Virus record (IMG/VR): IMGVR_UViG_3300003323_000429
Coordinates: 1-27,876 of that record
Length of the DNA stretch: 27,876 nucleotides
Reading direction: 5' to 3' (one strand)
Source: a virus
Part shown: positions 1 through 27,876 of the stretch, one piece after another
Position numbering within the stretch: position 1 is the first letter of the stretch
Layout: every line of letters starts with the position of its first letter
Program-made: the position numbers and the translations under genes
Notes under the pieces: generated by a model
Seen by the model: the letters and a program-made list of their open reading frames with translations, nothing else
The model's database searches: none
Told to the model about the DNA's origin: nothing

Positions 1-106
1 CACCGGCCAGGGCGGCCTTCGAGAAGTGCCCGTCGACCAGCACGGGCACGGCCGCGCCGAGGAAGGCGACACCGGCCAGCTCGGCGAGACGCTTGAGGTA
101 CGTCAC
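1..106 (-). CDS. holin-like small membrane protein, 5' part only
   Basis: Only the first 35 codons are in the window; the gene runs off the left edge. The start is GTG at 106, preceded by a good ribosome site (AAGGAG). The peptide begins VTYLKRLAELAGVAF and continues into a hydrophobic stretch ending in VPVLVDG. A short charged N-terminus, then a membrane helix, then an Ala-rich turn is the pattern of small actinophage holins of the r1t-like type, which permeabilise the host membrane at lysis. It lies 15 bases after the stop of another small membrane protein, as in lysis cassettes. Function is inferred from layout and hydropathy only; no endolysin is visible. Confidence 0.5.
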   Translation of the reverse strand, partial: MTYLKRLAELAGVAFLGAAVPVLVDGHFSKAALAG

Positions 107-121
107 TTGCTTCTCCTTCTG

Positions 122-337
122 TCAGAACCCTGGGAAGGGCCACCCGTAGAGTATGTGCCCCCAGAACCAGACGGCGAACCCCGTCCAGCCAACGGCGAAC
201 ACCGCCCGGCCGACGACCGACCTCTTGATCCCGAACACCCGCCGGGTCACCTCCGAGAAGGTGTCGCCCGGACGCTTGTTGACCAGTGCGTATGTCTCCC
301 ACGCGGCAGCCGTGCAGACGATGGCGCCGACGATCAT
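122..337 (-). CDS. two-helix small membrane protein, lysis-cassette type
   Basis: A 71-aa protein with two predicted membrane helices, one near residues 1-19 (MIVGAIVCTAAAWETYALV) and one near 45-68 (Trp/Gly/Phe-rich, ending HILYGWPFPGF). They are separated by a basic loop containing NKRPGDTFSEVTRR. It precedes the holin-like gene on the same strand, so a second holin, antiholin or pinholin-like partner is plausible. ATG at 337 was chosen; an in-frame GTG at 352 is an alternative, and neither has a strong ribosome site. I do not recognise a named family. The leftward orientation is opposite to the structural genes. Confidence 0.6.
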   Translation of the reverse strand: MIVGAIVCTAAAWETYALVNKRPGDTFSEVTRRVFGIKRSVVGRAVFAVGWTGFAVWFWGHILYGWPFPGF

Positions 338-358
338 CTCACCCGATTCCACGCCCCC

Positions 359-400
359 AGTATGCTCTTTGTTTAGGAGTGATGCCAGAGGGCATACACT
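359..400. promoter_or_regulatory. divergent promoter/operator region between lysis-type genes and the RHH operon
   Basis: This gap separates divergent genes. Rightward, GTTT at 371-374 and ATAC at 394-397 form the same 27-base motif seen before other operons. Leftward, CTGGCA (383-388 on the complement) and CATACT (359-364 on the complement) are 18 bases apart, a plausible sigma-70-like pair. GTATGC (360-365) and GCATAC (392-397) form an inverted repeat centred between the two promoters, as expected of an operator. The adjacent RHH protein (434) is an obvious candidate ligand. Assignment is by sequence pattern only. Confidence 0.5.
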
Positions 401-433
401 AGACATCACCCCCACAACACCAGGAGGAACACC

Positions 434-628
434 ATGGCAACAGTCTCCGACGCTCTCCGGAGCGGCAGCAAGCGGCCGAAGATCTTCGACGCGCAGATGG
501 TGACGAAGGTCCCGGGCCGGGCAAAGGAGCTGGTCAACGAGATCGCGCGGGACCGCAGCACCTCGGAGGCCGACGTCGTCCGCGAGGCCCTGGCGGAGTA
601 CTTCGAGCGGCGCGGATACCGGCTGTAA
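434..628 (+). CDS. ribbon-helix-helix (Arc/CopG-like) DNA-binding protein
   Basis: A 64-aa protein. After a basic N-terminus, residues about 18-60 show the RHH plan. A short beta strand (AQMVTKVP) leads to helix A (RAKELVNEIARD), a turn, then helix B (SEADVVREALAEYFERR). RHH proteins dimerise and insert the paired strands into the DNA major groove, usually as repressors of their own operon. A strong AGGAGG lies 6 bases before the ATG. It is the first gene after the 359-400 operator-like region, which fits autoregulation. It could equally regulate the divergent membrane-protein genes. Family assignment is good; the target is inferred. Confidence 0.75.
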   Translation: MATVSDALRSGSKRPKIFDAQMVTKVPGRAKELVNEIARDRSTSEADVVREALAEYFERRGYRL

Positions 629-667
629 TACCAACCCATCACCCGAGGCACTACGGAGGTAACACCC

Positions 668-1033
668 ATGAAGGTCACCACCGACCAGGCGCGGGCAACG
701 GTCCGGCGCGTCGCACGGATCACGGACGGACCGGTCGTACACCCTTCGGGCTACAAGCGCGACTTCCGCGTCGAGACCGTCGTGATCGACTACGCCTGGA
801 AGGGCGGGCGCTTCGTGATCGAGGGAACGTTCTCGATCCACCTGTCCGGCCCCTGGCTCAAGAAGGACGGCAGCAACGCGAAGGACTCGGCAGGCAGGAT
901 GCGTCCGCAGTACGAGTCCTGGTCCTCGGACGACTTCGCCCCGCAGTACGCGTTCCTCGCCCCGATCATCGACCTGCTCCGGCCGAACGGCGACCTGTCG
1001 ATGACGACCCTCAACGAGCTGGAGATCGACTGA
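668..1033 (+). CDS. hypothetical phage protein, 121 aa
   Basis: A 121-aa soluble protein with start ATG at 668 after ACGGAGGT. It is rich in beta-type segments (VETVVIDYAWKGGRFVIEG, TFSIHLSGPW) followed by a Trp/Tyr-rich loop (RPQYESWSSDDFAPQYAF) and an acidic C-terminus (NELEID). No catalytic motif, membrane helix or Cys cluster is visible. Its stop overlaps the next start (ATGA), so translation is probably coupled to the zinc-ribbon gene downstream. I do not recognise the family. Its place directly behind a regulator in an early-type operon suggests host-takeover or accessory function, which is inference. Confidence 0.7.
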   Translation: MKVTTDQARATVRRVARITDGPVVHPSGYKRDFRVETVVIDYAWKGGRFVIEGTFSIHLSGPWLKKDGSNAKDSAGRMRPQYESWSSDDFAPQYAFLAPIIDLLRPNGDLSMTTLNELEID

Positions 1034-1242
1034 TGGCCATCGAGCGACTAGTCCGGGTGAAGTGCGACCGGTGCGGGCACTTCCTGCCGAGGCCGTCAGT
1101 CCCGCCCTCCGTCGACCGCGTCGTGGACCCGACGGCCACCATGCTGTTCACCTCCGAGCAGGACGCCGCCGCCGCCGCCCTCAACCGGGGGTGGACGGTC
1201 TATCCGCTGCACTGCCCGGCCTGCAAGGGGGTTTGCTCGTGA
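1033..1242 (+). CDS. small zinc-ribbon protein, 69 aa
   Basis: Sixty-nine residues with two CxxC knuckles, CDRC near residue 11 and CPAC near residue 62. These flank a region (TMLFTSEQDAAAAALNRGWTVYP) that looks like a strand-helix-strand insert. The pattern is a treble-clef or ribbon Zn site, common in small phage proteins that bind nucleic acid or host proteins. It overlaps the upstream stop by four bases (ATGA) and its own TGA overlaps the next GTG (GTGA), so three genes are translationally chained. Function is unknown. Confidence 0.7.
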   Translation: MAIERLVRVKCDRCGHFLPRPSVPPSVDRVVDPTATMLFTSEQDAAAAALNRGWTVYPLHCPACKGVCS

Positions 1243-2018
1243 AGCTCCGGTTCCCGAAGTTCGATGCCGAGCTGGTCGCCGAGATCGAGTCCTACCTCGA
1301 CCAGGACTACCAGACCGAGGTGATCGAGAGCGATACGGTCGCCGACCTCGGCCTCCGGTACACGGTCGCGCGCGGGGCTACGTCCGGGGCGCCCACGGCA
1401 CGACGGGCCAACAACTACGTGCGCCCGATGATCCAGGTGATCAACAACGGTGCGTCGTCATCCGGCCCGCAGCCGGGCACCTCCTGCGGGGCGTGCGGCG
1501 ACTTCTCTCGCACCTGGGCGTGCGCCGAGCACCCGGAACTCAACTGGGACTCAAAGCGCCGGTACTGGGACAGGCCGTGCACCGGCGACCGCGACCGGTG
1601 CGAGTGCGACTCCTGCTGGTCCCGGCGCACCGGGTCCGCCGAGCGGTCAAACGGGTGGACCTCCGACGGAACCGACGGTCTCCGGTCGCCCCAGGGGCTG
1701 TACGATCAGCTCGTCGGGATGTTCGGCCAGCCGCTGCCCCAGGACCCCTACCAGGGCATCCGAGGGTATGTGCCGGTCGACGGCCGGGACTACTTCACGC
1801 CGGAGCAGCGGGCGGCAGAGCGGGCCCGGCAGATGACGGAAGAGGCCCGGCTCAACCACTTCCGTCAGTCCTTCTGGGAGGTGGGGTCGCGACCCCCATC
1901 CGACTTCCCACTGGCCCTCGAAGGCACCTTCCACCCCGGCTACCTGGAGATCACCGGTGAGACTGTTCAGAACGCTGGCAGCGTACGGATCGAGGTCGAA
2001 GACGATGACACCCGCTGA
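1239..2018 (+). CDS. Cys-rich hypothetical protein, 259 aa
   Basis: Start GTG at 1239 overlaps the preceding TGA, with AAGGGGG eight bases upstream. The N-terminal 70 residues look like a compact alpha/beta unit (KFDAELVAEIESYLDQDYQTEV). Residues about 83-126 hold seven cysteines in three groups (CGAC, WACAEH, and a CxCxxC group ending DSCW), likely binding one or two zinc ions. The C-terminal half is polar with a helical stretch (TPEQRAAERARQMTEEARL). No enzymatic signature is seen. The C-terminus overlaps the next gene by 14 bases. It may be a nucleic-acid-binding accessory protein, but I cannot name a family. Confidence 0.7.
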   Translation: MKLRFPKFDAELVAEIESYLDQDYQTEVIESDTVADLGLRYTVARGATSGAPTARRANNYVRPMIQVINNGASSSGPQPGTSCGACGDFSRTWACAEHPELNWDSKRRYWDRPCTGDRDRCECDSCWSRRTGSAERSNGWTSDGTDGLRSPQGLYDQLVGMFGQPLPQDPYQGIRGYVPVDGRDYFTPEQRAAERARQMTEEARLNHFRQSFWEVGSRPPSDFPLALEGTFHPGYLEITGETVQNAGSVRIEVEDDDTR

Positions 2019-2388
2019 GCCGGTCCACACCGGTGTCCGGCCGCTCTCGCCGCACGGGGAGGGCTACTGCCGGTGGTGCTTCTTCGTGGTGGGGCTCGAC
2101 CACGACGGGCTGCTGACCGCCCACGAGCGGAACGGCCTGTACGAGGCGCCGAAGACCTGCAAGGGGTCCGGCACCCGGCCGCCGAAGGTGACACCGTACG
2201 CCAGCCGGAAGGCGGCGTTCCTCACCCGGTCCCCCCGGGAGTGGTGCCCCACCTGCTGCCAGACGGTGAACACCCGGACCTGGACCCGTTCCGGAAGGGT
2301 GTTCGTCCGGCACTTCCGGTTCCCGGGCGACCAAACGCTGGTGTGCCCGATGTCGGACTGCACCGTCGGATCACAGCAGCGCACCTGA
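2005..2388 (+). CDS. Cys-rich hypothetical protein, 127 aa
   Basis: A 127-aa protein with at least three Cys pairs: CRWC near residue 22, WCPTCC near residue 81, and a CPMSDC near the C-terminus. It has many Arg/Lys residues between them (CKGSGTRPPKVTPYASRKAAF). This looks like a multi-zinc, basic, possibly nucleic-acid-binding protein. The ATG at 2005 lies inside the end of the preceding gene (14-base overlap), the usual spacing in this operon. A longer frame from 1957 exists but would overlap far more of the upstream gene. It is the last gene before the palindrome at 2406-2432. Function unknown. Confidence 0.65.
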   Translation: MTPAEPVHTGVRPLSPHGEGYCRWCFFVVGLDHDGLLTAHERNGLYEAPKTCKGSGTRPPKVTPYASRKAAFLTRSPREWCPTCCQTVNTRTWTRSGRVFVRHFRFPGDQTLVCPMSDCTVGSQQRT

Positions 2389-2392
2389 GATC

Positions 2393-2421
2393 GTTTACCT
2401 AAACAGACCCCCTGGGTATAC
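2393..2421 (+). promoter_or_regulatory. promoter/operator before the replication operon
   Basis: GTTTACCTAAAC (2393-2404) is an inverted repeat with GTTTA/TAAAC arms. It is followed by TATACC (2417-2422), 18 bases after the GTTTAC hexamer. This resembles the GTTT...ATAC motif at other operon heads but is two bases longer. The ATG of the HTH gene at 2465 is about 43 bases downstream. It is a candidate promoter with an embedded operator. Confidence 0.45.
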
Positions 2422-2432
2422 CCTGGGGGGTC
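2406..2432. promoter_or_regulatory. 27-bp GC-rich palindrome with GGGTATACCC core (operator and/or terminator)
   Basis: ACCCCC and GGGGGT arms flank a GGGTATACCC core, giving a near-perfect palindrome centred at 2419. In RNA it forms an 11-bp hairpin with two G-U pairs. It sits 18 bases after the stop of the first rightward operon and overlaps the presumed -10 of the next. It could therefore stop upstream transcription, act as an operator for the new promoter, or do both. There is no U-tract, as is common in high-GC phages. Confidence 0.5.
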
Positions 2433-2464
2433 CCGGCATCTCACGGCCATACACGGAGGTGGGC

Positions 2465-2659
2465 ATGGAAGCCCTGCTGGACAAGGACGCGGTCGCCTCG
2501 ATCCTGGGCGTCGAACCGCGAACGCTCGACAACTGGGCCACGCTGAAGCAGGGCCCCACCTACGTAAAGGTCGGCGGGAAGCGGATGTACGACCCGGCCG
2601 ACATCCGGGAATGGGTCGAGGCCCGCAAGGTGCGGCACGCCGTCAAGGGGGATCGGTGA
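2465..2659 (+). CDS. small helix-turn-helix DNA-binding protein (excisionase/AlpA/MerR-like)
   Basis: Sixty-four residues. LLDKDAVASILGVEPRTLDNW is the helix-turn-helix, followed by a wing (GPTYVKVGGKRMYDPADIREWVEARK) with the characteristic K/R-x-x-Y-x-x-x-D-I-x-x-W tail of HTH_17/excisionase-type proteins. Such proteins act as excisionases, small repressors or replication accessory factors. The ATG at 2465 has GGAGG five bases upstream, better placed than the GTG at 2459. Its TGA overlaps the GTG of the RepA-like ATPase, so the two are coupled and may work together at the origin. Family is confident; role is inferred. Confidence 0.8.
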   Translation: MEALLDKDAVASILGVEPRTLDNWATLKQGPTYVKVGGKRMYDPADIREWVEARKVRHAVKGDR

Positions 2660-4179
2660 CACCGAGCATCCAGCAGCCAGCGTTCGACTCGTTCGAGCTG
2701 CTGGATGCCCTCCCCGAGGAGGTGCGCTACCTCGCCGTCCAGCTCCTGGGGGAGGAGGCGCAGCGGGAGTACCGCGAGCACGGGGAGCAACGGGACAAAG
2801 AGGCCGAGGAAGCCCGGACCCTCAGCGTCCTGGAAGCCAACATCAAACGCCAGCAGAAGGCGTTCGAGAATGTCCGGCGCGAGCGGGAAGAGGCCCTGGC
2901 CGTCGGCACGCTGTCGGCCGAGGCGGAGGTCTTCCACGAACTGCACCTCAAACCGAAGCTGACCGAGGCCCACGACTTCCAGCCGAAGATCAAAACGCCG
3001 GTCGTCCAGAACCTGTTCAACAAGAACTCTCTCTGCTGGGTGGTCGGATCGTCGGGGACGTTCAAGTCGTTCGTGACGGCCGACCTGGCGTTTCGGTACG
3101 GGGCCGAGGACATGGACTACCACGGCCGGAAGATGACGCACGGGAGGAGCCTGATCATCGTCGCCGAGGGGGCGGAAGGGTACGCGCACCGGAAGACCGC
3201 CTGGGAGCGTGAGCACGACAAGACCGTCAAGGACGTCGTCATCTACCCGGGCGCCCTCCAGCTCGCCTCGATCGAAAAGGAGATGGCCGCCCTCATCCAC
3301 CACCTTCGCGAGGAGGACGCCGCCGGTCGCCCGTACGGCCTGATCATGGTCGACACTCAGGCGATGTGCACCGTCGGCGTGGACGAGAACAGCTCCGAGA
3401 TGAACCAGGTGATCAACGTCCTGCACCGGATCCGGGAGACCTCCGGCGCGTGCGTCGTAGTCGTCCACCACTTCGGCAAGGACAAGCGGGCCGGGATGCG
3501 GGGCAGCTCGATGCTGTATGCCGCCGCCGACACCGTGCTGGTGCTGAAGCGGGCCGACGACGCCATGGACGTCACGCTGTCGACCGCCCAGGCCGATGAG
3601 GGCAAGCAGAAGGAGGGGATCAACGAAAAGGACTTCCTGACCCTGGAGCTGAAAAGCCACGTCGTTGGTGAGGACTACTTCGGGGACCCCGTCACCTCGC
3701 TCGTGCCGGTGCCGGGCGCCACGGGGAGCCACGACACGCACGATGCCCCCGCCGAGGACGCCGAACCCATCCCCGCCCTCTCGCCACGCCAGATGTACTA
3801 CCTCCAGGAGCTGTCCGCGTACCAGGAAGACGGAGTCAGCGCGTCCGACTTCGCCAAGGACATGGACCGGGAGGAGAGCCGTGAACCGGCCGGAGGACGG
3901 GTTACGCGGCAGGCGGCCAGGAAGGTCTGGGTGCAGGAGCTGAAGCCCAAGGGACTGGTCGAGCTGGTGCCGAAGCAGACCTCGAAATGGAAGGTCACCG
4001 CACGCGGTGCAGCGGCCATCATGAGGGCCCTGAAGGACGCCCAGGAGACCGGCGAGAAGTGGGTTGAGAGGGCCCAGAATCACAGGGTTCGGGGCAGGGT
4101 TCGCGAACCCTACGGGGAGACGATTCCCGAACCCGAGCGAACCCTAAGCGAACCCTACTCTGACCAGGGCGAACCCTAA
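2656..4179 (+). CDS. RepA-like AAA (AAA_25/RecA-fold) ATPase, probable replicative helicase/initiator
   Basis: 507 aa. Residues about 31-82 are a charged coiled coil. The RecA-like core has Walker A GSSGTFKS (131-138), an EGAEG segment (171-175), a Walker B-like strand LIMVDTQ (229-235), HHFGKD (271-276) and RGSSMLYAAADTV (282-294). That order is typical of plasmid RepA hexameric helicases and phage AAA_25 proteins. Residues about 385-470 look like a winged-helix tail, and the last 30 residues are repetitive because they are written over the GAACCC repeats. GTG at 2656 overlaps the HTH gene stop. It probably unwinds the adjacent repeat-containing origin. Fold is confident; the initiator role is inferred. 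Confidence 0.85.
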   Translation: MTPSIQQPAFDSFELLDALPEEVRYLAVQLLGEEAQREYREHGEQRDKEAEEARTLSVLEANIKRQQKAFENVRREREEALAVGTLSAEAEVFHELHLKPKLTEAHDFQPKIKTPVVQNLFNKNSLCWVVGSSGTFKSFVTADLAFRYGAEDMDYHGRKMTHGRSLIIVAEGAEGYAHRKTAWEREHDKTVKDVVIYPGALQLASIEKEMAALIHHLREEDAAGRPYGLIMVDTQAMCTVGVDENSSEMNQVINVLHRIRETSGACVVVVHHFGKDKRAGMRGSSMLYAAADTVLVLKRADDAMDVTLSTAQADEGKQKEGINEKDFLTLELKSHVVGEDYFGDPVTSLVPVPGATGSHDTHDAPAEDAEPIPALSPRQMYYLQELSAYQEDGVSASDFAKDMDREESREPAGGRVTRQAARKVWVQELKPKGLVELVPKQTSKWKVTARGAAAIMRALKDAQETGEKWVERAQNHRVRGRVREPYGETIPEPERTLSEPYSDQGEP

Positions 4180-4298
4180 GCGAACCCGAACCGAACCCTT
4201 TTCCCCGAACCCTGAACCCTGGGGTGGGCTGTGACTTAGGAACAGCCCCCAGTAGGGTTCACCCGGAATCTGAGGTGTAAATGAACATGATCGAACCC
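4085..4298. repeat. GAACCC iteron-like array, candidate replication origin
   Basis: GAACCC occurs in direct orientation at 4105, 4129, 4139, 4150, 4171, 4182, 4193, 4207, 4214 and 4293, and inverted (GGGTTC) at 4085, 4097 and 4255. Spacing from 4129 to 4193 is 10, 11, 21, 11 and 11 bases, close to whole helical turns. Several copies extend to GCGAACCCTA. Two copies meet as the perfect palindrome AGGGTTCGCGAACCCT (4096-4111). The array starts inside the 3' end of the RepA-like gene and continues through the gap into the next gene. Iterons beside a RepA gene are a classic origin arrangement; function is inferred. Confidence 0.7.
4226..4248. other. perfect hairpin within the origin candidate
   Basis: GGGCTGT (4226-4232) and ACAGCCC (4242-4248) form a 7-bp perfect stem with a 9-base loop. 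It lies between the last tightly spaced GAACCC copies and the inverted copy at 4255, 47 bases after the RepA-like stop. It may be a structural part of the origin or a weak terminator separating the ATPase gene from the next one. Confidence 0.5.
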
Positions 4299-4850
4299 TG
4301 CCCCGGATGTGGGCGGATGGTGCTGGTCGGGAAGATCGCCAACCTGGTCGTGAAATGCGATCCAACGCCCCTCACCGACGTGGGCGACATCGTCCGGCTG
4401 CTGACGTCGCCCAACCCCCCGAGTCTCTGGATGGTCGAACGGAACCAGCAGGGCCAGCCGTCCGGGCTCAGGGGTGCACGACCGGGTGAGCCCGGACCGG
4501 TCCGGGAGCACCGCTGCACGCGCGTCTCCGGCGACGGACCGCTCCCCCGGGTACTCGGAGACCCGATGCCCCCAAAAGGCCGGGAGACGGGCGTACAGCC
4601 AAGCAGAGCGGAGCCCAGCGAGGCTCAGCGGTTCCTTGCGGACCTGTCGACCCCGTTCTCGGCTGCACCGGCGGCACCCTCTTCTGCCCGGTATGCGGGG
4701 ACCCGCCTTACTGACGCAGGCGAGGGGCCGGTGTGCGACGGGTGCTCACGCCCGATGGCCGACGGCACGTACGCCTCGATCGAGGTCGGGGATCTCGTCG
4801 TCTGGGCCCAGCACGTAGAGCGTTGCCCCACGAGCGACGTCGGGGGCTGA
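4281..4850 (+). CDS. two-module zinc-binding hypothetical protein, 189 aa
   Basis: The N-terminal module has CPGC (7-10) and Cys26. The C-terminal module has CDGC (152-155), His178 and Cys182. They are joined by about 90 residues of low-complexity Pro/Gly/Arg/Ser sequence (for example RGARPGEPGPVREHR), so two small zinc knuckles on a flexible linker are likely. The ATG at 4281 follows GAGGTG. One GAACCC copy lies inside the codons at 4293, so the gene begins within the candidate origin. It ends 12 bases before a strong hairpin. I do not recognise a family; nucleic-acid or protein binding near replication is a guess. Confidence 0.65.
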   Translation: MNMIEPCPGCGRMVLVGKIANLVVKCDPTPLTDVGDIVRLLTSPNPPSLWMVERNQQGQPSGLRGARPGEPGPVREHRCTRVSGDGPLPRVLGDPMPPKGRETGVQPSRAEPSEAQRFLADLSTPFSAAPAAPSSARYAGTRLTDAGEGPVCDGCSRPMADGTYASIEVGDLVVWAQHVERCPTSDVGG

Positions 4851-4861
4851 CGGCATGCGAA

Positions 4862-4890
4862 AGCCCCCCCCGGAAATCCCAGGGGGGGCT
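4862..4890. terminator. bidirectional terminator between convergent operons
   Basis: AGCCCCCCC (4862-4870) and GGGGGGGCT (4882-4890) form a perfect 9-bp stem with an 11-base loop. It lies between the rightward gene ending at 4850 and the leftward gene ending at 4912, so it can serve both directions. No U-tract is present. Confidence 0.8.
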
Positions 4891-4911
4891 AGAAGGGGTC
4901 TGGCTGACCGC

Positions 4912-5103
4912 CTAAGGGCCGAACACGGGGGCCGGGTACCCGGCAGCGCCGTAGGCTTCCGAGGCGTTCTCAGCGGCCGTCCAGCGGTCCTCGCAGCCGT
5001 CCGAGCAGAACTGCGGCTCGTCGGGGTCCTGCGGAACGGTGGTGTACTCGACGGGATCGTACTCGTCACCGCACTCGGTGCAGCGGGCGATCGGGGTGAA
5101 CAC
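4912..5103 (-). CDS. small zinc-finger protein, 63 aa
   Basis: Two Cys pairs, CTEC near residue 8 and CSDGC near residue 32, are separated by an acidic loop (DEYDPVEYTTVPQDPDEPQF). They are followed by DRWTAAENASEAYGAA. This resembles the small treble-clef zinc proteins frequent in actinophage early operons. Start is GTG at 5103 with AGGAGGT four bases upstream; that ribosome site overlaps the stop of the 26-aa peptide before it. It is the last gene of the ten-gene leftward operon, 22 bases before the shared hairpin terminator. Partner unknown. Confidence 0.7.
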   Translation of the reverse strand: MFTPIARCTECGDEYDPVEYTTVPQDPDEPQFCSDGCEDRWTAAENASEAYGAAGYPAPVFGP

Positions 5104-5105
5104 GG

Positions 5106-5186
5106 TTACCTCCTGGGCGGAAGGGCCAGTGACGCGAGAAGAGCCCCGAGAAGGGCGAGCGGAAGGAGGGCCGGACCGATGATCAC
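5106..5186 (-). CDS. 26-aa single-helix membrane peptide
   Basis: The GTG at 5186 overlaps the TGA of the upstream gene (GTGA) and the TAA lies inside the ribosome site of the next gene. The 26-codon frame therefore fills the gap exactly. Residues 2-22 (VIIGPALLPLALLGALLASL) are almost entirely hydrophobic, with an Arg-Arg C-terminus, the look of a single membrane-spanning microprotein. The tight fit to both neighbours and the clean helix argue for a real gene; there is no strong ribosome site of its own, so it would depend on translational coupling. It could modulate the host membrane or a membrane enzyme; no family recognised. Confidence 0.5.
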   Translation of the reverse strand: MIIGPALLPLALLGALLASLALPPRR

Positions 5187-5410
5187 TGGACCACCATTCG
5201 CAGCCCGGACGGCAGGCTCTTGGTGATCCGGACGTTCCGGTAGTACCGGAGCGCGAGGTTCACCAGCTCTCGTGCCTCCTGGAGCTCGGCCTGTTCGGTC
5301 TGGAGCTGGGGGACGGTGGCCAGGTCGGTCCACTCGGGGTCAGCGACCTCGGTGAGCGGGTAGGTGATGGACGGCGCGACGGCCAGGATTTCGGCCTCGA
5401 CGGTGTACAT
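5183..5410 (-). CDS. hypothetical protein with helical C-terminus, 75 aa
   Basis: Seventy-five residues starting MYTVEAEILAV. ATG at 5410 overlaps the upstream stop by one base (TGATG). The N-terminal third is beta-like and hydrophobic; residues about 34-60 form a strong amphipathic helix (LQTEQAELQEARELVNLALR) that could dimerise. It ends VRITKSLPSGLRMVVQ. No metal or catalytic motif is visible. It is embedded in a run of overlapping small genes. I do not recognise a family. Confidence 0.65.
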   Translation of the reverse strand: MYTVEAEILAVAPSITYPLTEVADPEWTDLATVPQLQTEQAELQEARELVNLALRYYRNVRITKSLPSGLRMVVQ

Positions 5411-5658
5411 CACGCCACCCCCAGCGCGTCGGGCACCCGGACGTCGTAGATGGTCCGGCCGGTCTTCGCCGACCACTCCTCGGCGTACCGCAGCCCCTCG
5501 ACGGTGAAGACGTTGCGCGACGGGACGGCGTGGATCTCCCCGTTGTCCAGGGAAACGACCGACAGGATCTCGGTCCCCCGCTGAATCTCGTGGAGACCCG
5601 GGATCAGGGTCCCCTTCCGGCGCTCGGGCCAGTCGGCGTGCTCGGTGACGACGATCAT
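5410..5658 (-). CDS. hypothetical protein, 82 aa
   Basis: ATG at 5658 follows GGTTGAGG and lies two bases after the stop of the preceding gene; a longer reading frame upstream would run through that gene and was rejected. The protein is mainly beta-type (GTLIPGLHEIQRGTEIL, NGEIHAVPSRNVFTVEGL) with a polar tail, resembling a small SH3-like or OB-like barrel, but this is only a visual impression. It shares a one-base overlap with the next gene. Function unknown. Confidence 0.65.
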   Translation of the reverse strand: MIVVTEHADWPERRKGTLIPGLHEIQRGTEILSVVSLDNGEIHAVPSRNVFTVEGLRYAEEWSAKTGRTIYDVRVPDALGVA

Positions 5659-5660
5659 CC

Positions 5661-5816
5661 TCAACCCCTGCTCTCTCCGTACTCGTGGTGGGAGACCTGG
5701 TTGGCCACCCATGGACCCTGCTCGGCGTCGTGCTGGATGATCGCCAGCTCGACCTCCTCCCAGGTGCGCTCCCGGGGGACGGACTTCAGCCAGTCGGCGA
5801 ACTCCTGGTCGGTCAT
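5661..5816 (-). CDS. acidic hypothetical protein, 51 aa
   Basis: Fifty-one codons (MTDQEFADWLKSVPRERTWE...HHEYGESRG). The ATG overlaps the stop of the preceding gene (ATGA) and the TGA is two bases from the next start, so it fills its gap exactly. It is Trp- and Glu-rich with helical stretches (DQEFADWLKSV and WEEVELAIIQHDAEQ), probably a small helical bundle or adaptor. Codon use matches its neighbours (GC-rich third positions). No family recognised. Confidence 0.65.
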   Translation of the reverse strand: MTDQEFADWLKSVPRERTWEEVELAIIQHDAEQGPWVANQVSHHEYGESRG

Positions 5817-6211
5817 CGTGGCTCGACCTCCTGCGGCATGTACCAGACGTCCTTGCCGATCATGATCGCCAGGTCGGCCTCGTACACCGCCGTGCCGGTC
5901 TCCAGGTCCATGAACGCCGAACCCCTCCAGGGGTCGTACACAGCGCGCCGGTACCCGGGAGGGGTCTGCACGAACTCGTCCGGCAGGGGGGCGGTGCAGC
6001 GGGTGATCTGGTCCCCGACCAGCCAGGCGTGGACGTTCCGGACCCCGTACTCAAGGCATCTCTGGCGCCCCTTCTCGTGGACCTTGAACTCGACGTTTTC
6101 CAGGCTCACCCAAGCCGCGTACTCGACCCGCTGGCCGGGCACTTTCACGCTGATCACGTTCGGGTCACCGGCCTTGAGCCGGGGGAGATGCGTGTGCAGC
6201 CATGTCGCCAT
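5813..6211 (-). CDS. hypothetical protein, 132 aa
   Basis: ATG at 6211 with AAGGAGG seven bases upstream. The 132-aa protein starts MATWLHTHLPRLKAGDPNVI and is mainly beta, with regular hydrophobic alternation (VISVKVPGQRVEYAAWVSLENVEFKV) and a C-terminal segment that repeats the topology (SAFMDLETGTAVYEADLAIM). Several Trp/Tyr/Arg positions could form a ligand surface. It is the first gene downstream of the internal hairpin at 6250-6275. No known motif seen. Confidence 0.7.
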   Translation of the reverse strand: MATWLHTHLPRLKAGDPNVISVKVPGQRVEYAAWVSLENVEFKVHEKGRQRCLEYGVRNVHAWLVGDQITRCTAPLPDEFVQTPPGYRRAVYDPWRGSAFMDLETGTAVYEADLAIMIGKDVWYMPQEVEPR

Positions 6212-6249
6212 GATGCTCCTCCTTGAGCTGGACGGAAAGGGCTGGTGTC

Positions 6250-6275
6250 AGCCCCCGGAGTCGCCCCCGGGGGCT
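6250..6275 (-). terminator. hairpin inside the leftward operon
   Basis: AGCCCCCGG (6250-6258) and CCGGGGGCT (6267-6275) form a perfect 9-bp stem with an 8-base loop. It lies 5 bases after the stop at 6280 and upstream of the ribosome site of the gene starting at 6211. It is the only gap above 60 bases in this operon, so it may attenuate expression of the distal six genes or act as an RNA-processing site. Confidence 0.6.
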
Positions 6276-6279
6276 CCCA

Positions 6280-6567
6280 TCAGGCCTCTCGCACCCGGTA
6301 GTACCGGCCGTGGATCTGGACCCCGTCGACACCCGCGCGGACCGCCTGTGCCGCCATGACGTACTTCTCCTGCTCACCGCCGCGTACGACGAAGCTGTAG
6401 GTGGAGGATTCGAGCAGATCCATTGCCAGCGCTTCCCGCGCCTCCTTGACGGTGCCGAACTTGCCGAGTCTGCGGGGGGCCGACATGGCGTAGTCCTCGT
6501 CGGTCATCGCCCGCAGCGGCTTGCCGGTGACCTGATACCAGGGGATGTCTTCCGCGATGAAGCTCAT
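6280..6567 (-). CDS. hypothetical protein, 95 aa
   Basis: ATG at 6567 was chosen because AAGGAG sits seven bases upstream; an ATG at 6573 overlaps the previous stop (ATGA) but is too close to that site. The protein starts MSFIAEDIPWYQVTGKPLRAM, contains a helix (TVKEAREALAMDLLESS) and ends with beta strands carrying several Tyr/Arg residues (VDGVQIHGRYYRVREA). It may be a compact alpha/beta protein. It is followed by the hairpin at 6250-6275. No recognised family. Confidence 0.65.
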   Translation of the reverse strand: MSFIAEDIPWYQVTGKPLRAMTDEDYAMSAPRRLGKFGTVKEAREALAMDLLESSTYSFVVRGGEQEKYVMAAQAVRAGVDGVQIHGRYYRVREA

Positions 6568-6569
6568 GA

Positions 6570-6938
6570 TCATTCTCCTTCTACGTAGGTGAGCCGCAGC
6601 TCCCGGTTCCGCTCGATGTCGAACACCGCGATCTCGCGGCGCTTGCGTCCGGTCCTCCCCGCCTCGAATTCGGTGGGGTGCCAGGTGGTGGCGTCCACCC
6701 ACAGGCGGCCGGTCTCGTCGTCCGTCCACCAGCCGAGGTACGGGGCGATGGTTTGCTCGTCCACGTACGAGATGAACGTGTCCAGCGCTTCCTTCTGCTC
6801 GGCCAGTGAGTCGTCCGGCTCGATGATCAGCGGGGATACGACGCCCCCGACGAAGTAGCCGGTGGCAGGGAGGTCCTCGCCGTTCAGGCTGGCCGTTCCC
6901 CCCTCGGGGGAGCTCATGATCTGTTCGGTGAAGTTCAT
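6570..6938 (-). CDS. hypothetical protein, 122 aa
   Basis: ATG at 6938 overlaps the stop of the zinc-finger peptide (ATGA) and has AAGGAG five bases upstream. The protein begins MNFTEQIMSSPEGG. A helix follows (SLAEQKEALDTFISYVDEQ), then Trp-rich strands (YLGWWTDDETGRLWVDATTWHP) and a basic patch (GRTGRKRREIAVFD). No catalytic signature is visible. The operon position, in a chain of overlapping genes led by the possible glycosylase-like gene, suggests co-expression early in infection. Function unknown. Confidence 0.7.
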   Translation of the reverse strand: MNFTEQIMSSPEGGTASLNGEDLPATGYFVGGVVSPLIIEPDDSLAEQKEALDTFISYVDEQTIAPYLGWWTDDETGRLWVDATTWHPTEFEAGRTGRKRREIAVFDIERNRELRLTYVEGE

Positions 6939-7057
6939 CGCGACTCCTTGATCGTGTAATCGTCGGGGCTCTCGTCATGGGTGTCGGTCACGTGCTCGCG
7001 CACATCCTGCTCGCTGCCATAAGCGTCCTCGCACAGCGGGCAGTGCCAGGTGACCAT
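6935..7057 (-). CDS. 40-aa C2H2-type zinc-finger peptide
   Basis: Forty codons. WHCPLCEDAYGSEQD begins a single classical-looking finger: Cys6-x2-Cys9-x12-His22-x4-His27. The hydrophobic core positions are Tyr12 and Val19. The tail is acidic (DESPDDYTIKESR). ATG at 7057 overlaps the upstream stop by one base (TGATG) and its own stop overlaps the next ATG (ATGA), so the gene is locked between two others. Single C2H2 fingers in bacteria (Ros/MucR-like or phage knuckles) bind DNA, RNA or protein. The acidic tail makes nonspecific DNA binding less likely. Confidence 0.7.
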   Translation of the reverse strand: MVTWHCPLCEDAYGSEQDVREHVTDTHDESPDDYTIKESR

Positions 7058-7668
7058 CAGATCCTCGCCCCCCGCGTGCCGACCCCGGCCAGACTGTTCC
7101 GCCATGCCACCCACGTCACCGCTTGGACGGCAGAGGGCAGGTGACCCACCCGGGCACCAGCCTCCCGGTAGCAGTCGGCGAGCAGCCTGTACCGGCCGTG
7201 AGCGCCGAGCCCCCGGTTCCAGTCGCCCAGCGGGATGCCGACGGCTATGTCGTAGGCGTGGCGGTCGACGCACACGGCGTCCTCGTCGTCCGGGTTGAGG
7301 ATGCAGCGGTAGAACTGACCGGTCTTGCGCCGCATGGGAAGGACGTCGGCGGGGTCGATGCCAGCCAGGATCTTGTTCGCCTTGCTGGTCGAATCTTCCG
7401 TGTGGCGGGTTGCCCGTCCGGCCTCGAAGGCGTCGCACGCAAGCTCGACGTTCAGCCACCAGGTTGTCTGGGGGGAGAGAGCGGCCAGGAGACCGGCACC
7501 GGTCCGGACGTCCCCGTCGGCCAGCATCCCGGCCGTCCGGTGAGCCTGCTCGTACCAATGCGCACCCTGCTCATACTCGTCGTCGGTCGCCAGGGACCAC
7601 ACCGAAACGATGTTGCGGACGTAGTACTCGCGAGCCTCGCCGTCCGCCTTGATCGGGATCATCTCCAC
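7057..7668 (-). CDS. conserved phage protein with HhH-glycosylase-like motif pattern
   Basis: 203 aa, first gene of a ten-gene leftward operon directly behind the promoter-like motif at 7689-7715. Segments include LLAALSPQTTWWLNVELACD, a conserved-looking RRKTGQFY with Lys115, and VCVDRHAYDIAVG with Asp135. A Lys followed about 20 residues later by V-D-x-H is reminiscent of HhH-GPD DNA glycosylases, and the protein is largely helical. A base-excision or anti-restriction role is possible, but the HhH hairpin itself is not clear. Three starts are possible: GTG 7671, GTG 7668, ATG 7662. The second has the best spacing to AGGAAGG. Confidence 0.7.
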   Translation of the reverse strand: MEMIPIKADGEAREYYVRNIVSVWSLATDDEYEQGAHWYEQAHRTAGMLADGDVRTGAGLLAALSPQTTWWLNVELACDAFEAGRATRHTEDSTSKANKILAGIDPADVLPMRRKTGQFYRCILNPDDEDAVCVDRHAYDIAVGIPLGDWNRGLGAHGRYRLLADCYREAGARVGHLPSAVQAVTWVAWRNSLAGVGTRGARI

Positions 7669-7688
7669 CACCTGCCTTCCTATTGTAA

Positions 7689-7715
7689 GTATTCCCTGGG
7701 GGTGTTACCTCAAAC
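7689..7715 (-). promoter_or_regulatory. GTTT-N19-ATAC promoter/operator motif heading the ten-gene operon
   Basis: On the complement, GTTTGAGG starts at 7715 and CAGGGAATAC ends at 7689. The distance from GTTT to ATAC (19 bases between) equals that at 371-397 and 9522-9548. The start codon is only about 20 bases downstream, so the transcript would have a very short leader. The AATACT hexamer is a plausible -10. Confidence 0.55.
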
Positions 7716-7731
7716 CGGGAACCGGGCCGGA

Positions 7732-7749
7732 CTCTGGATTTCTCCAGAG
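7732..7749 (-). terminator. hairpin terminator after the FtsK-like gene
   Basis: CTCTGGA (7732-7738) and TCCAGAG (7743-7749) form a perfect 7-bp stem with a 4-base loop. It lies 10 bases after the stop at 7760 and just before the promoter motif of the next leftward operon. It probably insulates the two units. Confidence 0.65.
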
Positions 7750-7759
7750 CCCTACTCGG

Positions 7760-8650
7760 TCACCGCCCGAGTGAACGACGCCAGGGGGCGGGCATACGGG
7801 ATCGTCCGCCGGACAGTTCCCGTGCCCTACGCTGAGCCGGTACGGCGTCCAGGACGTACTCTGCGGCCGACTCCTCCGGGATGAACGCAAGCTGCGTCTC
7901 TCGCGCCTTACCGCCGTGGCAGACCATGCCCCGCCCTGTGCTGGACGGGGCAACCCGGTAGCGGCCACAGTCGGAGGCGAGCCACTTCCACGCCTTATCC
8001 GAGTAACCGATCAAGACCCGGGTGCCGAAATTCTCGATCAGGTCGGCTGACAGCCCGGACCGGTATGAGGCAAGCTGCGCGAACGCCACGACGTGCATCT
8101 TCACCGCCCGCCCCATGAACATCAGGTCGGAAAAGGCGTCCATGGCTCCGGAGTCGCCTTGCTGCTTGTCGAGCTCCCGGAGGCGGGTGAGGGTCGCGTT
8201 CGTCTCCTCGAAGATGACGACGACGCGGGGACCGACGTCCGCTCCTGGACCCTGGTCCCGGACCAGCGCGTTCCGGCGCTGCAACTCCCACCCGAGATTC
8301 ACCAGAGCGCCGCCGATGGCCGGTACCGTGTCGGCATAGTGGACCAGCGGGGACAGTTCCCGGGCCCAGCGGTGACTGTGCATCTTCCTGTCGAGGACGA
8401 CGCAGAGATCACCCTGGGCAAGCCGCTGCACCCCGAACGACCGGGCGACCGTCGACTTTCCGAGGTTGGTCGGAGCGTTGACCAGGATGTGGGGCGACTC
8501 GGAGTCGAGATCGACCACGACCGGGCCGTTGATCCCGATGCCGAGGGATACGGTCGAGCTACTCGGTGCCGGTACGTCGTCCATCGTGACGAAATCCGGG
8601 ATGTCAGCCGACGCACCCCCCAGACCCGTATACGGGTTGGGACGGTTCAT
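7760..8650 (-). CDS. FtsK/SpoIIIE/Tra-like DNA-translocase ATPase
   Basis: 296 aa. Walker A is APTNLGKST (59-67). A DLCVVLDRKMHSHRW strand follows, then Walker B VVVIFEE (143-149) and an AFAQLASYRSG sensor motif (189-199), matching the RecA-like motor core of FtsK and Streptomyces plasmid transfer (TraB/TraSA) proteins. There are no membrane helices and no obvious gamma domain; the C-terminus is basic (RRARELSGGRSRM...RRSLGR). At under 300 aa it is a minimal motor. ATG at 8650 follows AGGTGG. Direct repeats and a tRNA-like element lie just upstream. It may move phage DNA during segregation, replication or packaging; the substrate is unknown. Confidence 0.8.
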   Translation of the reverse strand: MNRPNPYTGLGGASADIPDFVTMDDVPAPSSSTVSLGIGINGPVVVDLDSESPHILVNAPTNLGKSTVARSFGVQRLAQGDLCVVLDRKMHSHRWARELSPLVHYADTVPAIGGALVNLGWELQRRNALVRDQGPGADVGPRVVVIFEETNATLTRLRELDKQQGDSGAMDAFSDLMFMGRAVKMHVVAFAQLASYRSGLSADLIENFGTRVLIGYSDKAWKWLASDCGRYRVAPSSTGRGMVCHGGKARETQLAFIPEESAAEYVLDAVPAQRRARELSGGRSRMPAPWRRSLGR

Positions 8651-8755
8651 CCATTCCACCTGCAAACCTCTTTTCTGTTGAAGGGGGACAGTGGGGGAGT
8701 TACGTCCGGGGACCGCCCCTTGTCCACCCTCGCGGTTACGGCGTTCGGAAAAGCA

Positions 8756-8830
8756 GACGCCCAGGGATCTCCCACATGACGCTCCGGCCGGTATTGCCGG
8801 TCCGACGCCCAGGGACCTCCCACATGACGC
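8756..8830. repeat. two 27-bp direct repeats, 48-bp period
   Basis: Copies at 8756-8782 and 8804-8830 share GACGCCCAGGGA, one mismatch (T or C), then CTCCCACATGACGC. The 21-base spacer holds CCGG-type inverted elements. They lie between the tRNA-like element and the FtsK-like gene, in non-coding DNA. Candidate roles are integrase arm sites beside an attP core, or recognition sites for the FtsK-like protein comparable to clt repeats of Streptomyces plasmids. Confidence 0.75.
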
Positions 8831-8839
8831 CGAACACAG

Positions 8840-8899
8840 TGCCCCCGCCAGGATTCGAACCTGGGGACTTCCGTGACGAGACAAGCGTCTGTCGGGGGC
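8840..8899 (-). tRNA. tRNA-like element without a D-arm (minimal tRNA, remnant, or attP core)
   Basis: On the complement, a 7-bp acceptor GCCCCCG (8899-8893) pairs with CGGGGGC (8847-8841), followed by discriminator A (8840). The T-arm is perfect: CCAGG, loop TTCGAAT, CCTGG (8864-8848). Only 28 bases lie between acceptor and T-arm. They can form a 4-bp stem GACG/CGTC with a 7-base loop CTTGTCT, which would read anticodon TGT (Thr). There is no room for a D-arm. It is either a truncated tRNA, a deliberate tRNA mimic, or the tRNA 3'-end copy that temperate actinophages carry as attP. CCA is not encoded. Confidence 0.5.
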
Positions 8900-8903
8900 T
8901 GGA

Positions 8904-8923
8904 CCGGTCATTAGGGGGACCGG
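8904..8923 (-). terminator. hairpin between the conserved unknown gene and the tRNA-like element
   Basis: CCGGTC (8904-8909) and GACCGG (8918-8923) form a perfect 6-bp stem with an 8-base loop, 13 bases after the stop at 8937 and 4 bases before the tRNA-like 5' end. It may terminate or be part of the processing signal of the tRNA-like RNA. Confidence 0.5.
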
Positions 8924-8936
8924 CACCCCGTGGCGG

Positions 8937-9500
8937 TTATTGCCAGCGCTCGGGGATTTGGCTCACCCAATCCGGCAGGAGTACCGCTTTTTGCTCGGGG
9001 AATTCCTCTCCCCCGTTTATCCAGATGAACGCTGAGTTCTGCCCACGGGTCTCGGACGTCATTGCCCGACGGCCCAGTCCTGTGAACATCCGGGAGTGCC
9101 GGACCCAAGCGGCTTCTTCGCCATGACGGGAGAAGCTGACCGACTCGCCGAGACCGGCTCCGTGGTGCCCGTAGTAGTCGTGGACGGCCCGGAACATGTC
9201 GTTCGTGTGCCGACCAAGCAGGGGGTGCCGCTGTTCTTCGGGTGTCGCGTAGACCTTGAGCCGACCGTGCACGGTGACGTCGTACAGCATGGCGTCACAG
9301 TCCGGGTACGGGTCCTCGGCCTGAAAGACGACGTTGATGCCGTCGTGCTCGGTCATCTGCCGGAACTGCGCGGTGACCTGTTCCGCCATCTGCCGGTACG
9401 CGAACCGGGCGAGCGTCGTGATGTAGGGCGACGCGTCGATGTACATCCGACCGATCTCCGGTCCACGGACCGGGTCTGCTGTGATCGTCGTGTAGTCCAT
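8937..9500 (-). CDS. conserved hypothetical with His/Glu-rich putative metal motif, 187 aa
   Basis: 187 aa. The N-terminal half is helical (ITTLARFAYRQMAEQVTAQF). A central segment carries YDVTVHGRLKVY and then a striking run of polar residues: HDYYGHH (107-113), Glu128-Glu129, His135 and ETRGQN (150-155). The spacing of His, Glu and His residues suggests a metal-dependent enzyme, though no known motif such as HExxH is present. I believe similar proteins occur across actinophages without an assigned function. ATG at 9500 has AGGAGG eight bases upstream; the GTG at 9509 is too close. It has its own GTTT...ATAC motif at 9522-9548. Confidence 0.75.
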   Translation of the reverse strand: MDYTTITADPVRGPEIGRMYIDASPYITTLARFAYRQMAEQVTAQFRQMTEHDGINVVFQAEDPYPDCDAMLYDVTVHGRLKVYATPEEQRHPLLGRHTNDMFRAVHDYYGHHGAGLGESVSFSRHGEEAAWVRHSRMFTGLGRRAMTSETRGQNSAFIWINGGEEFPEQKAVLLPDWVSQIPERWQ

Positions 9501-9521
9501 TCCCCTCACCTCCTGCTATCA

Positions 9522-9548
9522 GTATTCCCTGTGAGGACTACCCCAAAC
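9522..9548 (-). promoter_or_regulatory. GTTT-N19-ATAC promoter/operator motif
   Basis: On the complement, GTTTGGGGTAG starts at 9548 and CACAGGGAATAC ends at 9522. CAGGGAATAC is identical to the motif at 7689, and the GTTT-to-ATAC spacing is identical too. It lies 21 bases before the ATG at 9500. Confidence 0.55.
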
Positions 9549-9643
9549 CTCGGCTCCTGCAAGGTTCTGTAGGTATCCTGGTCCCCGGTGTCCGGCTTGA
9601 ACGGACCACGACCGGCTCCTACGCCGACCGGGGGGTGATCATG

Positions 9644-9859
9644 CTAGTGGTACAGGGCCCACACGTTGCCGGATATGTCCGACTGGAAGTACGTGATCTG
9701 CGTGCACGCTCCCGACGGGCCGACCACATGCCGCTGGACGACGTTGAAGCCGATCAGGACCCGCTCACCCACGCTCCTGGCGGCAGCGGTGTCGGTGAGC
9801 TCAGCCGACCGGCGCTTGCCGAGCTCTGGGTCGGACGGGAAGTACTCGTACTGGACCAT
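9644..9859 (-). CDS. small hypothetical protein, 71 aa
   Basis: Seventy-one residues starting MVQYEYFPSDPELGKRRSAEL. A helical polar part precedes strands (VLIGFNVVQRHVVGPSG, CTQITYFQSDISGNVW). ATG at 9859 follows AAGGGA. It is the last of four cassette-like genes. The sequence after its stop contains CCGTTCAAGCCGGA, close to the spacer element before the gene at 10165. No family recognised. Confidence 0.65.
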   Translation of the reverse strand: MVQYEYFPSDPELGKRRSAELTDTAAARSVGERVLIGFNVVQRHVVGPSGACTQITYFQSDISGNVWALYH

Positions 9860-9880
9860 GACGGTTCCCTTCTGGGCCGG

Positions 9881-10165
9881 TCAGAGGGCGACGGAGGGAA
9901 CGAACACGTGCCAGCCGTCGTACAGCTCGCCCGGTTCCGCCTGCCCCTCGAAGATCTCTACGGCGTCCTCGAAGCAGGGGGCGGTGGTCATGGTGACGAA
10001 CGTCCGGCCGGTTTCGGGGTCGGACACGATGCACTCCCAGCGCTGGTCGGCGCCTTCCAGTGCGTCGGCGCAGTACAGGCACGGCTCCGTGGTCTCGTCC
10101 ACGTAGGACGACGCGTCCATGTGGTCGGCGCAACGGACAGTGCCGTCGTACAGGCGGTAGTTCAT
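9881..10165 (-). CDS. small acidic protein with a CxxC pair, 94 aa
   Basis: Ninety-four residues, acidic. Cys12 and His15 (RCADHMD), CLYC (29-32) and later Cys45 and Cys64 could bind zinc or form a redox pair, although the ligand set is not a recognisable ribbon. The middle (SDPETGRTFVTMTTAPCFEDAVEIFEG) looks like a strand-turn-helix unit. ATG at 10165 follows GAGAGG. The spacer behind it is short and keeps only the TGACCGGCC part of the shared element. Function unknown. Confidence 0.65.
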   Translation of the reverse strand: MNYRLYDGTVRCADHMDASSYVDETTEPCLYCADALEGADQRWECIVSDPETGRTFVTMTTAPCFEDAVEIFEGQAEPGELYDGWHVFVPSVAL

Positions 10166-10208
10166 GGCGAACCTCTCATGATCAGCTACACGTTCCGGTT
10201 GAACGGTA

Positions 10209-10255
10209 GACCCGTGGGGCGGGCACCGAGTCTCCCCGACGCCCCCCCATGGGTC
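10209..10255 (-). terminator. long GC-rich intergenic hairpin
   Basis: GACCC (10209-10213) pairs with GGGTC (10251-10255), and TGGGG (10215-10219) with CCCCA (10245-10249), around one imperfect pair. The loop is about 25 bases. It follows the stop at 10262 and may be a terminator, attenuator or processing site between two small genes. Confidence 0.5.
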
Positions 10256-10261
10256 GGCCGG

Positions 10262-10480
10262 TCACGCCAGGTGGCAGATGATCAGCGGCAGGTCGACCAC
10301 CTGGCCGTTCAGGTGCGGGTAGGTCTGGCCGGTCATCCCGCCGGTGACCCGGGTGACCCGGATCTTGACGAGGGCGGAGTCACGGCCGACGATCTCGCCC
10401 CGGATGGCCAGATCGTGGTCGCCGCCGTTCTGGGTACCGACGTAGGCGAGAGCGTGCGTGGGCTTGCGAAGGCTGATCAT
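10262..10480 (-). CDS. small hypothetical beta-rich protein, 72 aa
   Basis: Seventy-two residues, starting MISLRKPTHALAYVGTQNGG and continuing with alternating strands (DLAIRGEIVGRDSALVKIRVTRV) and a C-terminal NGQVVDLPLIICHLA. The pattern suggests a small beta-barrel, perhaps OB- or SH3-like, which is visual judgement only. ATG at 10480 follows AAAGGA. Flanked on both sides by related spacer elements that contain hairpins. No family recognised. Confidence 0.65.
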   Translation of the reverse strand: MISLRKPTHALAYVGTQNGGDHDLAIRGEIVGRDSALVKIRVTRVTGGMTGQTYPHLNGQVVDLPLIICHLA

Positions 10481-10517
10481 GGTCTTGATCCTTTCGGAGT
10501 GAACGGTAGGGCCAAAG

Positions 10518-10544
10518 GGGCGCCCGTCGCCGGTACGGGCACCC
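10518..10544 (-). terminator. GC-rich intergenic hairpin
   Basis: GGGCGCCCG (10518-10526) and CGGGCACCC (10536-10544) form a 9-bp stem with a 9-base loop. The one irregular pair is a G-U wobble in leftward RNA but an A-C mismatch in rightward RNA, so the structure suits leftward transcripts. It lies 21 bases after the stop at 10565. Confidence 0.6.
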
Positions 10545-10564
10545 GATGGTCCGGCCGGTCAGAG

Positions 10565-10792
10565 TCAGCAGCCGAGGGGAAGGAGGATGGTCCCCCCGTC
10601 GGTGCACATGAGGCCTATCTGCCCGTCGAGGGCGTTGCACATGAGCAGGGACCGGAGCGTCTCAAGATCGTTCATCCGCATCCCCTCCCGGTGACCGGGG
10701 TACCGGGCCGGTCGGGGGTAGGTCAGCTCCCGGCTGGTCCTGGCGATGGCGGTGTCGGTGGACTTGCGGAGGGTTACGGAGTAGGTGTTCAT
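10565..10792 (-). CDS. small hypothetical protein, 75 aa, possible internal start
   Basis: First gene of the leftward four-gene group, about 34 bases behind the promoter-like motif at 10826-10852. ATG at 10792 follows GAGAGG. The N-terminal half is basic (MNTYSVTLRKSTDTAIARTS...RYPGHREG). The second half starts at MRMNDLETLRSLLMCNALDG and is preceded by GGGAGGGG, a better ribosome site than the first, so a shorter 38-aa product from about 10681 is a real possibility. The C-terminus (LMCTDGGTILLPLGC) is hydrophobic with two Cys. No family recognised. Confidence 0.55.
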   Translation of the reverse strand: MNTYSVTLRKSTDTAIARTSRELTYPRPARYPGHREGMRMNDLETLRSLLMCNALDGQIGLMCTDGGTILLPLGC

Positions 10793-10825
10793 GGTCTCTG
10801 CCTCTCTGCTAGGTGTTCCTTCGGG

Positions 10826-10852
10826 GTATTGCCTCTAGGTATAGAGTACCCC
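10826..10852 (-). promoter_or_regulatory. promoter/operator region for the leftward four-gene group
   Basis: On the complement, GGCAATACC ends near 10826 and resembles the ATAC half of the shared motif, but GGGG replaces GTTT. An inverted repeat CTCTA...TAGAG (10833-10846) overlaps it and contains TATACC, echoing the GTTTA/TAAAC repeat at 2393. It is a diverged member of the same family or a separate operator. Confidence 0.4.
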
Positions 10853-10861
10853 GGGGGAGGG

Positions 10862-11100
10862 GGGATGTACACCCCCTTTGCACATATTTCCATTAGCAAA
10901 TCCCGGTACCCCCTATGCCCCGTGTGCCCCTGTGCATGGGGGTATGCGGTGCCATGGGTGCATATGGGTGTGCTATGTGGGTGTGGGTGTAGGTGGGTAG
11001 GTATAGGTGGGGGTGTGTGCATGTGGGTGGGTATGCGTTCATTGCAATGCAATGTGTGCATGTGGGTGGGTATGGGGGGTATGCCCTTTGCATTCCCTAT
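10862..11100 (+). other. G/T-rich non-coding tract upstream of terminase, candidate packaging or regulatory site
   Basis: Part of the 437-base gene-free interval 10793-11229. The plus strand is dominated by GTGGG, GGTGGG, TATGGGG and GTGTGC words, quite unlike the rest of the window. Several GGG runs between about 10938 and 11074 could form a G-quadruplex, although loops are uneven. TTTGCA/TTGCAA words recur at the edges (near 10879, 11042, 11086 and 11110). No frame on either strand has a ribosome site and natural composition. Its place right before the small terminase is where pac or cos sites and late promoters are commonly found. Confidence 0.55.
11014..11074. repeat. 22-bp perfect direct repeat in the G/T-rich tract
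   Basis: TGTGTGCATGTGGGTGGG followed by TATG occurs at 11014-11035 and again at 11053-11074, a 39-base period. The 17-base spacer contains the palindromic ATTGCAAT/TTGCAA element. Perfect duplication with a separate palindrome between suggests binding sites, for example for the small terminase subunit. Confidence 0.75.
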
Positions 11101-11200
11101 GTCCGGGTTTGCAGTTTGCTGGGTGCTTTGCTTCCGCAAATGCGCCGGGGGCCTGCGGACGGTCCGATTTCTACCGAATGGCTCGAAAGTAAAAGTAATA

Positions 11201-11217
11201 CCGGCAGGGAATGCCGG
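11201..11217 (+). promoter_or_regulatory. hairpin in the leader of the small terminase gene
   Basis: CCGGCA (11201-11206) and TGCCGG (11212-11217) form a 6-bp stem with a GGGAA loop, immediately before the GGAGGAGG ribosome site of the gene at 11230. It could stabilise the mRNA 5' end or regulate terminase translation. AATACC just upstream could be a -10. Confidence 0.45.
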
Positions 11218-11229
11218 GGAGGAGGAGAA

Positions 11230-11748
11230 ATGGTGAACCGAAGGGGCCAGGATGTGGTCCGGCAGCCGTCGGATGGCAACGCGATGGCGGCAACTGCGGG
11301 GTCGAAGGAGCTGGAGCCCCGGCGCTCCGACGGCACGGCCGCGAGGAAGGGGCACCTGGAGCGGGGCTGGGTGAAGCACCGGCTGGTGCGGGACTTCGCG
11401 CTGGGCGAGAAGACCGGGAAGGAGCTGGCCGAGCAGTACGGGGTCAGCCAGACCTCCATTTCCCAGTTCAAGAAGCGCCACGCCCTTGAAATCGAAGAGG
11501 TGAGGAACAACCTGGCCGACCAGTATGCGGGTGTGTGGGTCGCCAAGAAGATCGAGCGGATCCGCGAGTACCAGAACGCCGCCGAGAAGATGGCGTCCGG
11601 CGAGTCGGCCCGGTCCCAGGAGGTGCTGGTTTCGATCCTGAAGGCCGTCGCCGAGGAGCTGGGCGACCTTCCGGCCCGCACGCAGGTCAACGTGTCCAAC
11701 GAGAACGTCACGTACCAGATCGTCGGGGTGAGCGTCGATGACATCTGA
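11230..11748 (+). CDS. terminase small subunit
   Basis: 172 aa. A helix-turn-helix (TGKELAEQYGVSQTSISQFKKRH, roughly residues 62-84) follows a disordered basic N-terminus. A long helical segment (VRNNLADQYAGVWVAKKIERIREYQNAAEK) suits oligomerisation, and a C-terminal beta segment ends VSVDDI. It would recognise the packaging site and recruit the large subunit. The gene lies 227 bases before the large terminase gene. ATG at 11230 is seven bases after GGAGGAGG; a longer reading frame upstream runs into the G/T-rich tract and has no ribosome site. It heads the rightward late operon. Confidence 0.85.
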   Translation: MVNRRGQDVVRQPSDGNAMAATAGSKELEPRRSDGTAARKGHLERGWVKHRLVRDFALGEKTGKELAEQYGVSQTSISQFKKRHALEIEEVRNNLADQYAGVWVAKKIERIREYQNAAEKMASGESARSQEVLVSILKAVAEELGDLPARTQVNVSNENVTYQIVGVSVDDI

Positions 11749-11836
11749 CTGCGAGGGCAAGGGGTGCGAGTACCCGGAGCCTCACCGGCACGGGTTCGCC
11801 TGCGATAAGACGTGCGAGAGGTGTGGTGGGAGATGA
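11738..11836 (+). CDS. 32-aa Cys/His-rich peptide
   Basis: Thirty-two codons between the terminase subunits. It overlaps the small terminase by 11 bases and the next small gene by four (ATGA). CEGKGC near residue 5, the His pair HRH, CDKTC and CERC give six Cys and two His in 32 residues, so it is almost certainly a zinc-binding knuckle. GGGGTGAG precedes the ATG. Dense Cys spacing would be unlikely by chance in this composition. Role unknown; it may assist packaging or simply be a small insert. Confidence 0.55.
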   Translation: MTSDCEGKGCEYPEPHRHGFACDKTCERCGGR

Positions 11837-11985
11837 GGCACCTGCTGCATCGGTGGGCGTGGAGGTTCGCGTGCCGCCGGATCGTGTGCGTGATAGCCCG
11901 GAAGGGCACTGACGTGTACATGCTGTCGCCTGTCCAGATGGAGATCGTCTGGCTGGAGGGAAGGAGGGCGAACCGTGGCCGATGA
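11833..11985 (+). CDS. basic 50-aa hypothetical peptide
   Basis: Fifty codons starting MRHLLHRWAWRFACRRIVCVI, strongly basic with a hydrophobic stripe; it could be a membrane-active or nucleic-acid-binding peptide. The second half (KGTDVYMLSPVQMEIVWLEG) is more beta-like. It overlaps the preceding gene by four bases and the large terminase start by 11. GGTGGGAG precedes the ATG. The overlap chain supports it, but the coding signal is moderate. Confidence 0.5.
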   Translation: MRHLLHRWAWRFACRRIVCVIARKGTDVYMLSPVQMEIVWLEGRRANRGR

Positions 11986-13444
11986 GAGGCTGACGATCGA
12001 CGGCGAGGCGCTCGACGCCCATGTCGCCGACGCCGTGGGCCGGGCTGATGCCGCACGCCGGGAGGCCCGGCGCCAGCGTGCCCTTCAGCAGCACGGGCCG
12101 GTGCACCGGTACCAGCCGTACGGCACCGCGATCGACGCGTTCCGGTACAAGGGTCCCGAGCTGCTGTACGCCGGGCCCGCCGGTACGGGAAAGTCGAAGT
12201 GCCTGCTGGAGAAGCTGCACGCCGTCATGCTGAAGTACCCGGGGGCGCGCGGGCTCATCGTCCGCAAGACCCTGGCCAGCCTCGGTTCGACGGCCCTGGT
12301 GACCTTCGAGGAGCACGTCGCGAAGGAGCACCTGGCGTCCGGCGAGGTGAAGTGGTTCGGCGGCTCGGCGAAGGAGGCGGCCTGCTACCGGTACAAGAAC
12401 GGCTCACGCGTCGTGGTCGGCGGCATGGACAAGGCAATGAAGATCATGTCCTCGGAGTACGACATCGTCTACGCCCAGGAGTCGACGGAGCTCACCGAGG
12501 AGGACTGGGAGGCGATCACCACCCGTCTGCGTAACGGGAAGGTGCCCTACCAGCAGATCATCGCCGACGCGAACCCCGACGTGCCGACGCACTGGCTGAA
12601 GGTCCGCTGCGACACCGGCAGGACCCACCACATCCGGTCCCGGCACGAGGACAACCCGATCCTGTTCAACCAGAACCCGGACGGCACGACGGGCGCCCTC
12701 ACCGAGGAGGGCCGGAACTACATGTCCAAGCTGGACGCCCTGACCGGCGTCCGGTACATGCGTCTGCGCAAGGGCGTCTGGTGCGCGGCCGAGGGTCTGG
12801 TGTACGAGGAGTTCGACCCGAATATCCACCTGCACAAGAAGATCGGCGTGCCGCCCATCTCGTGGACGCGGTACATCACGGTCGACTTCGGCTACACCAA
12901 CCCGATGGTCGTGCAGTTCTGGGCGGAGGACGAGGACGGCAACCTCTACCTGTACAAGGAGCTGTACGCCACGAAGACGACGGTCGATGAGATGGCGCCG
13001 AAGATCAAGGAGGCGATGAACCTGAAGAAGGAGCCCCGCCCCCGGATGATCATCTGCGACCACGACGCCGAAGGCCGGGCCGTCCTGGAGCGCGAGCTCG
13101 GCATGTCGACCAAGGCGGCCAAGAAGTCGGTCGAGGACGGCATCCAGGCGGTCAAGAAGCGGCTGCGGGTCAACGAGGCCACCGGCAAGCCGGGCGTGTT
13201 CCTGTGCCAGGACGCCATCATCGAGCGGGACAAAGAGCTGGCCGACAAGAAGAAACCGACCTGCACCATCGATGAGATCGTCGGGTACATCTGGGACCGT
13301 GGCACGGCCATCGCCCAGCAGGCGGGCAAGCCCCCGAAGGAGATGCCCGTGAAGGCCGACGACCACGGCATGGACGCCATGCGGTACATGATCGCCGAGC
13401 GCGACCTGAAGTCCCGTCCCCGAGTCCGCACCATCACGTACTGA
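11975..13444 (+). CDS. terminase large subunit (ATPase and nuclease)
   Basis: 489 aa, start GTG with GGAGGG upstream. The packaging ATPase has Walker A AGPAGTGKSK (66-75), Walker B DIVYAQES (163-170) and a coupling region ending ANP (199-201). The nuclease domain has acidic residues in VDFGYTNP (Asp304), CDHDAEG (Asp362) and DDHGMDA (462-468), the RNase H-like arrangement. It drives DNA into proheads through the portal and cuts concatemers. Full-length and intact. It follows the small subunit and two tiny genes and precedes a membrane protein and the portal. The terminase class (cos or pac) cannot be told from this sequence alone. Confidence 0.95.
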   Translation: MADERLTIDGEALDAHVADAVGRADAARREARRQRALQQHGPVHRYQPYGTAIDAFRYKGPELLYAGPAGTGKSKCLLEKLHAVMLKYPGARGLIVRKTLASLGSTALVTFEEHVAKEHLASGEVKWFGGSAKEAACYRYKNGSRVVVGGMDKAMKIMSSEYDIVYAQESTELTEEDWEAITTRLRNGKVPYQQIIADANPDVPTHWLKVRCDTGRTHHIRSRHEDNPILFNQNPDGTTGALTEEGRNYMSKLDALTGVRYMRLRKGVWCAAEGLVYEEFDPNIHLHKKIGVPPISWTRYITVDFGYTNPMVVQFWAEDEDGNLYLYKELYATKTTVDEMAPKIKEAMNLKKEPRPRMIICDHDAEGRAVLERELGMSTKAAKKSVEDGIQAVKKRLRVNEATGKPGVFLCQDAIIERDKELADKKKPTCTIDEIVGYIWDRGTAIAQQAGKPPKEMPVKADDHGMDAMRYMIAERDLKSRPRVRTITY

Positions 13445-13454
13445 GGAGCCCTAG

Positions 13455-13739
13455 GTGTTCAAGAAGCGTGATCCGCTGCTGGACCCCCAGCCGAAGTGGA
13501 AGCAGAGGCGCGACCGGCTGGTAGCCTGGTGGCGTCGATCAAGGGATCAAAGGTCGCGGAGCCTCAAGAGCCTCAGGAAAGCAGCTCGCAGGGCCTTGAC
13601 CCTTGCGATTTCCGCAGTAGGGGCTACCCTGGTGGGGTACGGCGTGTGGATGATCTACCCCCCCGCCGGGTTCATCGTCGGAGGGGCAGTGCTCTGGATC
13701 CTCCAGTGGAACTACGGCAGCGAAGGGAGTGACGGGTGA
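13455..13739 (+). CDS. basic two-helix membrane protein between terminase and portal
   Basis: Ninety-four aa. The first 45 residues are very basic (KWKQRRDRLVAWWRRSRDQR). Two hydrophobic helices follow (ALTLAISAVGATLVGYGVWMI and GFIVGGAVLWILQ), with an acidic tail. GTG at 13455 has AGGAG eight bases upstream. The stop overlaps the portal start (GTGA). A membrane protein in the packaging module is unusual; possible roles are superinfection exclusion, anchoring of assembly to the membrane, or a holin-like role. No family recognised. Confidence 0.7.
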   Translation: MFKKRDPLLDPQPKWKQRRDRLVAWWRRSRDQRSRSLKSLRKAARRALTLAISAVGATLVGYGVWMIYPPAGFIVGGAVLWILQWNYGSEGSDG

Positions 13740-15112
13740 GCCGACTCGGCAGAGGCGTGTCAGCGCTCGTCAACCGCACTCCCGTCCCCATGGCTCCGAA
13801 GAACCCGGGCAAGACCGACTTCTTCAACATCGTCACCGGCCGTGGCGCCTCCACCGAGGAGAAGATGCGCCGGGGTATGGAGCAGTACGGCGAGGTCGGC
13901 ACCCTCTACGGCATCGTGAGCAGGCTGTCGGAGTCGTGCGGCCTGGTGCAGTGGCACCTGTACCGCAAGCCGACCGACGGCCGCCGGGTGATTCGCGAGG
14001 TTGAGACCCGCACCGAGATCCAGAAGCACGCCGCCCTGGACCTGCTCAGGAACCCGAACCCGCTGATGGACACGGTCGAGTTCATCGAGACCTCCGTCCA
14101 GCACTACGACACGGCCGGTGAGTTCGTCTGGGTCCTCGCCCACGGCTCGATCCGCGCCGCCGGACCGCTCCAGATCTGGCCGGTGCGCCCGGACCGGATG
14201 CGCGTCGTCACCTCCGACACCGAGGCCCTCACCGGCTACGTGTACGTCTCCCCCGACGGGGAGCGGGTGCCGCTGCTCAAGGACCAGGTCATCCACATCC
14301 GGCGGCCAAACCCGCTGGACCCCTACCGTGGCCTCGGGCCGGTGCAGTCGCTGGGCGTCAAGCTCGACTCGAACCGGCTGGCCGCCGAGTACGCCCGCAA
14401 CTTCTTCCTGAACTCCGCCGAGCCGGGCGGGATCATCGAGATCGAGGACCGGCTGGACGACGACGAGTTCCGCGAGCTGGTCTCCCGCTGGCGCGAGCAG
14501 CACCAGGGTGTCGCCAACGCCCACCGCGTCGCCGTCCTGGAGCAGGGCAAGTGGGTCGAGCGCAAGTACTCGATGCGCGACATGCACTTCCCCGAGCTGG
14601 CCGAGCTCAGCCGCGAGGACATCCGCGAGGCGTTCGGGTACCCGAAGGGGATGACCGGCGCCACCGAGGACGTCAACAAGGCGGTCGCCGACGCCAACGA
14701 ACGCATGTTCGGGCGCTACCTGCTCCGGCCGCGCCTGACGAAGGTCCGCTCCGGCCTGGCCGAGCTGCTGAAGCGGTTCGGTGAGACCGGCACCAACCTG
14801 GAGTTCGACTTCGATGACCCGGTGCCGGAGGACCGCGAGGCGGACTCGAAGGACCGGATCACGAAGGCCCAGGCCCTGAAGCTCTTCACGGAGGCCGGGG
14901 CTGACTGGGATGACGCCCTGGAGGTTCTGGGCCTGCCGCAGATGAAGCAGGACCAGATGAAGCTCCGGATGGCCCAGGAGGCGCACGACCGCGCCATGAA
15001 CCCCCCGGAGCCGATGCAGTCGTCGGCCGAGGGCACCGGGCGCGATCCCCGCACCCGGCCGAACCGAGAGCCCAAGAAGCCGAGCCCGGCGAGGGAGGCG
15101 AACGACGCATGA
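13736..15112 (+). CDS. portal protein (HK97-type)
   Basis: 458 aa. The N-terminal region (TLYGIVSRLSESCGLVQWHLYRK) and KDQVIHIRRPNPLDPYRGLGP, then NRLAAEYARNFFLNSAEPGGII and REDIREAFGYPKGM, are typical of HK97/phage SPP1-like portals. The dodecamer forms the DNA entry channel of the capsid and the terminase docking site. The disordered C-terminus (residues about 425-458) is Pro/Arg/Lys-rich. GTG start overlaps the previous stop and the last codons overlap the protease start (ATGA), keeping head genes translationally linked. Confidence 0.92.
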   Translation: MSRLGRGVSALVNRTPVPMAPKNPGKTDFFNIVTGRGASTEEKMRRGMEQYGEVGTLYGIVSRLSESCGLVQWHLYRKPTDGRRVIREVETRTEIQKHAALDLLRNPNPLMDTVEFIETSVQHYDTAGEFVWVLAHGSIRAAGPLQIWPVRPDRMRVVTSDTEALTGYVYVSPDGERVPLLKDQVIHIRRPNPLDPYRGLGPVQSLGVKLDSNRLAAEYARNFFLNSAEPGGIIEIEDRLDDDEFRELVSRWREQHQGVANAHRVAVLEQGKWVERKYSMRDMHFPELAELSREDIREAFGYPKGMTGATEDVNKAVADANERMFGRYLLRPRLTKVRSGLAELLKRFGETGTNLEFDFDDPVPEDREADSKDRITKAQALKLFTEAGADWDDALEVLGLPQMKQDQMKLRMAQEAHDRAMNPPEPMQSSAEGTGRDPRTRPNREPKKPSPAREANDA

Positions 15113-16119
15113 CGATCAAGGACTTCTTCGACTGGGACGTGCTGAACCGGGAGTTCTCCGAGGACCAGCGGCGCGCGATGGCCGAGAAGGGCCAGGCGAT
15201 GCCCGACGGGTCGTACCCGATCGCGACCAGGGAGGACCTGGAGAACGCGATCCAGGCCATCGGGCGTGCCAAGGACCCGGAGGCGACCAAGCGGCACATC
15301 AAGAAGCGGGCCCGAGCGCTCGGCCTGGAGGAGCTGATCCCCGAGGGCTGGGGCGGCGGTCCGCAGGACTACACCCCCCGGCGTCCGAAGGCGCGTGCCA
15401 GCAAGGACTGGTACCGGATCGAGAACAAGGCGACCGGCCCGTCCGACATCTTCATCTACGACGAGATCGGCGGCTTCGGTGTCAGCGTGGGCGACTTCCT
15501 CGCCGAGGTGCGCGACGTCAAGGGGCCGGTCAACCTGCACCTGAACAGCCCCGGCGGGGACGTCTTCGACGGCATGGCCGTCTACGCGGCCCTGAAGCGG
15601 CGCGAGGAGCCCACCACGGTCGTCGTGGACGGTCTGGCGGCTTCCATTGCCTCCGTCATCGCTCTGGGCGCTGACAAGGTCGTCATGGCCCCCAAGGCCA
15701 AGATGATGATCCACGACGGCTGGACGAACGCTGCCGGGAACGCCCAGGACTTCCGCAAGCTGGTCGACCTGCTCGACTCCACCTCGAACACCATCGCCTC
15801 CGTCTACGACGACAAGGCCGGTGGGGGCGTCGAGTTCTGGCGCGAGCGGATGCAGGCCGAGACCTGGTACTCCGCCGACGAGGCGCTCCAGGCCGGTCTG
15901 ATCGATGAGATCGAGGGGCAGGCCAAGGCCCGCGACGACTTCGATCTGTCGATGTTCAACTACGCTGGCCGGGAGAAGGCGCCCGAGCCGGTACTCAAGC
16001 CTGCGGCCAAGGCCGTGGAACCCCCGGCGGTTTCCGTCGCCGACAAGGAGGACAACGCGAAGCCCTTCACCTGGGACTTCGCCGAGTTCAAGAGTGCTCT
16101 CCAGGAGGGAGTGAAGTAG
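15109..16119 (+). CDS. ClpP-type (S14) head maturation protease with N-terminal DUF6582-like domain
   Basis: 336 aa. Residues about 1-82 form a separate helical unit (GSYPIATREDLENAIQAIGR, KRHIKKRARALGLEELIPEGW) that resembles the small DUF6582 domain seen in phage head proteins. Residues about 100-260 are the protease: NSPGGDVFDGM (oxyanion strand), Ser179 in LAASIAS and His202 in MIHDG. The C-terminus is acidic/Pro-rich. It cleaves the scaffold and capsid delta domain. Its stop overlaps the capsid GTG by one base (TAGTG). Full-length for the family plus the N-terminal extension. Confidence 0.9.
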   Translation: MTIKDFFDWDVLNREFSEDQRRAMAEKGQAMPDGSYPIATREDLENAIQAIGRAKDPEATKRHIKKRARALGLEELIPEGWGGGPQDYTPRRPKARASKDWYRIENKATGPSDIFIYDEIGGFGVSVGDFLAEVRDVKGPVNLHLNSPGGDVFDGMAVYAALKRREEPTTVVVDGLAASIASVIALGADKVVMAPKAKMMIHDGWTNAAGNAQDFRKLVDLLDSTSNTIASVYDDKAGGGVEFWRERMQAETWYSADEALQAGLIDEIEGQAKARDDFDLSMFNYAGREKAPEPVLKPAAKAVEPPAVSVADKEDNAKPFTWDFAEFKSALQEGVK

Positions 16120-17471
16120 TGGCAAAGATCACGATCCCCGAGTCGCAGAACGAGCTGGAAGAGCTGCTCAGCGACGGGACCAAGGTCCAGAACCTGATGG
16201 CCGAGGGCCAGTTCAAGGACGTCGTCGCGGCCTACGCCAAGACCGTCGCCCAGAAGGACCAGGACCTCCAGCGCCAGGTCAAGGAGGAGACGCAGCGCGT
16301 CCTCGCCGAGTATCTGCGCGAGAACGAGAACGTCAAGGGCCTGGAGCTGCTGGACCGGGGTGGTGTCGACGCGGTCACCACGTCCGCCAAGGCCCACTTC
16401 CAGCCCAAGGCTCTCGGCGCGAAGTACAGCGCGAAGGAGTACGGCGAGACCCTCGCCCAGTTCCTCATCGACATCAGCCCCAAGGCCTACATGACCGCCG
16501 AGCTGGCGGCCAAGCGCGAGAACCTGAAGAACGCCGCCGCGTCCTCGGGTGAGCCCGCGTCCGGCGGCTTCCTGGTCCCGGAGGCGTTCCGGGCCGAGCT
16601 GCTCAGCCTGTCGCTGGAAGCCTCCGTCGTCCGGCCGCGTGCGCGGATCGTCCCGATGGAGACCTCGCGGGTCGTCTACCCGTACATCGACGACACCAGC
16701 CACGCCACCAACGTGTTCGGCGGCGTCCAGGGCTACTGGACCCCCGAGTCCGGCCAGATGACCGACGTCGCGGCCACCTTCGGGCGCCTCGTGCTGGAGG
16801 CCTGGAAGCTGACGGCGTTCGCGAACGTCCCCAACGAGCTGATCGCCGACTCGGCCGTCTCGTTCGAGGCGTTCATCCGCTCGACGTTCCCGCAGGCCCT
16901 GGCCTACTTCGCCGACGTCGCGTTCCTCAGCGGCTCCGGCGCCGGTCAGCCGCTGGGCATCCTGACCTCCGGCAACGCCGCGCGGGTCTCGGTGGCCAAG
17001 GAGACCGGCCAGGCGGCCGACACCATCGTCTGGCAGAACATCGTCAAGATGTACTCCCGGATGCTGCCGCAGTCCCTCGCGTCGGCCGTCTGGGTTGTCT
17101 CCCCGGACGTCTTCCCCGAGCTGGCCACCATGGCCCTCTCGGTGGGCACCGGCGGTGGCCCGGTCTGGCTGAACAACGGCGTGGGCGGCCCCCCGGCGAC
17201 CATCCTCGGCCGCCCGGTCATCGTGTCGGAGAAGGTGGAGAACCTGGGCGACCAGGGCGACATCAACTTCATCGACTTCAACTACTACCTGGTGGGCGAC
17301 CGCCAGGCGATGACGGTCAGCTCTTCGGAGCACTTCCGCTTCCAGAACGGCGAGACGAGCTTCAAGTTCGTGGAACGTCTGGATGGCCGTCCGTGGCTCC
17401 AGAGCGCGCTGACCCCGCGCAACGGCGGTCCGACCCTGAGCCCGTTCGTCACCCTCGACGCGCGAGCCTGA
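16119..17471 (+). CDS. major capsid protein, HK97 fold
   Basis: 450 aa. Residues about 1-140 are charged and helical, including QKDQDLQRQVKEETQRVLAEY, a delta/scaffolding region presumably removed by the upstream protease. The HK97 fold begins near ASGGFLVPEAFRAELL (147-162). The P-domain and E-loop region (YPYIDDTSHATNVFGGVQGYW) and the C-terminal MTVSSSEHFRFQNGETSFKF strand match the family. Start is GTG overlapping the protease stop. Two strong hairpins immediately downstream suggest that transcription is reduced after this gene, giving capsid the highest late dosage. Confidence 0.95.
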   Translation: MAKITIPESQNELEELLSDGTKVQNLMAEGQFKDVVAAYAKTVAQKDQDLQRQVKEETQRVLAEYLRENENVKGLELLDRGGVDAVTTSAKAHFQPKALGAKYSAKEYGETLAQFLIDISPKAYMTAELAAKRENLKNAAASSGEPASGGFLVPEAFRAELLSLSLEASVVRPRARIVPMETSRVVYPYIDDTSHATNVFGGVQGYWTPESGQMTDVAATFGRLVLEAWKLTAFANVPNELIADSAVSFEAFIRSTFPQALAYFADVAFLSGSGAGQPLGILTSGNAARVSVAKETGQAADTIVWQNIVKMYSRMLPQSLASAVWVVSPDVFPELATMALSVGTGGGPVWLNNGVGGPPATILGRPVIVSEKVENLGDQGDINFIDFNYYLVGDRQAMTVSSSEHFRFQNGETSFKFVERLDGRPWLQSALTPRNGGPTLSPFVTLDARA

Positions 17472-17477
17472 TCCAAC

Positions 17478-17509
17478 CCGGGGGAGGGCAATGAACCCCC
17501 CTCCCCCGG
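17478..17509 (+). terminator. strong hairpin after the capsid gene
   Basis: CCGGGGGAGGG (17478-17488) and CCCTCCCCCGG (17499-17509) form a perfect 11-bp stem with a 10-base loop, 6 bases after the capsid stop. It is the most stable simple hairpin seen in the window. Without a U-tract it may be a partial terminator or an mRNA-stabilising 3' structure. Confidence 0.8.
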
Positions 17510-17515
17510 TCACCC

Positions 17516-17539
17516 CCCAGGGCATTGAAACCCCCTGGG
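17516..17539 (+). terminator. second hairpin after the capsid gene
   Basis: CCCAGGG (17516-17522) and CCCTGGG (17533-17539) form a perfect 7-bp stem with a 10-base loop, directly after the first hairpin and 10 bases before the ribosome site region of the next gene. The tandem arrangement suggests attenuation rather than full stop. Confidence 0.6.
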
Positions 17540-17555
17540 AGAACAGGAGAAGAAC

Positions 17556-18032
17556 ATGGCGAGTGGAGACGGCCTCGGCCGGGTTTTCAACGTCATCAAG
17601 ACCGCGTCGGGGCTGAACATCCCCCTGACGAAGTGCGGTGCTGTGACCTTCGTCTTCGGTGACGCGGGTACCGGTGCGGCCATCGCGACCGTCACGCAGA
17701 CCGACTCGACCGGCGTGAACAGCGAGATCGACCTGAACATCTTCACGGTGTCCGGGACGGTCGGCTCGAACGGCGAGTCCCGCGCCTACACCGGCCCGGA
17801 CGTCGGCGGCACCTGGCTGGAGAACGGCGCTGCCGACTTCACCGACAACACGTTCGACCTGTCGGACGAGACCACCAACGACACGGGCGTCTTCACCGTC
17901 CGTGCCGAGCAGCTCTCCGACGGCTACGACCAGGTTCAGGTCACCGTGGACACCGGTCTGTGCTTCGCGATCCTGCACGACCTCCGCGTCCAGCGGCGTC
18001 CGCAGAACCTCCAGTCCAGCCTGACGGTCTGA
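17556..18032 (+). CDS. putative head decoration/structural protein, 158 aa
   Basis: 158 aa, beta-rich and Thr/Gly/Asp-rich, with segments such as CGAVTFVFGDAGTGAAIATVTQ and EIDLNIFTVSGTVGSNGES. The C-terminal half includes TGVFTVRAEQLSDGYDQVQVTV and ends in a basic tail (LRVQRRPQNLQSSL). The position right after the capsid gene and the composition suit a decoration or capsid-binding protein. ATG at 17556 follows AGGAGAAGA. A strong hairpin pair upstream sets it apart from capsid transcription. Function is inferred from position. Confidence 0.65.
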   Translation: MASGDGLGRVFNVIKTASGLNIPLTKCGAVTFVFGDAGTGAAIATVTQTDSTGVNSEIDLNIFTVSGTVGSNGESRAYTGPDVGGTWLENGAADFTDNTFDLSDETTNDTGVFTVRAEQLSDGYDQVQVTVDTGLCFAILHDLRVQRRPQNLQSSLTV

Positions 18033-18048
18033 GGGGAGTGATCAGACA

Positions 18049-18525
18049 ATGAGCACCCTCATCAACAACACCGAGCTGCGGGAGATCGCCCTCGGCCGGT
18101 ACGTCCAGGGGCAGTCCTCGACGATCGGCGCGGGCGGCGGCACCAAGCAGCTCTTCACCGTCGCTGGCGGCGAGGTGCTGATCACGGCGCTCTGGGGGAA
18201 GGCCACCACGGCGATCACCCTGGACACCGAGACCCTCGCGATCCAGATCGACCCGACCACCGGTACGACCGTCACGTGGGTGCAGGCCACCGACGTCGGC
18301 ACGACCGACACGGCTGTGGGCGACATCCTGGGCTTCAAGGACCAGGGTGACGGCACCGTCGACTTCCTGGTCAACGGCCAGCCTCTGTCCGGCTACATCG
18401 CGACGACCGGCGAGATCGAGCTCGTCGCCGCGAACGTGACCGGCACCGAGGACGGCGTGATGGACTGGTTCTGCACCTATGTGCCGCTGACCGCTGGCGC
18501 GTCCGTGGTTGCAGCCACCACCTGA
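18049..18525 (+). CDS. putative head structural protein, 158 aa
   Basis: 158 aa with regular beta strands (QLFTVAGGEVLITALWGKATTAI, ETLAIQIDPTTGTTVTWVQA) and few charged residues, typical of virion proteins. It begins MSTLINNTELREIALGRYVQ and ends TAGASVVAATT. ATG at 18049 follows GGGGAG. It has the same length as the preceding gene but no obvious sequence identity. A decoration or head-completion role is plausible from position. A hairpin follows the stop at 18537-18573. Confidence 0.65.
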   Translation: MSTLINNTELREIALGRYVQGQSSTIGAGGGTKQLFTVAGGEVLITALWGKATTAITLDTETLAIQIDPTTGTTVTWVQATDVGTTDTAVGDILGFKDQGDGTVDFLVNGQPLSGYIATTGEIELVAANVTGTEDGVMDWFCTYVPLTAGASVVAATT

Positions 18526-18536
18526 TCGACCCCATC

Positions 18537-18573
18537 GAACGGCCGCTCGTCCACTCCGGGCGGGTGGCCGTTC
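18537..18573 (+). terminator. hairpin after the second head protein gene
   Basis: GAACGGCC (18537-18544) and GGCCGTTC (18566-18573) form a perfect 8-bp stem with a 21-base loop, 11 bases after the stop. It may modulate read-through to the following small genes. Confidence 0.6.
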
Positions 18574-18593
18574 CTGTACCCCGAGGAGGATCG

Positions 18594-18821
18594 GTGGCGA
18601 ACGAGGAGCGCATCCTGGACAAGCTCGACAGCCTCGAAGGCAAGACAACCGAGGTGCTGGTCGGGCTCGCGAGGGTCGAAGAGCAGATCAAGGACGTCCC
18701 GGACCTGAAGGCCCGGGTGTCGGCGCTGGAGAAGTGGCGCTGGACGGCCATGGGCGCCATCGCGGCTTCCGGCGGGTCCCTCGTGATCTCGCTGGTCAGC
18801 GCGCTGAAGGGCGTGAGCTGA
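18594..18821 (+). CDS. XhlA-like coiled-coil plus C-terminal membrane helix protein, 75 aa
   Basis: 75 aa from GTG at 18594, with GAGGAGG seven bases upstream. Residues about 1-47 form a coiled coil (ILDKLDSLEGKTTEVLVGLARVEEQIKD) and residues about 49-72 a membrane helix (WTAMGAIAASGGSLVISLV). This is the architecture of XhlA/hemolysin-like lysis accessory proteins. Its place in the head module, instead of next to an endolysin, is odd. It could be a late membrane-associated lysis factor or an accessory of virion assembly. Architecture is clear; role is inferred. Confidence 0.6.
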   Translation: MANEERILDKLDSLEGKTTEVLVGLARVEEQIKDVPDLKARVSALEKWRWTAMGAIAASGGSLVISLVSALKGVS

Positions 18822-18822
18822 G

Positions 18823-19023
18823 GTGGCGTGGGAGCAGCTCCAGGCGATGCTCCAGGAGGCCCGGGACATCGACCAGCGGGACCGGTCGACTCCGCCCACC
18901 TCCTGTCCGAACGACAACACGGCGCTGCGGGAGGGCCCGAACGGCACGCTGTACTGCCCGTGGGACGGGCTGGTCTGGCCGGAGGACGCGAGCGCCTGGG
19001 GGGAGTTCCCCGGGTCCTACTGA
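18823..19023 (+). CDS. small zinc-knuckle protein, 66 aa
   Basis: 66 aa with an N-terminal helix (WEQLQAMLQEARDIDQRD), then SCPNDNTALREGPNGTLYCPWDG, in which Cys28 and Cys45 and nearby Asp residues suggest a half ribbon. The C-terminus ends WGEFPGSY. Similar small proteins of the form C-P-x-D-x-x-x-L ... L-x-C-P-x-D-G are frequent near capsid genes of actinophages; function not known to me. GTG at 18823 sits one base after the stop of the preceding gene. Confidence 0.7.
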   Translation: MAWEQLQAMLQEARDIDQRDRSTPPTSCPNDNTALREGPNGTLYCPWDGLVWPEDASAWGEFPGSY

Positions 19024-19163
19024 CCGGGGATGCGACCATCAACACAGGCCTCCCGTACGGCGATCAGCGTACAGTTCCCCACATGGAAGAGGGCGACGAG
19101 ACCCTCGCCGACAAGCTGCGGCGGGGGTCTTCTCCGTTTCAGTCCAACAGTGAGGAAGCAAGC

Positions 19164-19796
19164 ATGGCGGACACAGGGGACCAGTACGTACCCAACGCGT
19201 ACCCGGGGGTGGTCCACTTCGGTGGCGACCGGGGCTACAACTACCGACACGGTCTGGAAGGCAAGGACGCGGCGTTCATCGAGGGCCTGCACGACGCGGG
19301 CCGGGATCTGGCGGCTGCCAACGCCGACGGCATCCGCGACCTCGACAACGCCAACTCCGACGCCACCCGCGACGTCCTGGACGCGAACCGCGACCTGTCC
19401 GCCGCGCTGCACGCCGGTGGCCGCGACCGCGACTTCGCAGAGCAGATCGGGCGCGTCGAGCGGGTCGTGGTCGAGCAGGCCAAGGACAACGTCATCGCGA
19501 CCGGCCACGCCCTGAAGGAGAACGTCCAGCACATCCTGGACCAGGGCTCCCGGGGCCGCGAGACCACGCTGGAGGCCAAGGCCGACCTGATGAAGGAGCA
19601 CTGCGAGACGCAGCGCCTCGTCATCGAGAAGGCCTGCGAGGTCAAGGAGGCCGTCCACCAGGAGGCCAACACCACCCGCGAGCTGATCCGCGACGAGGCA
19701 CGCGCCGTGCTCCAGCGCGAGCTGGACGCGATCAAGCAGGAGAACACCCTGCTCAAGCTCCAGGTCAACGTTGGCGGCGCCACGCTGCGCGGCTGA
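19164..19796 (+). CDS. long coiled-coil structural protein with 11-residue repeats, 210 aa
   Basis: 210 aa. After a Tyr/Gly-rich N-terminus (QYVPNAYPGVVHFGGDRGYN) comes a repeat centred on Arg-Asp pairs at 11-residue spacing (GRDLAAANADG, IRDLDNANSDA, TRDVLDANRD). Then come about 110 residues of unbroken charged helix (VERVVVEQAKDNVI..., ETTLEAKADLMKEHCETQ, LQRELDAIKQENTLLKLQ). The hendecad pattern suggests a right-handed coiled coil, a rod or fibre-like part. ATG at 19164 has GAGGAA upstream; an ATG at 19083 lacks a ribosome site. Virion or scaffold role is inferred. Confidence 0.7.
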   Translation: MADTGDQYVPNAYPGVVHFGGDRGYNYRHGLEGKDAAFIEGLHDAGRDLAAANADGIRDLDNANSDATRDVLDANRDLSAALHAGGRDRDFAEQIGRVERVVVEQAKDNVIATGHALKENVQHILDQGSRGRETTLEAKADLMKEHCETQRLVIEKACEVKEAVHQEANTTRELIRDEARAVLQRELDAIKQENTLLKLQVNVGGATLRG

Positions 19797-19806
19797 CCCA
19801 CCCCCA

Positions 19807-19841
19807 AGCCCCCTGGGTGTCTTTCTGACGCTCGGGGGGCT
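19807..19841 (+). terminator. hairpin ending the head gene block
   Basis: AGCCCCC (19807-19813) and GGGGGCT (19835-19841) form a perfect 7-bp stem with a 21-base loop, 11 bases after the coiled-coil gene. It splits the late operon into head and tail blocks. Confidence 0.65.
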
Positions 19842-19883
19842 ACCCTGTGTCTCAAGGTCACAACTGCATATTTCCCCTGAAAC

Positions 19884-19902
19884 CGAGGGTTAGATCCCCT
19901 CG
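19884..19902 (+). promoter_or_regulatory. leader hairpin before the connector/tail genes
   Basis: CGAGGG (19884-19889) and CCCTCG (19897-19902) form a 6-bp stem with a 7-base loop in the 132-base gap 19797-19928. Upstream, TGCATATTT (19865-19873) is a possible extended -10. A promoter for the tail block starting here is plausible but the -35 is unclear. Confidence 0.4.
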
Positions 19903-19928
19903 CGTTCCCCGAAAGCAAGGACAGGTAG

Positions 19929-21005
19929 ATGGGTCGCGTGTTCTACACAACGCGCGAGAGCGTTCAGGACGCCTTCGACATCCGGGAGGCGGCCCACCGC
20001 TCCGCGCAGATCGATGATGCGATCGCGTCAGCGTCGGACGACATCGACGGCTGGCTGAACCGGCACAAGCACGGCCTGGCGCCGCGCACCGCGACCCGCT
20101 ACTTTCCGTGGCCCGTTCGTGACTACTCTCCGGCGTGGAGGCTGTGGCTGGATGAGAACGAGCTGATCAGCGTGACCACCCTCACCGCTGGCGGCACCGT
20201 GATCACCTCGGGCGACTACTTCCTGGAGCCGGTCAACTCCGGCCCCCCGTACACCCACATCGAGATCGACCTCGACTCCACCGCCTCCTTCTCGAACTCC
20301 GGCACCAGCCAGCGGGCCATCGCGATCTCCGGGGTCTGGGGCATCAACGACGACCAGAAGGCTGCCGGGGCCCTGGAGTCCGCCGTCGCGTCCACGACCA
20401 CCACCACGGTGGACGTCACCCGGGGGGACATCGTCGGCGTCGGGTCCGTCCTGGTGGTCGACTCGGAGAGGATGCTCGTCACCGCCAAGGGCACCCTGGA
20501 CACGACGCAGAACCTGGCCAGCTCGATGAACGCCCTGAACTCCGACCAGACGGTGGACGTCTCGGACGGCTCCCTCTTCTTCGTGGGGGAGCAGATCCTG
20601 ATCGACTCGGAACGGATGCGGATCACCGACATCACCGGCAACAACCTGACCGTCATCCGGGCCTACGACGGCTCCACCCTGGCGGCCCACTCCAGCGGCG
20701 CCGACGTATACGCGTACCGCCGTCTGACGGTCGAACGCGGCGCCCTGGGCACCACGGCCGCAACCCACCTCGACGCGGCCTCTGTGGCCGTCTGGGACGT
20801 TCCCAGCCTCGTCCGGGACCTGTGCAAGGCGGAGGCCATCACGAGACTGGAGCAGGAGTTCTCGGCGTACGGCGCCCGGGTCTACTCCGACGAGGCCGAG
20901 CGCGACTCCTCCGGCACCGAGGTGGTGGCCGGTCGCGGCCTGACCGACCTGCGCAAGTCGTGCGCCCGCCGGTACAAGCGGAAGTTCCGGAAGAGGGCGA
21001 TATGA
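19929..21005 (+). CDS. head-tail connector (adaptor) with an internally duplicated beta insert
   Basis: 358 aa. The N-terminus (IDDAIASASDDIDGWLNRHKHG) and the C-terminus (VRDLCKAEAITRLEQEFSAYG, basic tail) look like the helical core of a gp6/gp15-type adaptor. Between them lie two related units: DVTRGDIVGVGSVLVVDSERM and DVSDGSLFFVGEQILIDSERM, each ending in a VT/IT strand, with 42 codons between their DSERM motifs. This implies an internal duplication. The protein docks under the portal. ATG at 19929 follows a weak ACAGG site. Role is supported by position and helical ends. Confidence 0.75.
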   Translation: MGRVFYTTRESVQDAFDIREAAHRSAQIDDAIASASDDIDGWLNRHKHGLAPRTATRYFPWPVRDYSPAWRLWLDENELISVTTLTAGGTVITSGDYFLEPVNSGPPYTHIEIDLDSTASFSNSGTSQRAIAISGVWGINDDQKAAGALESAVASTTTTTVDVTRGDIVGVGSVLVVDSERMLVTAKGTLDTTQNLASSMNALNSDQTVDVSDGSLFFVGEQILIDSERMRITDITGNNLTVIRAYDGSTLAAHSSGADVYAYRRLTVERGALGTTAATHLDAASVAVWDVPSLVRDLCKAEAITRLEQEFSAYGARVYSDEAERDSSGTEVVAGRGLTDLRKSCARRYKRKFRKRAI

Positions 21006-21190
21006 AGATCACTATCGAGTGCGAGGGTCAGAAGATCGAGCTGACCAGCGACATGTTCGAGCAGTTCATGTTCTCGATGCCGCGCGACGTTCACCGCCTC
21101 GCGGACAACCGGCTCGAACTGGGTCACGCGCACTTCGTGGTGGGCGGTCAGCTCAAGCCAGGAGTCAAGCCCCGGTGGGGGGACGCCTGA
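21002..21190 (+). CDS. small hypothetical neck-region protein, 62 aa
   Basis: 62 aa, starting MKITIECEGQKIELTSDMFEQF and ending LKPGVKPRWGDA, a strand-strand-helix pattern. ATG at 21002 overlaps the connector stop (ATGA) and its TGA overlaps the next ATG (TGATG). The gene is locked between connector and terminator genes, so it is likely a head-tail joining or assembly accessory. No recognised family. Confidence 0.7.
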   Translation: MKITIECEGQKIELTSDMFEQFMFSMPRDVHRLADNRLELGHAHFVVGGQLKPGVKPRWGDA

Positions 21191-21651
21191 TGGCGATCAA
21201 CTCGCAGGACCTGATTGACCGGCTGGCGTCGCACGCCATGACCCTGGGCGTGTTCGACCGGGTCAACCAGCACGAGCCCAAGAACAAGCCCGGCCGGGGG
21301 CTGACGGCCGCCGTGTGGATCGACCGGATCGAGCCCGCCCGTGGCCGCTCCGGCCTGACCACCACCACAGCCCGGGTGGTCTTCAACGTCCGGGTCTACA
21401 CGAACATGCTCCAGAACCCGCAGGACGCCATCGACCCGAACGTCATGAACGCGGTCGACCTGCTGATCGACGCCTACACCGGGGACTTCCAGCTCGGAAC
21501 CGACGGCCGCTGGATCGACCTCCTGGGCGCCACTCAGGGGCACGAGCTGATGGCTCAGTCCGGCTACATCAACATCGACAACATGGTCTACCGGGTCATG
21601 ACGCTCAGCGTGCCGGTGATCGTGGAAGACGCCTGGACTCAGGCACCGTAA
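21190..21651 (+). CDS. tail terminator-like protein, 153 aa
   Basis: 153 aa. The pattern is an N-terminal helix (SQDLIDRLASHAMTLGVFDRV), several strands with TTTTARVVFNVRVYTNM, then a helix (MNAVDLLIDAYTGDFQLG), and a final strand VYRVMTLSVPVIVED. This matches the alpha/beta fold of tail terminator or tail completion proteins that cap the tail tube and join it to the head. Gene order (connector, this gene, tail tube) is the standard siphovirus order. Overlaps the upstream gene by one base. Function is good inference, not proven. Confidence 0.75.
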   Translation: MAINSQDLIDRLASHAMTLGVFDRVNQHEPKNKPGRGLTAAVWIDRIEPARGRSGLTTTTARVVFNVRVYTNMLQNPQDAIDPNVMNAVDLLIDAYTGDFQLGTDGRWIDLLGATQGHELMAQSGYINIDNMVYRVMTLSVPVIVEDAWTQAP

Positions 21652-21663
21652 GGAGGAAGGATC

Positions 21664-22401
21664 ATGGCAAAGCAGTCCGGGCTCGGCGACCAGCTCTTCG
21701 TGGGCAGCCGCGATATCGGCGGAGACATCAACTCGATCGGCTCGCTGGCAACCCCGCGCGGCGTGCTCCCCGGAACCGACATCACGCAGTCGGGGATGGC
21801 GAGGCTCTTCGGCATGCGGGACGCGACGGCCGAGTTCACCGCGTACTTCAACGACGCCACCAACCGGGCGCACCCCACGCTGTCCGCCCTGCCGACCACC
21901 GACGTCCAGATAACCTACCTGCGCGGCCAGGGAATCGGCTCGCCCGCGTTCTGCATCACCGGCAAGGAGGTCGACTACGCGAGCACCAGGGGGGACGACG
22001 GCAGCTTCCTGTTCAACGTCTCGGTCCCCTCCTCGCTGTACGGGGCCGACTGGGCCGTCCAGCTCACGGCTGGGAAGCAGACCGACTCGGCAGCCGCCAA
22101 CAGCACGGCCATCGACACCGGCGCGTCGGCCGCCTTCGGGTTCCAGGCCTACCTGCACGCGTTCTCGATCGGCTCGGGCACGGCGACCGTGACCATCGAG
22201 GACTCCGCCGACAACGTCACCTTCGCGGCGGTCACCGGCGGCGCCTTCACCAACGTGACGGCCGCCACCTCCGAGCGGATCCAGTCCTCCTCGGACACCG
22301 CCACCGTCCGCCGCTACGTCCGGGTCGCGACCAGCGGCACCTTCACCAACCTGGTGTTCGCCGTCGCGATCAACAAGAACGAGGCACTGAGGGCCATCTG
22401 A
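21664..22401 (+). CDS. major tail (tube) protein with C-terminal beta extension
   Basis: 245 aa. Residues about 1-140 have the tail-tube pattern, starting MAKQSGLGDQLFVGSRDIGG, with RLFGMRDATAEFTAYFND and KEVDYASTRGDDGSFLFNVS. Residues about 155-245 are a Thr/Ala-rich beta domain (HAFSIGSGTATVTIEDSADNVTF) resembling Ig-like or galectin-like decorations on tail tubes. ATG at 21664 follows AGGAGGAAGG. A shorter paralog lies at 22855 with the same N-terminal and RGDDGS signatures. This copy is the better candidate for the tube subunit with decoration. Confidence 0.85.
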   Translation: MAKQSGLGDQLFVGSRDIGGDINSIGSLATPRGVLPGTDITQSGMARLFGMRDATAEFTAYFNDATNRAHPTLSALPTTDVQITYLRGQGIGSPAFCITGKEVDYASTRGDDGSFLFNVSVPSSLYGADWAVQLTAGKQTDSAAANSTAIDTGASAAFGFQAYLHAFSIGSGTATVTIEDSADNVTFAAVTGGAFTNVTAATSERIQSSSDTATVRRYVRVATSGTFTNLVFAVAINKNEALRAI

Positions 22402-22853
22402 TGAACCGAGAACCGAACCGGCTCGACCCGGCGCTGCCCGCCAGGGCCATGCAGACCTTCCAGATCTCCGCGCCGGTCTCGACGCACACCCGGAAGGCGA
22501 CCTGCGAGGAGGTGGAGTGCGCCCAGTTTCTGCGGGGCTGGCGCATGAAGATCGACCTGGGCACCGAGCTGGGTCAGAAGCAGGCGTACTACATCAAGCA
22601 CCACTCGGGACGGGCCTACAAGGTCATCGGCCAGCACGATGGTCTGGTCGAGCTGGAGTTCAGCGGCAACCAGCCCTGCTTCGCCGAGCACCGGGTCCGC
22701 ATAGACCGCCCGGAGATCTACCGCGTCAAGGGCGGAGACTTCCGGGGGAACCCGCTGCGGACGCCCGTCCGTACGCACAAGAAGCCGGAATACTGGGTCG
22801 AGGAGTTCGCCGAGAACCAGGACCGGCTGAAGACCCGCATCGAAAGGGGTTGA
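22401..22853 (+). CDS. hypothetical protein between two tail-tube paralogs, 150 aa
   Basis: 150 aa. An N-terminal disordered part (NREPNRLDPALPARAM) is followed by TCEEVECAQFLRGWRMKIDLG with two Cys, then QKQAYYIKHHSGRAYKVIGQHDGLVELEFSGNQPCF, beta-rich with further Cys and several His. The basic tail (TPVRTHKKPEYW) is polar. It overlaps the upstream stop by one base (TGATG). It resembles conserved actinophage proteins found in the tail module, with no function that I know. Confidence 0.7.
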   Translation: MNREPNRLDPALPARAMQTFQISAPVSTHTRKATCEEVECAQFLRGWRMKIDLGTELGQKQAYYIKHHSGRAYKVIGQHDGLVELEFSGNQPCFAEHRVRIDRPEIYRVKGGDFRGNPLRTPVRTHKKPEYWVEEFAENQDRLKTRIERG

Positions 22854-22854
22854 A

Positions 22855-23262
22855 GTGGCAAAGGAATCGGGCCTTGGTTGGACGACCCTGTCTGTTGACG
22901 GGTCCGACACTGCGGCCAACGACATCAAGAATGACGTGACGAACTTCGAGTTCTCCACGCCTCGGGCCGTCCAGGAGATCACGGGAGTCGACAAGTCGGC
23001 GTTCGAGCGGCTGCTCCTGCTGGCCGACTTCTCGATCACGATCAACGGCGTGTTCAACGACGCGGCCGACAAGTCGCACGCCACGTTCAAGGACGTCGGC
23101 TCGACCTCGGTCACCCGCACAGTCGCCCTGGCGGTGTCCGGCCAGACACTCAACAACGAGTGCCTCCTGACCGACTACGCCCTGACCCGTGGCGACGACG
23201 GCTCGCTGACCTGGTCGGTCCCCGGCGTTCTCGCCGACGGCACCGTCCCGACCTGGAGCTGA
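22855..23262 (+). CDS. second tail-tube-like protein, 135 aa
   Basis: 135 aa. It starts MAKESGLGWTTLSVDGSD, contains FSITINGVFNDAADKSHATFKDV and ends with a TDYALTRGDDGSLTWSVP segment. These parallel MAKQSGLGD, AEFTAYFNDATNRAHPTLSAL and VDYASTRGDDGSFLFNV of the 245-aa protein, so the two are paralogs. It lacks the C-terminal beta extension. It may be an alternative tube subunit, or a tail-tube initiator/cap protein. GTG at 22855 follows AAAGGGG. Confidence 0.8.
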   Translation: MAKESGLGWTTLSVDGSDTAANDIKNDVTNFEFSTPRAVQEITGVDKSAFERLLLLADFSITINGVFNDAADKSHATFKDVGSTSVTRTVALAVSGQTLNNECLLTDYALTRGDDGSLTWSVPGVLADGTVPTWS

Positions 23263-23263
23263 C

Positions 23264-23671
23264 ATGCCCGAGTACCTGCTGAGCATCCGGACGCGCGTCC
23301 AGTACGACGGCGCGCTGTTCAGCGTTCGCGGACGCCGGTTGTTCAACAGGTACCAGGACGAGGTCGAGCAGGAGGGTGCCGAGTGGGCGCTGGGGGAGGT
23401 CAAGCGCAACTTCCATACCCACTTCGTGCACCCGACCGGCTACTACGAGTCCCGAGTGGAGATCCACAACTCGTCCACCGGCCCTGAAGTCTGGGACGGG
23501 GGCCACGCCGGTCCGGTGTATGGTCCCTGGCTGGAGGGTGTCGGCTCCCGGAACGCGACGACCAGATTCAAGGGCTACTGGTCGTTCCGGAAGGCCGCCA
23601 CCCGACTGGAAGCCCGCATAGGCGGCATGGCCGACCGGCTGTTCCGCCTGAAGTACGAGAACCGATTCTGA
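23264..23671 (+). CDS. HK97 gp10-like tail completion/neck protein, 135 aa
   Basis: 135 aa. Alpha/beta, with FNRYQDEVEQEGAEWALGEVKR (helix) and then GPVYGPWLEGVGSRNATTRFKGYWSFRKA, the G-P-x-Y-x-x-x-L-E-G and F-K-x-Y motifs typical of HK97 gp10-like proteins. In other phages this gene sits before the tail tube, so its location after two tube paralogs is slightly unusual. ATG at 23264 follows GGAG; it precedes the tail assembly chaperone by 10 bases. Confidence 0.75.
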   Translation: MPEYLLSIRTRVQYDGALFSVRGRRLFNRYQDEVEQEGAEWALGEVKRNFHTHFVHPTGYYESRVEIHNSSTGPEVWDGGHAGPVYGPWLEGVGSRNATTRFKGYWSFRKAATRLEARIGGMADRLFRLKYENRF

Positions 23672-23681
23672 GGAGGCACCG

Positions 23682-24065
23682 ATGGGGTACCGGAAGGTCC
23701 CGACGATCCACACGCTTGAGTTCAGCGGCACCTACGACGGTCTGGTCGTCCGCCTGAAGGGCACCAAGTTCGGCAAGGTCCGGCGCATGATCTCTCTGCT
23801 GGAGGAGGACGACAAGAACGACATTGTCCTGGACGAGATCCTCGATCTCCTGGCCGAGAACCTCGTTTCCTGGAACCTGGAGGAGGAGGACGGCTCCCCC
23901 GTCCCGGCCACCAAGGACGCCCTCAACGACCTGGAGTTCCCCATGGTCACCGAGATCGTCAACCGGTGGCTGGAGGGGATGACCGGCCCGAGCGAGGAGC
24001 TGGGAAAAGGCTCGTCGAGTGGCGGTCAGTTCCCGGGGGCACCCGTGCTGATGGAAGCGTTGTAA
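23682..24065 (+). CDS. tail assembly chaperone, short (G-type) product
   Basis: 127 aa, starting MGYRKVPTIHTLEFSGTYDG, an alpha-helical/acidic protein with MVTEIVNRWLEGMTGPSEEL before the frameshift site. It corresponds to lambda gpG: it binds the tape measure protein and organises tail-tube assembly without entering the virion. The last 18 codons after the slippery site are the unshifted end. Strong AGGAGG is eight bases before the ATG. It is followed directly by the shifted reading frame and the tape measure gene, the defining arrangement for this family. Confidence 0.9.
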   Translation: MGYRKVPTIHTLEFSGTYDGLVVRLKGTKFGKVRRMISLLEEDDKNDIVLDEILDLLAENLVSWNLEEEDGSPVPATKDALNDLEFPMVTEIVNRWLEGMTGPSEELGKGSSSGGQFPGAPVLMEAL

Positions 24066-24226
24066 CCAAGCCTCCCGAGCTGGAGGACGCTGAACTGATC
24101 ATCGGGCTGTGCGAGCGGTTCAAGTGCCTGCCGTCGCAGCTCATGGAAGAGGACGCGGAGCTGATCCGCCTGATGGCGATCGTCGTCACGGGGGCCCGGC
24201 CCGGAGAGGAGGAAGACAGTGGCTAG
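23682..24226 (+). CDS. tail assembly chaperone, -1 frameshift (G-T) product
   Basis: The second frame (24008-24226) has no start of its own and continues the chaperone after a -1 slip at GGGAAAA (24002-24008). The product is 109 residues of the short form plus 72 new residues (RLVEWRSVPGGTRADG..., ELEDAELIIGLCERFKCLPS, ending GEEEDSG), 181 aa in all. The T part links the chaperone to the tape measure or tail tube. Its stop overlaps the tape measure start. This is the standard gpG/gpGT pair; frameshift efficiency cannot be read from sequence. Confidence 0.85.
24002..24008 (+). promoter_or_regulatory. -1 programmed frameshift heptamer
   Basis: GGGAAAA fits X XXY YYZ with zero-frame codons GGA AAA (Gly108-Lys109). 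Slipping back one base gives GGG AAA and joins the downstream frame exactly. Position about 55 bases before the unshifted stop is typical. Confidence 0.85.
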
Positions 24227-26174
24227 GGTCAATATCAACATCACCGCCCGGGACCTGACCCGTGGCGAGCTCACCCGGATGCGGCACAACTTCGGGGCGC
24301 TCGGGCAGGACATGGACCGCGTCATCGGCAACCGCACCCGGCAGAACTTCCAGCGGCTCAGCCAGTCCATCACGCAGTCCCGCCGGGACCTGATGCGACT
24401 GCGCGGCACCATCCCGGACGAGGACTTCTTCCGCCTGGACACCGCCATCCGGCGCGCCCAGAACCGGATGGGGCAGGGGTTCCGGCGGACCAACCTCGCC
24501 CGGGTGCGCCAGGACGTCGACCGGATCCGGGACGGCTTCCGCGACCTGGACGAGTCATCCCGGATCCGCGTCCGGGTGGACACTGCCGCCCTGCGCCGGG
24601 CCGACGCACGCCTGGCCACCTGGCGCCGCATGCAGGCCCGCAACGGTGTCCGGGTGCGTGTCAATCCGGACGTCGACCGCAACACCTTCAGCCGCCGCCT
24701 GGGCCGGGCGCTGACGTCCCCGGCGAGGGCCATCGGGCGCACGGTCGGCGGCGTTCTCTCCGACGGCGTCGGCCAGGGCATTTCGAATGGCTTCAAGGGC
24801 GCCGGGCCGATGGTCGCGGCTGCTCTGGTGGTTGCCATCGGCGGCGCTCTGGCCGTGGTGGGCGCTGCCCTGTCCGGCCTGCTCGTCACCGCCCTGGGTG
24901 CCGCATTCGTGGGCATCGGCGGCGTGTCGGCGGCCATGTCGAAGCAGGTGCAGAAGCACTGGAACACGGCCCTGAAGTCCATGAAGAAGGACTTTGCCGA
25001 GGTGGGCGAGCCGATGATCCCGGTGCTGGACAAGGCCATCGACCGGCTGACGGAGATGTCCAGCAAGTCGGCGCCGGTGCTGAAGCAGGCCATCGAGAAC
25101 ACGACCGACGCCACGTCGAAGTTCATCGACGGCATCATGGACGGCTTCGAGAAGTTCGGCCAGGCGGCCTTCAAGCCGATCATGGACGCCTGGAACACGT
25201 TCGCGCCCATCTTCGGGCAGGAGTGGTCCGAGTTCATGGACGAACTGGGCAACTCGTTCAAGGACATGGCCAACCTGGTCAAGGACCACCCCACCGAGAT
25301 CGCTGCCGCGCTGGACGTGGTGTTCGAGGCAATCGACCTGCTCGTGGACACCGTGACCTTCCTGGGCAAGACCTGGGTGTTCGTCATGCAGAACATCGGT
25401 GACGCCATCGGTGGCGTGCTCCAGGCTGTCCGCTACCTGGTCATCGGCGTGGACGAGGCGCTGTACACCATCCTCGACAAGGCGGCGACGGCGTTCGGGT
25501 GGGTTCCCGGCCTGGGCAGCAAGCTCAAGAACGCCAGGGACAGCTTCGGCACCTTCAAGGACGACGTCGCCGGGAAGCTGGAGGACCTCGCCAACTCCGC
25601 CTACGGCTGGGACAACGCGCTGAACAAGGCCAACAAGAAGCGCAAGCTGGAGGCGGACATCTCGTCCTACCAGTCGCAGCTCGCCAAGGCCCGTGCGGAC
25701 ATGAAGAACACCACCTCGAAGAAGGCGAAGGCGAAGCTCCAGGCGGACATCTCGGACCTGCTGGCCAAGGACATCAAGGCGCGGATGATCCTTTCCCAGC
25801 TCGACGGCAAGTCGGCCACCGTGACCATCAGCACCTACTACAAGACCTACGGGGCCCCGCCCCCGGCCGCCTCTGCTGGCCGCCTCGCCCACGGCGGGAT
25901 CGCACGGGCTGCAACCGGCGGGGCCCGGAACAACATGACCCTGGTCGGCGAGCAGGGTCCCGAGCTGGTCAGCCTGGCGCCGGGCTCGCACGTCCGCTCG
26001 AACCCGGACACCCGCCGGTTCATGGCGCAGAACGCCCAGCCTTCCCAGCCGGTTCAGGTCAACGTGGTGCTGGACGGCAAGGTGCTGGCCAGAGCCATGG
26101 TCGACCCGCTGCGCGGCGAGATCCGCGACAAGGGCGGCAACGTACAGAACGCACTCGGCGTGAGGGGCAAGTAA
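24219..26174 (+). CDS. tape measure protein, 651 aa
   Basis: 651 aa, start GTG at 24219 after GAGGAGGAAG, overlapping the chaperone by eight bases. The Arg-rich helical N-terminus (LTRMRHNFGALGQDMDRVIG...) leads to a long hydrophobic stretch near residues 195-243 (VAAALVVAIGGALAVVGAAL...), then amphipathic helices. The C-terminus has the typical GGIARAATGGARNNMTLVGEQGPELVSL motif. It sets tail length: at about 1.5 angstrom per residue the tail would be about 100 nm. No lytic transglycosylase or peptidase motif is seen. Short for a siphovirus tape measure but intact. Confidence 0.92.
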   Translation: MARVNINITARDLTRGELTRMRHNFGALGQDMDRVIGNRTRQNFQRLSQSITQSRRDLMRLRGTIPDEDFFRLDTAIRRAQNRMGQGFRRTNLARVRQDVDRIRDGFRDLDESSRIRVRVDTAALRRADARLATWRRMQARNGVRVRVNPDVDRNTFSRRLGRALTSPARAIGRTVGGVLSDGVGQGISNGFKGAGPMVAAALVVAIGGALAVVGAALSGLLVTALGAAFVGIGGVSAAMSKQVQKHWNTALKSMKKDFAEVGEPMIPVLDKAIDRLTEMSSKSAPVLKQAIENTTDATSKFIDGIMDGFEKFGQAAFKPIMDAWNTFAPIFGQEWSEFMDELGNSFKDMANLVKDHPTEIAAALDVVFEAIDLLVDTVTFLGKTWVFVMQNIGDAIGGVLQAVRYLVIGVDEALYTILDKAATAFGWVPGLGSKLKNARDSFGTFKDDVAGKLEDLANSAYGWDNALNKANKKRKLEADISSYQSQLAKARADMKNTTSKKAKAKLQADISDLLAKDIKARMILSQLDGKSATVTISTYYKTYGAPPPAASAGRLAHGGIARAATGGARNNMTLVGEQGPELVSLAPGSHVRSNPDTRRFMAQNAQPSQPVQVNVVLDGKVLARAMVDPLRGEIRDKGGNVQNALGVRGK

Positions 26175-27876
26175 TGGTCTTCCCGCAGACCGACTTCGAC
26201 ATCGAGGTGAAGCTCGACCTGACCGGCGACGGGGTGTTCGACACCGACATCACGTCGTACGTCCTGGCCCGCGACGGGTCGAACGGCCTCGACATCCGCC
26301 GGGGCGGCTCCCCGGAGGGTGGCCTGTCCGACCCCGGCACCTGCGACTTCCAGCTCAACAACCGGGACGGCCGGTTCTCCCCGCGCAACCCGCAGGGGCC
26401 GTACTACGGGCAGATCGGCCGGAACACCCTCATCCAGGTGGGGATCAAGGGGGGCGAGACCTACCTGCACACCCTCAGCGCGTCCAGCACGGGGGCAACC
26501 ACCCCGGACTCGGCCGCTCTGTCGATCACCGGGGATATCGACATCCGGTTCGACGCCACCCTGGAGAACTGGTTCGCGGCGGGCGGGTTCGGCGGCACGG
26601 CCGAGCTGTGCGGCAAGGGGGACTTCTCGGCCGGAAACCGGGCCTGGATCCTGATGGTCCGCAACGACTACCTGCACTTCGAGTGGTCGGCCGACGGGAC
26701 CACCACCATCGAGGTCGACTCGACGGCCAAGCCGCTGATCCCGCTGTCGAGGCGGCTCGCCGTCCGCGTCACCCTGGACGTCAACAACGGGGCGGCCGGT
26801 AACACGGTGACCTTCTACACGGCGCCCACGATCGACGGCACCTGGACGCAGCTCGGCGACCCGGTGGTCACGGCTGGCACCACGTCGATCAAGGACGAGG
26901 CCAACGCCGTGAACGTCGGCCGGGGCTGGCCGCTGCTCGGCTTCGATTCAGCGGTCGGCCACATCCACGCGTTCGAGCTGAGAAGCGGCATAGGCGGCTC
27001 TGTGGTGGCCTCTCCGGACTTCACCGCCCAGACGGACGGCGCCACCTCTTTCAGCGACGCACAGGGCAACACGTGGACTCGGGCCGCCTTCCCCAACGCG
27101 AACATCACCGATGTGGACGTCCGGTTCATCGGCGAGGTGGTGTCCTGGCCGAACCGCTGGGACACCTCCGGCGAGGACATCTGGGTGGACTGCAAGGCGA
27201 AGGGGATCATGCGCCGCCTCGACGCCGGGCGGACCGCGCTGCACTCCACGCTGTTCCGCCGGATCCCGACCTTCGACCCGGTGGCCTACTGGCCGATGGA
27301 AGAGGGGGATGCGGCAACGCGGTTCTACTCGCCCATCGACGGCGTGCGCCCGCTGACGTTCTCCAGCATGACGCTGTCCGCCGACAACACCCTGGGCGGC
27401 TCGGAGGCCCTTCCGCAGGTGCAGACCGGCTCCACCCTCCAGGGGGCCGTTCCGACCGGCTCCAACTCGTCGCAGTGGCGCTGTGAGTTCGTCTACTACC
27501 TGCCGACGCTGCCAGCGACCGCCGCCACGGTGCTCCGGTTCAGCACGACCGGCACCGCCCGCTCCTGGGCCGTTCGGATGCTGACAGGCAACCTGGTGAA
27601 CCTGCTGGTCAGCGACGTGGACGGCACCTCGCTGCTCGACCTGAACATCGGCCCGTACACAGCGCTCGGCGGCTCCTGGAACCGTGTCGCGCTGTCCGCC
27701 ACGCAGAGCGGCGCTGACATCAACTACGCGGTCGCCGTGACGGTGATCGGCGCCGGGACCGACAACTTCAGCGGCACGCTGGCGGGCAACACCTGCGGCC
27801 GGGTGACCGGTGTCGCCGGAGGCCAGCCCTCGTACGGGACCGGGACCGACGGCATGACCCTCGGGCACATCTCGGT
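26174..27876 (+). CDS. minor tail / distal tail-type protein with LamG-like domains, 3' end off the window
   Basis: 567 codons are visible; the gene runs off the right edge. ATG at 26174 overlaps the tape measure stop (TAATG). The first about 90 residues (DIEVKLDLTGDGVFDTDITSYV, GTCDFQLNNRDGRFSPRNPQGPYY) match the N-terminus of distal tail or baseplate hub-type proteins of actinophages. Then follow two beta-sandwich units resembling LamG/concanavalin-like carbohydrate-binding folds; the second includes the typical PVAYWPMEEGDA. It may contact the host surface. Exact role is inferred. Confidence 0.8.
   Translation, partial: MVFPQTDFDIEVKLDLTGDGVFDTDITSYVLARDGSNGLDIRRGGSPEGGLSDPGTCDFQLNNRDGRFSPRNPQGPYYGQIGRNTLIQVGIKGGETYLHTLSASSTGATTPDSAALSITGDIDIRFDATLENWFAAGGFGGTAELCGKGDFSAGNRAWILMVRNDYLHFEWSADGTTTIEVDSTAKPLIPLSRRLAVRVTLDVNNGAAGNTVTFYTAPTIDGTWTQLGDPVVTAGTTSIKDEANAVNVGRGWPLLGFDSAVGHIHAFELRSGIGGSVVASPDFTAQTDGATSFSDAQGNTWTRAAFPNANITDVDVRFIGEVVSWPNRWDTSGEDIWVDCKAKGIMRRLDAGRTALHSTLFRRIPTFDPVAYWPMEEGDAATRFYSPIDGVRPLTFSSMTLSADNTLGGSEALPQVQTGSTLQGAVPTGSNSSQWRCEFVYYLPTLPATAATVLRFSTTGTARSWAVRMLTGNLVNLLVSDVDGTSLLDLNIGPYTALGGSWNRVALSATQSGADINYAVAVTVIGAGTDNFSGTLAGNTCGRVTGVAGGQPSYGTGTDGMTLGHIS

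Follow-up and report, generated by a model that had tools for sequence, protein, structure and literature searches.

Genes and repeats at the locus

The DNA analysed here (the window) is a stretch of 27,876 nucleotides of the IMG/VR virus record IMGVR_UViG_3300003323_000429. It belongs to a Dagobah-like Streptomyces phage: the terminase is 84%, the portal protein 68% and the capsid-gene match 70% identical to their counterparts in Dagobah, and the gene order is largely common to the two. At the locus under study, a small HTH_17 gene is directly followed by the gene of a RepA-like ATPase, the 3' end of which runs into a dense array of GAACCC hexamers, a hairpin, an AT-rich stretch and the start of the next ORF (Table 1).

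Table 1. Features at the RepA-like locus, in window coordinates
Feature	Position	Strand	Basis or remark
HTH_17 (MerR/excisionase-like) small protein gene, directly upstream of the ATPase gene	2459..2659	+	Pfam HTH_17 E=4e-8
RepA-like ATPase gene, 522 aa from first ATG	2611..4179	+	AAA_25 + C-terminal winged helix
AAA_25 (RecA-fold, RepA-type) ATPase domain, residues 110-292	2938..3486	+	Pfam E=2e-22
C-terminal winged helix-turn-helix, residues 385-491, proposed iteron binder	3763..4083	+	AlphaFold2
Two inverted iterons, 12 bases apart	4085..4102 (sites 4085, 4097)	-	Site listing
Head-to-head palindrome AGGGTTCGCGAACCCT, junction of inverted and direct iterons	4096..4111	.
Direct iterons GAACCC	4105, 4129, 4139, 4150, 4171, 4182, 4193, 4207, 4214 (span 4105..4219)	+	Site listing
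Degenerate site CTGACC	4160-4165	+	Within direct run 4105..4219
Hairpin with inverted iteron pair at base	4213..4261	.	z -3.5, -5.7, -3.7
Third inverted iteron	4255	-	Site listing
AT-rich stretch, candidate unwinding element	4266..4296	.	AT 19/30, joint window maximum
Next ORF, downstream neighbour in the window, L002 and Dagobah	4281..4850	+
Outer iteron, far side of AT stretch, inside start of next ORF	4293..4298	+	Counterparts L002 7548, Dagobah L001 4297

The sole Pfam match of the RepA-like protein is to AAA_25, with none to the DUF927 or D5/Primase_Cterm helicase families, and its PHROGs matches, to DNA polymerase/primase and helicase-primase families, lie over the ATPase region. We found no primase domain in the 522-aa protein and no sequence relative of it in the PDB; its plasmid relatives have the ATPase part alone in common with it. 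The full-length AlphaFold model was poor. The AlphaFold2 model of residues 385-491 (pLDDT 82) has three helices, a beta wing and a long helix, and its nearest solved folds are MarR/MepR (E ~1e-3, probability 1.0), with AspA and TubR among the weaker matches (ranks 32 and 50, E ~0.01-0.02). Among viral models the closest (E=2e-7) is that of a protein of 511 residues, the same length as the Dagobah one.

The initial annotation had reported ten direct and three inverted copies of GAACCC along with a perfect palindrome, and all of these were recovered at the same positions, amounting to 13 copies in 215 bases (4085-4298). By comparison, the maximum was 4 copies in 300 third-order Markov simulations of the window, and among unrelated hexamers of the window the densest has 7. 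The helical phasing claimed for a run of six direct sites, with spacings near multiples of 10.5 bases, was likewise borne out: the sites average ~10.7 bases apart and are strongly phased (R = 0.987, 0/5000 random placements). Taken together by their GAACC core, all ten direct sites in the main block are only weakly phased (p ~0.03). TRF detects a tandem array of period 11 at 4128-4199, and the 21-base gap in the direct run is occupied by the conserved CTGACC site. The iterons are 6-8 bases long and recur about once per helical turn. The array had also been described as coded inside the C-terminus of the ATPase; this holds up to the stop codon, beyond which the array continues for ~120 bases, its last site falling within the next ORF.

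The base of the hairpin consists of nine identical base pairs, which are the inverted iterons; its upper stem is altered in sequence in the related contig L002 with the pairing kept, and Dagobah has an analogous hairpin, again with inverted sites at its base. The hairpin has no T run, and a sigma-70 type scan gave no promoter-like or terminator-like site there, which is weak evidence in Streptomyces. Searches for Rfam families, tRNAs, sigma-70 promoters and T-tailed terminators found none, and the only DnaA-like box in the whole window (1 mismatch) lies far off at 8720.

No 30-mer in the window exceeds the one beginning at 4266 in AT content, which is equalled once, at 11167. The corresponding maximum is found at 7518-7521 only in the L002 locus, and at 38751, tied with 43755, in the Dagobah genome; in all three, it lies just 3' of the hairpin. 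This stretch is the natural candidate for an unwinding element. Of the 13 iterons, 12 lie to one side of it and one to the other; it also extends over the region where translation of the next gene starts, and such regions tend to be AT-rich anyway. The cumulative GC skew, which the initial annotation had proposed as a check, gives a shallow profile that decides little; in Dagobah its minimum lies ~1.8 kb from the array but is confounded by gene orientation.

Conservation of the array in related phages

Comparable loci were found in Dagobah and in the contigs L002 and L003, the latter two having the same sequence in the array region. The L002 homologue of the RepA-like protein is 72-74% identical to that of the window, and the Dagobah protein is 29% identical, or 38% in the winged-helix part. 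Relative to Dagobah, the replication ATPase ranks with the least conserved genes, far below the terminase, portal and capsid match. When further relatives of the winged helix or the ATPase were sought, the matches were only L002/L003 and one weak bacterial MAG sequence, and with Dagobah as the query no further relatives were found.

In L002 the stop codon comes 14 residues earlier, having been created inside the array, and the array runs on nearly unaltered in non-coding DNA, where the same stretch is coding in the window. In Dagobah the protein ends in an unrelated tail of EPVGEPVGEPV... repeats, and the motif at the same place is GAACCGGT in lieu of GAACCC; the layout is nonetheless retained in the same order, with an inverted pair, a head-to-head junction (L001 4064-/4070+), a phased direct run, a hairpin, an AT stretch and an outer site. 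The inverted pair is 12 bases apart in L002 and Dagobah as in the window, the best period of the main-block sites is 11.0 in all three, and spacer sites of the CTGACC type number one in the window and two in Dagobah. Between the window and L002, synonymous changes affect 3 of 19 codons in the array-coding tail, whereas the winged-helix part has them in 35 of 80 (Fisher p ~0.04, computed with segment limits close to these and on small numbers).

Because the L002 array outlasts the earlier stop codon and the Dagobah layout persists with another motif, the selection discernible in these comparisons is on the DNA of the array and not on the protein tail. The proposal of the initial annotation that protein tail and origin evolve together is not supported, given the earlier stop in L002 and the unrelated tail in Dagobah. 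The same annotation had named relatives that keep the tail and lose the copies as evidence against an origin; the comparisons show the opposite, with the array kept and the tail lost.

Iteron clusters at AAA_25 helicase genes of other phages

Among phages with an AAA_25-type helicase, identified by tblastn, we scanned 20 for hexamer clusters. In six of the 20, 8 or more copies are clustered immediately 3' of the helicase gene, with the motif CTACAAA in CRP-823 and CRP-811, GTATAAA in CRP-831 and CRP-821, CCTCGTCC in MinS1 and TATCGGCA in P8625. Phage 1.210.O has a weaker cluster of 6 copies one gene further on, and KimJongPhill has CAGAACGCTTA repeats (L225 538-752) in a 750-base intergenic stretch upstream of its primase/helicase operon, another candidate origin. 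The remaining sampled AAA_25 phages, which are most of the relatives, have no 3'-end cluster above the shuffled level. In MinS1, an annotated small ORF (UIU47017) overlies the CCTCGTCC array (L224 4040-4204, record 307-471) and may not be a real gene.

The four CRP (Roseobacter) phages would offer a natural swap experiment, with one ATPase, two putative winged helices and two apparently matching iteron sets. Their ATPase domains are 99-100% identical, while the C-terminal region, called winged-helix-like from its sequence alone, is 98-99% identical within groups (CRP-823/811 98%, CRP-831/821 99%) and 67-68% between them. Despite the change of motif, ten sites are at positions within 1 base of each other. 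The N-terminal part is common to CRP-823 and CRP-821 (97%), and the cassette has therefore moved against that background. The joint change of winged helix and array may in part be linkage, as the two adjoin; however, all the sites carry the new motif in place, which goes beyond linkage and favours what is also the simplest reading, that the C-terminal domain would read the iteron sites. In CRP-823 the most AT-rich 40-mer falls inside the array. The C-termini of CRP-823, MinS1 and KimJongPhill did not match the winged helix of the window significantly when their profiles were compared.

These cases lead us to suggest, tentatively and as something somewhat short of probable, that AAA_25 phages carry an exchangeable origin-specificity cassette comprised of a C-terminal winged helix and its cognate iterons directly downstream, the helicase being kept and the cassette swapped or rewritten as a unit. 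The iterons would then have been changed in place (CTACAAA/GTATAAA; GAACCC/GAACCGGT), possibly evading replicon incompatibility or origin-targeting nucleases.

Base rate of hexamer arrays in viral contigs

Where three GAACCC copies occur at 11-base spacing in a viral contig, the array lies at genes of replication initiation, O-like, DnaD-like and primase families. Two types of control arrays, one of the reversed hexamer CCCAAG with the spacing kept at 11 bases and the other of GAACCC spaced by 14 bases, are also found at initiator, DnaD-like, primase or primosomal genes (with tallies counted per family and not as unions per locus). We accordingly rejected the notion of GAACCC as a special common phage iteron: it recurs in unrelated initiator genes, and the controls mark such genes too. 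Since control hexamer arrays reach the same kinds of genes, neither phasing nor the letters of the motif are diagnostic; at the same time, compact phage repeat arrays often mark replication genes, and the prior for an origin is therefore raised.

Four contigs (L009, L012, L017 and L020), from phages unrelated to the window, have GAACCC arrays inside an initiator gene of the phrog_3171 family, an arrangement like that of lambda O. Initiators of the phrog_3171 type also occur in L033, L041, L043, L064, L066, L075 and L078. The viral contig L013 has a dense array of doubled GAACCCGAACCC units at 1890-2047.

A probable replication origin and the alternatives

We consider it highly likely that 4085-4298 is the replication origin of this Dagobah-like Streptomyces phage, with the RepA-like protein acting as both initiator and helicase and its winged helix binding GAACCC. 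The suggestion of the initial annotation, an iteron origin candidate next to the RepA-like ATPase gene, thus gains support from the array, its layout and its conservation, as far as these can be read from sequence. These features, together with the domain, the AT maximum and the recurrence in other phages, are seen in the sequence; binding, ring loading, unwinding and use as an origin are what we infer. The C-terminal winged helix, most likely the iteron binder by analogy with the CRP phages, would bind the GAACCC iterons, which in the core run recur at roughly every helical turn. Once bound, the molecules would assemble the AAA_25 ATPase ring on the DNA; past the hairpin, the AT-rich stretch would open; and a host or phage primase and polymerase would start there. 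The hairpin of inverted sites may serve as a cruciform or a primase start, or may merely be the 3' end of the repA transcript. Since the window is an incomplete genome, there may be another origin.

An origin with a different binder is unlikely, though it is the alternative to be weighed first: the upstream HTH_17 or a host protein would bind the iterons and the RepA-like ATPase would be recruited as the helicase, as with RepC and RepA of RSF1010. The window, L002 and Dagobah all keep the HTH_17 gene upstream of the ATPase gene; however, the ATPase has a winged helix of its own, and the CRP phages combine a constant ATPase with a winged helix and a motif that change jointly. Of the two binders that the initial annotation had left open, these two points make the RepA-like protein the probable one and its HTH partner the less likely.

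Less probable still is an operator array, with no origin, at which the winged-helix or HTH protein represses or terminates its own operon or the following gene. The MarR-like fold is typical of repressors, the hairpin follows the repA stop codon and the last site of the array (4293) falls within the beginning of the next gene. Against this, 13 sites in 215 bases at a 3' end would be unusual for an operator, the sigma-70 type scan gave neither promoter-like nor terminator-like sites (weak evidence in Streptomyces), and replication is indicated both by the AT maximum and by a binding domain fused to a RepA-type ATPase. We attach very little probability to a parS-like centromere array that serves segregation and is recognised by a winged helix of the TubR/AspA type. 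The fold search did give AspA and TubR, as weaker matches, but this winged helix forms one protein with an AAA_25 replication ATPase, no partner of the ParA/TubZ type was identified adjoining it, and an AT-rich unwinding candidate would be superfluous. Finally, a low-complexity coding tail of Glu-Pro repeats with no DNA function, suggested by the EP-rich protein that part of the array encodes and by the EPVGEPV repeats of the Dagobah tail, is refuted by the sequence comparison, as the period of 11 is out of codon phase and the array, some of whose sites are inverted, passes both stop codons and persists where the tail has gone.

Many phage RepA-like helicases are annotated merely as helicase or primase, and their origins have rarely been mapped. 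If the origin proposed here is true, the origins of a set of such phages could be read from the 3' end of the helicase gene, a change of phage origin specificity would be directly testable and candidate Streptomyces replicons would be gained.

Comparison with known initiator-origin systems

The locus has the general make-up of an iteron origin, with direct repeats near an initiator gene and an AT-rich region, and the SaPI/PICI-type placement of the array directly 3' of, and across, the end of an initiator helicase gene. In SaPI Rep the C-terminal domain recognises iterons directly downstream of its own gene, and the same downstream-repeat recognition is seen in vitro for SCCmec Cch2 (PMC7581432). 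The likeness to SaPI/PICI Rep-ori and Cch2 includes a self-loading initiator helicase and a C-terminal DNA-binding domain (both predicted here), iterons 3' of the gene and an AT-rich stretch (PMC6092414, PMC7581432). However, the SaPI/Cch2 helicases are of the DUF927 or D5/Primase_Cterm families, whereas that of the window is a RepA-type AAA_25 ATPase, which places it outside the SaPI Rep families. Moreover, SaPI and SCCmec are a satellite or cassette and the window is of the tailed-phage genome type; and PICI origins have iteron sets flanking the AT-rich region on both sides (PMC6092414), whereas the window has one clear iteron on the far side. By analogy, the window may be seen as working like SaPI Rep/ori, with another helicase family.

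The RSF1010 RepA/RepC/RepB' system has in common with the window a RepA-type RecA-fold helicase (here the AAA_25 domain) and, on the reading proposed here, iteron recognition and short stem-loop priming sites (PMC4234260). In RSF1010, a separate RepC binds the iterons, whereas recognition in the window is apparently fused to the helicase; no RepB' homologue was identified in the window, an incomplete genome, and Dagobah encodes a primase/polymerase elsewhere in its genome. The alpha protein of phage P4 joins in one protein, as is proposed here for the RepA-like protein, a helicase and a winged helix that binds origin repeats (PMC4234260, citing Yeo 2002); it differs in its Toprim-type primase domain, of which none was found in the window protein. 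In pRN1, the origin, a stem-loop, lies immediately 3' of the gene for the winged-helix replication protein ORF904, and the same has been proposed for phage BIP-1 (PMC4234260). Position and conserved stem-loop are thus shared with the window, but pRN1 relies on an SF3 helicase, and its stem-loop is 100 bases long and unaccompanied by iterons (PMC4234260).

The initiators of the lambda O type and of actinophages resemble the window in that iterons overlap the initiator coding region, with GAACCC at 11-base spacing in L012, L017 and L020. They differ in belonging to other PHROG families and having the array in mid-gene; the RepA-like protein has no O-like or DnaD-like match in PHROGs, and no sequence relation of these initiators to it was found. 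The mycobacteriophages Miko and Jeeves also have a protein named RepA and a cis ori in or beside repA (PMC7157519); unlike that of the window, their RepA proteins are plasmid-type initiators of 320-350 aa with an N-terminal HTH, related to the pMSC262-family RepA (PMC7157519). The open-access passages of the Dagobah paper (PMC7650747) and of the CRP-822-type phage paper (PMC12629253) contain no description of an origin or iterons.

Other repeats in the window

Two further repeat-bearing stretches were observed in the window. A 21-base tandem repeat with 2.1 copies is present near the left end, at 171-215. GT-rich repeats (GTGGGTG/ATGTGGGTGGGTATG) at 10840-11080 lie upstream of the terminase region, and within them TRF detects a repeat of period 30 at 10977-11034; near this stretch there is a strong positive GC skew, and the AT maximum for 25-mers is at 10877.
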